Assembly: GCF_001647715.1 (NCBI RefSeq)
Contig: NZ_CP015600.1
Location: forward strand, 1,426,001 to 1,490,000
DNA: 64,000 bases
DNA from: Pseudomonas antarctica
GTDB taxonomy: Bacteria; Pseudomonadota; Gammaproteobacteria; Pseudomonadales; Pseudomonadaceae
Direction of reading: 5' to 3'
A program made the position numbers and the translations under genes. Every line of letters starts with the position of its first letter. The first letter of the stretch is position 1. The notes beneath the pieces were generated by a model that was not told the DNA's origin, searched no databases, and saw nothing but the letters and a program-made list of their open reading frames with translations. This document shows, in pieces, positions 1 to 64,000 of this stretch.

Positions 1-1312
1 CGGCATCCTGCAACATCCCGAGGTGCTCAACGCGCTGAACCCCGTGTGGGGCGTGCGTTTCTTTGTGTCCCATCCGGGCATGGGCGTGGCGATTCTTGGC
101 GCCGTTGTGCTGGCCTTGACCGGTGCCGAAGCGCTGTATGCCGACATGGGCCACTTCGGCCGCAAGCCGATCGCTCGTGCCTGGTTCGCACTGGTGCTAC
201 CGGCGCTGGTGCTCAACTACTTCGGCCAGGGCGCGTTGCTGCTGGAAAACCCCGAGGCGGCGCGCAACCCGTTCTACTTGCTCGCGCCGGAATGGGCGCT
301 GGTGCCGTTGGTCGCGCTGTCGACCCTGGCCACCGTGATTGCATCCCAGGCGGTGATTTCCGGCGCGTTCTCCCTGACGCGTCAGGCGATCCAGTTGGGT
401 TACATCCCGCGCATGCACATCCAGCACACCTCCAGCGCCGAGCAAGGTCAGATCTACATCGGTGCGGTGAACTGGTCGCTGATGGTCGGCGTGATCCTGC
501 TGGTGCTCGGCTTCGAATCCTCCAATGCCCTGGCCTCCGCCTACGGCGTGGCAGTGACCGGCACCATGTTGATTACCAGCATCCTGGTGTCGGCGGTGAT
601 GCTGCTGCTCTGGAAGTGGCCACCGGTGCTGGCGATTCCGGTGTTGATCGGCTTCCTGTTGGTGGACGGCCTGTTCTTCGCCGCCAACGTGCCGAAGATC
701 GTCCAGGGCGGTGCCTTCCCGGTGCTGGCGGGGATTGTGCTGTTTATCCTGATGACCACCTGGAAGCGCGGCAAGGAACTGCTGATGGACCGCCTCGACG
801 AAGGCGGCCTGCCGTTGCCGATCTTTATCAGCAGTATCCGCGTGCAGCCGCCCCATCGCGTGCAGGGCACGGCGGTGTTCCTCACCGCGCGGACCGACGC
901 CGTGCCTCACGCGCTGTTGCACAACCTGCTGCATAACCAGGTGTTGCATGAGCAGGTGGTGATGCTGACAGTGGTCTACGAAGATATTCCGCGCGTACCT
1001 ACCTCACGGCGGTTCGAGGTGGATGCCTACGGGGAAGGGTTCTTCCGCGTAATCCTGCACTTCGGTTTTACCGACGAGCCGGACGTGCCCGAAGCGCTGA
1101 AGCTGTGCCATCTGGACGATCTGGATTTCAGCCCGATGCGCACCACGTACTTCCTCAGCCGCGAAACGGTGATTGCCTCGCGCATCAAGGGCATGGCCCG
1201 ATGGCGTGAAAGTTTGTTCGCGTTCATGTTGAAGAACGCCAACGGCAACCTGCGCTTCTTCAAGCTCCCGGTAAACCGGGTGATCGAGCTGGGCACCCAG
1301 GTCGAAATGTAA
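1..1312 (+). CDS. kup: Low-affinity potassium uptake protein Kup (5' end outside window)
   Basis: C-terminal part of an inner-membrane K+/H+ symporter. The frame is open from base 2, so the gene starts before the window; about 437 residues of an expected 620-640 are present. The first half holds several hydrophobic helices (for example the stretch following [11 protein letters not shown], and the [12 protein letters not shown] segment), and the segment [19 protein letters not shown] is typical of Kup. The last third is hydrophilic and matches the cytoplasmic C-terminal domain of the family. A strong terminator follows directly. Family assignment is from recognised sequence; the exact paralogue cannot be set without the N-terminus. 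Confidence 0.93.
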
Positions 1313-1323
1313 GCCACTGCAAC

Positions 1324-1354
1324 ACGGGAGCCGGCAATCGGCTCCCGTTTTCCT
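1324..1354 (+). terminator. Rho-independent terminator of kup
   Basis: Perfect 10-bp stem ACGGGAGCCG/CGGCTCCCGT with a 5-nt loop, followed by a T-rich run. It lies 12 bases after the kup stop codon. Confidence 0.88.
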
Positions 1355-1438
1355 TCTGAACCCTGTGCAAGCTACCGTTGTCGACTAGGCTCTAAGCACT
1401 GTTTGAAGAGTGCCCACAGAACCCAGAAGAGGTGCGTC

Positions 1439-2545
1439 ATGAGTCAGCTGCTCGAACCCTACACCCTCCGCCAATTGACCCTGCTCAACCGGATTGCCGT
1501 CTCGCCGATGTGCCAGTATTCATCCGACGATGGCCTGGCCAATGACTGGCACCTGGTGCACCTGGGCAGTCGCGCCGTCGGCGGCGCCGGGCTGATTTTC
1601 ACCGAAGCCACCGCCGTGACCGCCGATGGCCGCATCACCGCCCAGGACCTGGGCTTGTGGAACGACGCACAGATCGAGCCGTTGCAACGCATCACGCGCT
1701 TTATTGCCGCCCAAGGCGCGGTCGCGGGCATTCAATTGGCCCATGCGGGGCGCAAGGCCAGCACTCATCGGCCATGGATCGGCAAGCATGGCAGCGTCAA
1801 GCCGGAAGACGGCGGTTGGGTGCCGGTAGGCCCATCGCCGATTGCCTTTGACCCGAATCACACCCAGCCCAAAGCATTGGACGAAGGGCAGATCCAGAGC
1901 GTGATTGGCGACTTTGTGGCCGCCGCCAAGCGTGCGTTGACCGCCGGTTTTGAAGTGGTGGAAATCCATGCCGCGCACGGTTATCTACTGCACCAATTCC
2001 TGTCGCCGATCAGCAACCAGCGTCAGGACCAATACGGTGGTTCGTTTGAAAATCGCATCCGCCTGGTGCTGGAAGTGACCAAGGCTGTGCGCGAGGTCTG
2101 GCCTCAAGAGCTGCCGCTGTTTGTACGCGTATCGGCCACTGATTGGGTTGAAGACGGCTGGAACCCTGATGAAACCGTGGAACTGGCGCGCCGCCTCAAA
2201 GACCTCGGCGTGGACCTGATCGACGTATCCTCCGGTGGCACTGCCGCCAATGCCGAAATCCCGGTAGGCCCCGGTTACCAGACGCGCTTTGCCGAGCGTG
2301 TGCGTAAAGAGTCGGGTATCGCGACCGGCACGGTCGGCATGATCACCGAACCAGCCCAGGCCGAGCATATCCTGCGCACCTGCCAGGCCGACATTATCTT
2401 CCTGGCCCGTGAGTTGTTGCGTGATCCGTATTGGCCGCTGCATGCCGACGACGACCTGGGCGGGCGCAAGGCGATTTGGCCAGCGCAATACCAACGGGCG
2501 ACCCATCGCGATCAGCCGATTCATGAGTCTGATTTGAGGGACTGA
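1439..2545 (+). CDS. NADH:flavin oxidoreductase, Old Yellow Enzyme family (YqjM/XenA class)
   Basis: FMN-dependent ene-reductase of the TIM-barrel OYE family, expected to reduce activated C=C bonds or nitro compounds with NAD(P)H in the cytoplasm. Length is 368 aa, normal for the family. Visible hallmarks are Cys25 in SPMCQYSS (the redox-modulating cysteine of the YqjM class), the substrate-binding pair His177/His180 in EIHAAHGYLLHQF, and a C-terminal FLARELLRDPYW segment near the phosphate site. An in-frame start 36 bases upstream exists, but ATG 1439 has the GAGG ribosome site and matches the family N-terminus. Single-gene unit between two terminators. Physiological substrate unknown. Confidence 0.9.
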   Translation: MSQLLEPYTLRQLTLLNRIAVSPMCQYSSDDGLANDWHLVHLGSRAVGGAGLIFTEATAVTADGRITAQDLGLWNDAQIEPLQRITRFIAAQGAVAGIQLAHAGRKASTHRPWIGKHGSVKPEDGGWVPVGPSPIAFDPNHTQPKALDEGQIQSVIGDFVAAAKRALTAGFEVVEIHAAHGYLLHQFLSPISNQRQDQYGGSFENRIRLVLEVTKAVREVWPQELPLFVRVSATDWVEDGWNPDETVELARRLKDLGVDLIDVSSGGTAANAEIPVGPGYQTRFAERVRKESGIATGTVGMITEPAQAEHILRTCQADIIFLARELLRDPYWPLHADDDLGGRKAIWPAQYQRATHRDQPIHESDLRD

Positions 2546-2564
2546 TCCTGCGCCTGTTTCATAC

Positions 2565-2593
2565 AAACCCACCCTGAACCGGTGGGTTTTTTT
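2565..2593 (+). terminator. Rho-independent terminator
   Basis: 9-bp stem AAACCCACC/GGTGGGTTT, 7-nt loop, then a run of T. It closes the OYE gene. Confidence 0.9.
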
Positions 2594-2981
2594 GTGCTCG
2601 CAGGTCCCGCAAGCCCGATCCTTGGTCGCTGGAAATCAGCGGCAATCATGCGGCGGGATCTTACGTTAGCCCAGAGCGATATCCCGTTGTAGGCAACCGT
2701 CGCCCGCATGGAGCGGACCCCGACCTGTATGCGCAAGAGCCCCACGACATCCACCTGAACCGACCTCTGTGTGAGAAAGGGTTGTAGGTCTTTGTTACCG
2801 AAGAATTTTTTAAGTGAATGCTCTAAAAAAATCCCACACGTGACGAGATTGTTTCTACGCTTAGGGTAAGTCTGATTTCTGGCCCAGGGAGTCAGCCGGC
2901 TTGTCCCCGAAGGTATCGCGCCTCAAGGGAGTTGGGAGATGGGCACCCGAAGTATTTGACTGAAATCAGGAGTAACGGTCC
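2594..2981. other. Intergenic region, no gene recognised
   Basis: 388 bases without a credible gene. The right part is AT-richer around 2800-2880 and then becomes a purine-rich leader up to the ribosome site AGGAG of the small gene at 2982. This leader could be a long 5' UTR, but I see no known RNA family or clear promoter pair in it. Confidence 0.5.
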
Positions 2982-3167
2982 ATGACCAAATCCTATGGCG
3001 TAGCGAGTGCGGTGGCGTCTTTTCTGAGTCGCCGGATAGCCTTGCGGGGTCGAAGGTTGAGTTCGGATGAAAGGGAGCTGCTGGCGCAATATCGGGCGTT
3101 GACCGAAAGCGATCAAATGGCGATGCGGTATTTGATCGGGGCAATGAAGAGCGTGTCGCGGTTCTGA
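2982..3167 (+). CDS. Small conserved-type hypothetical protein (61 aa)
   Basis: Short basic protein with one arginine-rich segment (SRRIALRGRRLSSDE) followed by two amphipathic helices (ERELLAQYRAL, DQMAMRYLIGAM). It has no signal peptide or membrane segment. A good ribosome site (AGGAG, 9 bases before ATG) and a hairpin just after the stop support it as real. Function not recognised. Confidence 0.65.
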   Translation: MTKSYGVASAVASFLSRRIALRGRRLSSDERELLAQYRALTESDQMAMRYLIGAMKSVSRF

Positions 3168-3181
3168 ACCGCAGGAGGGAA

Positions 3182-3207
3182 GCGTTCCCACGCGTGCGTG
3201 GGAACGC
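3182..3207. terminator. Bidirectional hairpin between convergent genes, REP-like
   Basis: Perfect 11-bp stem GCGTTCCCACG/CGTGGGAACGC with a 4-nt loop, lying between the stops of the 61-aa gene and opgD. The same GTTCCCACG core recurs near 17470, so this is probably a dispersed palindrome that also acts as a terminator. There is no long T-run. Confidence 0.6.
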
Positions 3208-3213
3208 GTTGTA

Positions 3214-4839
3214 TCAGGTGTACTTGCGCTTGTCTGGCGCAGGCGGGAAGTACTGATACAGCCAGGTTTCACTCAACGTGCGGTCCTGCGTGCGGATAAA
3301 CAGGCGTAATTCCACTGGCTCCACGCTGTCGCTGGTCGGGTACCAGTCGAACAGAATGCGATAGCCCTTGATGTTGTCGAGCACCAGCACGCTGAAATCT
3401 TTCACTTCGCCGTGGGAACAGGTCACCACCGGCTCAATCCCGGTGCCGGCGGGCAGTCGGTCCAGGCCGCCACCTTTGAAGTCCACAGCAAACCGGCGTG
3501 CCCATACTTCGGGGTAGTGCTCGCCCGGTGCCCAGCCCTCGGTAAAGCCGCCCATGCCTGAGCGGGTGGCGTCAACTTGCGCCAGCGGGGTGCTTACCGG
3601 CGGCAGTGCGCTCCAGTACAGCTTGTAGCCATAGTTGAGCGAGTCGCCGGCGGCCACGGGTTTTTTCGGGGTCCAGAAGGCCACGATGTTATCCAGGGTT
3701 TCGCCGGTGGTGGGGATTTCCAGCAGGTCGATCGAGCCTTCGCCCCAGGCGGTGGTCGGTTCTACCCACAGGCTTGGGCGCTTGCTGTACCAATCCACGG
3801 TGTCCTGGTAGCTGGCGAACTCATGGTCGGTCTGCACCAGGCCGAAGCCTTTCGGGTCGGTGTCGGCGAACGCGTTGAATTGCAACTTTTCCGGGTTGTT
3901 CAACGGGCGGCAGATCCATTCGCCGTTGCCGCGCCACATCGCCAGCCGATCCGAATCGTGGATTTGCGGGTGGAGGGTGTCGCACATACGGCGCTCGTGG
4001 GTGCCGCAGCTGAACATGCTGGTCATCGGCGCGATGCCCAACTGTTCAATCGTGGTGCGCGCATTGATATTTGCGTCGATGGCCATCACCACCTGGTTGG
4101 CCTGGCAGTCGATGTCGAAGCGGTAGGCGCCGGTGGCGCTCGGCGAGTCGAGCAGGGCGTAGACCACAAAACGCGTGGCGTCCTTGGCCGGGGTTTCGAA
4201 CCAGAATTGCGTGAAGTCGGGGAATTCTTCGCGTTTTTTCGCGTAGGTATCAATTGCCAGGCCGCGTGCCGAAAGGCCGTACTGGCCGGTGGAATCCACC
4301 GCGCGGAAGTAGCTGGCGCCGAGGAAAGACAACACGTCATGGCGATCCAGTTCCGGCGCCTTGAACAGCTTGAAACCGGAGAAACCCAGGTCGCCAGTCA
4401 GCTGCTGGGTGTCGACCGTGGTCTTTGCATAGTTGAACAGCGACGGGCGGAAATGCACCTCGCGCGCTTCGCGGGTCTTGGGGTCGACGCTGTGCATGCG
4501 CACCGGCGTCTTGAAGCCCATGCCGACGTGGAAGAATTGCACGTCGAGCTGGCCGTTCAGTTCCTTCCACAGCGAGTGGTTGCCGTCATAGCCGATGGCA
4601 TTGAAATTCTGCGGGGTCATGGTCGCCAGCGTCGGCGGCAGCACCTGTTTGGTGTCTTTATACGCGGTGCCGGCGAGCTGCTTGGCCTGGGCTTTAAGCG
4701 TTTCAAAATCAAACGCCACGGCCTTGCCATCGGCGGCACGGTTCCCGGCCCAGGCCTGCGCGGCCAGCAGGCCAGAGGCCGACAAACCGGTATAAGCCGC
4801 AATGGCCATGGATGCTTTGAGCAAATTCCTGCGGTGCAT
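3214..4839 (-). CDS. opgD: Glucans biosynthesis protein D (OpgD/MdoD)
   Basis: Periplasmic protein of osmoregulated periplasmic glucan synthesis, thought to shape the glucan backbone. 541 aa, full length for the OpgG/OpgD family. The N-terminus is a twin-arginine signal (HRRNLLKAS, then a hydrophobic stretch ending AQAWA), as expected for OpgD and unlike Sec-exported OpgG. Inside are family segments such as YDGNHSLW and [12 protein letters not shown]. It stands alone, convergent with the 61-aa gene and divergent from the DUF533 gene. The glucan synthase-like ndvB lies at 46-48.6 kb of the same window, but there is no operon link. Confidence 0.92.
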
Positions 4840-5014
4840 AGAGACAACCTGTCGTGAGCAAATCCCGCGCCGTTCCTGGCACGTGCTGGATCAGAAATAA
4901 CGGTTCGGACATGCCTTCGGCCAAACGCAACGGACTATAAACAGACGCCGGATAGCTTAAGCGGTTCGATGGATAAGGAAAATTGCTTGATGGCGAGGTA
5001 ATGGCGTTGCGTGT

Positions 5015-5029
5015 GAAACAAGTTGTTTC
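5015..5029. promoter_or_regulatory. Perfect 15-bp palindrome between divergent opgD and DUF533 gene
   Basis: GAAACAAGTTGTTTC is a perfect 7-1-7 palindrome in the 332-base gap 4840-5171, about 175 bases from opgD and 140 from the plus-strand gene. Its GAAAC/GTTTC half-sites resemble those of the fatty-acid regulator PsrA, but the 5-base spacing is wider than I know for PsrA boxes. Candidate operator only. The rest of the gap shows nothing I recognise. Confidence 0.35.
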
Positions 5030-5171
5030 TACGTGTGCGTGCGGAGTTGAGGGTCTGGCAGCCAGGCTGGCGGCGTTACATCTGGAAGCACTCTAGATCG
5101 CGGCTTTTTGGCACTTAGTTTTACGCTGGGGGCCTATTGGTCCTACGAACCCAAGTGTCTGGAGGCTGCGA

Positions 5172-5882
5172 ATGAATACCCGTGGATTGCTCGACCAACT
5201 GCTCAAATCGGGCCAGGACATGTTGCAAAACAAGGCTGGCGGCCAGCGTAAATCGGACGACAAAGGTGCACTCGGCGGGCTGCTCGGCAGTGGCGGGCTG
5301 GGCAGTTTGCTCGGCGGTGCGGGTGGCGGGGCCCTGGCGGCCGGTGCCATGGGTTTGCTGCTGGGTAATAAGAAGGCCCGTAAATTTGGCGGCAAGGCCC
5401 TCACCTACGGTGGCCTGGCGGCATTGGGCGTGATTGCCTATAAGGCTTACGGCAATTGGCAGGCGCAGCAGGCCGGCGCGCCTCAAGGCGAACCGCAAAC
5501 CATCGACCGCCTGCCACCGGCCCAGGTCGAGCAACACAGCCAGGGCATTCTTAAAGCCTTGGTCGCGGCGGCCAAGGCTGACGGGCATGTGGACGAGCGT
5601 GAACGCGCGTTGATCGAGGGCGAATTCACCAAGCTGGATAACGACCGCGAGCTGCAAACCTGGCTGCATGCCGAGCTGAATAAACCCCTCGACCCCGCCG
5701 ACGTGGCCCGCGCAGCCGGCACCCCGGAAATGGCCGCCGAGATGTACGTTGCCAGCGTGATGCTGGTTGACGAAGAAAACTTCATGGAAAAGGCCTATCT
5801 GGATGAGTTGGCGCGCCAGTTGAAACTCGAGCCCGGTCTAAAGGCCGAGCTGGAAAAACAGGTGCGCCAAGCCACCCTTTGA
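5172..5882 (+). CDS. DUF533 (YebE-like, TerB-fold) inner membrane protein
   Basis: 236 aa. Residues about 1-50 are polar and glycine-rich (GALGGLLGSGGLGSLLGG). One membrane segment spans roughly residues 53-95 as two glycine/alanine-rich stretches. The C-terminal half is a TerB-like helical domain (ALVAAAKADGHVDERERALI, the usual acidic motif, and EMYVASVMLVDEENFMEKAYLDEL). The architecture matches YebE/DUF533. The start has ribosome site GGAGG 6 bases upstream. Function unknown; possibly envelope stress related by family association. Confidence 0.85.
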   Translation: MNTRGLLDQLLKSGQDMLQNKAGGQRKSDDKGALGGLLGSGGLGSLLGGAGGGALAAGAMGLLLGNKKARKFGGKALTYGGLAALGVIAYKAYGNWQAQQAGAPQGEPQTIDRLPPAQVEQHSQGILKALVAAAKADGHVDERERALIEGEFTKLDNDRELQTWLHAELNKPLDPADVARAAGTPEMAAEMYVASVMLVDEENFMEKAYLDELARQLKLEPGLKAELEKQVRQATL

Positions 5883-5900
5883 CGCTCATCCAGCGTTATC

Positions 5901-5936
5901 AAACACCCCGGCCGAAGCAGCGGTTAGGGGTGTTTT
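5901..5936 (+). terminator. Rho-independent terminator
   Basis: 9-bp stem AAACACCCC/GGGGTGTTT with a 17-nt loop and a T-run, 18 bases after the DUF533 stop. Confidence 0.8.
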
Positions 5937-5970
5937 TGCGTTCTGTGTGCGGTGCATCAAAACCCATTGA

Positions 5971-5998
5971 TTAATGAGGGCTTGCGCTCAGCTATACT
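5971..5998 (+). promoter_or_regulatory. Possible promoter of the wsp operon
   Basis: -10 candidate TATACT at 5993-5998, with a weak -35 TTAATG 16 bases upstream (an alternative TTGATT has 20-base spacing). It lies 34 bases before the wspA start. The -10 is good and the -35 is poor. Confidence 0.4.
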
Positions 5999-6031
5999 CC
6001 CCGCATTTGAATGGCCCTTCGAGGAATTACT

Positions 6032-7654
6032 GTGAAGAACTGGACCTTGCGCCAACGGATCTTGGCTAGCTTTGCGGTCATTATCGCCATCATGTTGTTA
6101 ATGGTTGTGGTCTCTTATTCACGGTTGTTGAAGATTGAGGCTGGCGAGACTGCGGTCCGTGATGACGCAGTGCCGGGGGTTTATCTCAGTTCGATGATCC
6201 GCAGCGCGTGGGTCGACAGTTACCTGCAAACCTTGGCGTTGCTTGGTCTGCGTGACGACAAGGGCCTGACCGACGCCGACAAGGCTGACTTCAAAGCCTT
6301 CGAAGGGCGCATCCAGACACAGATGGCCAACTACCAGCAAACCATCAACGGTCGCGATGACCAGGCCGAGTTCAATAAATTCGAATCCCTGCACCAGGCC
6401 TACAACAAGAGCCTGGCCACGGTGCTCGAGAGCCTGGCGCGCAATGATCTGGTCGCCGCGCGCAAAGAGTTCAATACCAACCTGACGCCTGCATGGACAG
6501 CAGGGCGATTGAAACTCAACGACATCATCACCGAAAACAAAGATGTCGCCGACCGTGCGACCACTGCCATTGATGACGCGGTAGCAGCCGCCAAGGTCAG
6601 CATGCTCGTGTCGTTGCTCTTGGCCATCCTCGCCGCCGGCCTGTGTGGCCTGCTGTTGATGCGCGCGATCATGGCGCCGATGCAACGCATCGTGGCGATC
6701 CTGGGCACCATGCGCGACGGCGACCTGAGCAAACGCCTGAACCTGGATCGCAAGGACGAATTCGGCGCCGTGGAAACCGGCTTCAACGACATGATGACCG
6801 AGCTGACGGCCCTGGTGTCCCAGGCGCAGCGTTCGTCGGTACAGGTGACCACCTCGGTCACCGAGATCGCCGCGACCTCCAAGCAGCAACAGGCCACCGC
6901 CACCGAAACAGCGGCAACTACCACCGAGATCGGCGCGACTTCACGCGAGATCGCCGCCACGTCCAAGGACCTGGTCCGCACCATGACCGAAGTTTCGACA
7001 GCCGCCGACCAGGCATCGGTCGCCGCCGGTTCCGGCCAGCAAGGCCTGGCGCGCATGGAAGAAACCATGCATTCGGTGATGGGCGCCGCCGACCTGGTCA
7101 ACGCCAAGCTGGCGATCCTCAATGAGAAGGCCGGCAACATCAACCAGGTGGTGGTGACCATCGTCAAGGTGGCCGACCAGACCAACCTGCTGTCGCTCAA
7201 TGCCGCCATCGAGGCCGAGAAGGCCGGTGAATACGGTCGCGGTTTTGCCGTGGTGGCCACTGAAGTGCGGCGCCTGGCCGACCAGACCGCCGTGGCTACT
7301 TATGACATCGAGCAGATGGTGCGCGAGATCCAGTCGGCAGTGTCGGCGGGCGTGATGGGCATGGACAAGTTCTCCGAAGAAGTCCGGCGCGGGATGTTCG
7401 AAGTGCAGCAAGTGGGCGAGCAACTGTCGCAGATCATCCATCAGGTGCAGGCCCTGGCGCCGCGGGTGTTGATGGTCAACGAAGGCATGCAGGCCCAGGC
7501 CACCGGTGCCGAGCAAATTAATCACGCGCTGGTGCAATTGGGCGATGCCAGCAGCCAGACCGTGGAGTCCCTGCGCCAGGCCAGCTTTGCCATTGATGAA
7601 CTGAGCCAGGTTGCGGTCGGTCTGCGCAGCGGCGTCTCGCGTTTCAAAGTCTGA
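6032..7654 (+). CDS. wspA: Wsp methyl-accepting chemoreceptor WspA
   Basis: Inner-membrane receptor of the Wsp surface-sensing pathway. Domains: N-terminal membrane helix (about 9-30), periplasmic four-helix ligand region, second membrane helix near 190-215, HAMP ([11 protein letters not shown] onward), and a long cytoplasmic signalling coiled coil with the hairpin-tip sequence [23 protein letters not shown] chose GTG 6032 because GAGGAA sits 8 bases upstream and the protein then begins MKNWTLRQR; the in-frame ATG at 6011 lacks such a site. First gene of a tightly coupled seven-gene operon with 4-base or shorter overlaps. Confidence 0.93.
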
Positions 7655-8166
7655 TGAGCGACCTCGCGGCTAAACGCGGTGCCGTCCCGGCAGCGAAAAA
7701 AGCGTTGTTCCTGGTGTTCCACATCGGCGGTGAACGCTACGCGCTGAGGGCCACGGAAGTGGCCGAGGTGCTGCCACGCCTGCCGCTCAAACCGATTGCC
7801 CACGCGCCGCTGTGGGTGGCGGGGATCTTTGCTCATCGTGGGGCGTTGGTGCCTGTCATCGATCTGTGTGCCTTGACCTTCGGTACGCCGGCAAAGGCCC
7901 GCACCAGCACGCGCCTGGTGCTGGTCAATTACCAGCCGCAGCCGTGGGTCCAGGCGCGCTGGCTGGGGCTGATCCTCGAACAAGCCACCGACACCCTGCG
8001 TTGCGGGCTTGAGGAGTTCCAGCCTTATGGGCTGGACAACCGCGAGGCGCCTTATCTGGGGCTGGTGCGTGAAGATGCCTTGGGCTTGATGCAGTGGATT
8101 GGCGTCAACGAACTGCTCACCGAGCCTGTGCGCACCTTGCTGTTTTCCGCCGAGCTGAGCCTATGA
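7654..8166 (+). CDS. wspB: CheW-like coupling protein WspB
   Basis: 170-aa CheW-domain protein (FLVFHIGGERYALRATEVAEVLP at the start of the domain, later WVAGIFAHRGALVPVIDL). By homology it couples WspA to the kinase WspE. The ATG overlaps the wspA stop (TGATG), implying translational coupling. One of two CheW-type proteins in the operon; the other is WspD. Confidence 0.9.
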   Translation: MSDLAAKRGAVPAAKKALFLVFHIGGERYALRATEVAEVLPRLPLKPIAHAPLWVAGIFAHRGALVPVIDLCALTFGTPAKARTSTRLVLVNYQPQPWVQARWLGLILEQATDTLRCGLEEFQPYGLDNREAPYLGLVREDALGLMQWIGVNELLTEPVRTLLFSAELSL

Positions 8167-9422
8167 GCAACGACCCGCGGTTCTTTGCCTTCTTGAAGGA
8201 GCGCATTGGCCTGGATGTCGCCTCGGTGGGTGAGGCGATTATCGAGCGCGCGGTGCGTCAACGTAGCCAGGCCGTGCAGGCGCAGACCGCCGAGGCTTAC
8301 TGGCAGCACCTGCAAAGCTCCCATGATGAGCAGCAGGCGCTGATCGAAGCGGTGATCGTCCCCGAGACCTGGTTTTTCCGTTACCCCGAATCCTTTGCCA
8401 CCCTGGCCCGCTTGGCCAAGGCACGCCTGGCCGAGATCAAGCACATGCGTGCCCTGCGCATTCTCAGCTTGCCGTGTTCCACCGGCGAAGAGCCGTATTC
8501 GATTGCCATGGCGTTACTGGATGCCGGGCTTGCGCCGCACCAATTCAAGGTGCAGGGCATGGATGTCAGCCCGCTGTCGGTGGAGCGCGCCAAACGTGGG
8601 GTGTATGGCAAGAATTCTTTTCGCGGCAGCGATATCGAGTTTCGTGAGCGCCATTTCACGGAAGAGGTCGACGGTTATCGCATCGCCGACCGGGTGCGTG
8701 AACAAGTCCGCCTGCAAGTCGGCAACCTGCTCGACCCTGCGCTGCTGGCCAATGAGCCGAGCTACGATTTTGTGTTCTGTCGCAACCTGCTGATCTACTT
8801 TGACCAGCCGACCCAGAAGCAAGTGTTCGACGTGCTCAAGGCCCTGACCCACGTGGACGGCGTGCTGTTTATCGGCCCGGCCGAAGGCAGCCTGCTGGGG
8901 CGCCATGGCATGCGCTCGATAGGCGTACCGCAATCCTTTGCGTTCAGCCGGCATGTCGAGCCGGTCAAGCCTGAGCCGGTCTTCGTACCGATGCCTGCGC
9001 CGGTGCCACAGCGCAGCGCAGCGCCGATTCCACCCAAGCCGCGACCGTTCAGCACGGTGAGTGCTCAGGTGGTGCCGATCAAGGCGCCACACACTGATAC
9101 CGGCGACTTGCTCAGCCGGATCGCTACCCTGGCCAACGAAGGTAAAAGCGTTGAAGCGCGCGCCGCCTGTGAACAGTATTTGAGTAACCATCCGCCGGCC
9201 GCCCAAGTGTTTTACTGGCTGGGGCTGCTCAGCGATGTGGCCGGCAGCGCCCTGGAAGCCCAGGGGTATTATCGAAAAGCCTTGTACCTGGAACCGCAGC
9301 ACCCGCAGGCCCTGATGCACCTGGCCGCGTTGCTCGAGTCCCAGGGCGACAGCGCGGGGGCGCGCCGGTTGCAGGCGCGTGCCGCCCGTAGCGAGCGAGC
9401 TGACAGTGAGTCCAAACGATGA
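8163..9422 (+). CDS. wspC: CheR-type methyltransferase WspC with TPR tail
   Basis: 419-aa SAM-dependent glutamate methyltransferase acting on WspA. The CheR N-terminal helical domain is followed by the catalytic core (LPCSTGEEPYSIAMAL; YDFVFCRNLLIYFD). A proline-rich linker near residues 285-315 leads to a C-terminal TPR-like region (EALMHLAALLES type repeats, residues about 335-410), as in P. aeruginosa WspC. ATG 8163 overlaps the wspB stop by 4 bases. A longer upstream frame to 8094 exists but lies wholly inside wspB. Confidence 0.92.
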   Translation: MSNDPRFFAFLKERIGLDVASVGEAIIERAVRQRSQAVQAQTAEAYWQHLQSSHDEQQALIEAVIVPETWFFRYPESFATLARLAKARLAEIKHMRALRILSLPCSTGEEPYSIAMALLDAGLAPHQFKVQGMDVSPLSVERAKRGVYGKNSFRGSDIEFRERHFTEEVDGYRIADRVREQVRLQVGNLLDPALLANEPSYDFVFCRNLLIYFDQPTQKQVFDVLKALTHVDGVLFIGPAEGSLLGRHGMRSIGVPQSFAFSRHVEPVKPEPVFVPMPAPVPQRSAAPIPPKPRPFSTVSAQVVPIKAPHTDTGDLLSRIATLANEGKSVEARAACEQYLSNHPPAAQVFYWLGLLSDVAGSALEAQGYYRKALYLEPQHPQALMHLAALLESQGDSAGARRLQARAARSERADSESKR

Positions 9423-10120
9423 GTAGCCCTGACGCACTCAATACCGCAGGCCTGGACCTGACCCTGGCCGACACCCAGGCCATCGACGACTGCTGGAACC
9501 GTATCGGCATCCATGGCGACAAGTCCTGCCCGTTGCTGGCCGAGCATATCCACTGCCGCAACTGCTCGGTGTACTCCGCCGCCGCCACGCGTTTGCTCGA
9601 CCGTTACGCCTTGCAGCAGGAGGACCAACGCCCGCAGGCGGTCGTTGAAGTCGCGAGTGATGTCGTCACTCGATCCCTGTTGATGTTCCGCCTCGGCGAA
9701 GAATGGCTGGGTATTGCAACCCGTTGCCTGGTGGAGGTGGCGCCGCTGCAAGCGATACATTCGCTGCCACATCAGCGTTCCCGCGCATTGCTCGGTGTGG
9801 CCAATGTACGCGGCGCGCTGGTGGCGTGTTTATCGCTGGTGGAGTTGCTGGGGCTGGACCCCACCAGCCATGGTGCAACCGGCGGGCGTATCATGCCGCG
9901 CATGTTGATTATTGCCGCACAGGACGGCCCGGTGGTGGTGCCGGTGGATGAAGTCGACGGCATTCATGCCATCGACGAACGTACCTTGAAGGCGGCGTCG
10001 GCCTCCGGCACCCAGGCCAGTGCGCGTTTCACCCAGGGTGTGCTGCAGTGGAAAGGCCGCAGCCTGCGGTGGCTGGATGAGGCGCAATTGCTGTCCGCCG
10101 TGACCCGGAGCCTCACATGA
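9419..10120 (+). CDS. wspD: CheW-like coupling protein WspD
   Basis: 233-aa protein. A cysteine-containing N-terminal extension (CPLLAEHIHCRNCSVYSAAATRLL, residues about 40-63) precedes a CheW domain (LMFRLGEEWLGIATRCLVEVAPL, then GVANVRGALVACLSLVELLGL). It is the second coupler of the Wsp array. The four-base overlap with wspC marks coupled translation. Confidence 0.9.
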   Translation: MSSPDALNTAGLDLTLADTQAIDDCWNRIGIHGDKSCPLLAEHIHCRNCSVYSAAATRLLDRYALQQEDQRPQAVVEVASDVVTRSLLMFRLGEEWLGIATRCLVEVAPLQAIHSLPHQRSRALLGVANVRGALVACLSLVELLGLDPTSHGATGGRIMPRMLIIAAQDGPVVVPVDEVDGIHAIDERTLKAASASGTQASARFTQGVLQWKGRSLRWLDEAQLLSAVTRSLT

Positions 10121-12396
10121 CCCCCGACCAGATGCGCGATGCCTCGCTGCTGGAACTGTTCAGCCTGGAAGCCGATGCGCAGACCCAGGTATTGAACGCC
10201 GGTTTGCTGGCCCTGGAGCGCAACCCGACCCAGGCCGATCAGCTGGAAGCCTGCATGCGCGCCGCGCATTCGCTCAAGGGCGCCGCGCGGATTGTCGGCG
10301 TGGACGCCGGGGTCAGCGTGGCTCACGTCATGGAGGATTGCCTGGTCAGCGCCCAGGAAAACCGCCTGTACCTGCAACCCGAACATATCGATGCGTTACT
10401 GCAAGGTACCGATCTGCTGATGCGTATCGCCACGCCCGGCAACGACGTGGGCCCCGCAGATATCGAGGCCTATGTGGCCCTGATGGAGCGCCTGCTCGAT
10501 CCGTCGCAGCCGATTGCCAGGGTTGAACCTGCGCCAACGCCCAAGCCGGCACCCGCGCCTATCCTCGAAGAGCTGCCACCGGAGCTCGAGCCTGCGGCGT
10601 CGGCCACGCCTTCTGCGCCGCGCCAGAACAAACCCATGACCGAAGGCGGCGAGCGCGTGCTGCGGGTGACCGCCGAGCGCTTGAACAGCCTGTTGGACCT
10701 GTCCAGCAAATCGCTGGTGGAAACCCAACGACTCAAGCCTTACCTGGCCAGCATGCAGCGCCTCAAACGCATTCAAAGCAACAGTGTGCGTGCGTTGGAC
10801 ACGCTGGATGGCCAACTCAAGGCTCTGGATTTAAGCCTTGAAGCTCAGGAGGCCCTGGCCGACACCCGCCGTCTTTTAAGCGAAGCCCAGGCCCTGCTGG
10901 CGGAAAAAACTGCCGAGCTGGATGAGTTCGGCTGGCAGGCCGGGCAGCGCGCCCAGGTGCTTTACGACACGGCGTTGGCCTGCCGCATGCGGCCGTTTGC
11001 CGATGTACTCGCCGGGCAGGTGCGCATGGTCCGCGACCTTGGCCGCAGCCTGGGCAAGCAGGTGCGCCTGGAGATCGAGGGCGAAAAGACCCAGGTCGAC
11101 CGCGACGTGCTGGAAAAGCTCGAAGCGCCGCTCACCCACTTGCTGCGCAATGCTGTCGACCACGGTATCGAAATGCCCGAGCAGCGCATGCTCGCCGGTA
11201 AACCTGCTGAAGGCTTGATTCGCCTGCGAGCCTCCCACCAGGCGGGCCTGCTGGTGCTGGAGCTGAGTGACGACGGCAATGGCGTCGACCTTGAGCGCCT
11301 GCGCGGCACCATCGTCGACCGGCACCTGTCACCTTTGGAAACTGCCCTGCGCTTGAGCGAAGAGGAACTGCTGACGTTCCTGTTCCTGCCAGGGTTCAGC
11401 CTGCGCGACAAGGTCACCGAAGTATCCGGGCGTGGCGTCGGCCTGGACGCGGTGCAGCATATGGTTCGCCAACTGCGCGGCGCGGTGGTGCTGGAGCAGA
11501 CGGCGGGGCAGGGCAGTCGCTTCCATCTGGAGGTGCCGTTGACTCTGTCGGTGGTGCGCAGCCTGGTGGTGGAGGTCGGTGAAGAAGCCTACGCATTCCC
11601 ACTGGCCCACATCGAACGCATGTGCGACCTGGCGCCCGATGACATCGTGCAACTGGAAGGCCGTCAGCATTTCTGGCACGAAGGCCGGCATGTCGGCCTG
11701 GTTGCCGCCAGCCAGTTGTTGCAGCGCCCGCCGGGGCAGAGTAATGAAGAAACCTTGAAGGTAGTGGTGATCCGCGAGCGCGATGCGGTGTATGGCATTG
11801 CGGTGGAACGCTTTATCGGCGAGCGCACCCTGGTGGTGTTGCCGCTGGATGATCGCCTGGGCAAAGTCCAGGACATCTCCGCCGGGGCCTTGCTGGATGA
11901 CGGCTCGGTGGTGTTGATCGTCGACGTCGAAGACATGCTGCGTTCGGTGGATAAATTGCTCAACACCGGCCGCCTGGAACGTATCGCCCGGCGCAGCCAA
12001 CAGGCTGCCGAAGCACCGCGTAAACGGGTGCTGGTGGTGGACGACTCGCTCACTGTGCGAGAGCTGCAACGCAAATTATTACTTAATCGTGGTTATGAAG
12101 TGGCCGTAGCGGTCGATGGCATGGACGGCTGGAACGCGCTGCGTTCCGAAGACTTCGACTTGCTGATCACTGACATTGATATGCCTCGTATGGACGGGAT
12201 CGAATTGGTCACACTCTTGCGCCGTGATAGTCGCCTGCAATCGTTGCCGGTGATGGTGGTCTCGTACAAGGATCGCGAAGAAGACCGGCGTCGTGGACTG
12301 GACGCCGGCGCCGACTATTATCTAGCTAAAGCCAGTTTCCATGACGACGCCTTGCTGGACGCCGTGATGGAACTGATTGGAGGCGCCCGGGCATGA
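10117..12396 (+). CDS. wspE: Hybrid CheA-type histidine kinase/response regulator WspE
   Basis: 759 aa. Order: Hpt domain with phosphorylatable His in AAHSLKGAARIVG; proline-rich linker; dimerisation helices; HATPase with N-box HLLRNAVDHGIE and G-box DDGNGVDL; CheW-like regulatory domain; C-terminal receiver (VLVVDDSLTVRELQ, acceptor Asp in LLITDIDMPRMDG, conserved Lys in VSYKD). It phosphorylates WspR and, by analogy, the methylesterase WspF. Overlaps wspD by 4 bases and wspF by 4 bases. Confidence 0.94.
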   Translation: MTPDQMRDASLLELFSLEADAQTQVLNAGLLALERNPTQADQLEACMRAAHSLKGAARIVGVDAGVSVAHVMEDCLVSAQENRLYLQPEHIDALLQGTDLLMRIATPGNDVGPADIEAYVALMERLLDPSQPIARVEPAPTPKPAPAPILEELPPELEPAASATPSAPRQNKPMTEGGERVLRVTAERLNSLLDLSSKSLVETQRLKPYLASMQRLKRIQSNSVRALDTLDGQLKALDLSLEAQEALADTRRLLSEAQALLAEKTAELDEFGWQAGQRAQVLYDTALACRMRPFADVLAGQVRMVRDLGRSLGKQVRLEIEGEKTQVDRDVLEKLEAPLTHLLRNAVDHGIEMPEQRMLAGKPAEGLIRLRASHQAGLLVLELSDDGNGVDLERLRGTIVDRHLSPLETALRLSEEELLTFLFLPGFSLRDKVTEVSGRGVGLDAVQHMVRQLRGAVVLEQTAGQGSRFHLEVPLTLSVVRSLVVEVGEEAYAFPLAHIERMCDLAPDDIVQLEGRQHFWHEGRHVGLVAASQLLQRPPGQSNEETLKVVVIRERDAVYGIAVERFIGERTLVVLPLDDRLGKVQDISAGALLDDGSVVLIVDVEDMLRSVDKLLNTGRLERIARRSQQAAEAPRKRVLVVDDSLTVRELQRKLLLNRGYEVAVAVDGMDGWNALRSEDFDLLITDIDMPRMDGIELVTLLRRDSRLQSLPVMVVSYKDREEDRRRGLDAGADYYLAKASFHDDALLDAVMELIGGARA

Positions 12397-13403
12397 GGAT
12401 CGCGATCGTCAATGACATGCCCCTGGCGTTGGAAGCCTTGCGGCGCGCCTTGAGTCTTGAACCCGCGCACCAAGTGGTGTGGGTGGCCAACAATGGCCTT
12501 GAAGCCGTACAGCGTTGCGCCGAACTGACGCCGGACCTGATCCTGATGGACTTGATCATGCCGGTGATGGACGGCGTAGAAGCCACGCGGCAGATCATGG
12601 CCGAAACCCCGTGCCCGATCTTGATCGTCACCGTGGACCGTCAGGCCAATGTCAGCCGAGTGTTTGAAGCCATGGGCCATGGCGCGCTGGACGTGGTGGA
12701 TACACCGGCGCTGGGCGTGGGCAATCCCAAGGATGCGGCGGCGCCTTTGCTGCGCAAGATCCTCAACATTGGCTGGCTGGTCGGCCAGAGTGGCAGCCGC
12801 GTACGCGCCGAAACCGCGCCCCAGCGCTCCACCGGCAAACGCCGCAGCCTGGTGGCGATCGGGTCGTCGGCAGGCGGGCCGGCTGCCCTGGAAATCCTGC
12901 TCAAGGGTTTGCCCCGAGACTTTCCGGCGGCCATCGTGCTGGTGCAGCATGTGGACCAGGTGTTTGCCGCCGGCATGGCGGAGTGGCTGAGCAGCGCCTC
13001 CGGGCTGCCGGTGCGCCTGGCCCGTGAAGGCGAGCCGCCACAAGCTGGAACGGTGTTGCTGGCCGGCACCAATCACCACATTCGCCTGTTGAAAAATGGC
13101 ACGTTAGCCTATACCGCAGAGCCGGTGAACGAGATCTACCGGCCGTCCATCGACGTGTTTTTCGAGAGCGTCGCCAGCCACTGGAACGGCGATGCCGTCG
13201 GCGTATTACTCACCGGCATGGGCCGCGACGGCGCCCAGGGGCTCAAGTTGTTGCGTGAACAAGGATATTTGACCATCGCCCAGGATCAACAAAGCTCGGC
13301 GGTGTATGGCATGCCCAAAGCGGCGGCGGCGATTGATGCTGCTGTTGAAATTCGCCCACTGGATAGAATTGCACCCCGATTGCTGGAGGTATTTGCAAAA
13401 TGA
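12393..13403 (+). CDS. wspF: CheB-type methylesterase WspF
   Basis: 336 aa: receiver domain (LILMDLIMPVMDGVEA) joined to a CheB esterase domain with catalytic Ser in IGSSAGGPAALE, His in VQHVDQVFAAGMAEWL and Asp in GMGRDGAQGLK. It removes methyl groups from WspA and damps signalling. By established knowledge, loss of WspF locks the pathway on and gives wrinkly colonies. All catalytic residues are present and the frame is intact, so this copy looks functional. Confidence 0.94.
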   Translation: MRIAIVNDMPLALEALRRALSLEPAHQVVWVANNGLEAVQRCAELTPDLILMDLIMPVMDGVEATRQIMAETPCPILIVTVDRQANVSRVFEAMGHGALDVVDTPALGVGNPKDAAAPLLRKILNIGWLVGQSGSRVRAETAPQRSTGKRRSLVAIGSSAGGPAALEILLKGLPRDFPAAIVLVQHVDQVFAAGMAEWLSSASGLPVRLAREGEPPQAGTVLLAGTNHHIRLLKNGTLAYTAEPVNEIYRPSIDVFFESVASHWNGDAVGVLLTGMGRDGAQGLKLLREQGYLTIAQDQQSSAVYGMPKAAAAIDAAVEIRPLDRIAPRLLEVFAK

Positions 13404-13452
13404 TCAGTATCTCCCGCTGCTGGCTTGCAGGTAGTAATTCAGGTGACTGCAC

Positions 13453-14454
13453 ATGAGTGATTTACAGATCGACGACATCAAGACCGACGAAAATGCTGCC
13501 ATGGTGTTGCTGGTCGACGACCAGGCCATGATCGGCGAAGCGGTGCGGCGTGGGCTCGCCCATGAAGAAAACATCGATTTCCACTTTTGCGCCGATCCGC
13601 ATCAGGCGATTGCCCAGGCCATCCGCATTAAGCCAACCGTCATTCTGCAAGACCTGGTCATGCCGGGCCTCGACGGCCTGACGCTGGTGCGCGAATACCG
13701 CAACCACCCGGCCACGGCGAACATTCCGATCATCGTGCTCTCGACCAAGGAAGAGCCGTTGATCAAAAGCGCGGCGTTCTCGGCCGGGGCCAATGATTAC
13801 CTGGTCAAGCTGCCGGACAATATCGAGCTGGTGGCGCGCATTCGCTATCACTCGCGCTCCTACATGACGTTGTTGCAGCGGGATGCGGCCTACCGTGCGC
13901 TGCGGGTCAGCCAGCAGCAGTTGCTGGACACCAATCTGGTGCTGCAACGGTTGATGAACTCCGACGGTCTGACCGGGCTGTCCAACCGCCGCCACTTTGA
14001 CGAATACCTGGAATTGGAATGGCGCCGCGCCATGCGTGACCAGACTCAGCTGTCACTGCTGATGATCGACGTCGACTTCTTCAAGACCTTCAACGACAGC
14101 TTTGGCCATGTTGAAGGTGACGAAGCCCTGCGCAAAGTCGCCGCCGCCATCCGTGAAGCCAGTAGCCGTCCTTCGGACCTGCCGGCGCGTTACGGGGGTG
14201 AAGAGTTCGCCCTGGTGTTGCCGAACACCTCGCCGGGTGGTGCGCGCCTGGTGGCGGAAAAGCTGCGCATGGCAGTAGCCGCGCTGAAAATCCCGCATAT
14301 TGCACCAGCTGAAGGCTCGAGCCTGACCATCAGCATCGGCCTGTCGACCATGACCCCGCAGCAGAGCAGCGATTGCCGGCTGCTGATCATGGCAGCGGAC
14401 AAGGGTTTGTATACGGCCAAGCATAATGGGCGTAACCAGGTGGGTATCGAATAA
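13453..14454 (+). CDS. wspR: Diguanylate cyclase response regulator WspR
   Basis: 333 aa: receiver with acceptor Asp67 ([13 protein letters not shown]), a helical linker around residues 130-170 that mediates oligomerisation in characterised WspR, then a GGDEF-class domain with active-site GGEEF at 248-252 and the inhibitory I-site RPSD at 239-242. Both sites intact implies active, product-inhibited c-di-GMP synthesis. It is 49 bases downstream of wspF, the only real gap within the operon. Confidence 0.94.
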
Positions 14455-14475
14455 TTCGGTACAACGCTAATCCCT

Positions 14476-14564
14476 TGTGGGAGCGGGCTTGCTCGCGAAT
14501 GCGGTATGTCAGGTAATGAATCAGTGACTGACCCACCGCATTCGCGAGCAAGCCCGCTCCCACA
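14476..14564. repeat. REP inverted pair, GCGGGCTTGCTCGCG type
   Basis: Two perfect 30-bp inverted arms (14476-14505 and 14535-14564) carrying the GTGGGAGCGGGCTTGCTCGC core, separated by 29 bases. This is the classic Pseudomonas REP doublet, placed between wspR and prfB. It may also terminate wspR transcription. Confidence 0.88.
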
Positions 14565-14689
14565 TTTGGATCTTCATTGTTCTTGAGATCGGATGCAGAC
14601 CCGCCTTTTCGCCAAGCGGGCTGCCGTTCGCGTCTCTTTGTCGTTATACTCGTCGGCTTTCAAAAGTTCGCCAACGAGTGCTGCCCGCC

Positions 14690-15785
14690 ATGGAAATCAA
14701 CCCGATCCTTAACACCATCAAGGACCTGTCCGAGCGCTCCGAAACTATTCGGGGGTATCTTTGACTACGATCAAAAGCATGAGCGTCTGACCGAAGTCAA
14801 TCGCGAGCTTGAAGATCCGGCTGTCTGGAACAAACCTGAATACGCCCAGGAACTGGGCCGCGAGCGCGCTGCGCTGGCGCAGATCGTCGACACCCTCGAC
14901 GAATTGAACACCGGTCTGGGCGATTGCCGTGACCTGCTGGACATGGCCGTCGAAGAAAACGACGAAGGCGCAGTGGGCGATGTCGTCGCCGAGCTGGCCC
15001 GTCTCGAGGAAAACCTCGCCAAGCTTGAATTCCGCCGCATGTTCAGCCACGAAATGGACCCGAACAACGCCTACCTGGATATCCAGGCCGGTTCCGGCGG
15101 CACCGAGGCCCAGGACTGGGCCAACATCCTGCTGCGCATGTACCTGCGCTGGGCTGACAAGCGCGGTTTCGACGCAACCATCATGGAGCTGTCAGCCGGT
15201 GAAGTCGCCGGTATCAAAGGCGCGACCGTGCACATCAAGGGTGAATACGCCTTTGGCTGGCTGCGTACCGAGATTGGCGTGCATCGCCTGGTGCGCAAGA
15301 GCCCGTTCGACTCCGGCAACCGTCGCCACACTTCGTTCTCCGCGGTGTTCGTCTCCCCAGAGATCGACGACAAAGTGGAAATCGAGATCAACCCGGCCGA
15401 CCTGCGAATCGACACCTACCGCTCCTCCGGCGCCGGTGGTCAGCACGTAAACACCACCGACTCGGCCGTACGTATTACCCACGTACCGACCAACACCGTG
15501 GTCAGCTGCCAGAACGAACGTTCCCAGCACGCGAACAAGGACACCGCCATGAAAATGCTGCGGGCCAAGTTGTACGAGCAGGAAATGCAGAAGCGCAACG
15601 CGGCTTCGCAGGCGCTGGAAGACACCAAGTCGGATATCGGCTGGGGTCACCAGATCCGTTCTTATGTGCTCGATGCGTCGCGGATCAAGGATCTGCGCAC
15701 TAACATCGAACGCAGCGACTGCGACAAGGTGCTCGACGGCGATATCGACGAATACCTGGAAGCCAGCCTGAAATCAGGCCTGTAA
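14690..15785 (+). CDS. prfB: Peptide chain release factor 2 (programmed +1 frameshift)
   Basis: RF2 recognises UGA/UAA stops. Translation starts at ATG 14690, reads 24 codons to an in-frame TGA at 14762-14764, then shifts +1 and continues to 15785, giving 364 aa, the normal RF2 length. The second part holds the stop-recognition SPF ([11 protein letters not shown]) and the catalytic GGQ ([12 protein letters not shown]). The frameshift is the well-known autoregulation: low RF2 favours shifting. lysS follows, as in many proteobacteria. It must be annotated as one gene, not a pseudogene. Confidence 0.95.
14750..14765 (+). promoter_or_regulatory. prfB frameshift signal
   Basis: CGGGGGTATCTTTGAC: an internal Shine-Dalgarno-like GGGGG lies just before the slippery CTT and the in-frame TGA followed by C. 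This matches the canonical prfB recoding site. Confidence 0.93.
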
Positions 15786-15880
15786 AAAGACTGTAGGAGC
15801 CGGGGGGACACTTAGTCCTTGCCCGGCGATCCCCTGCCGAAGGCTGGGGAAAACGTACCTGTGATGGAATTTCAAAAGAC

Positions 15881-17383
15881 ATGAGCGACCAACAACTCGA
15901 CCCGCAAGCCCTGCAACAGGAAGAAAACTCCCTGATCGCCCTGCGCAAGGAAAAGCTTGCTGCCGAGCGCGCCAAGGGTAACGCCTTCCCCAACGACTTC
16001 CGCCGCGACAACTACTGCGATGCCTTGCAGAAGCAATACGCGGACAAGACCAAGGAAGAGCTGGCGGAAGCGGCGATCCCGGTCAAGGTGGCAGGTCGCA
16101 TCATGCTCAACCGTGGCTCGTTCATGGTGATCCAGGACATGACCGGGCGTATTCAGGTCTACGTCAACCGCAAGACCCTTTCGGAAGAAACCCTGGCCTC
16201 GGTGAAAACCTGGGACATGGGCGACATCATCGCGGCCGAAGGCACCCTGGCCCGTTCCGGCAAGGGCGACCTGTACGTTGAGATGACCAGTGTGCGCCTG
16301 TTGACCAAGTCGCTGCGCCCTCTGCCGGACAAGCACCACGGCCTGACCGATACCGAGCAGCGCTATCGCCAGCGCTACGTTGACCTGATCGTCAACGAAG
16401 ACGTGCGCCAGACCTTCCGCGTGCGTTCGCAGGTCATCGCCCACATCCGCAGCTTCCTGATGCAACGTGACTTCCTGGAAGTGGAAACCCCGATGCTGCA
16501 AACCATCCCGGGTGGTGCCGCAGCCAAACCGTTCGAAACCCACCACAACGCGCTGGACCTGGAAATGTTCCTGCGTATCGCGCCTGAGCTTTACCTCAAG
16601 CGCCTTGTTGTCGGCGGCTTCGAAAAAGTCTTCGAGATCAACCGCAACTTCCGTAACGAAGGCGTTTCGACGCGTCACAACCCTGAATTCACCATGTTGG
16701 AGTTCTACCAGGCGTACGCCGACTACGAAGACAACATGGACCTGACCGAAGAACTGTTCCGCGAACTGGCACAGCTGGTGCTGGGCAGCACCGACGTGCC
16801 TTACGGCGACAAGGTGTTCCACTTCGGCGAGCCGTTTGTACGCCTCTCGGTGTTCGACTCGATCCTCAAGTACAACCCAGAGTTGACCGCTGACGACCTG
16901 ACCGACATCGACAAGGCCCGCGCCATCGCCAAGAAAGCCGGCGCCAAGGTGCTGGGCTTTGAAGGCCTGGGCAAACTGCAGGTGATGATTTTCGAAGAAC
17001 TGGTGGAGCACAAGCTGGAGCAGCCGCACTTTATTACCCAGTACCCGTTCGAAGTGTCGCCGCTGGCCCGTCGCAACGACGACAACCCGAACGTTACCGA
17101 CCGTTTCGAGCTGTTCATCGGCGGCCGCGAAATCGCCAACGCCTACTCCGAGCTTAACGACGCGGAAGACCAGGCCGAGCGCTTCATGGCGCAGGTGGCC
17201 GACAAGGACGCCGGCGACGACGAAGCCATGCACTACGACGCCGACTTCGTCCGCGCGCTGGAGTACGGCATGCCACCGACTGCCGGTGAAGGTATCGGTA
17301 TCGACCGGTTGGTGATGTTGTTGACCAACTCGCCGTCGATCCGCGACGTGATCTTGTTCCCGCACATGCGGCCACAAGCGTAA
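15881..17383 (+). CDS. lysS: Lysyl-tRNA synthetase, class II
   Basis: 500 aa. N-terminal OB-fold anticodon domain ([20 protein letters not shown]) and class II catalytic core with motif 2 ([22 protein letters not shown]) and motif 3 ([18 protein letters not shown]). Charges tRNA-Lys. 95 bases after prfB with no terminator between them, so the two are probably co-transcribed. A strong terminator follows. Confidence 0.96.
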
Positions 17384-17398
17384 CCCTAGCGAAATCCG

Positions 17399-17426
17399 AA
17401 GCCGCCTTTTATAAGGCGGCTTTTTT
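17399..17426 (+). terminator. Rho-independent terminator of lysS
   Basis: 10-bp perfect stem AAGCCGCCTT/AAGGCGGCTT, 4-nt loop, six Ts. Confidence 0.93.
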
Positions 17427-17466
17427 ATGGGGTGTATTTAGCCGTCAATAGAACGGCGCCAGGTGT

Positions 17467-17524
17467 TCGTTCCCACGACGACCCGTCTGCTTGGGAATGC
17501 TGCCCGTGACGCTCCGCGTCACCT
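17467..17524. repeat. Degenerate Pseudomonas intergenic palindrome
   Basis: Two successive imperfect hairpins: CGTTCCCACG...TTGGGAATG, then GTGACGC/GCGTCAC (near 17508-17523). The sequence matches a dispersed element I recognise from Pseudomonas genomes (GTTCCCACGC...GGGAATGC...TGTGACGC). It ends just before the TetR ribosome site. A related half-copy is at 3182-3207. Confidence 0.55.
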
Positions 17525-17542
17525 TTTAAAGGAAGATCTGCC

Positions 17543-18259
17543 GTGAACCGCGTAATGGCTCAAGAAGGTGCCGCCGGCATTGCTGCTGCCGTGGCTGAAA
17601 GCGTCCAGTACCAAGGCCGCAAGGCCAGTCGCCGGGGCAGCGAGCAACGCAGGCAAGACATTCTCGATGCGGCCATGCGCATCGTCGTGCGTGACGGCGT
17701 GCGGGCCGTGCGCCATCGCGCGGTGGCGTCGGAAGCCGGCGTGCCATTGTCGGCCACCACCTACTACTTCAAGGACATCGATGACTTGCTCACCGATACC
17801 TTCGCCCAGTACGTCGAGCGCAGCGCGGCCTTCATGGGCAAACTGTGGGTGCGCAACGAAGGCCTGCTGCGCGAGATGGTCGCCTATGGCGATGGCAGCC
17901 AGGCGTCACGCTCGCAACTGGCCGATGACATTGCAAAGCTGACCGCTGATTACGTCATGCGCCAACTGAACAACCGCCGTGAACACCTGATGGCCGAACA
18001 GGCCTTTCGCCAGGAAGCCTTGCTTAACCCGCGTCTGGCGGAACTGGTGCGTTCTCATCAGCAGATTCTGTTGCAGGGCACCGGGCAGTTTTTCCAGGTA
18101 TTGGGTTCCCGTGAGCCGCAACAGGATGCCAAAGTGTTGACGGCGATAATCGGTCGGATGGAATATCAGGGCCTGCTTGGCGGCCCAGAGCCTCTGACCG
18201 GTGAAGAGATGCTTGAGATTCTCAAGCGTTACATGCATTTGGTGTTGGCCTCGGTCTAG
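17543..18259 (+). CDS. TetR family transcriptional regulator
   Basis: 238 aa. Basic N-terminus (GRKASRRGSEQRRQDILDAA), then a TetR helix-turn-helix (VRHRAVASEAGVPLSATTYYFKDIDDLL, residues about 55-82) and an all-helical ligand domain. GTG 17543 is preferred because AAGGAAG lies about 8 bases upstream; ATG 17555 is an alternative. Positioned after lysS as in P. aeruginosa. Target unknown; no divergent partner, and the downstream lipoprotein gene lies beyond a REP pair. Confidence 0.87.
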   Translation: MNRVMAQEGAAGIAAAVAESVQYQGRKASRRGSEQRRQDILDAAMRIVVRDGVRAVRHRAVASEAGVPLSATTYYFKDIDDLLTDTFAQYVERSAAFMGKLWVRNEGLLREMVAYGDGSQASRSQLADDIAKLTADYVMRQLNNRREHLMAEQAFRQEALLNPRLAELVRSHQQILLQGTGQFFQVLGSREPQQDAKVLTAIIGRMEYQGLLGGPEPLTGEEMLEILKRYMHLVLASV

Positions 18260-18280
18260 CTAAATGTGGGATCTGCTTTA

Positions 18281-18369
18281 TGTGGGAGCTGGCTTGCCTG
18301 CGATAGCATCACCGCGGTGTGTGCTTGAATGACCGTGTTGCCTGTATCGCAGGCAAGCCAACTCCCACA
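18281..18369. repeat. REP inverted pair, GCTGGCTTGCCTGCG type
   Basis: Arms 18281-18305 and 18345-18369 (25 bp, one mismatch) with core GTGGGAGCTGGCTTGCCTGC, spaced by 39 bases. Confidence 0.85.
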
Positions 18370-18407
18370 TCGGTAGGTGCCATGCAAACCATTCAGTGGG
18401 GTATTTG

Positions 18408-18968
18408 ATGAAAGCCTGGCGTGTCGCACTAATCGCCTTGTCGTTCCTGTTGCTCAGCGGTTGCCTGGTGACGTTCAAGGACCCGCTGCCAGCCAAAGAA
18501 GCAGCACCGGATGCCTTGCTCGGCCACTGGTCGAGCAAAAATGCCTGGGGCGAGCCGCTCAACCTGAAGATTACCCGCGTCGGTAAGCATCGTTACAAAG
18601 CGGTGAGCTACCCTAAAGCCAAGCCGGGCCAGCGCGATGAGTATCTGTTTACGGTTTCGCGCCATGGCAACCGTTGGTATTTGTCGGCGCCGTTGCCGGA
18701 CAAACTCGGCGGGCACTTCATTTTGGCTGGCTTCGATTTTGAAGGCGAAAGCGACGAAAAGCCTGAATTGGTGGTCTACAACCTCGACCTCGAGCAAATC
18801 CATCAAGCCATAGGCCAGCAGGCTTTACACGGCAGCACTGTGGACACCGTCGAAGGCGCCGGCGTGTTGGTGGACAGCCCGCTGGACCAGGTGTTTGCCT
18901 ACCTGGATAACCCGGCCAATGCCGATGTGTTCGTTGAAGCCGTGCGCTACCAGCGTGCGGGCAAATAA
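18408..18968 (+). CDS. Hypothetical lipoprotein
   Basis: 186 aa. N-terminal lipoprotein signal: basic MKAWR, hydrophobic ALIALSFLLL, lipobox LLSGC with the modified Cys near residue 20. The mature part is a polar, probably beta-rich domain. It lies 21 bases before the QEGLA peptidase gene and is probably co-transcribed with it. Start ATG 18408 was chosen because it places the signal at the very N-terminus. No family recognised. Confidence 0.75.
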   Translation: MKAWRVALIALSFLLLSGCLVTFKDPLPAKEAAPDALLGHWSSKNAWGEPLNLKITRVGKHRYKAVSYPKAKPGQRDEYLFTVSRHGNRWYLSAPLPDKLGGHFILAGFDFEGESDEKPELVVYNLDLEQIHQAIGQQALHGSTVDTVEGAGVLVDSPLDQVFAYLDNPANADVFVEAVRYQRAGK

Positions 18969-18989
18969 CGTTTAAAGAGGAAGCACCGG

Positions 18990-20267
18990 GTGGACGATTA
19001 CCAGCAGACGATACGCACCTTGTCCGATCGCATAGTGCTGGCGCAAACACCGATTCGCGTGCTCGACGCCGTGAAGTGGGACGAGAACATTCGCCAGGGA
19101 TTCCTCAAGGCCAAGGGCAAGGCTTTGCCCGCCGTGGACCGCGATTATTACCTGAACCGGCCGCTGTCGTTCGACTCCAGCGCGGTCAAGCTTGAGTTCC
19201 AGAACATCGAGCGCGACATCACCCGCCAGCTTGGCCAATTCAACCCGGTCGGGCAGATCATGCGGCGGATGTGCAAGGAGTACCGCATGGTGGTGCGCAT
19301 GCTCGAAGCGCGCGGCACCGAGGACTTCGGCCTGATCTCCCAGGAACTCTACGGCGCCGCCTCCGATGCCTTCCACGCCGGCGACCCGACCCTGGCTGAC
19401 CTCGGCCTGATGCTCTCCGACTACCTCAATAACATCGACGGCCGTGGCGACCTCAAGGACGAGGCCAAGACCCTCACCGCCAAAGATGCCGTGGCGATGT
19501 TGCAAACCCGCCTGAACAAGGTATTTGGCGAGGCGGAAGAAACCATTCGCGTGTTCGAGTCCGACGGGATCGTCGCCGACGCGGCGGCCGGCGCCGACTA
19601 CATCAAGATCCGCGCCGACGCGATGTTCAACGAACGTGATGTGCGCGCGCTGGAAGTGCATGAAGGCCTGGTGCACGTCGGCACCACGCTCAATGGCCAA
19701 AATCAGCCGATCTGCACGTTCCTGTCCAAGGGGCCGCCGTCTTCCACCGTAACCCAGGAAGGCCTGGCGATTCTGATGGAAATCATCACCTTCGCGTCCT
19801 ACCCCAGCCGCCTGCGCAAACTGACCAACCGCACCCGCGCCATCCATATGGTGGAGGAGGGCGCTGACTTCCTGCAGGTGTTCGAATTCTTCCGCGAGCA
19901 AGGTTTTGAAATGGCCGAAAGCTACGGCAACGCCAGCCGGGTGTTCCGTGGCTCGACGCCGACCGGCCTGCCGTTTACCAAGGATTTGTCCTATCTCAAG
20001 GGCTTTATCATGGTCTATAACTACATTCAGCTGGCCGTGCGCAAAGGCAAGCTGGAACAAGTGCCGCTGTTGTTCTGCGGCAAGACCACGCTGGAAGACA
20101 TGCGTACCTTGCGCCAACTGGTCGATGAAGGCCTGGTGGTGCCGCCCAAGTACCTGCCCGAGCAGTTTCGCGACATGAACGCACTGGCGGCGTGGATGTG
20201 TTTCTCCAACTTCCTCAACCACTTGAGCCTGGATCGGATCGAAGCGGATTACTCGAATATCCTTTAG
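18990..20267 (+). CDS. QEGLA-motif putative metallopeptidase (DUF1704, tyrosine-carboxypeptidase-like)
   Basis: 425 aa. Matches the family named flavohemoglobin expression-modulating QEGLA motif protein (DUF1704). Visible motifs are HEGLVH (an HExxxH zinc site) in ALEVHEGLVHVGT, and the eponymous QEGLA in VTQEGLAILMEII about 30 residues later, whose Glu could be a third ligand. Eukaryotic relatives of this fold are tubulin tyrosine carboxypeptidases (established for MATCAP), so proteolysis is a reasonable inference, with an unknown bacterial substrate. GTG start with AAAGAGGAAG upstream. No signal peptide, so cytoplasmic. Confidence 0.85.
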   Translation: MDDYQQTIRTLSDRIVLAQTPIRVLDAVKWDENIRQGFLKAKGKALPAVDRDYYLNRPLSFDSSAVKLEFQNIERDITRQLGQFNPVGQIMRRMCKEYRMVVRMLEARGTEDFGLISQELYGAASDAFHAGDPTLADLGLMLSDYLNNIDGRGDLKDEAKTLTAKDAVAMLQTRLNKVFGEAEETIRVFESDGIVADAAAGADYIKIRADAMFNERDVRALEVHEGLVHVGTTLNGQNQPICTFLSKGPPSSTVTQEGLAILMEIITFASYPSRLRKLTNRTRAIHMVEEGADFLQVFEFFREQGFEMAESYGNASRVFRGSTPTGLPFTKDLSYLKGFIMVYNYIQLAVRKGKLEQVPLLFCGKTTLEDMRTLRQLVDEGLVVPPKYLPEQFRDMNALAAWMCFSNFLNHLSLDRIEADYSNIL

Positions 20268-20349
20268 GCAATTTAACTGACGAAACCGATTAAAAAATTT
20301 GGATCTCCACAAGGCTGCAGATCGCGGCCAAATCGCGAGGCTTCAACGG

Positions 20350-21255
20350 ATGAGAATCCTCGGCATTCTTTGCCTGCTATTCACATTGAACGGCTGCAGC
20401 TCGCTGCTGTTCTACCCTGAGCCCGGGCTGCCGTTCACGCCGGAAAAAGCCCACCTGCAATACCGCGATGTCACCCTGACCACCGCCGATGGCGTGAAGC
20501 TTCATGCCTGGTGGCTGCCGGCCAAACCCGGGGTGCCCGTCAAAGGCACGGTGCTGCACTTGCACGGCAACGGCGGCAACCTCGCCTGGCACCTGGGCGG
20601 CAGTTGGTGGTTGCCGGAGCAGGGCTATCAAGTGCTGCTGCTGGACTATCGCGGTTATGGGCTGTCGCAAGGCAAGCCGTCGTTGCCGGCGATCTATCAA
20701 GACATCGATGCAGCGTTTAAGTGGCTCGACAAGGCCCCCGAAACCCAGGGCCAACCGCTGATTGTGTTAGGCCAAAGCCTGGGAGGCGCGCTGGCGGTGC
20801 ATTACCTGGCGGCGCACCCGGAGCGTCAGCCCAAACTCAAGGCGCTGGTGCTGGACGGCGTGCCTGCCAGTTATCGTGACGTAGGACAATTCGCCCTCAG
20901 CACGTCCTGGTTAACATGGCCGTTTCAGGTGCCTCTGTCCTGGCTGGTGCCGGACGCCGACAGTGCGATCAACACCATGCCCCAACTGACCGGCGTACCG
21001 AAACTGCTGTTCCATAGCCTGGATGATCCGATTGTGCCGGTGGCCAACGGCATTCGCCTGTATCAGGCCGCGCCGCCGCCCAGGGTGTTGCAGTTGACCC
21101 GCGGTGGCCATGTGCAGACCTTTGCCGACAAGACCTGGCAAACCGTGATGCTGCGTTATCTGGACGACCCGCAGCACTTCAACGGCCTGCGCCGCCTGGG
21201 TGAAATTCCGAATTATCCTGTTCCTAAAGTTGACTCATCAGAGAGCCCGCAATGA
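20350..21255 (+). CDS. Alpha/beta hydrolase lipoprotein (YfhR/Bem46-like)
   Basis: 301 aa serine-hydrolase-fold protein. Lipoprotein signal RILGILCLLFTLNGC (lipobox LNGC), then the hydrolase core: oxyanion segment HLHGNGGNLAWH, nucleophile elbow GQSLGG, Asp in HSLDDPIVP and His near the C-terminus (RGGHVQTF). ATG 20350 starts the signal; the upstream frame to 20299 adds only unrelated residues. Overlaps the next gene by 4 bases, so coupled. Substrate unknown. Confidence 0.85.
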   Translation: MRILGILCLLFTLNGCSSLLFYPEPGLPFTPEKAHLQYRDVTLTTADGVKLHAWWLPAKPGVPVKGTVLHLHGNGGNLAWHLGGSWWLPEQGYQVLLLDYRGYGLSQGKPSLPAIYQDIDAAFKWLDKAPETQGQPLIVLGQSLGGALAVHYLAAHPERQPKLKALVLDGVPASYRDVGQFALSTSWLTWPFQVPLSWLVPDADSAINTMPQLTGVPKLLFHSLDDPIVPVANGIRLYQAAPPPRVLQLTRGGHVQTFADKTWQTVMLRYLDDPQHFNGLRRLGEIPNYPVPKVDSSESPQ

Positions 21256-21578
21256 GCGAAGAACGCAATATGATCCCGCTGATCCTCACCGGTATCGGCA
21301 CCATCATCGGTACCGTCGGTTGCCTGTGGTTCTACGGCTACCTGCACTTCGCCAAGCCGGAAGATGCATTGCTGCTCAGCGACTTCACCCTGCTCAAGAC
21401 CGTACCGGGCGAGGACTATAAAATTTCCCTGACCCCGGCCGCACAAGTGGCGCAATGCGTTGATGGCGTGCTGGTGATGTTCGATACCGAGCAGAAAGGC
21501 TTGAGTGGCGTGCTGGTCAACAACAAGAAACAAGCGGTGCGTTGCATGGGGCAGGAAACTCCGCAACTGCAGGAATAG
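21252..21578 (+). CDS. Small membrane-anchored hypothetical protein
   Basis: 108 aa. One N-terminal membrane segment (IPLILTGIGTIIGTVGCLWFYGYL, residues about 8-31) and a soluble remainder with two cysteines. It starts on the ATGA overlap with the hydrolase lipoprotein, so the two are likely made together. No recognised family. Confidence 0.75.
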   Translation: MSEERNMIPLILTGIGTIIGTVGCLWFYGYLHFAKPEDALLLSDFTLLKTVPGEDYKISLTPAAQVAQCVDGVLVMFDTEQKGLSGVLVNNKKQAVRCMGQETPQLQE

Positions 21579-21659
21579 CCCCATCACGGAAATATCTGGA
21601 ACCGTCTTGCGTCACACGCCACAGAAGGCGATGTAACTTACGCAAACGGGGCGGGCAAG

Positions 21660-21845
21660 GTGGTCATAAATATTGGTGCAATACGCAACATGCTGGACAT
21701 GGCCCGTGGGCATGAGTCGCTGACGCGGCAAGATGCACAGGCCCATACGCTCAGGCAACTGATGGAGCGGCTGTCGGAGAACACCTATGACGCAAAAAAG
21801 GTAACGCATGCGGACGATTCGGAGGGCCCCATCACCTTCGGATAG
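21660..21845 (+). CDS. Small hypothetical protein (61 aa)
   Basis: Polar helical protein (MLDMARGHESLTRQDAQAHTLRQLMERLSENTYDAKKV) ending just before a strong terminator. GTG 21660 with a very close AAGG; ATG 21690 is an alternative start giving 51 aa. No function recognised. Confidence 0.5.
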   Translation: MVINIGAIRNMLDMARGHESLTRQDAQAHTLRQLMERLSENTYDAKKVTHADDSEGPITFG

Positions 21846-21851
21846 TCCAAA

Positions 21852-21877
21852 AAAAACCCACCGTAAGGTGGGTTTTT
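21852..21877. terminator. Bidirectional terminator
   Basis: Stem AAAAACCCACC/GGTGGGTTTTT with GTAA loop. A- and T-runs on both sides serve the convergent small gene and the OmpA-type lipoprotein gene. Confidence 0.92.
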
Positions 21878-21895
21878 TTATCCAGCTTCAATCAA

Positions 21896-22681
21896 TCAGT
21901 TCGCCATCGACGAACGTGGCTTCACTGGCTGGTTGTCGTTGGAGATGGTCACTTCAACGCGGCGGTTCATGGCACGGCCCGAGACGCTGCCGTTGTCGGC
22001 AACCGGGTATTCCTTGCCGTAACCCTGGGTCACGATGCGCGAGATATCCACGCCCTGTTGAGCCAGTGCACGCTGTACAGAGGCCGCACGACGCTCGGAC
22101 AGGCTCTGGTTGTACGAGTCGGAGCCGGTGCTGTCGGTGTAGCCTTCGACGATCACTTTACGGTCCGGGTTATCACGCAGGAACTGCGCCAGCTTGGTGA
22201 TGTTCACCAGGCCGCTGGATTTCAGGTCGGACTTGTTGGTGGCGAACAGCACGTCACCGAACGTCACCAGGGTGCCGCGATCAGTCTGCTTGGCGTTCAA
22301 GCTGTCTTGCAGTTGCTTGATCTGCGCGTCACGGGCTTGCAGCAGGGCGCGGGCACGTTCGTCACCGGCGTTTTTCAGCTGGGCTTCGGACTGGCGCAGT
22401 GCGATGGTGTCTTTCGCCACTTCAACGCGCTGGTTGGTCAGGTAGGCCAGTTGGTCGACTTTCTTCTGGTCTTCCTTGTCACGGTAGGCCTTGTCAGCCT
22501 TGTCCAGCCAATCCTGAGCGTCCTTGGTTTCCAGCGCCGCTACCTTGGTGGCATTCGGGTTGGCTTGCAGGGCCGAGAAGTTGGTCCGTGCGTTTTCCAG
22601 GTTCGCGTTTGGCGGGGTGGAGCAGGCCGCCAGAGCAACGCTCATCGCCAGCAGGGCAGGGATCATCAGTTGTTTACGCAT
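21896..22681 (-). CDS. lptF: OmpA-family outer-membrane lipoprotein (LptF-like)
   Basis: 261 aa. Lipobox ALAAC near residue 20. Middle: long alanine/glutamine-rich coiled coil of DUF4398 type (ARALLQARDAQIKQLQDSL). C-terminus: OmpA-like peptidoglycan-binding domain (VEGYTDSTGSDSYNQSLSERRA and GYGKEYPVADN). This layout and its DUF4398 partner upstream match P. aeruginosa LptF (PA3692/PA3691 order). Expected to tether the outer membrane to peptidoglycan. The pair lies 55 bases apart on the minus strand. Confidence 0.87.
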   Translation of the reverse strand: MRKQLMIPALLAMSVALAACSTPPNANLENARTNFSALQANPNATKVAALETKDAQDWLDKADKAYRDKEDQKKVDQLAYLTNQRVEVAKDTIALRQSEAQLKNAGDERARALLQARDAQIKQLQDSLNAKQTDRGTLVTFGDVLFATNKSDLKSSGLVNITKLAQFLRDNPDRKVIVEGYTDSTGSDSYNQSLSERRAASVQRALAQQGVDISRIVTQGYGKEYPVADNGSVSGRAMNRRVEVTISNDNQPVKPRSSMAN

Positions 22682-22736
22682 AGTCGTGTCGTCCTTTCAA
22701 TTCGATATCGGGTGCAATGCAATCAGTGGCGGCGGC

Positions 22737-23162
22737 TTATTGCTGTTTGATAACAGCCGGGCGCATGCCTTCCTGACGCAGCTCCTGAACAGCCTTCTGG
22801 GAGTCCTTCACAGCCTGGTCTGCCTTGGCAGCCTGGGCTTTACGCTCAGCGACGCGGGCGTCCCACTCGGCTTGTTCGGCCAGTTGACGGGCCTTGTCGT
22901 AGTTTTTGTCGTGCATGGCGATTTCAGCTTCTTTGAGCTTGTCCTGAGCCGACTTCATTTCTACGGCGGCGTACTCGGTGCCACCGGCGCTGACGGCGCT
23001 GTTCACCGCAGATTGGGTCACGGCGTATTGCTCGGTCGGTGGGTTACCGGCGCAGCCCGCCAGTACGAAGCTGGTGCCGATTGCCAGCGCGGCCAATTTA
23101 AGCCCGCGCAGGTGGTTAAACGAGGATTTGGCAGTGCTGGTCTTCATCGTCTTCAACTCCAT
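22737..23162 (-). CDS. DUF4398 lipoprotein
   Basis: 141 aa. Lipoprotein signal with lipobox VLAGC (near residue 33), followed by an alanine/lysine-rich helical region (KLKEAEIAMHDKNYDKARQLAEQAEWDARVAERKAQAAKA) typical of DUF4398. Start at 23162 chosen for GAGGAG 7 bases upstream; a second ATG at 23147 is possible. First gene of a two-gene unit with the LptF-like gene. Confidence 0.82.
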   Translation of the reverse strand: MELKTMKTSTAKSSFNHLRGLKLAALAIGTSFVLAGCAGNPPTEQYAVTQSAVNSAVSAGGTEYAAVEMKSAQDKLKEAEIAMHDKNYDKARQLAEQAEWDARVAERKAQAAKADQAVKDSQKAVQELRQEGMRPAVIKQQ

Positions 23163-23275
23163 TGGATAACTCCTCAAAAACATCAAAATCCACTTCGTTG
23201 GTCAGCGGTCGAGGCCCCGGCGGTAAAGCTCGTAGTGCCTTTTCAAACGGCCGTTCCAAGTGATGGCTTACTGGC

Positions 23276-23303
23276 TGTGACCTGATGCTTTTTTCAAAAG
23301 TTC
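23276..23303 (-). promoter_or_regulatory. Candidate AlgU (sigma-22) promoter for the DUF4398-lptF pair
   Basis: On the minus strand: GAACTT, 17-base spacer, TCACA, 114 bases upstream of the DUF4398 start. The -35 is a perfect extracytoplasmic-stress sigma hexamer. The -10 only partly fits TCTGA/TCAAA. lptF of P. aeruginosa is known to be AlgU dependent, which fits. Confidence 0.45.
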
Positions 23304-23445
23304 AGAGAAGATGGCGATTTGCCTAAAAAAATATCTGACTGTTTGGTCAGCGTTTAAAAGTTTGAACTTTTGCTGCGCGCGAAGGTACGCCGAGCCTCTG
23401 TGAGGCCCGGAATACCTGGGGTTGGATGGGTTTAACGGATGTTTA

Positions 23446-23790
23446 TCAGTGCTTCTGTTCGTCCGCGCCGGCTGATAAATCATGCAGATAGCGCCGCGAC
23501 AGCGTGAGAAAGCGTGGAGTAGGGCCGACGTCTTCGTACAGCGGGTCCCCCTCTTCATCGGTGGCGACCACGTGCTGGCCCTTGATGTAGGGAAAGCTGG
23601 CTTCCAGCTCTTCAAGGGCGGCGCCGATCAGCTCACCGAGCAGTTCTTCGGGGTGGCGCTTGGGGTACATCTCGGCAATGGCGGCCAGCCGGGCGGCGGA
23701 CTCCATGTCCAGATGGATCGCGTACTCGGTTTTGGTCAGGCGACCCTTGGCGGTCTCTTCCCAATGCTGGGCCAGTTCTCGAATTTTCAT
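23446..23790 (-). CDS. Hypothetical protein, small, possible RHH-like fold
   Basis: 114 aa, acidic. The central part, KTEYAIHLDMESAARLAAIA then LLGELIGAALEEL (residues about 20-64), reads as strand-helix-helix like a ribbon-helix-helix domain, but this is only a visual impression. No signal peptide. Located between the lipoprotein pair and ppc, as in other pseudomonads. Function not recognised. Confidence 0.68.
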   Translation of the reverse strand: MKIRELAQHWEETAKGRLTKTEYAIHLDMESAARLAAIAEMYPKRHPEELLGELIGAALEELEASFPYIKGQHVVATDEEGDPLYEDVGPTPRFLTLSRRYLHDLSAGADEQKH

Positions 23791-23975
23791 GGCAACCTCA
23801 ATAAGCCCGCGATGGCAGGCGGTGATGAGTGTCCAGCCGCCTGCGTGGATAAACGCGACGACTCACTGTTGAGACTAGCTGTAACCGGCAAGGTTTAAAG
23901 TGTCTTGTCAGAAACCGATGCGAGCGGCACTCTGGAAGGCCTGCGCGTCCCGGATTTCTGGCTGGAGATTGGCTG

Positions 23976-26621
23976 ATGAGTGATATCGATGCACGCTTGC
24001 GTGAGGATGTTCACCTGCTGGGTGAACTGTTGGGCAACACCATTCGAGAGCAATACGGCGATGATTTCCTCGACAAGATCGAGCAGATCCGTAAAGGCGC
24101 CAAGGCCGACCGCCGTGGCAGCGTATCCGAGCAAACCGCCGGCGAGGAACTCAGCGCCAGCTTGAACCAACTGCAGGAAAGCGAACTGTTGCCCGTGGCG
24201 CGAGCCTTTAACCAGTTCCTCAACCTGGCCAACATCGCCGAGCAGTACCAGTTGATCCACCGGCGCGATGAGTCGCAACCGGCACCGTTCGAGTCCCGTG
24301 TATTGCCGGAGCTGCTGGCCCGCCTGCAAAGCGAAGGTCACAGCAACGAATCCCTGGCCCGCCAGTTGGCGCGGTTGGAGATTGAATTGGTCCTCACCGC
24401 CCACCCGACTGAAGTGGCGCGCCGCACCCTGATCCAGAAATACGATGCGATCGCCGCGCAACTGGCGCTGCAGGATCACCGCGATCTCACCACGGCCGAG
24501 CGCGAGCAGATCCGCGAACGGTTGCAGCGGTTGATCGCCGAAGCCTGGCACACCGAAGAAATCCGCCGCGTGCGGCCCACCCCGGTGGATGAAGCCAAGT
24601 GGGGCTTTGCGGTGATTGAGCATTCGTTGTGGCAGGCCATCCCGAATTATTTGCGCAAGGCTGACCACGCCTTGCACGCGGCCACCGGCCTGCACTTGCC
24701 ACTGGAGGCCGCGCCGATTCGGTTTGCCTCGTGGATGGGCGGGGACCGTGATGGCAACCCGAATGTCACCGCGCCGGTCACCCGCGAAGTGCTGTTGCTG
24801 GCGCGCTGGATGGCGGCGGATTTGTATTTGCGTGATATCGATCACCTGGCGTCCGAGCTGTCGATGCAACAGGCCAGCCCGGCGTTGCAAGCCAAGGTCG
24901 GCGATAGCGTCGAGCCGTATCGCGCCTTGCTCAAGCAATTGCGTGAACGTCTGCGTGCCACGCGGCAATGGGCGCACACCGCATTGACCGCCAACACCCC
25001 GGCACCCGCCGAGGTACTGCAGAACAACCGCGACCTGCTCGACCCGCTGGAGCTGTGCTACCAGTCGCTTCACGAGTGCGGCATGGGTGTAATCGCTGAT
25101 GGCCCGCTGCTCGATTGCCTGCGCCGCGCCGTGACCTTCGGCTTGTTCCTGGTGCGGCTGGATGTGCGCCAGGATTCCAGTCGCCACTCGGCGGCGATGA
25201 CCGAAATCACCGATTACCTGGGCCTCGGTCGCTATGAAGACTGGGATGAAGAGGCGCGTATCAGCTTCCTGACCAAGGAGCTGAGCAATCGTCGACCGCT
25301 GCTGCCGGGCTATTTCAAACCGTCGGCGGACACCGCCGAAGTGTTGAATACCTGCAAGGAAATCGCCGCCGCACCGGCCGCGTCTCTCGGCTCGTATGTG
25401 ATCTCGATGGCGGGCGCCGCCTCGGACGTGCTGGCGGTGCAACTGCTGCTTAAAGAGTCGGGCGTACAACGACCGATGCGCGTGGTCCCGCTGTTCGAAA
25501 CCCTGGCCGACCTGGATAACGCCGGGCCGGTGATGGAGTGTCTGCTGCAATTGCCGGGCTATCGCGCGCGCTTGCATGGGCCGCAGGAAGTGATGATCGG
25601 CTACTCGGACTCAGCCAAGGACGCCGGCACCACGGCTGCCGCCTGGGCGCAGTACCGGGCGCAGGAACGTTTGGTGGATATCTGCCGTGAGCAGCAGGTG
25701 GAATTACTGTTGTTCCACGGTCGTGGCGGCACTGTTGGCCGGGGTGGTGGGCCAGCTCACGCGGCGATCCTGTCGCAACCGCCGGGCTCGGTAGCGGGGC
25801 GTTTTCGCACCACCGAACAAGGCGAAATGATCCGCTTCAAGTTCGGCCTGCCGGACATCGCCGAGCAGAACCTCAATCTGTACCTGGCCGCGGTGCTGGA
25901 AGCCACGCTGTTGCCACCGCCGCCGCCCGAGCCGGCCTGGCGCCATTTGATGGACGAATTGGCGGCAGACGGTGTCAGCGCTTACCGCGCCGTCGTGCGC
26001 GAAAATCCCCAGTTCGTCGAGTACTTCCGCCAGTCCACGCCGGAGCAGGAGTTGGGCCGTTTGCCGTTGGGCAGTCGCCCGGCCAAGCGGCGTGCGGGCG
26101 GTATCGAAAGCCTGCGGGCGATTCCGTGGATTTTCGGTTGGACCCAAACCCGCCTGATGCTACCCGCCTGGCTTGGCTGGGAAGCTGCATTAAGCAAGGC
26201 GCTGGAGCGCGGCGAGGGCGAGTTGCTGGGGCAGATGCGCGAGCAATGGCCGTTCTTTCGCACCCGCATCGATATGCTGGAAATGGTGCTGGCCAAGGCC
26301 GATGCCGACATAGCGCGTTTATATGACGAGCGTCTGGTGCAGCCTGACCTTCTGCCATTGGGTGCGCACTTACGCGACCTATTGTCGCAGGCGTGCAGTG
26401 TGGTCCTTGGCCTGACTGGCCAGTCGCAACTGCTGGCCCACAGTCCGGACACCCTGGAGTTTATCCGTTTGCGTAACACCTACCTCGACCCGCTGCACCT
26501 GTTGCAGGCCGAGTTGCTGGCGCGCTCGCGTCAGCAGGAGGCGGCGCAGGATAGCCCTCTGGAACAGGCGCTGCTGGTGTCCGTGGCGGGTATTGCCGCC
26601 GGATTGCGCAACACCGGTTAA
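23976..26621 (+). CDS. ppc: Phosphoenolpyruvate carboxylase
   Basis: 881 aa, full length. Carboxylates PEP to oxaloacetate to refill the TCA cycle. Catalytic His143 in TAHPTE (141-146), the Lys/Arg site [11 protein letters not shown], the flexible loop [14 protein letters not shown], the TTEQGEMIR motif, and the invariant C-terminal NTG are all present. Single gene with its own weak hairpin downstream. Confidence 0.97.
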
Positions 26622-26665
26622 GGTTTCTTGCGTGTTCTCAACGACTTGCGGATAAACAATGACGG

Positions 26666-26683
26666 CCGCCCTGAAAGGGGCGG
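26666..26683 (+). terminator. Weak hairpin after ppc
   Basis: 6-bp stem CCGCCC/GGGCGG with a 6-nt loop, no real T-run. It lies in the 295-base gap before adk, in which I see no other feature. Confidence 0.4.
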
Positions 26684-26817
26684 TTGGCGTTTATGGGGCA
26701 GGGTTGCACTCAGGCACACCTTGGCTATGACGCATGCGCTGCGCGGGTTACTCCGACTTTCGGCGGCTTGTATGGATAGGGCCCGCTGTGTATCTTGATC
26801 AGCCTTTGGGGTTTTGA

Positions 26818-27564
<747 letters not shown>

Positions 27565-27584
27565 TCAAACGATCAGCTGCATGC

Positions 27585-27616
27585 ACAACGGCCCGCTTGC
27601 GGGCCGTTGTTGTTTA
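27585..27616 (+). terminator. Rho-independent terminator of adk
   Basis: 12-bp perfect stem ACAACGGCCCGC/GCGGGCCGTTGT, then TGTTT. Confidence 0.88.
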
Positions 27617-27654
27617 TACTGGCGCACTTTTTTCCGATTTGGACACCTACACCG

Positions 27655-28341
27655 ATGAGCACCCTGCTGGCCCTGGACACCGCGACTGAAGCTTGCTCTG
27701 TTGCCTTGCTGCACGATGGCAAGGTAACGAGCCACTACGAGGTGATCCCGCGCCTGCACGCGCAGAAGCTGTTGCCGATGATCAAGCAATTGCTGGAAGA
27801 CGCCGGCACCACCCTTGCTGCGGTGGATGCCATTGCCTTTGGCCGTGGCCCCGGCGCGTTTACCGGCGTGCGCATTGCCATTGGCGTGGTGCAGGGCCTG
27901 GCGTTTGCGTTGGAGCGCCCGGTATTGCCAGTCTCCAACCTCGCGGTGCTGGCCCAGCGTGCGCTGCGTGAGCACGGCGCCTCGCAAGTGGCGGCGGCCA
28001 TTGATGCACGGATGGATGAAGTCTATTGGGGTTGCTACCGCGAGACGGCCGGCGAAATGCGCCTGGTGGGCGTGGAAGCCGTGCAGCCGCCGCAAGTCAG
28101 CGCGTTGCCCGTGGATGCTAGCGGTGACTGGTTCGGTGCCGGTACCGGCTGGGGTTATGGCGAACGCATCAATGTGCAACTGGTCGGCCAGGACGCCACT
28201 ATGTTGCCGCATGCCGAAGACCTGCTGACCCTGGCACGCTTCGCTTTCGAGCGTGGCGAAGCGATTCCCGCCGATCAGGCTGCACCGGTTTATCTGCGCG
28301 ATAAAGTGGCGCAAACCAAGGCTGAGCGCGGGATTATTTGA
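27655..28341 (+). CDS. tsaB: tRNA threonylcarbamoyladenosine biosynthesis protein TsaB
   Basis: 228-aa ASKHA-fold partner of TsaD in making t6A37 on ANN-decoding tRNAs. N-terminal LLALDTATEACSVALL and AFGRGPGAFTGVRIAIGVVQGLA are diagnostic. ATG 27655 was chosen over upstream in-frame starts that overlap the adk terminator and a TATACT -10-like hexamer at 27615. The t6A-cyclising enzyme TcdA is also in this window (48.8 kb). Confidence 0.95.
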   Translation: MSTLLALDTATEACSVALLHDGKVTSHYEVIPRLHAQKLLPMIKQLLEDAGTTLAAVDAIAFGRGPGAFTGVRIAIGVVQGLAFALERPVLPVSNLAVLAQRALREHGASQVAAAIDARMDEVYWGCYRETAGEMRLVGVEAVQPPQVSALPVDASGDWFGAGTGWGYGERINVQLVGQDATMLPHAEDLLTLARFAFERGEAIPADQAAPVYLRDKVAQTKAERGII

Positions 28342-28398
28342 CGCCAAAAAAGCGAGATTTTTGTGGCGATTTTCGCCAATCGTCAGAATTTGACCGGG

Positions 28399-28417
28399 TT
28401 TGTAAACCTTTTACAAA
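28399..28417. promoter_or_regulatory. Perfect palindrome TTTGTAAA-CCT-TTTACAAA
   Basis: Perfect 8-3-8 inverted repeat, 85 bases upstream of the small gene at 28502. A TTGACC hexamer at 28390-28395, 16 bases before TACAAA (28412-28417), makes a possible promoter with the palindrome across its spacer and -10, as a repressor site would be. Regulator unknown. Confidence 0.4.
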
Positions 28418-28501
28418 TTATGTGTTCTAGTTATCACCAGAGCATTTGCGCACAACGGAAAGTGCCGCTAAATTGCCATCATTGATACCGAGTCTGCATG
28501 T

Positions 28502-28804
28502 ATGCGTATAGACGGCTTTTCCTCACAGTCCTACCCCCTCAAGCGTAAGCCACGTAAGGCGAACGTGACGGTAGACGATTCCGTCGAGGATTCGCCGGAC
28601 TTCATTGAGGTCCAGTCCGACGCCCAGTCCAGCGCCCAGGGTTCTGCCGGCGCGCGTCTCAGTGGTCTTCCCGCCCGTCAGCAAGACATGGTGTTCCACC
28701 GTTCCATGAGCAAAAGCGTCGCCACCGCCCTGGCCAGCTACCTGACCACCGCCGGCTTTGTCGAATGGGATATGGAAGTGCTGGGTCTCGACATCCACAT
28801 CTGA
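28502..28804 (+). CDS. Conserved-type hypothetical protein (100 aa)
   Basis: Serine/aspartate-rich, probably disordered N-terminal half; helical C-terminal half (FHRSMSKSVATALASYLTTAGFVEWDMEVLGLDI). No signal or membrane segment. The stop overlaps the start of the DUF72 gene (TGATG), suggesting co-translation. Function unknown. Confidence 0.72.
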   Translation: MRIDGFSSQSYPLKRKPRKANVTVDDSVEDSPDFIEVQSDAQSSAQGSAGARLSGLPARQQDMVFHRSMSKSVATALASYLTTAGFVEWDMEVLGLDIHI

Positions 28805-29664
28805 TGCGCCAGCCTTACTTTATTGGTTGCCCGTCCTGGAGTGAAAACGCCTGGCGCGAGTACCTGTACCCGGCCGACGCGCGCTCCAGCGATTATCTCG
28901 CGCTGTACTCCCAAGTCTTCAACGCCGTTGAAGGCAACACCACTTTTTATGCTCGCCCCTCGGCCGCCACGGTGCAGCGCTGGGCTGAAATCATGCCTGA
29001 AGATTTTCGCTTCACTGCCAAATTTCCGGGCGACATCAGCCACGGAGGCGACTTGCGCGAACAGTTGCCGGCGGCGGAAAGTTTTGTCGGCCTGATGAGC
29101 CCATTGGGGGCGCGTGTTTCGCCATTGTGGCTGCAACTGTCGGCGAGCTTTTCGCCGCAACGCCTCGGCGAGCTCGCCGGTTTTATTGATGGCCTGGAAC
29201 GCCCGTTGGCGGTGGAAGTACGCCACCCGGAATTCTTCGCCAAGGGCGATGCCGAACGCACGCTCAACCGCTTGTTACGTGACCGTGGTGTCGAGCGGAT
29301 CTGCCTCGACCCCAGGGCCTTGTTCAGTTGCACGTCCACCTCGGCCGCCGTGCTGCACGCCCAATCGAAAAAGCCCAAGGTGCCCCCGCGCCCGGCGGCG
29401 CTGACCCAGTTTCCCCAGGTGCGTTTCATCGGCCATCCGGAGCTTGAGGCCAACGACCCGTTTTTGCTGCCGTGGGTGGAAAAAATCGCCGGCTGGATCG
29501 AAGAGGGGCGCACGCCCTACGTATTCCTGCACACCTCGGATAACCGGCTGGCTGCGCAACTGGCGCTGCGGTTTCATGAAAAACTGATGGCCCGTTTGCC
29601 GGGCCTGCCGCCGCTGGCGACCTTGCATCGAGAACCCGAAGCGGAGCAACTGGGGTTACTCTAG
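28804..29664 (+). CDS. DUF72 (YecE-like) protein
   Basis: 286 aa TIM-barrel-like protein. Family features: GCPSWSENAWREYLYP near the N-terminus, FNAVEGNTTFYARP, FRFTAKFPGDISH, and the C-terminal TPYVFLHTSDNRLAAQLA. No catalytic role has been firmly established for the family. Coupled by one-base overlap to the 100-aa gene. Confidence 0.87.
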   Translation: MRQPYFIGCPSWSENAWREYLYPADARSSDYLALYSQVFNAVEGNTTFYARPSAATVQRWAEIMPEDFRFTAKFPGDISHGGDLREQLPAAESFVGLMSPLGARVSPLWLQLSASFSPQRLGELAGFIDGLERPLAVEVRHPEFFAKGDAERTLNRLLRDRGVERICLDPRALFSCTSTSAAVLHAQSKKPKVPPRPAALTQFPQVRFIGHPELEANDPFLLPWVEKIAGWIEEGRTPYVFLHTSDNRLAAQLALRFHEKLMARLPGLPPLATLHREPEAEQLGLL

Positions 29665-29691
29665 GGCTCCTTTTTACGCCAGGAGTGAGTC

Positions 29692-30519
29692 ATGGATGCC
29701 CAAACCCTTCGCGCCGAAACCTTCAAGGCCTTGCACGAGCGTGATCGTGCGTTCGTGATGCCCAACCCGTGGGATGCCGGCTCCGCCATCATGCTTGCCA
29801 GCCTCGGCTTTGAAGCGTTGGCCACCACCAGTGCGGGCTATGCGTTCAGCCTGGGGCGGCCGGATGCGGAAGGCGCGTTGTCGCTGGAGGATACGTTGGG
29901 TAATGCTTCTGCGATTGTCCGGGCGACCGCGCTGCCGGTGGCGGCTGATCTGGAAAACGGCTTCAGCGATACGCCCGAAGGGTGTGCCCAAACCATCCTG
30001 CGCGCAGCCGCCACCGGGATCGTCGGTGGCTCCATCGAAGACGCCACGGGCATTGCCATCGATCCAATCTATCCCTTTGATCTGTCCGTCGAGCGCGTGG
30101 AAGCCGCGGTTGCTGCTGCCCGCAGTCTGCCATTCCCGTTCACGCTGACAGCCCGCGCGGAAAACCTCCTGCATGGCCGCCTGGATTTGCCTGACACCAT
30201 CCGCCGCTTGCAGGCCTACGCCGAAGCCGGTGCCGACGTGCTGTATGCCCCAGGGCTACGCAGCGCCGAAGAAATACTGGCAGTGGTCAAGGCCGTCGCG
30301 CCCAAGCCGGTGAACGTGTTGATGTCCGGCGGCTTGAACCTCAGCGTGGCGCAGTTGAGCGAGATGGGCGTGAGGCGCATCAGTGTCGGTTCGGCCATGG
30401 CGTTGGCGGCGTATGGCGAGTTTTACCGAGCTGCGCAGGAGGTGTATGCGTTGGGCACCTTTACCTTCACCGAGCGCAAGATGCCGTTCAGCCAGGCCAA
30501 CCAATTCTTCAAGGGTTAA
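29692..30519 (+). CDS. Isocitrate lyase/PEP mutase family protein
   Basis: 275 aa (beta/alpha)8 barrel enzyme of the PEP mutase/ICL superfamily. FVMPNPWDAGSAIML and GIVGGSIEDATG are typical, as is the conserved ADLENGF metal segment. The short length and lack of the KKCGH loop exclude isocitrate lyase proper; oxaloacetate hydrolase or 2,3-dimethylmalate-lyase-like activity is possible. Substrate unassigned. The next gene starts 3 bases after the stop. Confidence 0.85.
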   Translation: MDAQTLRAETFKALHERDRAFVMPNPWDAGSAIMLASLGFEALATTSAGYAFSLGRPDAEGALSLEDTLGNASAIVRATALPVAADLENGFSDTPEGCAQTILRAAATGIVGGSIEDATGIAIDPIYPFDLSVERVEAAVAAARSLPFPFTLTARAENLLHGRLDLPDTIRRLQAYAEAGADVLYAPGLRSAEEILAVVKAVAPKPVNVLMSGGLNLSVAQLSEMGVRRISVGSAMALAAYGEFYRAAQEVYALGTFTFTERKMPFSQANQFFKG

Positions 30520-30522
30520 GCC

Positions 30523-31221
30523 GTGCGCTTTTTTAAAGTGGTCGGTGCGCTGCTGTTGCTGGCGGGTGTGTGTGCACTGGGTGTGTGGCGAGGCTGGGTG
30601 CCGTTGCCCAATGAATGGAATCCCTGGGCGCCGCTGGATGTGCGCGCCAGCCCGAACGTGTTGACGCGGTTCAAGCTCGGGCGGCTGCAGGATGATCCGG
30701 CGCTGTGCGACGAGGTGTTGAAAACGTCTGGTTTGCGCGTCATCCGTCAGGCAGACAGCCCCGCTGACGCCGCGTGCCCATTGCGCAACGTCTTGCGTGT
30801 GCAAGGCGCCGACGTGGCCTTGAGCAGCAGCTTTCTCGCCAGCTGCCCGCTGGCCGTGGCGTTTGCCTTGTTCGAGCGCCATAGCCTGCAACCGGCGGCC
30901 CAGGCGGTATTTGGCCAGGCGGTGACGCGGGTCGATCACTTGGGCAGCTTTGCCTGTCGCAACCTGTATAACCGCGCAGACGGGCGGCTCAGTCAACATG
31001 CCTCGGCCAATGCCCTGGATATTGCCGGCTTCCGCCTGGCGGATGGACGCAGCATCAGTGTGCTCAAAGACTGGCCGGGGGAAGGCGATGGCGCGCGTTT
31101 TTTGCGGCAGGTGCGAGAGGGGGCCTGCGCCGATTTCAACGTGGTGTTGAGCCCGGACTACAACGCTGCTCATCGCAACCACTTCCATCTGGACATGGGG
31201 CCCTGGTGGGTGTGCCGCTGA
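30523..31221 (+). CDS. Extensin-like C-terminal domain protein
   Basis: 232 aa. Membrane anchor at residues 4-22 (FKVVGALLLLAGVCALGVW), then the extensin-like domain, which resembles D-Ala-D-Ala metallopeptidases: SQHASANALDIAGF, and HRNHFHLDMGPW at the C-terminus with candidate zinc histidines. Four cysteines may form disulfides in the periplasm. A cell-wall role is an inference. GTG start, immediately behind the PEP mutase family gene. Confidence 0.85.
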   Translation: MRFFKVVGALLLLAGVCALGVWRGWVPLPNEWNPWAPLDVRASPNVLTRFKLGRLQDDPALCDEVLKTSGLRVIRQADSPADAACPLRNVLRVQGADVALSSSFLASCPLAVAFALFERHSLQPAAQAVFGQAVTRVDHLGSFACRNLYNRADGRLSQHASANALDIAGFRLADGRSISVLKDWPGEGDGARFLRQVREGACADFNVVLSPDYNAAHRNHFHLDMGPWWVCR

Positions 31222-31224
31222 GGC

Positions 31225-31845
31225 TTATGCGGCGAGGCGCAGGTTGTTGAGGATCAGTGGACGCGCCCAGTTGTAATCGAAGTCCAGCGCTTTCTGTTGC
31301 GCTTCCAGTGCTTCGGTCGGGTACGGCGTGGCGGGTGGTGGCAGCAAGTCCAGTTCGAACTCGGCAATCGGCAGGTGCAAGGGCTGTGGTTCCGGTGCCG
31401 GGCCTGGCGCAGGCTTTGGTTGACCAGCGTTCAGAACAATCGGGCGTACCCAACCGCTTTCAAAATTCTGCTGGCGCTGTAGGGCGACGATTTCTTCTGC
31501 CGGGAACGGCGCGGGGGGCGGTGGCAGCAACTCGGTTTCAAATTCGGCGATGGGCAGGAACAGCGGCTCCGGTGGGGCGATCTCGGTGTCCTTCACATCG
31601 CACTCACGCTGGGTGAGGATCTGCGACAACAGGTCGGCGCCTTCGCTGGGTTCTACCGCCGGGTCTCTCGGTGCCGGTGCCTTGGCGGCGAGTGCGTCCG
31701 GCGTATCGCCGAGCTGTTCGGCCAACGCACGGGCGAAGAAGTCCTGCCACACATGACTCACGCCGGCCAGCGCTTGAGTATTACGCAGGCCGTAGTGGTT
31801 GTGGGTCGGCAATACACCGATAGTTGGGGGAAGAATGTCTGACAT
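31225..31845 (-). CDS. Proline-rich hypothetical protein with internal duplication
   Basis: 206 aa, no signal peptide. Two similar units of about 45 residues: LPIAEFETELLPPPPAPFP followed by QQNFESGWVRPIVLN, and LPIAEFELDLLPPPATPYP followed by ALDFDYNWARPLILN, joined by a proline-rich linker. The N-terminal third (HNHYGLRNTQALAGVSHVWQDFFARALAEQL) is distinct. Convergent with the extensin gene and divergent from rsmJ. No function recognised. Confidence 0.78.
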   Translation of the reverse strand: MSDILPPTIGVLPTHNHYGLRNTQALAGVSHVWQDFFARALAEQLGDTPDALAAKAPAPRDPAVEPSEGADLLSQILTQRECDVKDTEIAPPEPLFLPIAEFETELLPPPPAPFPAEEIVALQRQQNFESGWVRPIVLNAGQPKPAPGPAPEPQPLHLPIAEFELDLLPPPATPYPTEALEAQQKALDFDYNWARPLILNNLRLAA

Positions 31846-31941
31846 TTTTCTCGGTCGACGCTCAGCTCTGGCAAAATACCTGACTGTTGTTTTTATCGGC
31901 CGCTATTTGCCGATCCTTAATATTTTTGAGCGTAGCGATTG

Positions 31942-32724
31942 ATGAACGAACAACCAGCGGCCAGCCGCATTCGGGTCGAGGCCTTGGCCGAAGGTTTTAC
32001 GGCGCGTGCCGAGCAGTGGGCTTCGTTGCTGGGCCTGCCGTTGCACCTGGATGAGGCGGACTTTTCCCTGCAAGTCGGGGAGCATGGCCTGCAGCTCCAA
32101 CAGCTTGGGCCTGACGCACCGGGGCCGGTGCGCGTGGACTTTGTCGAAGGCGGCGCAGCTCACCGGCGTTTATACGGCGGTGGCAGCGGGCAGATGATCG
32201 CCAAGGCGGTCGGCGTTGCTCAGGGTGTGCGCCCGCGCGTGCTGGATGCCACGGCAGGTTTGGGCAAGGACGCGTTCGTGCTGGCCAGCCTGGGCTGCGA
32301 GATGAGCCTGATCGAGCGTCAGCCACTGATTGGCGCTCTGCTCGAAGACGGTCTGGCACGCGGCGCGGGTGATTTTGAAGTGGCGCCCATTGTGGCGCGC
32401 ATGAAGCTGCTCAAGGGCAATTCCATCGATGTGATGCTCAATTGGGAAGGCGAACCGCCGCAGGTGATCTACCTGGACCCGATGTTCCCTCATCGTGAGA
32501 AAACCGCCCTGGTGAAGAAGGAAATGCGCCTGTTCCGGCCACTGGTAGGCGATGACCCGGATGCACCCGCCTTGCTGGCCGCCGCCTTGGCGTTGGCCAG
32601 CCACCGCGTGGTGGTCAAGCGTCCGCGCAAAGCGCCGTGCATTGAAGGGCCGAAGCCGAGCCATGCGCTGGATGGTAAATCGAGCCGGTATGACATCTAT
32701 CCTAAGAAAGCACTCAAGCCTTGA
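31942..32724 (+). CDS. rsmJ: 16S rRNA (guanine(1516)-N(2))-methyltransferase RsmJ
   Basis: 260 aa SAM-dependent methyltransferase modifying G1516 of 16S rRNA. SAM motif [19 protein letters not shown], acidic second motif LIERQPLI, and catalytic YLDPMFPHR (NPPY-like). C-terminus [13 protein letters not shown] is typical. ATG 31942 is preferred to the TTG three bases earlier. Confidence 0.94.
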
Positions 32725-32824
32725 GGGCCTCATCGCGGATAGGTATCTACGCAACTCTTTGTGTCGCTTTAAGTCTGTGAGGGGGTTAGGTAGATTGAGT
32801 ACATATCCGTTGCTGCGGTAACGG

Positions 32825-33170
32825 CGGCTTAGGGTTCCGCCCTTACGGCGGGTCACTTTTTTACAAAGCGCCTAAAAAAGTAACCAAAAAACGCTTTGCC
32901 CCACCACTCGGTGCCTCGCCTGGGCTCGGCATGCCCGCACTCCGGCTTGAATCCGTGGGCCGCCGCAATGGGCCATCCCTGGCCCAGTGCGGCTAACCCG
33001 GCGTCCTGCCGGGTTACCCACGGATTCAAGCCTGCGTTCGGCCATCGTGGTTAACGGGGCCTGTCAGATCAAGATCAACAGCAGATCAAAAGCAGAGCAC
33101 GGCGGCCTGAAAGCCGACCTGAGTGGTAGAAGCGAAAGCAGGGCAAAAGCAGATCAAAAACAGGGCTGCT
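32825..33170. repeat. Dispersed intergenic repeat region with nested inverted repeats
   Basis: No gene in the 500-base gap 32725-33224. It contains an outer perfect 16-bp inverted repeat GGCTTGAATCCGTGGG (32944-32959)/CCCACGGATTCAAGCC (33017-33032), an inner 8-bp hairpin AACCCGGC/GCCGGGTT (32995-33002/33008-33015), an imperfect arm pair GTCACTTTTTTA...TAAAAAAGTAAC, and from about 33065 short AGCAGATCAAAA direct repeats. I recognise this composition from repeated intergenic elements of fluorescent pseudomonads; copy number cannot be seen here. Confidence 0.65.
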
Positions 33171-33174
33171 TTTC

Positions 33175-33202
33175 TGTGGGAGCTGGCTTGCCTGCGATAG
33201 CG
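33175..33202 (+). repeat. Single REP element
   Basis: One arm only of the TGTGGGAGCTGGCTTGCC type, at the end of the repeat region and just before the TetR gene stop. No inverted partner nearby. Confidence 0.75.
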
Positions 33203-33224
33203 CCAGTACGGGCGGCACAAGACT

Positions 33225-33860
33225 TCAGGCCCTATAGGCCCGCATAAACAACCCCACCACTTCCTGCACATGGGCTTCGGCGGCTTCCTCATTCAGTGGC
33301 CCGCCGCAGCCATACAGCAAGCAGAAATTCGCCGTGCCCTTGAGCAGGCAAAAGAAATGCTCGGCCGCCGTCAACGGTTTGTCGATGCTCAGGGCGCCGC
33401 TCTGGTCGATCCGGCTGAGCAGGCGCTCCATGCCCTGCAGCATGCGCATGGGACCGGCTTCGAAGAAAATCTGCGAGAGTTTCACGTCCTGATTGCCGGT
33501 GGTCATCATCAGGCGATGCAGGTTCACCGACTCCTCGCTGTTGATCAGCCGATGGAACCCCCGCGCGATGTTCAACAACACAGTCTCCACCGGCATGCCT
33601 TCGGGCAATTCGAAGTACATCACCGGCAATTGCTCCTCGCACTTGGCCACGACGGCGGCGGTGAACAAGGTCTCTTTGTCGGTGAAGTGGCTGTAGACCG
33701 TCAGTTTTGATACGCCGGCCTCCAGGGCCACGGCATCCATGCTGGTGCTGGCGTAGCCATTGCTCAAAAACAGAATTTTAGCTGCTTCGAGAATTGCCTG
33801 GCGTTTTGCCATGTCCTTGGGACGCCCGGGGCTATTGGTGTTCACTCGATTGTCGGACAT
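33225..33860 (-). CDS. mexL: TetR family repressor, MexL-like
   Basis: 211 aa. N-terminal HTH (AILEAAKILFLSNGYASTSMDAVALEAGVSKLTVYSHFTDKETLF, within residues 20-70), C-terminal helical ligand domain with cysteines. Divergent from an RND membrane-fusion/permease pair, the arrangement of mexL-mexJK in P. aeruginosa, where MexL represses the pump. ATG 33860 was chosen for AAAGGTG upstream; GTG 33866 is possible. Operator-like palindromes fill the divergent gap. The symbol is by homology and context. Confidence 0.75.
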   Translation of the reverse strand: MSDNRVNTNSPGRPKDMAKRQAILEAAKILFLSNGYASTSMDAVALEAGVSKLTVYSHFTDKETLFTAAVVAKCEEQLPVMYFELPEGMPVETVLLNIARGFHRLINSEESVNLHRLMMTTGNQDVKLSQIFFEAGPMRMLQGMERLLSRIDQSGALSIDKPLTAAEHFFCLLKGTANFCLLYGCGGPLNEEAAEAHVQEVVGLFMRAYRA

Positions 33861-33870
33861 TTTCACCTTT

Positions 33871-33916
33871 AATACTGGACTGGCGAGTTTGGTATTAATA
33901 ACATACCGGCCAGTAT
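33871..33916. promoter_or_regulatory. TetR operator-like palindromes between mexL and mexJ
   Basis: ATACCGGCCAGTAT (33903-33916) is a 14-bp near-palindrome (12 of 14 symmetric). AATAC (33871-33875) and GTATT (33892-33896) form a second, wider inverted pair, and ATACTGG/CCAGTAT arms span 33872-33916. All lie in the short divergent gap, as expected for autoregulated TetR repressors. Confidence 0.6.
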
Positions 33917-33953
33917 AATTATTCCTAGCTCCATTTGCGAAAGGTCCTTCAGC

Positions 33954-35054
33954 ATGCGCAGCACTTTCTTGCCTCTTGCGTTGCCTGTCAGCCTGGTCTT
34001 CCTATTGGCCGCCTGCGGCCATGAAGAAGCGGCCCAAACCACTGTCCGCCCGGCGATGGTGGTGCAACCGCAGCCTTCCGCTCAGGCAATGGACAGCTAC
34101 CCGGGTGAAGTACGTGCCCGTTATGAACCGGACCTGGCCTTTCGTATTGGCGGTAAAGTCAGCAAGCGGCTGGTGGAGGAGGGCGAGCGGGTCAAGGCTA
34201 ACCAGCCGCTGGCAGAGCTCGACCCGCAGGATGTGCGCCTGCAACTGGAAGCCACGCGTGCCCAGGTTGCCGCCGCTGAGGCCAACCTGAGCCTGGTGCG
34301 CGCCGAGCGTGACCGCTACAAGACCCTGATGGACCGTCAGATGGTCAGCCGCTCGCAGTACGACAATTCCGAAAACCTTTACCGATCCGGTGAAGCGCGC
34401 CTGAAGCAGATAAAGGCCGAATTCGATGTATCGAGCAACCAGGCTGGCTATGCGGTGCTGCGCGCCCCACAGGAGGGTGTCGTCGCCAAGCGCGCGGTGG
34501 AAGTCGGCCAAGTGGTGTCCGCCGGCCAAACCGTGTTCACCCTGGCCACCGATGGTGAGCGCGAAGTGCTGATCAGCCTGCCCGAGCAAGGCTTCGGCCG
34601 GTTCAAGATCGGCCAGCCGGTGTCGGTGGAGTTGTGGAGCCAGCCAGACCAACGCTTTACCGGGCGCATCCGTGAGTTGTCGCCCGCAGCCGATCCTAAA
34701 TCGCGCACATTCGCTGCTCGCGTCGCCTTCACGGGTGGCAAAGTCCCGGCCGAACTGGGCCAGAGTGCCCGAGTTTTCATACAGGCTGACGGCGTAATTC
34801 CTCTGTCGGTACCGCTGTCTGCCCTGAGTGCGGAGAACGGCGCGTCCTTCGTTTGGCGTGTGCAACCTGACAACACGCTGAAACGCACACCGGTGCGCAT
34901 TGGCGCCTTTGGCGAGAAAACCGTGCCGGTCCTCGAAGGCTTGGCCCCCACCGACTGGGTGATTGCAGCGGGCGTGCATGTGCTTCATGAGGGCCAGCAA
35001 GTGCGCCCGGTGGATCGCTCCAACCGAGTTGTGAATCTGGCGGCCAAGGAGTAG
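33954..35054 (+). CDS. mexJ: RND efflux periplasmic adaptor, MexJ-like lipoprotein
   Basis: 366 aa membrane-fusion protein linking the RND pump to an outer-membrane channel. Lipobox LLAACG (Cys near 22). Barrel-sandwich/lipoyl half-motifs (RIGGKVSKRLVEEGERVKANQPLAELDPQD), a helical hairpin of roughly 90-160, and beta-barrel and membrane-proximal domains. No outer-membrane factor gene is adjacent, as with MexJK, which borrows OprM or OpmH. Confidence 0.85.
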   Translation: MRSTFLPLALPVSLVFLLAACGHEEAAQTTVRPAMVVQPQPSAQAMDSYPGEVRARYEPDLAFRIGGKVSKRLVEEGERVKANQPLAELDPQDVRLQLEATRAQVAAAEANLSLVRAERDRYKTLMDRQMVSRSQYDNSENLYRSGEARLKQIKAEFDVSSNQAGYAVLRAPQEGVVAKRAVEVGQVVSAGQTVFTLATDGEREVLISLPEQGFGRFKIGQPVSVELWSQPDQRFTGRIRELSPAADPKSRTFAARVAFTGGKVPAELGQSARVFIQADGVIPLSVPLSALSAENGASFVWRVQPDNTLKRTPVRIGAFGEKTVPVLEGLAPTDWVIAAGVHVLHEGQQVRPVDRSNRVVNLAAKE

Positions 35055-35060
35055 TCCCCG

Positions 35061-38000
35061 ATGGGTTTCAATCTTTCCGAATGGGCGTTGCGTAATCGCC
35101 AGATCGTACTGTTCCTGATGATCCTGCTGGCTGTGGTCGGCACTCTGTCCTACACCAAGCTGGGGCAAAGCGAAGACCCACCGTTCACGTTCAAGGCCAT
35201 GGTCATCAAGACCAATTGGCCCGGGGCCACCGCCCAGGAAGTCTCGCGCCAGGTCACCGAGCGTATCGAGAAAAAACTCATGGAGACTGGCGACTACGAG
35301 CGCATCGTTTCCTTCTCGCGGCCCGGTGAGTCGCAAGTCACCTTTGTGGCCCGCGACTCGATGCACTCCGCGCAGATTCCGGACCTGTGGTACCAGGTGC
35401 GCAAGAAGATCAGTGACATTCGCCAGACCTTGCCGCCGGACATCCAGGGGCCGTTTTTCAACGATGAGTTCGGCACCACCTTCGGCAATATCTACGCGCT
35501 GACCGGCGATGGCTTCGACTACGCCGTGCTCAAGGACTACGCCGATCGCATCCAGATTCAACTGCAGCGTGTGCCGGATGTGGGCAAGGTCGAGCTGCTT
35601 GGGCTGCAGGACGAGAAAATCTGGATCGAGCTGTCCAACCTCAAACTGGCCACCCTCGGCCTGCCCCTGGCGGCAGTGCAGCAGGCATTGCAGGAGCAGA
35701 ACGCCGTGTCTACGGCCGGCTTCTTTGAAACCCCGACCGAACGTGTGCAACTGCGCGTGTCAGGCAACTTCAAAACTGTGGATGAGATCCGCAGTTTCCC
35801 GATTCGCGTGGGTGACCGCACGTTCCGCATTGGAGACGTGGCCGACATCCACCGTGGCTTCAACGACCCACCGGCACCGCGCATGCGTTATATGGGCGCG
35901 GACGCCATCGGCCTGGCCGTGGCCATGCGTGATGGCGGCGACATTCTGGTATTGGGCAAGGCCCTCGAAGGCGAATTCGCACGCCTGCAGAAGAACCTTC
36001 CGGCTGGCATGGAACTGCGCAAGGTGTCGGACCAGCCGGCGGCAGTGAAAACCAGCGTCGGTGAATTCGTCCAAGTATTGGCCGAGGCGTTGGCCATCGT
36101 CTTGCTGGTGAGCTTTTTCTCACTTGGGGTGCGCACCGGTATGGTCGTGGCCCTGGCGATTCCGCTGGTGCTGGCGATGACCTTTGCAACCATGTATTAC
36201 CTCGGTATCGGCCTGCACAAAATCTCCCTCGGTGCGTTGGTGCTGGCCTTGGGGTTGCTGGTCGACGACGCCATCATCGCCGTGGAAATGATGGCGATCA
36301 AAATGGAGCAGGGTTACGACCGGATCAAGGCCGCCAGCTTTGCCTGGACCAGCACCGCGTTCCCCATGCTGACTGGCACGTTGATCACGGCGGCGGGCTT
36401 CCTGCCGATTGCCACCGCACAATCGAGCACCGGCGAATACACCCGTTCGATATTCCAGGTGGTGACCATTGCTCTGCTGGCCTCGTGGGTCGCCGCGGTG
36501 GTGTTTGTGCCGTACCTGGGAGAGAAACTCCTGCCGGACCTGGCGAAAATTCACGCGGCCAAACACGGCACCGATGGCCCCGATCCTTACGGTACGCCGT
36601 TCTACCAGCGCGTAAGACGTTTGGTTGAATGGTGTGTGCGTCGACGCAAGACAGTAATTGTCCTGACCCTGCTGCTGTTTATCGGCTCGGTGGCGCTGTT
36701 CCGATTTGTGCCGCAACAGTTCTTTCCCGCTTCCGGTCGCCTGGAGTTGATGGTTGACCTGAAACTGGCGGAAGGCGCTTCCCTGAGCAACACTGCCGAC
36801 CAGGTCAAACGCCTGGAAGCCTTGCTCAAGGAGCATGCAGGCATCGAAAACTATGTGGCCTACGTCGGCACCGGTTCGCCGCGTTTCTATCTGCCCCTGG
36901 ACCAGCAACTGCCGGCTGCAAGCTTCGCGCAATTTGTGGTGCTGGCCAAAACCATCGAAGAGCGCGAAAGCCTGCGCACCTGGCTGATCGAAACCCTTAA
37001 CGAGCAATTCCCCGAACTGCGCTCGCGGGTCACGCGCCTGGAGAACGGCCCGCCCGTGGGCTATCCGGTGCAGTTTCGTGTGACCGGCGAACACATCGAA
37101 GAAGTCCGCGCCTTGGCCCGCAAAGTGGCGGCAAGGGTGCGCGAAAATACCCATGTGGTTAACGTGCACCTGGACTGGGAAGAACCGAGCAAAGTTGTCT
37201 ACCTCAGTATCGACCAGGACCGCGCCCGTGCCCTTGGCGTAAGCACCGCCAACCTGTCGAAATTCCTGCAGAGTTCACTGACCGGTTCCACCGTCAGCCA
37301 ATTTCGCGAGGACAACGAGTTGATCGAAATCCTCCTGCGCGGCACCGTGCATGAGCGCACTGAGTTGTCGTTGCTGCCGAGCCTGGCGGTGCCGACCGAC
37401 AATGGCAAAAGCGTGGCGCTGTCGCAGATTGCCACCCTCGAATACGGCTTCGAAGAGGGCATTATCTGGCATCGTAACCGCCTGCCGACTGTCACCGTGC
37501 GCGCCGACATCTACGGCAAGGAACAACCGGCGACGCTGGTGCAGCAGATACTGCCAACACTCGCAGGCGTGCGTGCAGAACTGCCGGACGGCTACTTGCT
37601 CGAAGTCGGCGGCACCGTCGAGGATTCCGCCCGTGGCCAGAACTCGGTCAAGGCCGGTGTGCCTCTGTTCATTGTGGTGGTGCTGACTCTGCTGATGCTG
37701 CAACTGCGCAGTTTCTCACGCACTGCGATGGTGTTTCTGACGGCACCGCTGGGCTTGATCGGGGTGACCTTGTTCCTGCTGGTATTCCGCCAGCCCTTCG
37801 GCTTCGTCGCCATGTTGGGGACCATCGCCTTGTCGGGGATGATCATGCGCAACTCGGTGATCCTGGTGGACCAGATCGAACAGGACATCAAGGCTGGATT
37901 GGCGCCATGGCAGGCGATCATTGAAGCCACCGTCCGACGCTTCCGCCCGATTGTGCTGACAGCCCTGGCGGCGGTGCTGGCGATGATTCCGCTGTCACGC

Positions 38001-38126
38001 AGCGTGTTCTTTGGGCCGATGGCGGTGGCGATCATGGGAGGATTGATTGTGGCGACGGCGTTGACCCTATTGTTCTTGCCAGCCCTGTATGCTGCGTGGT
38101 TCCGAGTGAGGAAGGACGTCGCGTAA
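35061..38126 (+). CDS. mexK: RND multidrug efflux permease, MexK-like
   Basis: 1021 aa proton-driven exporter of the HAE family, 12 membrane helices. Typical segments are GQSEDPPFTFKAMVIKTNWPG near the start, the TM4 region ALVLALGLLVDDAIIAVEMM carrying the paired aspartates of the proton relay, and the duplicated second half ending GLIVATALTLLFLPALYAAWF. Six bases after mexJ. Substrates by analogy include triclosan and macrolides; this is inference. Confidence 0.87.
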   Translation: MGFNLSEWALRNRQIVLFLMILLAVVGTLSYTKLGQSEDPPFTFKAMVIKTNWPGATAQEVSRQVTERIEKKLMETGDYERIVSFSRPGESQVTFVARDSMHSAQIPDLWYQVRKKISDIRQTLPPDIQGPFFNDEFGTTFGNIYALTGDGFDYAVLKDYADRIQIQLQRVPDVGKVELLGLQDEKIWIELSNLKLATLGLPLAAVQQALQEQNAVSTAGFFETPTERVQLRVSGNFKTVDEIRSFPIRVGDRTFRIGDVADIHRGFNDPPAPRMRYMGADAIGLAVAMRDGGDILVLGKALEGEFARLQKNLPAGMELRKVSDQPAAVKTSVGEFVQVLAEALAIVLLVSFFSLGVRTGMVVALAIPLVLAMTFATMYYLGIGLHKISLGALVLALGLLVDDAIIAVEMMAIKMEQGYDRIKAASFAWTSTAFPMLTGTLITAAGFLPIATAQSSTGEYTRSIFQVVTIALLASWVAAVVFVPYLGEKLLPDLAKIHAAKHGTDGPDPYGTPFYQRVRRLVEWCVRRRKTVIVLTLLLFIGSVALFRFVPQQFFPASGRLELMVDLKLAEGASLSNTADQVKRLEALLKEHAGIENYVAYVGTGSPRFYLPLDQQLPAASFAQFVVLAKTIEERESLRTWLIETLNEQFPELRSRVTRLENGPPVGYPVQFRVTGEHIEEVRALARKVAARVRENTHVVNVHLDWEEPSKVVYLSIDQDRARALGVSTANLSKFLQSSLTGSTVSQFREDNELIEILLRGTVHERTELSLLPSLAVPTDNGKSVALSQIATLEYGFEEGIIWHRNRLPTVTVRADIYGKEQPATLVQQILPTLAGVRAELPDGYLLEVGGTVEDSARGQNSVKAGVPLFIVVVLTLLMLQLRSFSRTAMVFLTAPLGLIGVTLFLLVFRQPFGFVAMLGTIALSGMIMRNSVILVDQIEQDIKAGLAPWQAIIEATVRRFRPIVLTALAAVLAMIPLSRSVFFGPMAVAIMGGLIVATALTLLFLPALYAAWFRVRKDVA

Positions 38127-38128
38127 TC

Positions 38129-38722
38129 ATGCTGGCCACCGTTTCAGCCCTGATGTTGTTGTTGCTCGCCCCAGGCCCGACCAACACCCTGCTGTTCCGT
38201 GCGGGGGTGTTGTTCGGGTATCGGGCTTCGTGGACGCTGGTCTTTATCGAATGCCTGGCCTACTTGTTACAGGTGTCGGTGTGGGGCGTGGCGTTGCTTT
38301 ATCTCGCGGCCTATTCGCCAGGGATGTTGAACATCACGCAACTGGCGGCGGCCTGCTACTTGTTGTATGTCTCGTTCAAGCTGTGGCAGCGCAAAAGCAG
38401 TGCTATCACTGCGACCGGGGATGGTTTTTCCGGCCTGTATTTTTTCTGGCTCACCGTGATGAACCCCAAAGGCCTGCTGATCGTTTCGTTTATCGCACCG
38501 GCCAGCGCCTTTGCTTCGCTGCAAGGCTATATAGGGTTCATGACCACCCTTGCGTTGGTGGTGATACCGGTAGGGGCTGCGTGGATCGTGCTGGGCAGCC
38601 GCTTTGAAGGCATTCAGAAGACGTGGCTCACGCCGTTGAAGATCAACCGCGCGACATCCGTGGCCATCGGCTGTTTTGCAACGATCATGATCGGGCGGCT
38701 GGCGAGTTCGGTCATTCATTGA
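38129..38722 (+). CDS. LysE/RhtB family translocator
   Basis: 197 aa inner-membrane exporter with about six hydrophobic helices. The first holds the family motif LLAPGPTNTLLFRAG. Starts 2 bases after the mexK stop, so probably in the same transcript. ATG 38129 was preferred over an upstream in-frame start inside mexK. Amino-acid or related metabolite export by family; substrate unknown. Confidence 0.83.
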   Translation: MLATVSALMLLLLAPGPTNTLLFRAGVLFGYRASWTLVFIECLAYLLQVSVWGVALLYLAAYSPGMLNITQLAAACYLLYVSFKLWQRKSSAITATGDGFSGLYFFWLTVMNPKGLLIVSFIAPASAFASLQGYIGFMTTLALVVIPVGAAWIVLGSRFEGIQKTWLTPLKINRATSVAIGCFATIMIGRLASSVIH

Positions 38723-38866
38723 TTTACATGCTGATGCAAACAGGCATCGGCGGCTGTGGAACGTTCGCCTTTTTCACTCCACTCAGCATTGCCTGACGGA
38801 CAGGCACGGGTTTCGACTTCGCCTGTTGGCGGTCGGGCCTGATTCAATGAGTTTATGGAGTGTCAT

Positions 38867-39133
38867 ATGTCGTTTTGTACTGCGATTGCTGCTTTCAAAG
38901 AGGCGTTTTTCGGGGCATTGGTGGGCAATCATTTGCCTTGCAAACAGGTTGAGACCACCAGGGCGAAGAGACCGGTGTATGGACAGCCCGGGCCTCGCCG
39001 CCCTTATTCCGCCCAGCCAGTTGTAGGGCATACCCAATCCGCCAAGCCGAGCCACGGTAAACCGCACCCACAGCCATACCCGATCTGTGAGCAGCCAGTG
39101 CCCTACAGGCCTTTGTATCCGCTGTTTCGCTAG
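38867..39133 (+). CDS. Small proline-rich hypothetical protein
   Basis: 88 aa, rich in Pro, His and Tyr (GKPHPQPYPICEQPVPYRP) with a short helical start (MSFCTAIAAFKEAFFGALVG). GGAG lies 7 bases before ATG 38867, and a strong hairpin follows 10 bases after the stop. No homology recognised; may be lineage restricted or spurious. Confidence 0.42.
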   Translation: MSFCTAIAAFKEAFFGALVGNHLPCKQVETTRAKRPVYGQPGPRRPYSAQPVVGHTQSAKPSHGKPHPQPYPICEQPVPYRPLYPLFR

Positions 39134-39143
39134 CGCAAGACAA

Positions 39144-39179
39144 CTGCGCCCAGGTGTGTCAGGAGCCACCTGGGCGCAG
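39144..39179. terminator. Strong hairpin between convergent genes
   Basis: 13-bp perfect stem CTGCGCCCAGGTG/CACCTGGGCGCAG with a 10-nt loop, no T-run. It sits between the 88-aa gene and the DUF4197 gene. Confidence 0.6.
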
Positions 39180-39204
39180 AAGAGTGAAGGGTGACTCTGA
39201 GATA

Positions 39205-39894
39205 TTACAGCGCGCCAAACACCTTCTTCGCCAGGCTGGTGGCCGCAGCCGCCGGGTTCTTGCGAATGGTTTCTTCCTGCTGCGCAATCATTTTGAACAA
39301 GCCGTCCAGCGCCTGTTCGGTCACGTAGCTTTCGACGTTGGCACTTTTGGCATCAACCGCGCCAAATGCCGCGGCCTTGCCCGCCAGGGCGTTGTACTGC
39401 TGTGCCACGCCAACCTTGTCGGTGGCGGCCTTGACGATCGGCAGGAACTTGGCGCGGATCTCTTCGCGGCTGCTTTTGTTCAGGTATTGAGTCGCCGAGT
39501 CCTGGCCACCGGTGAGGATGCCCTTGGCGTCGGTCACGCTCATGTTTTTTACCGCATTGACCAGAATCGGTTGCGCCTGGGTCACGGCAGTTTCAGCCGC
39601 CTTGTTCATGCTGGTTTCCAGCTGTGTGACTTGATCACCCATGCCGAACATCTTCAGCTTGTCGGCCACTTTGCCGAGCTTGCCTGGCAGACCGATTTTC
39701 ACTTCCGGGTTGTTGCTGAAACCACCGGGTACGCCCAGTTGTTTCACGGCGATCTGTGCGCCCTGGGTCAGTGCGTCCTTGAGGCCGCCGCTGGCGTCGC
39801 TCTGGGACAGGCTGCCAAGTGACAGCGCCATGGCGTTGGCGCCAAGCAGCAGGCCGGCGCACAGGGCTGTGAGGCGAAGGGAGTTACGGAGCAT
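39205..39894 (-). CDS. DUF4197 exported protein
   Basis: 229 aa. Sec signal peptide (RLTALCAGLLLGANAMA, cleavage after about residue 23), then a helical DUF4197 domain: GGLKDALTQGAQIAVKQLG, the SVTDAKGILTGGQDSATQYL segment and a C-terminal ALDGLFKMIAQQEETIR. Periplasmic, function unknown. Followed on the same strand by the YbaY lipoprotein upstream of it and plsB further upstream. Confidence 0.87.
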   Translation of the reverse strand: MLRNSLRLTALCAGLLLGANAMALSLGSLSQSDASGGLKDALTQGAQIAVKQLGVPGGFSNNPEVKIGLPGKLGKVADKLKMFGMGDQVTQLETSMNKAAETAVTQAQPILVNAVKNMSVTDAKGILTGGQDSATQYLNKSSREEIRAKFLPIVKAATDKVGVAQQYNALAGKAAAFGAVDAKSANVESYVTEQALDGLFKMIAQQEETIRKNPAAAATSLAKKVFGAL

Positions 39895-39933
39895 GGGCGC
39901 TTCCTTTTGATCGGGCTTATGTTCTGGAAAATA

Positions 39934-40335
39934 TCAGTGTGCGACCGCATCCACCCGCAGGCGCAGCGGTTGTGGGTCTTGACCATTAAGCTGCACAGCG
40001 TGCCGTTCGGTGGTGATAAACAGTAGCTTGCCATCCAGCTCGATGCGAGCGCTCACCGAGTAAGTGTGCCCTGGCTTGATGTGGGCCGGGTCGTAGCTCA
40101 GGTGAAACGGCAGTGGCACCTGGCCTTTTACCGGGCCTTTCTGTTCGGCGAGGGTCACGGCCGGGGCGTCCATCAAGGACACGTCCTGCAGGCTGACGCT
40201 CAAGGTGGCGGCGGGCGGCAGGGCAATGCGTTGCAGGTAGAACACTTCGCCGTCGAGGCTGGCTTTGGCGGCGGGGTTCATGGATTGGCAGGCTCCGAGC
40301 AGGGCGGTCAGGCCGAGGAGGATGATCTTTTTCAT
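39934..40335 (-). CDS. YbaY family lipoprotein
   Basis: 133 aa. Signal KKIILLGLTALLGAC (lipobox LLGAC), then the YbaY beta-rich domain (LDGEVFYLQRIALPPAATLSVSLQDVSL and PFHLSYDPAHIKPGHTYSVSARIE). Start 40335 has AAGGAGC 8 bases upstream. 51 bases downstream of plsB. Confidence 0.85.
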   Translation of the reverse strand: MKKIILLGLTALLGACQSMNPAAKASLDGEVFYLQRIALPPAATLSVSLQDVSLMDAPAVTLAEQKGPVKGQVPLPFHLSYDPAHIKPGHTYSVSARIELDGKLLFITTERHAVQLNGQDPQPLRLRVDAVAH

Positions 40336-40386
40336 GGTACAGCTCCTTTTCAACGGCGCCGGAATCCGCCCGACGCCTCATTCAAT

Positions 40387-42906
40387 CTAGCGGCTTTCTT
40401 CAGGTTTGACCGGCTCAGGTTCGACTGGCGCCTCGGCTGCGCCATCAACGCGATGCAACGCCACCTGCCGGATCGACAGGCGAATATCGGCTGGCAGCAC
40501 GCGCTTCGCTGCGCCTTCAGCCAGTTCACCGAGCAGGTCGTGGTAGCTCAACTTGCCGGCTTCATCGCGGCGCAGCACATCTTGCTCCAGCAAAGTCTGG
40601 ATGAAATGTCGGAAAAGGCTCTTGTCGAAAAACTCCGGGGCATTGAGGCCATGCAGGATCGACAGGCGCTGGGCCATGATCGTGCACAGGTCTTCCAGCT
40701 CCTCGGCGCTGATGCTGTTCTGGCCGCTGTTGAGCAGCAGCGAGATCGCCATGTAGAAGCGTTGCAGGGTCTGGGCGATGCTCTTGGACAGCAGCGTCAG
40801 CAGCACAAAGTGCCGCGAACTGGGGGCCGGGCGCAGGTAGACGTCGTTTTCGAAGCGCAGCAGGCCTTGCTCGACAAACGCCTCAAGCCACTGGTCGACC
40901 ACCGCGTCCAACTCCTCCAGCGACCAGCGGATAAACAACTCCGATTGCAGGTATGGATAGAGCGCGCGGGTGTAACGCAGGATTTGTTCGCGACTCATCC
41001 GCGAACTGCTTTGGAAGAAGCTTGCCAGCAGTGCGGGCAGGGCGAAGATGTGCAGTACGTTGTTGCGGTAATAGGTCATCAGGACGGCATTCTGCTCGTC
41101 CAGGTACAGGATCTTGCCCAGGGCGTCACTTTGCTCGGACAACAGGTCCATGTCCTTGACGTGCTTGATCAACGCCATGCCATCGCCTTCCGGCAACGTG
41201 GTATGCGGCGAGTACGGCACGCGGCGCAGCAGCGCGAGGTACAGGTCCAACTGACGCGCCATGGCCTGTTCGTCCAGGGCCAGGCGGGTGGTGGACAGTA
41301 GCGCCAGCGCCACCAGGTTCACCGGGTTGACTGCGGCGGCTTCGTTCAAGTGGCGCGCCACCTGCTCACCGAGGCGGTTGGTGGTTTCGTTGAGCCAGGC
41401 GGGTTTGTAGTTCGGCCCCAGCTCCTGGCTGCGCCAGTCAGGTTGCTCGGTGTCGAGGAACTCGGCCAGCTTGATCGGTTCGCCGAAATTGACCGCGACT
41501 TGGCCAAAGCGCTGCTTGAGCGCGCCGACCACTTTGAAAATATCAAAGATCGATTCTTTCTTCTTGCTCGCGCCACGCAGCTCGCCGAGGTAAGTGCGGC
41601 CTTCCAGCACACGCTCATAGCCGATATACACCGGCACAAACACGATCGGCATGCGCGAAGAGCGCAGGAAGCTGCGCAGGGTGATTGCCAGCATTCCGGT
41701 TTTCGGTTGCAGCATGCGCCCGGTGCGCGAGCGCCCGCCTTCCACGAAGTACTCCACCGGGAAACCCTTGGTGAACAGCGTGTGCAGGTATTCGTTGAAC
41801 ACCGAGGTATACAGCGGGTTGCCCTTGAAGGTGCGGCGCATGAAAAACGCACCGCCACGGCGCAGCAGGCTGCCGATCACCGGCATGTTCAGGTTGATGC
41901 CGGCGGCGATGTGCGGCGGGGTCAGGCCATTCTTGAACAGCAGGTACGAGAGCAGCAGGTAGTCGATATGGCTACGGTGGCAAGGCACGTAGATCACCTC
42001 ATAACCCTGGGCAACCTTTTGCACACCCTCGATGTTATTGACCTTGATGCCGTCGTAGATCTTGTTCCAGAACCAGCTCAGTACCACTTCGAGAAAGCGG
42101 ATCGCGGTGTAGGTGTAGTCCGAGGCGATCTCGTTGCCGTAGCGCAGGGCTTGGGCCTTGGCTTTTTCCGGGGTGATTTTTTCGCGTTCGGCCTCTTCAC
42201 TGATGGCTTGGCGCACCAGCGGCATATTGACCAGGCCCTTCACCAAATTGCGGCGGTGGGACAGGTCAGGACCGATCACGGCGGTCTTCAGGTTACGAAA
42301 GTGCACACGCAGGATGCGCTGGGCCATCCGCACGGTGCGTTCGTGACCTTTATTGTGCTCGATCAATTCACGCAGGTTGATAGGCGCGGAGAATTGTACG
42401 CGGGTCTTGCGACCCAGGATCAGGATGCTCAACAGCCGGCGTAGACGGCCGGTGACGGCCCAGCTGTCGGCAAACAGCAGTTTCCATGGGCTGGACTCGC
42501 TCTCGGGCGACTGCCCCCAGAACACGCTGACGGGAATGATTTGTGCATTCTCTTCGGCGTGTTCGGTCAGGGTGTTGACCAGCCGGGTCAGGGTCGGCGG
42601 CGCGCCGCGCTTGTCCTGGCGGCCAAGCCAGTCCGGCTCCGGCGTGAGGTAGAAGAATGCGGCGGGTTCGATCAGCGGGCCTACCGATACCGGCAGCACC
42701 GGGCGCGGCAGGCCGGCCTTGGTGCACTCGGTATCGACCACGGCCAATTCGGTGAGGGAGGGCGATTGCAGGACGTAGAACACCGGCCGGCTGCGGTCGA
42801 GGTTAAGGGTTAGGGACGACTGGTTGATCGTCTCGGAGCGAACCCAGAGGTACAACAGTCGGCGCAAGGTGCCAAACACCAGACGGCGGAACGGGGAGCG
42901 GGTCAT
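40387..42906 (-). CDS. plsB: Glycerol-3-phosphate 1-O-acyltransferase
   Basis: 839 aa inner-membrane enzyme adding the first acyl chain in phospholipid synthesis. The acyltransferase block is clear: catalytic HX4D in [54 protein letters not shown]. Long C-terminal region as in E. coli PlsB. Full length. Confidence 0.95.
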
Positions 42907-43006
42907 AGGCGTGCTGCTTCAAGTGGAAAAAACCGAGCAGGCGCTCGGGTGGGTAGTGTGCCGTATTCGCCGAAAATCGGCAAAAAAGCGGCGATGTAAA
43001 CTTGAG

Positions 43007-43034
43007 TTGATCGTTTTTGAGCCTGTCTTATACT
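43007..43034 (+). promoter_or_regulatory. Promoter of the cold-shock gene
   Basis: -35 TTGATC (43007-43012), 16-base spacer, -10 TATACT (43029-43034). A 5' leader of about 45-50 bases follows, with GGGAG 8 bases before the ATG. Confidence 0.65.
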
Positions 43035-43088
43035 CGGCAGTTCAATGCGAACGACTCAACAATAAAAATGCATGTGGGAGTAAGACAG

Positions 43089-43298
43089 ATGGCAACGCGC
43101 GAAACCGGCAATGTGAAGTGGTTCAACGATGCAAAAGGCTATGGCTTTATTCAGCGTGAGGACGGCAAGGATGTGTTTGTGCACTACCGCGCCATTCGCG
43201 GTGATGGCCACCGTTCATTGGCCGAAGGCCAGCAGGTGGAGTACGCCGTGGTGACCGGCGAGAAGGGGTTGCAGGCGGAGGATGTGGTCGGCCTGTAA
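43089..43298 (+). CDS. Cold-shock domain protein
   Basis: 69 aa single OB-fold. RNP1 KGYGFIQ and RNP2 VFVHY are present after the usual [15 protein letters not shown] start. RNA chaperone/antiterminator by family. First of a group (125-aa gene, rlmA, dapE, ndvB) whose order matches PA1159-PA1163. The leader may carry cold-responsive structure, which I cannot assess. Confidence 0.93.
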
Positions 43299-43315
43299 GG
43301 CCGAGCCGCAAGTGA

Positions 43316-43352
43316 CAAGCCTCAAGCTGCAAGCGGTTTTGCTTGAGGCTTG
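43316..43352. terminator. Hairpin between cold-shock gene and convergent gene, repeat-like
   Basis: 12-bp perfect stem CAAGCCTCAAGC/GCTTGAGGCTTG with a 13-nt loop. The CTCAAGCTGCAAGC wording is a dispersed pseudomonad intergenic motif; a related TTGTAGCTTGTCGCTT run occurs near 48757. Confidence 0.6.
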
Positions 43353-43368
43353 AGGCTTGTAGCTGCTC

Positions 43369-43746
43369 TTAAGCCGTTTTCCAGGTGATCTGCTCTTCAC
43401 CGTCCACGCTGATGCGAATCCAGGTGTCAGCGCTTTCCTCGCCTTCTTCCTCAACCCAGGTACCGGGCGCGCAACGCACTTCGACGTTCAGCGCGGCAAA
43501 CGCAGCGCGGGCGCAGGCGATGTCGTCGTCCCACGGGGTCTGGTCGCTTTCCAGGTACAGGCTGTTCCATTTGCCGACGGCTTTTGGCAGCCAGGTGACC
43601 GGCACGCTGCCGGCCTTGCACTTGTAGGTCTGGCCTCTCTGGACCCAGTCGGTGCACGGGCCCAGGGCGGCGCCCAGCCAGGCGGCAATGGCCTTGTAGT
43701 CGACGTCGGCGTCCTTCAGGTAAATCTCGATATCAGGTTGGCGCAT
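43369..43746 (-). CDS. Conserved-type hypothetical protein (125 aa)
   Basis: Acidic, Trp- and Cys-containing soluble protein (IAAWLGAALGPCTDW, WVEEEGEESADTWIRISVDGEEQITW). Start 43746 has GAGGAA 5 bases upstream. No domain recognised. Conserved position next to rlmA. Confidence 0.75.
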   Translation of the reverse strand: MRQPDIEIYLKDADVDYKAIAAWLGAALGPCTDWVQRGQTYKCKAGSVPVTWLPKAVGKWNSLYLESDQTPWDDDIACARAAFAALNVEVRCAPGTWVEEEGEESADTWIRISVDGEEQITWKTA

Positions 43747-43800
43747 GGATGTTCCTCGTTGCGGGATTCGAAAATCCATTCGCGGATGCTTAAAAGTCGG

Positions 43801-44610
43801 TTATTGAAGCACGAAATAATCGTAGCGCATCGACACAGTGACCTGCAGCGGCTCGGCGGCCTCAATCACTTCGGCGCGGCGCTCGGCACTCGCGCGCCAG
43901 CCGTGGGGCGTCATCGCCAGCAGGTTGGCGCGGTCTTTGGGTTCGGCCAGGCTCAGGGTGAACGCCAGGGTTTCGCTGTGGGCCAGGCTCATGCCGTCCG
44001 GCACCAGGGCCAAATGCTTGTCGTCGGTGTATTCACGCACTTCGTCGTACAGGCGCTCGCGCAGTTCCATCAGGTGGCCCGCGGTCGGGCCAACCTTCAT
44101 CAAGCCGCCACCGGGGCTGAGCAGGCGTTTGGCCTCCTGCCAGTCCAATGGGCTGAACACGCTGGCGAGGAACTGGCAGCTGGCATCGGCCAACGGCACG
44201 CGGGCCATGCTGGCGATCAACCAGGTCAGCGCCGGGTTGCGTTTGCACGCGCGCTTGACGGCTTCCTTGGAGATATCCAGCGCGTAGCCGTCGGCATCGG
44301 GCAGGGCTTCGGCGAGTTGCGCGGTGTAGTAACCCTCGCCACAGCCGATGTCCACCCAACGCTGTGGCGCACGCTCGGCGGCCAGTTCGGCCAGGCGCTT
44401 GGCCACCGGGGCGTAGTGCCCGGCGTTGAGGAAGTCGCGGCGTGCTTCGACCATGGCCAGGTTATCGCCCGGGTCGCGGCTGTTCTTGTGCTGCACCGGC
44501 AACAGGTTCAGGTAACCCTGGCGCGCACGGTCGAAACGGTGCCCGACCGGGCACGCCACGCCATTGTCCACCGCGTTGAGCGGTGCGCTGCAAATGGGGC
44601 AAGCGAGCAT
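43801..44610 (-). CDS. rlmA: 23S rRNA (guanine(745)-N(1))-methyltransferase
   Basis: 269 aa. N-terminal zinc site (LACPICSAPL, then ACPVGHRFDRARQGYLNLL) followed by a Rossmann SAM domain (WVDIGCGEGYYTAQLAEALP). Methylates G745 of 23S rRNA. ATG 44610 was chosen at the zinc-binding N-terminus; it overlaps the dapE stop by one base, so translation is coupled. Confidence 0.92.
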   Translation of the reverse strand: MLACPICSAPLNAVDNGVACPVGHRFDRARQGYLNLLPVQHKNSRDPGDNLAMVEARRDFLNAGHYAPVAKRLAELAAERAPQRWVDIGCGEGYYTAQLAEALPDADGYALDISKEAVKRACKRNPALTWLIASMARVPLADASCQFLASVFSPLDWQEAKRLLSPGGGLMKVGPTAGHLMELRERLYDEVREYTDDKHLALVPDGMSLAHSETLAFTLSLAEPKDRANLLAMTPHGWRASAERRAEVIEAAEPLQVTVSMRYDYFVLQ

Positions 44611-45761
44611 CAGGCGAGCAACTTGATCAGGGTTTGGTAATAGATTTCGGTCAGCACGTCGAGGTCGCTGGCCAGGATACGTTCGTTGACCTGGTGGATC
44701 GTCGCGTTGACCGGGCCCAGCTCGACCACTTGGGTGCCCAGCGTGGCGATGAAACGCCCGTCGGACGTACCGCCGCTGGTGGAAGCCTTGGTCTCGCGGC
44801 CGGTAATTGCCTTGATGCTGGCCGATACCGCATCCAGCAACGCGCCCGGTTCGGTGAGGAACGGCAGGCCTGACAGCGCCCACTCTACGTGCCAGTCCAG
44901 GCCATGTTTGTCGAGGATCGCCGCAACGCGCTGTTGCAAGCCTTCCACGGTGGATTCAGTGGAAAAGCGGAAATTGAACACCGCCGTCAGGTCACCGGGG
45001 ATCACGTTGGTGGCGCCGGTGCCGGAGTTGAGGTTGGAAATCTGGAAGCTGGTCGGCGGGAAGAAGGTATTGCCGTCGTCCCAATGCTCGGCGGCCAATT
45101 CGGCCAGGGCCGGTGCGGCCAGGTGGATCGGGTTCTTCGCCAGGTGTGGATACGCCACGTGGCCTTGTACACCGCGCACGGTCAGGGTGGCGCCGAGAGA
45201 GCCACGACGGCCGTTCTTGACCACATCGCCCACCAGGGTCGTGCTCGACGGTTCGCCGACGATGCACCAGTCCAGGCGCTCCTTGCGTGCCGCCAGCCGC
45301 TCGATCACAGCCTTGGTGCCATGGTGCGCCGGGCCTTCTTCATCGCTGGTGATCAGGAAGGCTACCGAGCCATTGTGGTCCGGGTAGTCGGTAACGAAAC
45401 GCTCGGATGCCACCAGCATTGCCGCCAGGCTGCCTTTCATGTCTGCCGCACCACGGCCGCAAAGCATGCCGTCTTCGTCGATCAACGCGTCGAACGGGTC
45501 GTTCTGCCAGGCCTGCACCGGGCCGGTCGGGACCACGTCGGTGTGGCCGGCAAAGCACAGCACCGGGCCTTCATGGTTGCCGTGGGTGGCCCAGAAGTTG
45601 TCCACGTCCTCGATGCGCATTGGCTCAAGCTTGAAACCGGCGTCGCCCAGGCGCTGCATCATCAGCTTCTGGCAGTCGGCGTCGATCGGTGTGACCGACG
45701 GGCGACGGATCAGGTCGATAGCGAGTTGAAGGGTCGGCGAAAGGTCGGCATGGGCCGTCAT
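44610..45761 (-). CDS. dapE: Succinyl-diaminopimelate desuccinylase
   Basis: 383 aa di-zinc hydrolase of the succinylase route to lysine and meso-DAP. Metal motifs [26 protein letters not shown] and the base Glu in ITSDEEGPA are visible; SGGTSDGRF near the C-terminus. dapD of the same pathway lies 6 kb to the right. Confidence 0.95.
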
Positions 45762-45837
45762 GGGGAAACTCCGGGAAGCGTGTAAGGGGCGCGCAGGACG
45801 AATGTGGAATACAGATCTTGAAACGGCGCAGGTTCAA

Positions 45838-45924
45838 TGTGGGAGCTGGCTTGCCTGCGATAGCATCGCCGCGGTGTACCTGCCAGACCGCGGCGTCTGC
45901 ATCGCAGGCAAGCCAGCTCCCACA
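45838..45924. repeat. REP inverted pair
   Basis: Arms 45838-45861 and 45901-45924 (24 bp, perfect) of the GCTGGCTTGCCTGCG type, with an inner CCGCGG pair in the loop. Located between dapE and ndvB. Confidence 0.87.
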
Positions 45925-46016
45925 GAAAGCAGGGCTGGGCCAAGTCTCACAAAACGGCCGTTATCTTATAGCAAAACGGCGGCCAGAGGCCGCCGTTTAG
46001 TGCATTGCGCAAGTTT

Positions 46017-48608
46017 TTACTCTGCCGTTGCCGGCTCACCCTTCGGCGCCGGTTTTGGCAGCGACGAGAGGAACGCCATGATCAACGCCGCCACGTACGG
46101 CAGCGATTGCACCAGCAGCATTACCACCCAGAAGCGAATGTCATTGCTCGGCAGGCCCTGCACCAGGTAGATCCCCAGCGCCGCGCCCCACAACAGCAGC
46201 ATGATGAACATTTCTTCGCGGGCTTCGGAAATGGCTACCCAGAAGCCGTGGTTATCCGCGTTTTTCGGTGTACGAAAGAACGGAATACTGGTGGTGAAGA
46301 AACCATACAGCACCGCCTTGGCGATGGTGTGAGACAACGCCAACCCGGCCAGGGCCGCGCAGAACGCGTCCTTGAGGTTCACACCGACTGCACGGCGGTA
46401 CAGGAAGACGATCTTGCCCACCTTGAACACGAACAGCGCCAAGGGTGGAATCGCGAAAATCAGCAGCGGCGGATCGACACGGGTCGGCACGATGATCATC
46501 GCCGCGGACCACAACAAGGCGCCGACGGTGAAGAAGATGTTCATGCCGTCCGCCACCCACGGCAACCAGCCCGCGAGGAAGTGGTAGCGCTGGCCACGGG
46601 TCAGCTCGGTGCCCTTACCGCGCAAGAGGCTGGCGGTGTGACGCTTGATGATCTGAATCGCCCCGTAGGCCCAGCGGAAACGCTGTTTCTTGAAGTCGAT
46701 AAAGGTGTCCGGCATCAGGCCTTTACCGTAGCTGTCGTGGTAATACGCCGCCGACAGACCTTTCTCGAATACGCGCAGGCCCAGTTCGGCGTCTTCACAG
46801 ATGCACCAGTCGGCCCAGCCGAGTTCTTCGAGCACCGAGCGACGGGTCATGGTCATGGTGCCGTGCTGGATGATCGCGTCACGGTCGTTACGGGTGACCA
46901 TGCCGATATGGAAGAAGCCTTTGTATTCCGCGTAGCAGAGCTTCTTGAAGGTGCTTTCGTTCTGGTCGCGGTAATCCTGCGGCGACTGCACCACGGCAAT
47001 TTTCGGGTCGGCGAAGTGCGGCACCATGTGCTTGAGCCAGTTCGGCGACACGCAGTAGTCCGAGTCGATCACCGCAATCACTTCGGCATCCTTGGCGGTA
47101 TGCGGGATCAAGTAGTTCAGCGCGCCGCCCTTGAAACCGGCCAGGGGCGAAACGTGGAAGAACTTGAAGCGCGGCCCGAGGGTTTCGCAATAATCGCGCA
47201 CCGGTTCCCAAACGGCTGGGTCCTTGGTGTTGTTGTCGATGATCAGGACTTCGTAGTCCGGGTAATCCAGGGCGGCCAGGGCGTCGAGGGTCTGTTTGAC
47301 CATCTCCGGCGGCTCGTTGTAGCACGGCACATGGATCGACACTTTCGGGCGGTAGTCCGAATCCCCTTCGACCGGCAGGAATTCACGCCGGCGTTTGTGA
47401 GTCCATACCGCTTCCGCCAATTCGTGGGCTTCGGTCAGCAACACGATAAACACGCCCAGCGCGCCGAGTGCCAGCAAGATCCCGACAGTCACACTGAACC
47501 AGGTGCTGTATTGCTGGCTGTAGTCGTAGCCGATCCACACCAGCACCGACCCGCACAGGAAGGCGATAAAGGTCAGGAAGGTCCGGCCACGCTGGCGCAG
47601 GGCCGAGCCGTCGATCATCAGCAAGGTCAGCGACAGCAGCGCGAGCACCACCGAGCCGATGGCCAGCACGCGCCATTGCGGGATCGCGACCACAGGGCCT
47701 TCAAAGTTGAATTTCTGCTGGCGCGCGGCGTTGTACACACCCCAGTAAGCACCGGCTGAACCTTCGTCGCTGACTTTCCACGGCTGGTCGAAGGCCTCGA
47801 TCACGAAGTAGTTGTAGCCCTGGCGGTTCAGCTTGTTCACCAGCGTGCGCAGGTAAATCGCCTGGTCTGCCGGGGACGTTTCATTACCCCCACGCATGCG
47901 CCCGTTGCTCGGCCAGCCAACCTCCGACAGCAGCAGTGGTTTTTTCGGGAACAATTTCTTCAGGTCCCTGGCGCGGTCGAGTACGTACTGGCCGGCCTTG
48001 TCCATCGGAATAAATTCCCAGAACGGCAGGATGTGCGCGGCAATCAGGTCGACGTGCTTGGCCAGTTGCGGGTTCTTTTCCCAGATGTGCCATTGCTCGG
48101 ACGTTGTCACCGGTACTTTCACGGCGCCGCGCACGCGATCGAGCAACACGATCAGCGCTTGCGGGGTAATTTCTTCACGGAACAACGCTTCGTTACCGAC
48201 CACCACCCGCACGACGCTGCGCGAACTGTTGGCCAGTTCGATGGCGCGCTGGATTTCGCGTTCGTTACGTTCAAGGTCCGGGCTGATCCAGATACCCAGG
48301 GTCACGCGCAGACCGAACTCTTCGGCCAGCTTGGGGATATCCCCCAGGGTGCCGTCGACCGAGTAGGTACGGATGTTGTCCGTCAGCTTGCTCATGATCT
48401 CGAGGTCGCGACGCATTTCTTCGTCGCTTGGGTACTGGTCTTTCTGCGGGAACTGGCCTTGCTGGAACGGCGAGTAGGAAAACCCGGAGATCTGTTCGGG
48501 CCAGTTGGGGGCAGTGACCGGGCGGTTGATCAGCGCCCAGAAACCGGTGAACAGCGCGGCAATTGCCAGCACCACCACCAGGTTGAGTCCAAATTTACGC
48601 GATGACAT
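46017..48608 (-). CDS. ndvB: Beta-glucan synthase NdvB (GH17-GT2 fusion)
   Basis: 863 aa. One N-terminal membrane helix; periplasmic GH17-like domain (roughly 50-320) with acid/base Glu in VVVGNEALF and nucleophile Glu in SEVGWPSNGR; two central membrane helices; cytoplasmic GT2 domain with IDSDY (DxD), EDAELG and QRFRW (QxxRW); several C-terminal membrane helices. This layout matches P. aeruginosa NdvB, which makes cyclic beta-1,3-glucans linked to biofilm antibiotic tolerance. ATG 48608 precedes the first helix; the upstream in-frame extension is not hydrophobic. Confidence 0.9.
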   Translation of the reverse strand: MSSRKFGLNLVVVLAIAALFTGFWALINRPVTAPNWPEQISGFSYSPFQQGQFPQKDQYPSDEEMRRDLEIMSKLTDNIRTYSVDGTLGDIPKLAEEFGLRVTLGIWISPDLERNEREIQRAIELANSSRSVVRVVVGNEALFREEITPQALIVLLDRVRGAVKVPVTTSEQWHIWEKNPQLAKHVDLIAAHILPFWEFIPMDKAGQYVLDRARDLKKLFPKKPLLLSEVGWPSNGRMRGGNETSPADQAIYLRTLVNKLNRQGYNYFVIEAFDQPWKVSDEGSAGAYWGVYNAARQQKFNFEGPVVAIPQWRVLAIGSVVLALLSLTLLMIDGSALRQRGRTFLTFIAFLCGSVLVWIGYDYSQQYSTWFSVTVGILLALGALGVFIVLLTEAHELAEAVWTHKRRREFLPVEGDSDYRPKVSIHVPCYNEPPEMVKQTLDALAALDYPDYEVLIIDNNTKDPAVWEPVRDYCETLGPRFKFFHVSPLAGFKGGALNYLIPHTAKDAEVIAVIDSDYCVSPNWLKHMVPHFADPKIAVVQSPQDYRDQNESTFKKLCYAEYKGFFHIGMVTRNDRDAIIQHGTMTMTRRSVLEELGWADWCICEDAELGLRVFEKGLSAAYYHDSYGKGLMPDTFIDFKKQRFRWAYGAIQIIKRHTASLLRGKGTELTRGQRYHFLAGWLPWVADGMNIFFTVGALLWSAAMIIVPTRVDPPLLIFAIPPLALFVFKVGKIVFLYRRAVGVNLKDAFCAALAGLALSHTIAKAVLYGFFTTSIPFFRTPKNADNHGFWVAISEAREEMFIMLLLWGAALGIYLVQGLPSNDIRFWVVMLLVQSLPYVAALIMAFLSSLPKPAPKGEPATAE

Positions 48609-48825
48609 AGCGATTTCGGGTTCCAAAGGGTGTGGAACGAAAAGAGGTGTCGGCCTACGCCGAACGGCGCGCATCCTACACCGGCCCGTCCCTGAGCGTA
48701 TAGCAGACAGAGAAAAGCCGGACGTTAGTCAGCGAAACACCCTCTAAGTTCTTTACTTGTAGCTTGTCGCTTCGAACTTGTCGCTGCGTAGTCCATAATG
48801 CGCGCCGGTTTTTGGGGTAATGGTC

Positions 48826-49635
48826 ATGAGCACAGAAGATCCGCGGTTTGCAGGCGTCGCCCGCTTGTATGGCATTGAAGGCCTGGAACGCTTGAAAGCG
48901 GCCCATGTGGCGATCGTCGGCGTCGGCGGCGTAGGGTCCTGGGCGGCGGAAGCCATTGCCCGCTGCGGGGTGGGCGAGATTTCGCTGTTTGACCTGGACG
49001 ATGTCTGCGTCAGCAACAGCAACCGCCAGTTGCACGCGCTGGACAGCACCGTGGGCAAGCCCAAGGTCGAAGTGATGGCCGAGCGCCTGCGCGGCATCAA
49101 CCCGGACTGCACGGTGCATGCGGTGGCGGACTTCGTCACGCGCGACACCATGGCCGAGTACATCACCCCGAATATCGATTGCGTGATCGACTGCATCGAC
49201 GCCGTCAACGCCAAGGCGGCGCTGATTGCCTGGTGCAAGCGCCGCAAGATCCAGATCATCACCACCGGCGGCGCGGGCGGGCAGATCGACCCGACGCTGA
49301 TCCAGGTCTGCGACTTGAACCGTACCTTCAACGACCCGTTGGCGTCGAAAGTGCGCTCCACGCTGCGCCGCGATTACGGTTTCTCCCGCACCGTGACCCG
49401 CCATTACAGCGTGCCCTGCGTGTTTTCCACCGAGCAGCTGCGCTATCCCAAGCCGGACGGCAGCATCTGTTTGCAGAAAAGTTTTGTCGGTGACGGCGTG
49501 AAGCTGGACTGCGCCGGTGGGTTTGGCGCGGTGATGATGGTGACGGCCACCTTCGGCATGGTGGCGGCGACCAAGGCAGTCGACAAGATTGTGGCCGGGG
49601 TGCGCAGGCCGTCCGAGCGGGTCAAGCCCACCTGA
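48826..49635 (+). CDS. tcdA: tRNA threonylcarbamoyladenosine dehydratase (TcdA/CsdL)
   Basis: 269 aa E1-like enzyme that cyclises t6A37 in tRNA using ATP. Rossmann motif IVGVGGVGSWAAEAIARCG and CIDAVNAKAAL are typical. The second ATG (48826) is preferred because GGGGT lies 8 bases upstream; ATG 48820 is only 2 bases from it. Near csdE-csdA, which supply sulfur/persulfide in the characterised E. coli Csd network. Confidence 0.93.
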   Translation: MSTEDPRFAGVARLYGIEGLERLKAAHVAIVGVGGVGSWAAEAIARCGVGEISLFDLDDVCVSNSNRQLHALDSTVGKPKVEVMAERLRGINPDCTVHAVADFVTRDTMAEYITPNIDCVIDCIDAVNAKAALIAWCKRRKIQIITTGGAGGQIDPTLIQVCDLNRTFNDPLASKVRSTLRRDYGFSRTVTRHYSVPCVFSTEQLRYPKPDGSICLQKSFVGDGVKLDCAGGFGAVMMVTATFGMVAATKAVDKIVAGVRRPSERVKPT

Positions 49636-49662
49636 CTCTCGTTGCCCTGCGCAATTCTAAAA

Positions 49663-49751
49663 TGTGGGAGCTGGCTTGCCTGCGATGCAGGCACCTCGGT
49701 CTTTCAGGGGGGGGGCGCGCTGATGCAATCGCAGGCAAGCCAGCTCCCACA
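49663..49751. repeat. REP inverted pair with poly-G loop
   Basis: Arms 49663-49686 and 49728-49751 (24 bp, perfect), GCTGGCTTGCCTGCG type. The loop carries nine consecutive G (49707-49715). It separates convergent tcdA and csdE. Confidence 0.87.
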
Positions 49752-49752
49752 T

Positions 49753-50166
49753 TTAGTTCTGTGTACGGCTTAATTCCCGCATCCGCTGCAGAACGGCATT
49801 CAAGCCATTACTGCGCGACGGCGACAACTGTCGCGACAGCCCCAACTGTGCAAACCAGTCAGGCAGGTCGACCGCCTGCAACTCGGCCGCCGACAGCCCA
49901 TTGACCCGCGCCAGCAGCAACGCCACCAACCCACGAATCATCCGCGCCTCGCTGCTCGCGGCAAACTGCCAGTGACCGGCCTGCAAGTGGCCGACCAACC
50001 ACACCAGGCTTTCGCAGCCCTGCACGAGGTTGGCGTCGACCTTGTCCGCATCCGCCAAAGCCGGCAAGCGCTCGCCCCATTGCATCAGCATCCGGGCGCG
50101 TTGCTCCCAGCTGCCTACGGCTTGAAACGACTCAAGCGCGCTGACGGCCTCCACCGGCAAGCTCAT
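49753..50166 (-). CDS. csdE: SufE-family sulfur acceptor CsdE
   Basis: 137 aa. Acceptor Cys51 in LVQGCESLVWLVG. Accepts persulfide from CsdA and stimulates it. ATG overlaps the csdA stop (ATGA), so the pair is translationally coupled. Confidence 0.9.
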   Translation of the reverse strand: MSLPVEAVSALESFQAVGSWEQRARMLMQWGERLPALADADKVDANLVQGCESLVWLVGHLQAGHWQFAASSEARMIRGLVALLLARVNGLSAAELQAVDLPDWFAQLGLSRQLSPSRSNGLNAVLQRMRELSRTQN

Positions 50167-51368
50167 CGCAACATATCCAGCGCCTGGTCCAGCGCTTCAA
50201 AGAAGCGCTCCAGGTCATCCGAATCGTTGTACAGCGCCAGGGACACGCGAATCGCTCCGGATAAGTGCATCGCCTTGAGCAGCGGCATGGCGCAATGGTG
50301 CCCGGCACGTACGGCTATGCCTTGCTCGGTCAGCAGGTGCGCAAGGTCGGCGTTATGCACGCCTTCCACCACAAAACTGGCCAAAGCTACCTGCGGCGAG
50401 CCCAAGACGCGGATGCCATTGCGTGCCTTCAACCCGCGCAGCAGGTAGTCGTGCAGCGCGGCTTCATGGGCGACCACTGCCGGCTGATCCAGCGAACTCA
50501 GGTAATCCAGCGTAGCGCCCAGGCCAATCACGCCGGCAATCGGCGGCGTGCCGGCTTCGAACCCCAGTGGGGCAGGGCGGAAGCTGGCGCTTTGGTAGTC
50601 CGCCTGTTGCACCATCTCGCCACCAAACTGCCAGTGACGCAGGTGATGCAGGGCTTCGTTGCGCCCATACAGCACGCCGACGCCGTCCGGGCCGTAGAGT
50701 TTGTGGCTGGAAAATACATAAAAGTCGCAACCCAGGGCCTGCACATCGTGACGACCATGGACGATGCCCTGGGCGCCATCGACCACGGTCAGTGCGCCGT
50801 GGGCCTTGGCGAGCGCCAGCAAGGCCTCCAGCGGTTGCCAGGCGCCAAGCACGTTGGACAATTGGCTCACCGCCAGCACGCGAGTGCGCGGGCCGATCAA
50901 TTCGGCGGCGGCTTGCAGATCGATTACACCGTCATCACCCAGCGGCAATACCACCAGCGTGAGTGCGCGACGTTTGGCCAATTGCTGCCAGGGCAGCAGG
51001 TTGGCGTGGTGTTCCAGGGCGCTGATGACAATCTCATCGCCCGCATTGAATAAATGCTCCAGGCCATAAGCCAGGAGGTTCAGCGCAGAGGTTGCGCCGT
51101 GGGTAAAGATGATTTGCCCGCTGTCACCTGCGTTCAACCACTGCGCGACCTTGCTGCGACTGTCTTCAAAGGCCTGGGTCGCATGGGCGCCGGGCAAATG
51201 CTGGGCACGGTGCACATTGGCTGCGCCGTTAGCGTAGTAATGGCTGATGGCGTCCAGCAGGGCTTGGGGTTTTTGCGTGGTCGCGGCGTTATCCAGGTAG
51301 GTCTGGTCTTGCCGTTGCAGGGTGGCGATGGCCGGGAAATCGGCGCGCCAGGGAGAGGGCACAAGCAT
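50163..51368 (-). CDS. csdA: Cysteine desulfurase CsdA (SufS class)
   Basis: 401 aa PLP enzyme releasing sulfur from cysteine. PLP-Lys in SSHKLYGPDGVG, His in LEHHANLLPW, and active Cys in RAGHHCAMPLL, the group II (SufS/CsdA) signature. ATG 51368 was chosen; the extension to 51377 would start with TTG. Confidence 0.93.
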   Translation of the reverse strand: MLVPSPWRADFPAIATLQRQDQTYLDNAATTQKPQALLDAISHYYANGAANVHRAQHLPGAHATQAFEDSRSKVAQWLNAGDSGQIIFTHGATSALNLLAYGLEHLFNAGDEIVISALEHHANLLPWQQLAKRRALTLVVLPLGDDGVIDLQAAAELIGPRTRVLAVSQLSNVLGAWQPLEALLALAKAHGALTVVDGAQGIVHGRHDVQALGCDFYVFSSHKLYGPDGVGVLYGRNEALHHLRHWQFGGEMVQQADYQSASFRPAPLGFEAGTPPIAGVIGLGATLDYLSSLDQPAVVAHEAALHDYLLRGLKARNGIRVLGSPQVALASFVVEGVHNADLAHLLTEQGIAVRAGHHCAMPLLKAMHLSGAIRVSLALYNDSDDLERFFEALDQALDMLR

Positions 51369-51437
51369 GGTGTTCAAGACTCGTATAAGCGAGCCGCGAC
51401 CCGAAGGCGCGGCCCGCTAGTGGCATCGAGTGGCTGC

Positions 51438-52472
51438 TTAGTTGTGAGCGTGCAGCGCTTCGTTCAGTTCGATGGCCGATTTGTGGGTTTTGCACTCCAC
51501 GGCACCGGTCTCGGAATTACGGCGGAACAGCAGGTCAGGTTGACCGGCCAGCTCGCGCGCCTTGACCACTTTGACCAGTTGGTTCTGCTCGTCCAGCAGT
51601 GCAACCTTGGTCCCGGCGGTTACGTACAGGCCCGATTCCACAGTGTTGCGGTCGCCCAGCGGGATGCCGATACCGGCGTTGGCGCCGATCAGGCAGCCTT
51701 CGCCTACCTTGATCACAATGTTGCCGCCGCCCGATAGGGTGCCCATGGTGGAGCAACCGCCGCCCAGGTCCGAACCTTTGCCGACGAAGACGCCAGCCGA
51801 TACACGGCCTTCGATCATGCCCGGGCCTTCGGTACCGGCGTTGAAGTTGACGAAACCTTCGTGCATCACGGTGGTGCCTTCGCCCACGTAGGCGCCCAGG
51901 CGGATACGCGCAGCGTCAGCGATACGCACGCCGGCCGGGACCACGTAGTCGGTCATTTTCGGGAACTTGTCCACCGAGAACACTTCCAGCAGCTCGCCAC
52001 GCAGGCGGGCTTCCAGTTGGCGCTCGGCCAGCTCATTGATGTCGATCGCGCCCTGGCTGGTCCATGCCACGTTCGGCAGTTGCGGGAACACGCCCGCCAG
52101 GCTCAGGCCGTGCGGCTTGACCAGGCGATGGGACAGCAGGTGCAGCTTGAGGTAGGCCTCAGGCGTGGAGGTCAGTGCGGCGTCTTCGGCCAGCAAGGTG
52201 GCGACCAGCGGAGTGTGGCTTTCAGCCAGGCGGCTCAGCAGGGCGGCTTGGGCTGTGTCGACGCCTTTGAGTGCGTCGGCCAGTTGCAGGGCCTGGGAGA
52301 CAGTGAACGTGATGGCCTGGTTACCTTCGGTGTAACCCAGGATCGGTGCGATGGCAGCGATGATTTCGGCCGACGGGTTGAGCAGCGGTTGTGCGTAAAA
52401 CACTTCCAGCCAAGCACCTTGGCGGTTCTGAGTGCCGACGCCGAAGCCCAGGCTGAACAGGGAATTGGACAT
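51438..52472 (-). CDS. dapD: Tetrahydrodipicolinate N-succinyltransferase
   Basis: 344 aa left-handed beta-helix acyltransferase of lysine/DAP synthesis. Hexapeptide-repeat region from about residue 170 (RIRLGAYVGEGTTVMHEGFVNFNAG, MIEGRVSAGVFVGKGSDLGGG). This is the longer pseudomonad/actinobacterial type rather than the 274-aa E. coli type. GAGGTAAC precedes ATG 52472. Confidence 0.94.
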   Translation of the reverse strand: MSNSLFSLGFGVGTQNRQGAWLEVFYAQPLLNPSAEIIAAIAPILGYTEGNQAITFTVSQALQLADALKGVDTAQAALLSRLAESHTPLVATLLAEDAALTSTPEAYLKLHLLSHRLVKPHGLSLAGVFPQLPNVAWTSQGAIDINELAERQLEARLRGELLEVFSVDKFPKMTDYVVPAGVRIADAARIRLGAYVGEGTTVMHEGFVNFNAGTEGPGMIEGRVSAGVFVGKGSDLGGGCSTMGTLSGGGNIVIKVGEGCLIGANAGIGIPLGDRNTVESGLYVTAGTKVALLDEQNQLVKVVKARELAGQPDLLFRRNSETGAVECKTHKSAIELNEALHAHN

Positions 52473-52503
52473 GCTGTTACCTCTACAAAAATGGAAGGCT
52501 GGC

Positions 52504-52866
52504 CTACTTGAGGGCTGCCGAATAACTATCTGGCTTGAAGCCAATCAGGGTTCTGTCACCGAGATCAAGCACCGGGCGCTTGATCATCGAGGGTTGTGCG
52601 AGCATCAATTCAATGGCTTTCGACTGATCGAGATCGGCTTTGCGTTCGTCTTCGAGTTTGCGAAAGGTGGTGCCCGCACGGTTCAAAACCACCTGCCAAC
52701 CGTGCTCGTTGCACCATTGGGTCAAGTGTTCGCGGTCGATACCGGCCGTTTTGTAGTCGTGGAACTCATAGCTCACAGCGTGCTCATCGAGCCAGGTGCG
52801 GGCCTTTTTCATGGTGTCGCAGGCTTTGATGCCGTAAAGCTGTAAGTGATTGATTTCATTGGGCAT
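52504..52866 (-). CDS. ArsC/Spx-like protein (YffB type)
   Basis: 120 aa thioredoxin-fold arsenate-reductase-like protein. Single N-terminal Cys16 in GIKACDTMKKARTWL and C-terminal IKRPVLDLGDRTLIGF. Glutathione-linked reductase activity is suspected for the family but unproved. It lies 31 bases upstream of dapD in the same direction. Its ribosome site GGGGAAG is within the prophage junction. Confidence 0.88.
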   Translation of the reverse strand: MPNEINHLQLYGIKACDTMKKARTWLDEHAVSYEFHDYKTAGIDREHLTQWCNEHGWQVVLNRAGTTFRKLEDERKADLDQSKAIELMLAQPSMIKRPVLDLGDRTLIGFKPDSYSAALK

Positions 52867-52916
52867 AAATTCTTCCCCAAAACTTCCCCAATATCGCCCT
52901 AAAACGCAGCCGTGGA
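52867..52916. other. Probable left attachment junction with direct repeats
   Basis: The 50 bases between the ArsC-like gene and the integrase stop hold two 9-bp direct repeats CTTCCCCAA (52874-52893 region) separated by AA. The repeat nearer the gene supplies its ribosome site on the minus strand (GGGGAAG). These could be integrase arm sites or part of the att core; inference only. Confidence 0.4.
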
Positions 52917-54020
52917 TTATGCCACGTCGATCCACTCAGCGCCTCGACTGTCGCGGTACAGATCCGTCATTGTGGCCGAACGGTGACCGAGCAGTTTCTG
53001 TGCATCACGGCCTTCGAGTTCGTGAAGTCGTGCGGCGAGGGATCGCTGCTCGTGAAAGGACGGTGGCTGGCGGCCAAAAGTTATCCCCAGCTTCAGGCCC
53101 GCTTTGTCGCGAGCTTCGGCAAAGGCAGAGCTCAGCGTGTCCAGCACCAGCGGCTGGCCAGCCTTTGCTCGGCCCGATGCTTGCGCATGGTGCACCAGGT
53201 GTTGTGACAGAACGCGGTCGCGGCATTGTTTAATTACGGTAGACAGATCAAGCCCGACCGACTCAAGGCGAAGCTCGGTGCTGATGCGCAGCCTGGCGCC
53301 GGTCTTGGACTGAACGACATGCAGGAAGCCATCGTGCACGTCCTTGAACAGCATCGAGGCTATATCGTCCCGGCGCTGGCCAGTCAGCACCGCCAGTTCC
53401 ATTGCCCTGCGAAGCCACGGCTTCCTGGCTTCCTCGTAGATCGCCTTCCACAGTTCAAGCGTCAGCCGCTCGCGCTTGATGTTCACCCGCGCCGCCTTGG
53501 TCACCTCGACCGGGTTGGCGTCTGCCCACCCCCGCGCCTGCGCCTCAGCGAACACGTCTCGCAACAGCGAACGCATTGCCCTGGCCATCTGCGCCTTTCC
53601 CTCTTTGGCCATGACCGTCAGGTAATCGGCCACATCCATCGTCGTGATGTCCTTAATCCCCTTAGAACCGAATACTGCCGTCAGGCGGTTTAACCGCATA
53701 CCCACGTTTTTATTGCTGCTGGCGGACAACTTCCGCTCGGCGAACAGCTCGCGGTATTCGTCCAGCCATTCCGAGAACAATTTGCCTGGCGCTGGCGCCG
53801 GGGTACTGATGCGCTCAGCGAGCGTTGGCTTGATGGCATCTGCGTGGTTGGCGCTGACGGCCTCGCGAATGGCCGCCTCCTTATCCTTGCCCAGGCCGAA
53901 CACGCGACCACTGATTGGGTCGCGGTAAGTGTAATAAGTGACGCCGTTGCGGGCGTCGGTCTTGCGGTAGAGATTGGGCGGAAGATCCTTTGACCCGGTG
54001 TTACGCGGCCTGGGCGCCAT
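52917..54020 (-). CDS. int: Tyrosine recombinase integrase
   Basis: 367 aa phage integrase. N-terminal arm-binding-like region, core-binding SAM-like domain (FAERKLSASSNKNVGMRLNRL), catalytic domain with Arg in LTGQRRDDIA, HExR in SFHEQRSLAARL, LLGHRSATMTDLY with the terminal catalytic Tyr. Drives integration/excision together with the 20-base-overlapping excisionase gene upstream. The stop lies next to the chromosomal junction, the usual int-att arrangement. Confidence 0.93.
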   Translation of the reverse strand: MAPRPRNTGSKDLPPNLYRKTDARNGVTYYTYRDPISGRVFGLGKDKEAAIREAVSANHADAIKPTLAERISTPAPAPGKLFSEWLDEYRELFAERKLSASSNKNVGMRLNRLTAVFGSKGIKDITTMDVADYLTVMAKEGKAQMARAMRSLLRDVFAEAQARGWADANPVEVTKAARVNIKRERLTLELWKAIYEEARKPWLRRAMELAVLTGQRRDDIASMLFKDVHDGFLHVVQSKTGARLRISTELRLESVGLDLSTVIKQCRDRVLSQHLVHHAQASGRAKAGQPLVLDTLSSAFAEARDKAGLKLGITFGRQPPSFHEQRSLAARLHELEGRDAQKLLGHRSATMTDLYRDSRGAEWIDVA

Positions 54021-54243
54021 TGCGTGCTCTCTCTATTCTGCTGATCAGGCTGCCGCCGACAATCCTTGCAGGCTGCTGATCAGGTTCTTGGTAGTGGGCG
54101 TTGGACTCTACATAGTAGTTGCGCCCGTGCTTGACCGGTAGCGGGGCTATCCGGCCTTCTCGCGCCCATTTGCGTAGGGTGTTGGGGCTCGGCGGCGTCT
54201 TGAACTCGGCCGCCGCCCATTCATCCAGGGTGACCTTTGCCAT
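54001..54243 (-). CDS. xis: Excisionase-like DNA-binding protein
   Basis: 80 aa. Winged-helix/MerR-like N-terminus (LDEWAAAEFKTPPSPNTLRKWAREGRIAPLPVKHGRNYYVESNA) typical of phage excisionases of this size. ATG 54243 has GGAG 8 bases upstream; the long upstream frame is a shadow of the next gene. Overlaps int by 20 bases. Confidence 0.8.
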   Translation of the reverse strand: MAKVTLDEWAAAEFKTPPSPNTLRKWAREGRIAPLPVKHGRNYYVESNAHYQEPDQQPARIVGGSLISRIERARNGAQAA

Positions 54244-54281
54244 GATGATGCTCCGCGCCGCGCTGGGCGGCAGAAGGTGGG

Positions 54282-54530
54282 TTAGGAGGGGAGCAGGCCT
54301 TTGGCCTTCGCTTCTGCCAGGCACTGCGCTCGGAACTGCCGAGCGGACTCCGTGGCCTGCAGCTTTGTGGATGCCTTCCAGGTCGGACCGATTTGCACAA
54401 ACTTCCCGCGCAGCTTTCCGCACCAGTGATTGACGAAATTGCCGTTTTCGATCTGGCTGATGATTCCCGCGGTGGCTTTCGGCGCTGTCGCGTAATCGAC
54501 TAGTTTTTGTTCGTACGTTAATTCGGGCAT
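54282..54530 (-). CDS. Phage hypothetical protein (82 aa)
   Basis: Small basic protein (YEQKLVDYATAPKATAGIISQIENGNFVNHW; FRAQCLAEAKAKGLLPS). GAGG lies 7 bases before the ATG. Position before xis suggests an early/lysogeny-control gene, but no fold is recognised. Confidence 0.62.
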   Translation of the reverse strand: MPELTYEQKLVDYATAPKATAGIISQIENGNFVNHWCGKLRGKFVQIGPTWKASTKLQATESARQFRAQCLAEAKAKGLLPS

Positions 54531-54631
54531 ACGAATACCTCGCCCGCCGCTCACCGGCAGGCATGTAGTGAGTGTTTGAAAGGTTGATCGATACCGCTAA
54601 GATCGCGGAAAGTTCAATAACATTGATATGG

Positions 54632-54666
54632 GTCACTTCTCCGCTTGAAAAGAGAGTAAAAGTGAC
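54632..54666. promoter_or_regulatory. Inverted repeat upstream of plus-strand cassette gene
   Basis: GTCACTT (54632-54638) and AAGTGAC (54660-54666) are perfect inverted arms, with an inner TCTC/GAGA pair. It sits 26 bases before the ATG of the 106-aa gene; candidate operator or RNA hairpin. Confidence 0.4.
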
Positions 54667-54691
54667 GAACTCTCAAATGCGGATCGACATC

Positions 54692-55012
54692 ATGTTTTCA
54701 AAGCAACGAAGGCGGGTGTTTTGGGATTGGTCAGATAGCGAGCTTCACACCCGATGTCACGATGGCTTGCTACCAGATGGGGGGCAGATCGACGTTCAAG
54801 TGCGCACCTCTCGAGAGGGAGCTGTTCAATTGTTTGTGGGCGCTTATAGCGGAAGTGGGGGGATGCTTTTTGAGGAGTACTACAAAGCGCGCCCAGGGGA
54901 GACCATGACCGTAGCCCTTGCTTTCGGTGTGGCGCGAGCAATGATGCTTACAGCGACGAAACTGTCTCCCCTCCCTTCCACTGCTCGCCTTGGCATCTAC
55001 CGCAACGTTTGA
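54692..55012 (+). CDS. Moron-like small protein, paralogue A
   Basis: 106 aa, plus strand, against the direction of the surrounding operon. Related to the protein at 56228: shared pattern VFWDWSDSELHTR / VFWGWADPAIHTR, then (L/F)VG-YSGSGGMLFE / FIGVYGANGMMLLE, then PGETMTVALAFG / PGETMTNALARG. No signal peptide or membrane helix. ATG 54692 was chosen to match the paralogue; ATG 54677 is possible. Independent orientation and its own leader suggest lysogen expression. Function unknown. Confidence 0.65.
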   Translation: MFSKQRRRVFWDWSDSELHTRCHDGLLPDGGQIDVQVRTSREGAVQLFVGAYSGSGGMLFEEYYKARPGETMTVALAFGVARAMMLTATKLSPLPSTARLGIYRNV

Positions 55013-55026
55013 GGTATTTCAGTCGT

Positions 55027-55080
55027 TCAACGTTGATTCTTGTAGATGAAGACGTAGGCGAACCATAGGGTGGCGATCAT
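55027..55080 (-). CDS. Possible 17-aa hydrophobic micropeptide
   Basis: MIATLWFAYVFIYKNQR, starting on an ATGA overlap with the stop of the ASCH-like gene, so a ribosome could re-initiate. One potential short membrane helix. Very short, so it may be chance. Confidence 0.3.
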   Translation of the reverse strand: MIATLWFAYVFIYKNQR

Positions 55081-55787
55081 GGCGTCACCCGCTTGAACTC
55101 GACCACCCAGACCCACGGGTTGGCATTCCAGTTGCCGCCGACGGATGACCAGAGCAGCTCAAACGATTTTAGCGGGTCAGCGCTGTAGGTCTCGATCCCC
55201 TCGACGTGCCACCAATCACCCAGCTCAGCATGATCGGTGTAGAGGCGCACGCCTTCGGCCTTGGCCTGCTCGTCGCTGATGTCCTGCAACCGCTCGACGC
55301 GCACGTCGGTGATCTCCAGCAGGATGCGGGAGGCGGCACGCGGCATGTGAATGCTGGGTTTGTACTTCAGGCCGAAGTCTTTCCTTGCCTCGTCGCTGTG
55401 TGACCCAGGGCGGCAGTCGGCAGCGTAGGCGTAGCGCTGGAGGGGGCCGTCCGGGTCTGGTCGGTGCTCAACGCCGGTACCGCGCAGATCGATGAATGTC
55501 TCGCGCACCCACAGCCGGTCGCCTGGCTTGCCGTAGGGGCAAGGTGCGTACACTTCCAGTTCCTTTGCGCACTCTGCTTCGGTCGATCCAAATACGCAGA
55601 AGCCATAGCGCGGGTCTCGCTGGCCTATTGCGCTCCAACGCTGACGATCGCCAATCGGAATGGCGGTGTCCTCGGCAGGGATTTGGAAACCTTTCACTGC
55701 CCGCCGCGTGACCGTCTTACGACCTTCCAGAATGGCGCGCACCATCGGCGCCGAGAACAGGATGGGGCGTTCTTTGATCGCGGTCAT
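55077..55787 (-). CDS. ASCH-domain-like phage protein
   Basis: 236 aa. The start ILFSAPMVRAILEGRKTVTRRAVK and the later PYGKPGDRLWVRETF, MPRAASRILLEITDVRVERLQDIS and a C-terminal NPWVWVVEFKRV match a common phage ASCH-like family thought to bind RNA or modified nucleotides; function unproved. ATG 55787 has GAGGTGC upstream. Overlaps the 104-aa gene by 4 bases. Confidence 0.78.
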   Translation of the reverse strand: MTAIKERPILFSAPMVRAILEGRKTVTRRAVKGFQIPAEDTAIPIGDRQRWSAIGQRDPRYGFCVFGSTEAECAKELEVYAPCPYGKPGDRLWVRETFIDLRGTGVEHRPDPDGPLQRYAYAADCRPGSHSDEARKDFGLKYKPSIHMPRAASRILLEITDVRVERLQDISDEQAKAEGVRLYTDHAELGDWWHVEGIETYSADPLKSFELLWSSVGGNWNANPWVWVVEFKRVTP

Positions 55788-56098
55788 AGCTGCACCTCGC
55801 GGGTCGCCCATTGCACATACGGGCCGTCATCCGTGTCGAAAATTCCGAGCAGAAACCAGTTGTATGCTTGTGGCGTTTCTGGCTCCCAGCCGAGGCAATG
55901 AGCCTCGCCATCTTCCCAGTAGGGGTGTGAGTCCAAGTCAGAATCCATGTGCCATCCGACCGCCGTTAATCCCTGGACGGCCAGCCACGCCTTCCATGCT
56001 TCGGCGTCCTCATCAAAATCCGGAATGTCGGGGTGATACCAGTAACCGTGCTCATCGCGCACGACTTCGGCGGGTTCAATCAACTTTTCTTCAGGCAT
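55784..56098 (-). CDS. Phage hypothetical protein (104 aa)
   Basis: Acidic, Trp-rich soluble protein (EHGYWYHPDIPDFDEDAEAWKAWL; AYNWFLLGIFDTDDGPYVQW). Coupled to the ASCH-like gene by ATGA. No domain recognised. Confidence 0.68.
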   Translation of the reverse strand: MPEEKLIEPAEVVRDEHGYWYHPDIPDFDEDAEAWKAWLAVQGLTAVGWHMDSDLDSHPYWEDGEAHCLGWEPETPQAYNWFLLGIFDTDDGPYVQWATREVQL

Positions 56099-56120
56099 GA
56101 CTTCGTCCTTGCCGCTATAG

Positions 56121-56144
56121 CGGCTGACTTTGAAGGGGGAGGGG
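56121..56144 (+). repeat. Direct repeat, left copy flanking cassette B
   Basis: 24-bp copy beginning CGGCTGACTTTGAAGGGG. It matches 56566-56589 at 23 of 24 positions, with a 445-base period. The two bracket the plus-strand gene at 56228. Confidence 0.85.
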
Positions 56145-56171
56145 TAGGAATAAATATTTGTTGCTTTGTGT

Positions 56172-56200
56172 TTCGTTCACATTCGTACAAGTCCCATAAT
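56172..56200 (+). promoter_or_regulatory. Possible promoter of cassette B
   Basis: -10 CATAAT (56195-56200) with TTCGTT 17 bases upstream, inside an AT-rich island just after the left direct repeat. The -35 is weak. It lies 28 bases before the ATG. Confidence 0.4.
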
Positions 56201-56227
56201 TGCCGCATTAATTTCAGAGCGGCTCAC

Positions 56228-56572
56228 ATGAAGAACAGAGGCAAGGTTTTCTGGGGCTGGGCTGACCCCGCAATTCACACTCGATCCGTGGATGAGCGAC
56301 AGACCGATGGCACCCTGCTAAACGTCCAAGTCCGCATGTCGCTTCTTGGAAGAACGGAGTTATTCATTGGCGTTTACGGAGCTAATGGAATGATGCTTCT
56401 TGAGGACGCGCCTGATTCATTGCCCGGAGAAACCATGACAAACGCTCTCGCCAGGGGCCTCGATAGGGCCAGGTTAAAGGCTCCGATAGGCACCCGATCA
56501 ATTACGAGCAGAAAATCAGAGAGTTTGCCAAGGGCAGGTTCAAGGCAGTCACGAAAGAGCGATGACGGCTGA
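56228..56572 (+). CDS. Moron-like small protein, paralogue B
   Basis: 114 aa, plus strand between minus-strand operon genes. Paralogue of the protein at 54692 over about 75 residues (see there), with a longer basic, serine-rich tail (RSITSRKSESLPRAGSRQS). ATG 56228 follows GAGCGG; the upstream in-frame codons overlap the divergent 104-aa gene. The whole cassette is bracketed by 24-bp direct repeats, so it looks like a separately gained unit. Function unknown. Confidence 0.62.
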   Translation: MKNRGKVFWGWADPAIHTRSVDERQTDGTLLNVQVRMSLLGRTELFIGVYGANGMMLLEDAPDSLPGETMTNALARGLDRARLKAPIGTRSITSRKSESLPRAGSRQSRKSDDG

Positions 56573-56589
56573 CTTTGAAGGGGCAGGGG
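56566..56589 (+). repeat. Direct repeat, right copy flanking cassette B
   Basis: Second copy of the 24-bp repeat (one mismatch: GGGGC versus GGGGG). It overlaps the last codons of the 114-aa gene, so the gene end lies within the repeat. Confidence 0.85.
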
Positions 56590-56623
56590 CTACATGTTTT
56601 GCGGGTGGAGTACGGATGTTCTC

Positions 56624-57262
56624 CTACCGGGTTTTGGCACTGCGCTTGCGAAACTCGTAAACCATGCTGCGCAGATCTACCAGTGACTCTTGCAGGTCAC
56701 CGCGAGCTGAGTCGATATTCTCGAGCAACTCGCCCTCACCGTCGTCGCCGCCTTCATCGACGGCCAGAAGGGCCAGGCCGTATGCCTGGAACTTCCCCAA
56801 CACGTCATCGGCTGACTTGGCCATGTACTCGGCGTGCTCGATGGCGTAGTCCTTGTTGGATCGCTCAGTGGATGTAGGCGCTGCATCGCAAAGCTCAAGC
56901 ACCCAATCAATCCATTCCTTGCGCTGCCTGTACTGCGGTTGGTCGTCGTCAATCGCTTTGACCATATAGTGCGGGCTGCGGTTGATTGACCGTACCGCAC
57001 TGACCAACTCGTCCCAGCGCTCATCCGCTGCGGTCAGGCGCTGTTGCATATCCTGCCCGTTGCGCAATTCCGCCTCGCGCTGCTGCTCCAGGCTTTCGAC
57101 CTGTTCGTCGCGCTGGTTGAGCAGCAGTTGCAGGCCGTCACGCTCGGCTGTGACCCGGTCGAAGTCGGTCGACTCCACGTACCGCCCACCGTCGGCCGGC
57201 ACCATGTCCGCGCATATTTCGTCAGTGTCCCTGTCCAGGTCGTAGCGCATAACTTCGGTCAT
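56624..57262 (-). CDS. Phage hypothetical protein with coiled coil (212 aa)
   Basis: Central coiled coil from residue about 33 (VTAERDGLQLLLNQRDEQVESLEQQREAEL) followed by a helical region containing SINRSPHYMVKAID. Acidic overall. Coupled by ATGA to the gene at 57259. Related proteins are frequent in Pseudomonas prophage early operons; function unknown. Confidence 0.7.
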   Translation of the reverse strand: MTEVMRYDLDRDTDEICADMVPADGGRYVESTDFDRVTAERDGLQLLLNQRDEQVESLEQQREAELRNGQDMQQRLTAADERWDELVSAVRSINRSPHYMVKAIDDDQPQYRQRKEWIDWVLELCDAAPTSTERSNKDYAIEHAEYMAKSADDVLGKFQAYGLALLAVDEGGDDGEGELLENIDSARGDLQESLVDLRSMVYEFRKRSAKTR

Positions 57263-57930
57263 ACAGCCTCCATCGATACCAGATCATGGGCATTCACAAC
57301 CGGCTGCTGTTCTTGACGAAGCGCTGCTTGGACGGCCTCGACAACCCGCCGCAGGTACGTGAATTTGTGGTTCTCTTCGACGGCCTTTCCGTCTAGCGGG
57401 TAGTGCCACTCATCGCCGAACAACTCGGTCAGCAGCGCGCTTTGATGCCAGCATTCACTCGGACTCTCGATGCTGCGCAGAACGTCGATGTCCTGCCAGA
57501 GCTCGCGGGCTTCCTCTTTGCTCAGCTCGCCCAACTCCCAATCGTGGCGGCCGGTCTGTTGCCGCCGGCGCTGGACGATGCACTTCTTGGCGAGGGCGTG
57601 AAGCGCGTCACCACTGAACACCGTGGAACTGATGCCGCGATCCAAGCAATTCAGGACGTAGTCCCAGCCGCAGTCGGCGACAAACTCCGCGACGGTGCGC
57701 GGGCCCATACCGCCCCAGTAAGCGTTCCAGCTGTTGTCCCAGCAGTTGATGGTGATCTTGCCCTGAGCGGTCTGGTAGTTCGGGTTCGCCTCAATCGGGC
57801 AGTCGCGCCGGCCGAAGTCCTCGAGGAACACGGTGATCGGGTCTAGGCGTGGCGCACCGGTGATCACCAGCTTCGTGACTGTGGAGCGCTCAACCTGCAG
57901 CGGCGCGGTGATTTGGTTTTCTGTAGGCAT
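57259..57930 (-). CDS. Phage hypothetical protein (223 aa)
   Basis: Residues 12-120 resemble a common phage early protein: PRLDPITVFLEDFGRRDCPIEAN, then GKITINCWDNSWNAYWGGMG. The rest is helical. ATG 57930 has AAGGA upstream. Lies 44 bases downstream of the DGR reverse transcriptase stop and continues the same transcription direction. Function unknown. Confidence 0.72.
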   Translation of the reverse strand: MPTENQITAPLQVERSTVTKLVITGAPRLDPITVFLEDFGRRDCPIEANPNYQTAQGKITINCWDNSWNAYWGGMGPRTVAEFVADCGWDYVLNCLDRGISSTVFSGDALHALAKKCIVQRRRQQTGRHDWELGELSKEEARELWQDIDVLRSIESPSECWHQSALLTELFGDEWHYPLDGKAVEENHKFTYLRRVVEAVQAALRQEQQPVVNAHDLVSMEAV

Positions 57931-57974
57931 GGGGAGTCCTTGCCGGGCCACGCCCGGGCGGTGCAGTGGGGGAG

Positions 57975-59135
57975 TTACTTCTTCTGGAAGGTTTTGGTCA
58001 TCGCCGCGTTGACGATGTTGCCGCGCTTCAGCACGACGCGAGCAAGTGCTGCTCGGTCGCTATGACTGTGGCTTGCCTGGCTGAGTAGCCCGAAATAGCT
58101 GTTGGCTGTCTGGCGCAGATCCTCGGCTGGCGCCGCGGCGGTGCGCTTCAGTGCCTGGGCCAGGGATCGCTTGCGGGTGGTGCGTCGCCATGGCTTGATG
58201 ACGTGGCCAACGAAGTCCACGCCACGATCCACGGGTTGCAGGATCGTCTTTGTGGGGTTCAGCTTGGCGCCGAGCCTTGGCAGGAACGCTTCGACCTCTG
58301 CCAGCCACTGGTTTAGCTGCTGCGGCGATTCATGCAGGAACACGAAGTCATCGACGTAGCGGATGTAGTGCTTGGCGCCCAGCGTGTGCTTGGCGAACTG
58401 GTCCAGGGCGTCGAGGTAGACGTTGGCGAAGAACTGCGATGACAGGTTGCCGATCGGCAGGCCGAGGCGCGCGGGCTGCGCTACCAGACGCTTGTGCTGT
58501 GGTACCCGGTTGAACAGGTGCGCCGGGCTGCGCGTCTCGTAATCCTCACGCGGGTCATGCATCAGGATCTGCGTGGCCAGGGCCAGCCACCATCGTTCGG
58601 TGATCCTCGCTTCTAGTTGCTTGCGAAGCACCGCCTTGTCGATGGCGACAAAGAAATTGGCCAAATCCAACTTTAGATACCAGCAGGGCTTCGACCAGTT
58701 CTCGCTGGCGCTCCGGATCTTCGATTCAAGACGCTTGGCCGCGTACAGCGTGCCGCGCCCTGGAATGCATGCGCAACTGTCCGCTATGAAGCAGGCGTAG
58801 AAGCGCGGTGCCACATGGTTGTACATGAGGTGGTGGACGACGCGGTCCCGAAAGGCTGCCGCCCATACTTCCCGGGCTTTCGGTCGGGTGACCACGAAAC
58901 AAATAGACCGGCCTGGCCGGTATGTGCCGGCTACCAGGTCGTCGTGTAGTTGGATCAGGTTCCGCTCCAGGTCGATCTCGAAAGCCAGCGCACTGTCGCT
59001 GTTGCGCTTGGTGCGTCGGCAGTCGTAATAGGCCTGGACCAGATCCTGAAACGGGTAGGGGCCAAAAGTCGAATCTGCGGACGGGGCGGACACGGAGCTC
59101 GTTGTTCTTGTCGTTGTTGTTCTGATTGCCATCAT
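57975..59135 (-). CDS. Diversity-generating retroelement reverse transcriptase
   Basis: 386 aa from the first ATG. RT palm with first catalytic Asp in YLKLDLANFF (153-162), DGR-diagnostic motif IGNLSSQ (228-234; group II introns have QGxxxSP here), catalytic YVDD (260-263) and a short thumb; no nuclease or maturase domain. It copies the TR RNA with adenine-directed errors into variable repeats. The start is uncertain: ATG 59135 and GTG 59093 both lie inside the TR, so residues 1-22 are TR read in another frame, and no clear ribosome site is visible. Last gene of the cassette. Confidence 0.93.
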   Translation of the reverse strand: MMAIRTTTTRTTSSVSAPSADSTFGPYPFQDLVQAYYDCRRTKRNSDSALAFEIDLERNLIQLHDDLVAGTYRPGRSICFVVTRPKAREVWAAAFRDRVVHHLMYNHVAPRFYACFIADSCACIPGRGTLYAAKRLESKIRSASENWSKPCWYLKLDLANFFVAIDKAVLRKQLEARITERWWLALATQILMHDPREDYETRSPAHLFNRVPQHKRLVAQPARLGLPIGNLSSQFFANVYLDALDQFAKHTLGAKHYIRYVDDFVFLHESPQQLNQWLAEVEAFLPRLGAKLNPTKTILQPVDRGVDFVGHVIKPWRRTTRKRSLAQALKRTAAAPAEDLRQTANSYFGLLSQASHSHSDRAALARVVLKRGNIVNAAMTKTFQKK

Positions 59136-59176
59136 CGAAGTTCATGTTGAATGCGTTGTTGGCTGAGCGCTGCGAC
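59071..59176 (-). repeat. DGR template repeat (TR)
   Basis: 106 bases matching VR2 (60473-60578) and, over 101 bases, VR1 (59780-59880), without gaps. Read in the variable-protein frame it gives Asn codons (AAC/AAT) at nearly all variable positions. In the 62-base variable core there are 29 template adenines. A GC-rich invariant end of about 23 bases (coding for LRVRPVR) is the probable initiation-of-mutagenic-homing region. The 171-base spacer to avd contains a TGACCT/AGGTCA hairpin (59287-59301). TR is not followed by a GC hairpin, unlike the VRs. Confidence 0.93.
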
Positions 59177-59347
59177 CTATCGTGCTATCTACGTCGCCGA
59201 GCCGAAGGCATAGCCGATCAGCAAGGAAACTGCGCAGGACCTACGCGGACGCTTTAGACCGGCGGTATCCCTTGTGCGCATGGCGGTGACCTATCAGGTC
59301 AGCGGCACGACCAGATTCAATTCGCACAGACCAGAAAGCCGTAACCT

Positions 59348-59704
59348 TCAGGTAGCGGGCGCGGTTGGGGTAGAGCGTTTCCAGGCATTGGCCTGCTTGC
59401 CGACGGAGGCTGTTACCTCTATCGCCTTAGCATGCTGTTCGACACTGATGAATCGGCTGTCCTTGAATAGGCGCATCAGGAACTCGACCACTTGAACCCT
59501 CTCGACCAACAAGGTCAGGTGTGGTCGTTTGTCCTGGGTTGCGTTTGCACGGGCGATCAGCATCACAACCTCGATGCATTCGTCGATCACTCGCTTACCC
59601 AGCGATTGTTTGAGGTCTCGCGGGATATTTCTAGTCAGGATGGTCGCCATGTGCAAAAGACCCATGGCCGCCCGGTAGATCGACAGATCGGTGTGCATTC
59701 CCAT
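59348..59704 (-). CDS. avd: DGR accessory variability determinant (Avd-like four-helix protein)
   Basis: 118 aa, all helical and basic: LSIYRAAMGLLHMATILTRN, LKQSLGKRVIDECIEVVMLIARAN, LTLLVERVQVVEFLMRLFKDS, SVEQHAKAIEVTASVGKQANAWK. This is the four-helix bundle family of Bordetella phage bAvd, which binds RT and template RNA as a pentamer. Position between the variable protein and TR matches the Bordetella order. ATG 59704 was chosen (GGAG 10 bases upstream); ATG 59698 is an alternative. Confidence 0.87.
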   Translation of the reverse strand: MGMHTDLSIYRAAMGLLHMATILTRNIPRDLKQSLGKRVIDECIEVVMLIARANATQDKRPHLTLLVERVQVVEFLMRLFKDSRFISVEQHAKAIEVTASVGKQANAWKRSTPTAPAT

Positions 59705-59731
59705 TGCGGTACAGCTCCATAAGCAAAGCAA

Positions 59732-59749
59732 CCGGCCGCACGCGGCCGG
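59732..59749 (-). terminator. GC hairpin just downstream of VR1
   Basis: CCGGCCG/CGGCCGG 7-bp stem with a 4-nt loop (8 bp if the loop is 2), 14 bases past the VP1 stop and 30 bases past VR1. DGR targets typically carry such a hairpin/cruciform after the VR, where it aids retrohoming; it may also act as a terminator. Confidence 0.65.
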
Positions 59750-59763
59750 ATTAAATAAGCGAA

Positions 59764-60384
59764 TTAATCGATAAATTCACTGCGGACGGGGCGGACACGG
59801 AGCACGAGGCCCTTGTAGTAGTTGGTCTGAAGGCCATCATCGAAGTACATGTAGAATGCGCTGTCGGCTGAGCGCTGCGAACTCGACCAGTACCAGGTGT
59901 CGCGGAAGGCTTCGGCGCCACTTTCTTGGAAGGCGGTGTGCACGGTTTGCAGCGGGCCTTCCGCACTGTACAGCTGACCCACCGGCTCGCTATGTGGGTT
60001 GTCACCGTTGCGCGAGTTTTCCCAGTTCTCTTCGGTGGTCGGCTTGAAGTGGCGGTACTGCAGCTCCTGCACATCGCGAGCCGGGATCGCCCAGTCGGTG
60101 AAGCCTTCGATGTTCAGGGCTAGCACCTTCGCTGCCAGATCACTGCCTGCTGCTGCCATGGCTTGGGTGTTGGCCAGGCTGTCGGTGAAGCTATCGGCGC
60201 CTTCGATCTTCTCGCCGTACTCGCCCCACTTGCCGAGCAACTCATGCGCTGCGCCGGCGGTGATGTGCAAGGAGCGCTTGCCAGTTACCGGGTCGTGGGT
60301 GATGCCGGTGACGAAACCGCCGCCGTAGGACTGGCCGATTGCCGGAGTGGTTACTGCTGGTGCTGCTTTCTCAACTGCGGACAT
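59764..60384 (-). CDS. DGR variable protein 1 (DUF1566-like)
   Basis: 206 aa. The C-terminal half fits DUF1566, a C-type-lectin-like fold: DWAIPARDVQELQYRHF, TWYWSSSQRSADSAF, closing with LRVRPVRSEFID. The last 40 residues are the variable repeat VR1. N-terminus: TPAIGQSYGGGFVTGITHDPVTGKR, no signal peptide or membrane helix. GAGGAA lies 6 bases before ATG 60384. Second target gene of the DGR, immediately upstream of avd. The ligand is unknown; by analogy the variable face binds diverse partners. Confidence 0.9.
   Translation of the reverse strand: MSAVEKAAPAVTTPAIGQSYGGGFVTGITHDPVTGKRSLHITAGAAHELLGKWGEYGEKIEGADSFTDSLANTQAMAAAGSDLAAKVLALNIEGFTDWAIPARDVQELQYRHFKPTTEENWENSRNGDNPHSEPVGQLYSAEGPLQTVHTAFQESGAEAFRDTWYWSSSQRSADSAFYMYFDDGLQTNYYKGLVLRVRPVRSEFID
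59780..59880 (-). repeat. Variable repeat VR1
   Basis: 101 bases aligned gaplessly to TR. 14 substitutions, 13 at template A and one at G (GAC to TAC). They change 11 codons, all altering the residue (for example Asn to Asp, Ser, Tyr, Tyr, Leu, Thr, Gly, Leu). Confidence 0.93.
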
Positions 60385-60407
60385 GGTGCTTCCTCTTTTC
60401 GAAGGCA

Positions 60408-60428
60408 ACAAAAAAGGCGCTGTGCGCC
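60408..60428 (-). terminator. Hairpin with T-run downstream of VR2
   Basis: On the minus strand GGCGC-ACA-GCGCC followed by six Ts, between the VP2 stop and the VP1 start, 45 bases past VR2. Could be an intrinsic terminator that limits VP1 read-through, the DGR homing hairpin, or both. Confidence 0.65.
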
Positions 60429-60463
60429 CTGGTGTGCCGGATCAAGAACGAATGGATGAAGGA

Positions 60464-61075
60464 TTAAATAAAGAATCTGCGGACGGGGCGGACACGGAGC
60501 TCGTGGAACTTGCCGTAGTAGTACTGATCGCCATCAGCGAAGAACATGAAGAATGCGTAGTTGGCTGAGCGCTGCGACGATGACCAGTAATAGCAGTCCT
60601 GGGCGAACACCTTGGGACAGTTCAGCCAGCCCTGGTACAGTTCGGCAGCGGCGGGCAGGTAGAAGTCGCGGTGACCATCGGCCTGGTGTTCGGCGCAGGC
60701 ATCCGCCGCCGGGTACTTTCGCTCGTCATCGTTGCCGATCAGCACCTGGGTGTTGGTGTAGCCGTCAGTCTTGCTCAGTCCTTTGACCTCAACGCCACGA
60801 CCGCCCCACTTGTGATCGCCAACGTCCTTGGCCGCGATGATCAGGTAGTGCGCCGGCACTTCACCGCGGGCGTGAACGAAACCGCCGTTGAGTCCGCCCT
60901 GGCCCGGCCACGGTTGGCCGATCTCCGGGATAGTGGAAGGCGCTACCGGTTGAACGTTCGCCGCCGGCGGAAGCACCTGGGCGAAAAAGCTGGCAATCGC
61001 CAGTTTTGCCAGAGCACTTGATGGCATCTTGATAGACACGTCGCCGTGTTTCAGGGTGATCATTTCGGTTTTCAT
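60464..61075 (-). CDS. DGR variable protein 2 (DUF1566-like)
   Basis: 203 aa. N-terminus MITLKHGDVSIKMPSSALAK with a mildly hydrophobic stretch (LAIASFFAQVLPPAANV, about 26-42). DUF1566-like C-terminal domain: HRDFYLPAAAELYQGW, DCYYWSSSQRSANYAF, ending LRVRPVRRFFI, which is VR2. GAGGTAAC lies 7 bases before ATG 61075. Outside the VR it is only distantly similar to VP1 (shared IGQ...GGF and the WSSSQRSA lead-in), so the two targets are diverged paralogues rather than a recent duplication. Confidence 0.9.
   Translation of the reverse strand: MKTEMITLKHGDVSIKMPSSALAKLAIASFFAQVLPPAANVQPVAPSTIPEIGQPWPGQGGLNGGFVHARGEVPAHYLIIAAKDVGDHKWGGRGVEVKGLSKTDGYTNTQVLIGNDDERKYPAADACAEHQADGHRDFYLPAAAELYQGWLNCPKVFAQDCYYWSSSQRSANYAFFMFFADGDQYYYGKFHELRVRPVRRFFI
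60473..60578 (-). repeat. Variable repeat VR2
   Basis: 106 bases aligned gaplessly to TR. 14 substitutions, every one at a template A. 11 codons changed, all altering the residue (mostly Asn to Tyr, Phe or His, and Asp to Ala or Gly). Aromatic residues dominate. Confidence 0.94.
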
Positions 61076-61132
61076 GCGGTTACCTCAGTCAGGCGCCGCC
61101 CTCCGGTGGCCGGATGCAGCGAGTAGGGTGTG

Positions 61133-61456
61133 TTATGCGGGTTCGATGATCTCGTCGCCCGGGTCTTTCTGGATGGCGAGAAGGCTTTTATTGCGGAATT
61201 CCCGCGCCACGTTTTCGGATATCTCGAATTCGTGGCGCGGCGGTTCGAGTAGCGCTTTGGACTTTGAGCCAAGGTCATGAAGACGATGAATCATCAGCGT
61301 CATCGCCTCGCCCTGCTCAGTAATGCCTGACCACTCCATCAGATCGGCCAGCGCCTGGCGGGTGCCTGGTCGAACCCTGAGCCGCAATTCCTCTTCGGCA
61401 TTCACCACGCGCTTCCTGGCAGTTTTTGCCGAGCGCTCCTGCACAGTCTTTGCCAT
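61133..61456 (-). CDS. Ribbon-helix-helix-like small protein heading the DGR operon
   Basis: 107 aa. Basic start (KTVQERSAKTARKRVV), then strand EELRLRVRP and two helices (GTRQALADLMEWSG and GEAMTLMIHRLHDLG), an RHH-like pattern. It lies 57 bases upstream of VP2 in the same direction, so it could autoregulate the cassette. GAGGTAGG precedes the ATG. DNA-binding role is inference. Confidence 0.68.
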   Translation of the reverse strand: MAKTVQERSAKTARKRVVNAEEELRLRVRPGTRQALADLMEWSGITEQGEAMTLMIHRLHDLGSKSKALLEPPRHEFEISENVAREFRNKSLLAIQKDPGDEIIEPA

Positions 61457-61620
61457 GGCCTACCTCTTCAATTCCGGTATATACGCCCATGCGTTAGCGC
61501 CCTGATTGCATGGTGTTTGCTTTTGGGGGCTGGGGGAGGGCGTGAAAAAGCCTGATGCCTCTGGGCCAGGCTGTCTGGCAGTAATGGTAATGTCTACGCA
61601 GCACCCCTGGAGCCTGCTAG

Positions 61621-62253
61621 ATGAATCGTCAAAGTCCATCTCACCGCGTCGCAACGCCTCAAGTCGCGTCAAGCACTGAAAGCCCAGCCGCCCACCCCCC
61701 TATTTGGCATCGCGACCCGGACTTACTGACCGTTGGCAGCACGGGTGCGGCCATTTTGGGTTTCAGCTTTCTGGTGCTTTGGTTGTTGCCGGGCTTAGTG
61801 CTGACGATTTTGCTCCTTCTCGGGTTCGAAGCGATACCAGGTGAACCGAGCAGCGATGGGTCTAGCCTCACAACGTCGTCGCTCATCCAGTTCCTGTGTG
61901 GTTCTGTTGTGCTCATGGGGCTGGTCTTCGCGTGGATTTCCTCTGCTGCTAGAGTGCTGGCCTTCACGTTCGACGAAAACCAGCAACTGCTTACCCTCAC
62001 GGTCACCCGTCGCGGTCGTAAGCCCACCGAGGTGCAGGTGCCATTTAGCGACATTATTTGTATCAGCCCTTACGTGTTAGCCAGTTATGACCGTCATGGC
62101 TATTTTAGCGTCGTGTGTCAGGGGCCGAGGGACAAAGAGCTTGAATATCGATTGGCTGAGGGTACTTCTCTGGAGGAAATGGAGTTTCACACTGCTTGGT
62201 TGCGGGAAATAATTGGCTTACGGATGCACCATGTACTGAATCTGGACAAATGA
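61621..62253 (+). CDS. Membrane protein, moron-like (210 aa)
   Basis: Plus strand, opposite to its neighbours. Two membrane helices at about 42-68 and 88-107, then a soluble PH-like or beta-rich domain (LAFTFDENQQLLTLTVTRRGRKPTEVQVPFSDI). GGAG lies 8 bases before ATG 61621. Divergent from the RHH-like gene. Membrane moron proteins can block superinfection, but nothing here proves that. Confidence 0.72.
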   Translation: MNRQSPSHRVATPQVASSTESPAAHPPIWHRDPDLLTVGSTGAAILGFSFLVLWLLPGLVLTILLLLGFEAIPGEPSSDGSSLTTSSLIQFLCGSVVLMGLVFAWISSAARVLAFTFDENQQLLTLTVTRRGRKPTEVQVPFSDIICISPYVLASYDRHGYFSVVCQGPRDKELEYRLAEGTSLEEMEFHTAWLREIIGLRMHHVLNLDK

Positions 62254-62277
62254 ACTGCTACATCGCTTTGATATGGG

Positions 62278-62748
62278 CTATGCGGCGCATGAATCGACCT
62301 TCACCTGGCGCCAAGCGCCGACAGCTTCGAAGATCCGCGCGGCGTGCGCCTCGTCCAGGGACATCGCTTCGGGAATGGCGATCCAGCCCGAAGCCACCAT
62401 CTGGCTTTGATTGGCCTCGTCGCGCAGCTTCTTGTAGCAATGCTCGATCACGTCTTCCAGGTGGTCGGAGAGGTAGACGCCATCGGGCGCCACCTCCACC
62501 GACTTGCTGTAGCGGTCGCCGCGGGCGTCGATGCAGAGGGCGCTGAGGTAGATCGTCCACCGGTGGGGAATGCCGCAGACGGCCTGGCCGATCTTCCCCG
62601 GTGCGATGTTCTTGAGCGACTTGCAATTGATCATGCCCTGGCGGCCGCTGGGGTCGATGTTCACCACCGCGACGTGGTTGGAGGCCAGCAGCGACCGGCA
62701 GGACCGGTCAATGCGGGCTTTGAGGTTGTGCGGCTTGCGCTTGCTCAT
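62278..62748 (-). CDS. Phage hypothetical protein (156 aa)
   Basis: Begins SKRKPHNLKARIDRSCRSLLASNHVAVVNIDPSGRQG. The central part has WTIYLSALCIDARGDRYSKSVEVAPDGVYLSDHLEDVI. A type often seen in Pseudomonas prophages without a known role. Its ATG overlaps the stop of the preceding (62745) reading frame. Confidence 0.72.
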   Translation of the reverse strand: MSKRKPHNLKARIDRSCRSLLASNHVAVVNIDPSGRQGMINCKSLKNIAPGKIGQAVCGIPHRWTIYLSALCIDARGDRYSKSVEVAPDGVYLSDHLEDVIEHCYKKLRDEANQSQMVASGWIAIPEAMSLDEAHAARIFEAVGAWRQVKVDSCAA

Positions 62749-62994
62749 AATGCCTCCGCGAGTTTGCGCAGCGCTTCACGCTCGGCCCGAGTAATGGGCG
62801 GCTTGCGGCGCTTGAGGATGGTTTCGGGATCGATCTTGGTGGAGCGGGGCGGTGGCAGCGGTTTGCGTGGCGGGCTTGGCAACTGCGCGACTGTCCCGCC
62901 TGCGGCCAAGAACTCCGCAGTGCGCTCCGATATCGATTAAGCGTCCTGGCGGTGTTGCTCTACCAGGCTTAGGTGGTTGCTGATCATGATTCAC
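62745..62994 (-). pseudogene. Phage small gene, apparently frameshifted or with non-standard start
   Basis: The frame 62936-62745 encodes 63 residues that look genuine (SERTAEFLAAGGTVAQLP, later PPITRAEREALRKLAEAL) and ends on an ATGA overlap with the next gene. It has no usable ATG or GTG and is preceded by TAA. A different frame supplies GTG 62994 (VNHDQQPPKPGRATPPGRL), and a 16-residue ORF starts at ATG 62987 with GAGGGTGA upstream. One shift near 62936 would fuse start and body. Frameshift mutation, sequencing error, or re-initiation from the short ORF are all possible. Confidence 0.55.
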
Positions 62995-62996
62995 CC

Positions 62997-63668
62997 TCAG
63001 CGCATTAGCGCCTTCCGAACGAATGGGTCAAGGTCTGACTGATTCAGGAGCCAGCGCCGGTAGTCGCTGGGCAGGTCAGCAAAGGCGGTGCCTTTGTGCT
63101 TGCCGAAGCCGATGACTGTGGGGATGCGCGCATCCTCAGAAATATTCCAAAGCTCTTCCCAGTCGCTAACCGGACGCCCAAGCTCGGCAGCGAGTTGGTC
63201 GAGAATTTTCACCAGCAGCAGCCGACAATTCTTCACGTCATCCAGCGCTGCGTGGGCGTTGCGGAGCAGGCCCGTCGCTTCGGCGCGGTAGTGCAGGTAG
63301 ATCATTGCGGACTGGGTGTGGCTGTCGGCGTCTGGCCAGAGCTTTGAGCTCAGTGCCCGTGTGCAGATGCGCTTGACGTCCGGTTCCCCGATGACGTGCC
63401 AGTCGTAGTCCACGTTGTGCCCGATCAGGTATTCAACATCGTTCGGCAAGTTGAAGTCGGTATGCGGATGGAAGCCAGCAAGCTCTTCGTCAAGGATGTG
63501 GCTGGTTGCCAGAGCACTCAACTCGATCGGCTTGCCAGGCTTGTAGCGCTGGAGGAAGTCAGCTGTAACCGCGAGGCTGCTGATGCTCTCCAGCTGGAGC
63601 CATGCCGCCTCAATTAGGTGCGGATCGTTGAGACCAGTTGTTTCGCTGTCGAAGATGTATGCGGTCAT
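62997..63668 (-). CDS. DnaQ-like 3'-5' exonuclease (ExoX type)
   Basis: 223 aa. DEDDh exonuclease: YIFDSETTGLND (Exo I, Asp7 and Glu9), LIGHNVDYDWHVI (Exo II), AHAALDDVKNCRLL (Exo III with His and Asp). The C-terminal ~50 residues (IGFGKHKGTAFADLPSDYRRWLLNQ) match the quaternary-like extension found in phage ExoX proteins. Probably acts in phage DNA recombination/repair. Overlaps the upstream gene by 4 bases. Confidence 0.87.
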   Translation of the reverse strand: MTAYIFDSETTGLNDPHLIEAAWLQLESISSLAVTADFLQRYKPGKPIELSALATSHILDEELAGFHPHTDFNLPNDVEYLIGHNVDYDWHVIGEPDVKRICTRALSSKLWPDADSHTQSAMIYLHYRAEATGLLRNAHAALDDVKNCRLLLVKILDQLAAELGRPVSDWEELWNISEDARIPTVIGFGKHKGTAFADLPSDYRRWLLNQSDLDPFVRKALMR

Positions 63669-64000
63669 GCTGTTTGCCCTTGGGGGTTGAGTTCTAATTT
63701 GCGCTTATCTTTGGCGGCGACCACCTGAGAAACCAGGTGATCAAAGCCGATGGCGATCGCCTTGGCCGCATTGAATGCCGATTGAAGCGCGACCATGTCA
63801 GATGCGCCGGCGATGTCTGCTATCGCATCAACGAGCAGTTCCTTGGCGCGCGCTTCCGGGCTTACACCGGAATTGAGCCAGGCAAGAAGTTTGCTCCCAG
63901 TGCTCTCGTCGATAAGTTCAGGCTGCTCGAACAGCTTTGTCCGATCCTTGCTGGCCAAGGCGGTGTGCGCGTCGTGAGTCAGATCAAGGACAACTGTGAA
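63665..64000 (-). CDS. Phage protein, C-terminal part (start outside window)
   Basis: The frame is open to the window edge. A TTG at 63958 gives 97 aa, but in-frame codons continue upstream (THDAHTALASKDRTKLFEQ) without a stop, so the gene very likely starts beyond base 64000. The visible part is helical (LLVDAIADIAGASDMVALQSAFNAAKAIAIG). It sits directly before the exonuclease with an ATGA overlap, a place often taken by a recombination protein; identity not established. Confidence 0.65.
   Translation of the reverse strand, partial: FTVVLDLTHDAHTALASKDRTKLFEQPELIDESTGSKLLAWLNSGVSPEARAKELLVDAIADIAGASDMVALQSAFNAAKAIAIGFDHLVSQVVAAKDKRKLELNPQGQTA

Follow-up and report, generated by a model that had tools for sequence, protein, structure and literature searches.

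Positions 57975-61075 of the window (the whole 64,000-nt stretch of Pseudomonas antarctica DNA under analysis) hold on the minus strand what, judging by sequence, is a complete diversity-generating retroelement (DGR) carried by a lambda-like prophage. All its genes are encoded on the minus strand and have open frames: two targets of Lcl_C/DUF1566 type, VP2 (60464..61075, 203 aa) and VP1 (59764..60381, 205 aa), the accessory variability determinant avd (59348..59704, 118 aa) and the reverse transcriptase, RT (57975..59135, 386 aa), with the template repeat (TR) across the RT start. The cassette lies between the repressor and the integrase (52917..54020, minus strand, part of the neighbourhood and outside the DGR), away from the tail module. 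An earlier note on this DNA had proposed a prophage DGR with one TR and two targets, and the RT, Avd, the TR/VR repeats and the adenine pattern bear it out. The order it gave, VP2-VP1-avd-TR-RT, stands with the amendment that the opening 65 nt of the RT ORF lie within TR, while its interval, 57975..61456, needs trimming: the DGR extends to 61075, and 61133-61456 is a small gene of phrog_5439, a family with no assigned function and no known DGR part.

The IGNLSSQ and YVDD motifs previously read in the RT fit the DGR-clade pattern [I/L]Gxx[S/T/F]SQ and YxDD, and profile searches place both RT and Avd in their DGR families. In a tree of 11 rows with long branches, the RT clusters with those of BPP-1, VHML, ANMV-1 and Bacuni_F1 at support 86/87, which is below the star level of the tree tool; two group-II-type phage RTs, both scoring above the maturase cut-off, and another RT from the same genome fall outside that cluster. 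Placement with retrons or group II introns, which the note had named as counting against a DGR, was thus not what the tree returned. A sequence search of the PDB with the RT gave 8ub7 as the top match (E 2e-35), the runner-up standing at 5e-9. The Avd-like protein, for which a bAvd profile check had been proposed, passes the Pfam bAvd cut-off (49.7 bits against 40) and matches the PHROG 'Avd protein of DGR' (E 6e-30), but falls under the NCBIfam cut-off (50.5 against 80); by sequence, the PDB offers it weak matches alone, the best being interleukin-10 (E 0.036). From this point on, we refer to the best 80 of 142 confirmed relatives as the viral loci; avd is present in all 80.

The direct repeats form one 131-nt family in three copies. 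The TR core (59071..59176, minus strand, 106 nt with 33 adenines) is in register with VR1 (59776..59881, minus strand) and VR2 (60473..60578, minus strand), which end among the final five codons of VP1 and VP2, respectively. VR1 differs from TR at 13 of 31 adenines and 2 of 68 other sites, VR2 at 14 of 31 and 0 of 68 (p values for the pair 2e-6 and 7e-9). The 3' part of TR includes an A-free, IMH*-like segment of 22 nt (59077..59098, minus strand), with counterparts at 59782-59803 in VR1 and 60479-60500 in VR2, all read off the sequence; IMH is a term from the BPP-1 literature. The template has 19 variable codons, the last of them absent from VR1, for a capacity of about 10^17.7 protein variants. 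A genome-wide adenine-masked search tolerating up to 3 mismatches found six sites in two places (two TRs and four VRs), hence no remote VR outside the two cassettes, and none in the reversed control. The same restriction extends to the viral loci, where a scan allowing at most 14 non-A mismatches per 106 nt recovered 157 VRs changed at 2,150 of 4,606 adenine sites and 61 of 10,780 others; in one locus (L053), RT, avd and TR are present, yet no VR passes the scan. At 33% identity, VP1 and VP2 count as distant paralogues, and paralogous repeats under diversifying selection, with no DGR, might be invoked; with changes near-exclusively at template adenines, a TR copy that belongs to no target, and RT and Avd adjoining, such plain paralogy is next to inconceivable.

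The genome has a second prophage, whose cassette is near-identical, with RT open in both. Over 4,339 bp, the two differ at 41 positions, of which 36 lie within the VRs (34 on TR adenines and 2 on non-adenine sites) and 0 within TR; that 34 of the 41 fall on the 66 TR-A sites gives a Fisher p of 1e-59. The earlier note had held that TR and VRs evolving alike without A bias would speak against a DGR, and the twins give adenine-restricted VR change beside an unchanged TR. This pattern indicates that the cassette has been used recently, both VRs having changed since the two resident cassettes parted. Another pair, L008 and L020, shows 32 VR changes, all at adenines, and 8 in 2,729 positions outside. 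By their names, both belong to IMG genome 2639763197. The prophages are mosaic: the cassette is 98.7% identical, and of ten other shared blocks longer than 100 bp, seven have identities of 85-93% and three of 97.7-99.4%. Recombination thus does move stretches, and a machine now silent could owe its VR differences to import from diversified VRs of other phages. Import, though, would need two separate tracts of ~100 bp stopping at the VR edges, and the same again for L008/L020; both VRs differ, yet no difference falls in the 591 bp separating them from TR, and 2 fall in RT. Together with the open RT in both copies and the open frames of the window, this renders a silent machine highly improbable, and we retain recent use of the cassette. 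Several close pairs lack such change: L058 differs from L059 and L061 at 2 positions outside the VRs and 0 inside, L017 and L018 differ solely at 2 non-A sites of VR1, and seven pairs, including the window and L005, are identical over their full length. Some of these pairs are probably one phage sampled twice. Homogenisation within a genome was rejected as a rule: the window pair and L008/L020 are near-identical, but the copies of Pseudomonas sp. WS 5079 are at 89% and those of P. cyclaminis at 84%, in a comparison that left out the two-copy genomes G225 and G285.

TR covers RT codons 1-22 and holds the ATG ATG start, both Met residues of which are conserved across the rows aligned at that place. 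Once the start of the RT match is allowed for, the overlap falls in one place across the 80 viral loci. Because TR contains the RT start codon, no BPP-1-like spacer is left, and the spacer between TR and the RT gene, which in BPP-1-type template RNA recruits RT-Avd and primes the cDNA, is absent from 80 of 80 viral loci. A spacer-like recruiting or priming element could still sit inside the ORF, where synonymous variation is low at RT codons 98-121 (the best window, with a familywise p of 0.005) and at 59-75 (p about 0.06); RNAalifold on 26 sequences gave no convincing helices 3' of TR. VR1 is followed by a hairpin with a 7-bp stem and 4-nt loop (59732..59749), a candidate cruciform-type target element, and VR2 by one of 5 bp and then a T run (60416..60428, minus strand), which is terminator-like and possibly a target element as well. 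Across the viral loci, a hairpin of at least 6 bp follows the proximal VR in 72/78 cases, compared with 2/81 after TR and 9/159 in shuffled sequence. The distal stem reaches at least 5 bp in 77/77 (shuffled 47/159; after TR 44/81) but is just 5 bp in 52/77.

Upstream of TR lies a structured RNA, RT-15 (RF03018; 59173..59364, minus strand), recognised by its covariance model at 178.7 bits (E 1e-44; gathering threshold 82), with covariation and fixed spacing. It fills the whole gap between avd and TR on the same strand and overlaps the first 4 nt of TR. All 26 over-threshold genomic matches lie at one fixed distance from an RT of this lineage, ending 37 or 40 nt ahead of the RT match, which is the TR start in the aligned loci (26/26). 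Given this fixed distance, RT-15 probably makes up the 5' portion of the template RNA. The Rfam label, just 'RT-15 RNA' of type sRNA with function unstated, would also suit a regulatory RNA of its own within the avd-RT operon, outside the template RNA; with every match ending at the TR start, on the same strand, and the gap wholly filled, this is quite unlikely. The family was reportedly first defined in Weinberg 2017. A full-text literature search found no paper naming RT-15 together with diversity-generating retroelements, and none with RF03018. This connection may have been published already, since the available part of a DGR paper (PMC8143477) has Weinberg 2017 in its reference list.

Two targets are the rule in the DGR lineage of the window: 75 of the 80 viral loci carry two or more VRs. 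Here the earlier note, which took two targets beside one TR to be unusual, overstated the case. Published surveys put the share with multiple VRs at roughly a seventh of DGRs (DiGReF, PMC3521204) and at 28.6% (271/948; PMC6642488). The available portion of the DiGReF survey lists multi-VR DGRs, DGRs whose TR overlaps the RT ORF (group 3) and, in its table, two VRs for Pseudomonas fluorescens WH6, and contains no mention of RT-15 (PMC3521204). Both multi-VR DGRs and TR-RT overlap are therefore already in print. Like the BPP-1 DGR (mtd-avd-TR-brt), whose RT is 32% identical, the window cassette has the one-strand VP-avd-TR-RT order to which the note had likened it, adenine mutagenesis, Avd, an A-free 3' anchor and a hairpin after the VR. 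Unlike BPP-1, which has a single annotated VR, 144 nt from TR (locus positions 2681-2814) to brt (2959) and a target with a tail-protein annotation, it has two targets placed between repressor and integrase, a TR overlapping RT and a structured RNA 5' of TR. Burkholderia phage Magia and Pseudomonas phages Cruim01, Haboob, LPPA56 and phPA-G share RT-15, avd, an RT 65-89% identical and two or three VRs (three in Magia and Cruim01), but their target sets differ; the Magia annotation already marks two lectin-fold genes as possible DGR targets. Two-target DGRs are also described for gut phages nd4/nd12, with targets called tentaclins (PMC10743442), and for Bacteroides phage Bacuni_F1 (PMC8143477). 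These too pair one TR with two targets, there of C-lectin type, but in other phages and hosts and with RTs about 27-35% identical.

The DUF1566 type assigned earlier to the targets holds as a match of both to Pfam Lcl_C, at 28.2 and 27.8 and thus below the gathering score of 34.9. By sequence, VP1 has no match among solved structures up to E 10; the VP2 model (pLDDT 61.8) is too poor to use, and its fold search in viral models returned nothing at E 0.001 or better. Several observations favour virion receptor-binding (tail) proteins like Mtd of BPP-1. Viral targets in DGR clades 1, 4 and 6 are mostly annotated tail proteins (PMC8144416); among Bacuni phages carrying two DGR targets, host range varies and the VRs hold most of the differences (PMC8143477); and both targets match the C-terminal end of PHROG 4245, a family with no assigned function whose 583 positions imply longer relatives with additional domains. 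In the linear prophage, however, the target genes are neither in nor beside the tail module, as mtd-like genes would be: they lie on the repressor-integrase strand, and the J-like tail fibre gene is ~44 kb off on the opposite strand, a distance resting on ten chosen large ORFs and shortened in a circular phage genome (in Cruim01, with ends joined, about 12 kb past the integrase). Placement outside the tail module recurs in Cruim01, Magia and Haboob, RT-less relatives of the targets adjoin cI in D3 and lie one gene past cI in PMG1, and Pfam, PHROGs and NCBIfam detect no tail family in the ~200-aa targets. A virion role is possible but rather unlikely; the targets most likely provide diversified binding to some partner, be it of the host or of a rival phage.

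VR-like target genes are also present in RT-less phages, jumbo phages among them. Whole-record searches found no RT match in nine Wroclawvirus genomes, D3, PMG1, U7, FBPa19 and two UViGs (possible fragments), and RT remnants alone in D14O, Medea1, Aurca01 and two UViGs. Measured against 80 nt of the Haboob TR (54 non-A and 26 A sites), non-A and A changes number 0 and 11 in D14O, 0 and 14 in FBPa19, 1 and 13 in PA5oct, 2 and 13 in U7, 3 and 12 in Callisto, 4 and 12 in 30-3, and 4 and 13 in each of Ettore, D3, phi_D3 and PMG1; UViGs L191-L198 have 0 non-A changes by construction, the search having demanded it. To illustrate, PA5oct and Ettore differ at 15/377 positions of the gene body, 14/26 template-A sites and 5/54 other VR sites. 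Such change, mostly at template adenines, would fit the DGR of a resident prophage acting in trans on the orphan VRs of other phages. We do not adopt this as the best reading: non-A changes rise to 7 in Cassandra, 11 in Deifobo and Paride, 12 in 30-2 and 13 in MIJ3, phages with one shared VR allele differ at 0/26 A sites, and the FBPa19 target, matched over VP1 residues 144-204 alone, is probably broken. The stem after the VR is 3-5 bp in 13/16 orphans, including PA5oct, and 6-7 bp in Cassandra, Callisto and L198, a weak test as RT-bearing Haboob and phPA-G also have 4-5 bp there. Capture of diversified genes, or RT loss as the remnants suggest, explains much of the orphan pattern.

The locus is thus very probably a complete phage-borne DGR, in which RT and Avd would diversify the 3' ends of VP1 and VP2 by mutagenic copying of TR. 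A transcript may run from the end of avd through RT-15 and TR and on into the RT gene; RT and Avd would bind it and, from a putative priming site, copy it with random bases opposite TR adenines. By presumed retrohoming, the cDNA would replace the 3' ends of both targets at the common A-free 3' anchor, followed by the hairpin, yielding two small putative lectin-fold proteins whose faces are randomised. The sequence itself shows the parts, the restriction to adenines, the VR change and the unchanged TR; what the targets do is inferred, as is their early expression. That the lineage is a distinct DGR type, with 5' recruitment or priming by RT-15, any 3' spacer tucked inside the RT gene, a pool of early non-virion binders common to Pseudomonas phages, and rewriting in trans, by the DGR of a resident prophage, of orphan VRs in other phages including jumbo phages, is a tentative and unlikely proposal.

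What the analysis adds is the RT start inside TR, RT-15 ending at the TR start, the repressor-integrase placement and the VR-like genes of RT-less phages. Two co-resident prophages with interchangeable cassettes amount to a natural experiment on DGR use without culture. The RT-15 link, if true, would assign a role to an RNA family whose function is unstated, and would offer a way into how DGRs work with no spacer of the BPP-1 kind. Targets lying away from the tail module raise the question of whether a DGR may diversify something besides tail fibres, and VR-like genes in RT-less phages that of whether the mutator of one phage may act on the genes of another.

The five elements lie on the minus strand in the order that the earlier note had read, VP2 (60464-61075), VP1 (59764-60381), avd (59348-59704), TR (59071-59176) and RT (57975-59135), with the TR overlapping the 5' end of the RT gene. 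A repeat search of 56000-64000 returned a single long three-copy family, consisting of the TR, VR1 and VR2. Of the 31 adenines in the first 99 nt of the TR, 13 are changed in VR1 and 14 in VR2; of the 68 remaining sites, 2 and 0 are (hypergeometric p 2e-6 for VR1, 7e-9 for VR2). Genome-wide, with adenines masked and at most three mismatches allowed, six TR/VR-type sites are found, three per cassette, and the reversed control pattern finds none in the same search.

The second cassette, 2.7 Mb distant, encodes an RT that is 100% identical after rounding. Gap-free alignment of the twins over 4,339 bp (window 56801-61139) reveals 41 differences, comprising 20 in VR1, 16 in VR2, 2 in the RT, 3 at 61101-61137 and 0 in the TR; 34 of the 41 occupy template-adenine positions, of which there are 66 (Fisher p 1e-59), and 20 more occur beyond the cassette, in 56566-56800. 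With 36 differences in the VRs and none in the TR, both targets have been altered since the two cassettes separated, and the template has not, the reverse of the unbiased, parallel evolution of TR and VRs once named as grounds for refutation. Since both TRs are identical, either RT of the genome might act on all four VRs. Similarly, L008 and L020, two viral loci both named after IMG genome 2639763197, differ in their VRs at 13 and 19 adenines and at no other VR site, compared with 8 of 2,729 sites outside the VRs. Counting against recent VR change are L058 versus L059/L061 (2 differences outside the VRs, none inside), L017/L018 (only 2 differences, both at non-adenine sites in VR1) and seven locus pairs identical throughout, one of which pairs the window with L005, excluded as independent evidence for that identity. 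Judged from sequence, the window locus is a real, recently used DGR of an ordinary kind.

Multiple targets are the rule in this lineage. Viral contigs yielded 142 confirmed relatives; in the best 80 of them avd is always present, and a DNA scan finds two VRs in 71 loci, three in 4, one in 3 and none in 2; upstream DNA is too short for a full count in L023, L071 and L079, and sufficient in L051 (one VR) and L053 (none). Pooling 157 VRs from these 80, under a scan admitting at most 14 non-adenine mismatches per 106 nt, 2,150 of 4,606 adenine sites differ versus 61 of 10,780 others. Two VRs also occur in the P. aeruginosa phage Haboob and in phages phPA-G and LPPA56, and three in Cruim01 and Magia. 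In the L028-type clade both slots are taken by different genes of the target family; the two-slot arrangement has thus lasted longer than the targets that fill it. The earlier note's "strongest candidate for an active, little-described system" stands as to recent use, evidenced by the twin VR differences; its supposedly less usual pairing of two targets with one TR does not, at least two VRs being present in 75 of 80 loci and the layout already known. A third target gene lies upstream of the usual pair in L090 (7860-8459), L091 (5761-6141), L040, L064, L074 and L081. L053, with RT, avd, TR, one target-like gene and no VR passing the scan, is possibly a DGR that lost its targets.

The prophage setting proposed earlier is borne out, and named relatives suggest Pseudomonas as the host. 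An integrase (52917-54020) and a CI-like repressor (8232-9086 in the compared locus L084) flank the DGR on its own strand, and the opposite strand, among ten chosen large ORFs, carries terminase, portal, head, tape measure and J-like tail fibre genes. The DGR stretch, presumably a lambda-like early left operon, is assigned this predicted position by analogy with lambda. Cruim01, Magia and Haboob place the DGR likewise; in phPA-G it follows the repressor, the stretch read excluding the integrase. A circular phage genome brings the tail end nearer the DGR (about 12 kb in Cruim01). In a published survey most viral targets belonging to three DGR clades are annotated as tail proteins (PMC8144416), a pattern that the window lineage does not fit by position of its targets. 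Near the integrase are two similar small plus-strand ORFs, 54572-55012 (VFWDWSD...) and 56033-56572 (VFWGWAD...), and a 31-nt DNA repeat at 56114 and 56559. Elsewhere in the genome (C1:2499962-2500201, L003), a different RT-like protein has a 565-aa open frame with YVDD, in which a motif scan found neither SQ nor SP.

The Rfam family RT-15 matches 59173-59364 (178.7 bits), from the end of avd to the first 4 nt of the TR. In a genus sample of 298 genomes, RT-15 scores above cut-off in 22 (26 hits), and a search at E 1e-80 or better puts the window-type RT in 23 (27 hits). In each of the 26 cases RT-15 stops 37 or 40 nt short of an RT match; the TR itself was located in the 80 viral loci and most of 29 named-genome loci rather than in every one of the 26. 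The sole RT of the 27 without RT-15 matched only from residue 73, and three weaker, sub-cut-off RT-15 hits lie in genomes without the window-type RT. In a phylum sample, RT-15 occurs in 3 of 398 genomes. Across 19 diverged sequences, standard pairs make up 97.3% of pair cells, and changes on both sides are seen at 18 of 53 pairs (shuffled mean 7.9; 2-5 when slid), values favoured by deriving the structure from the alignment on which it was scored. In BPP-1, the structured part is 3' of the TR, between TR and brt (PMC12875486), a stretch of 144 nt by annotation, whereas here the RT start codon lies within the TR, and any spacer could therefore sit only within the RT coding sequence. RT codons 98-121 have lowered synonymous variation (best window, familywise p 0.005), as, weakly, do codons 59-75 (p about 0.06), which is only suggestive of a hidden spacer. 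A TR overlapping one end of the RT is already in print (PMC3521204).

A 7-bp stem with a 4-nt loop (59732-59749) follows VR1. Stems of at least 6 bp occur after the proximal VR in 72 of 78 loci, after the distal VR in 25 of 77 and after the TR in 2 of 81, versus 9 of 159 in shuffled sequence. The VR-side hairpin that BPP-1 requires (PMC3240598) has a clear counterpart for VR1 and a weak one for VR2.

VP1-like genes also occur in 30 phage records (duplicates counted), including those of D3 and PMG1, where the gene is close to cI, and of nine virulent Wroclawvirus jumbo phages (L175-L183); no RT was found in the whole records of these eleven. VR-like target ends occur in L175-L183, L184-L187, L190, L195 and L198, with no RT in the records searched for one (all of these but L185), and D14O (L189) retains such an end with only an RT remnant. 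Compared with the Haboob TR, PA5oct, U7, D14O and FBPa19 miss at 0-2 of 54 non-adenine sites; the fit is poorer in the others, MIJ3 missing at as many as 13. In the jumbo-phage target gene, the most variable 60-nt block lies in the VR (31 of 60 columns). Capture or RT loss may account for these genes just as well as action in trans would. Stems after the VR, 3-5 bp long in 13 of 16 such genes, do not tell these explanations apart, RT-bearing Haboob and phPA-G having only 4-5 bp there. Medea1 (L098) and Aurca01 (L099) have two or three diversified targets, a C-terminal RT remnant, and neither avd nor TR; unlike Cruim01, they show no strong stem after the proximal VR. Around 2959-3450 in Deifobo (L176) and Paride (L178), annotated small ORFs run antisense to an open, unannotated target gene. 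Worth following in this family are the link to RT-15, the targets outside the tail module and the VR-like genes in phages without an RT.
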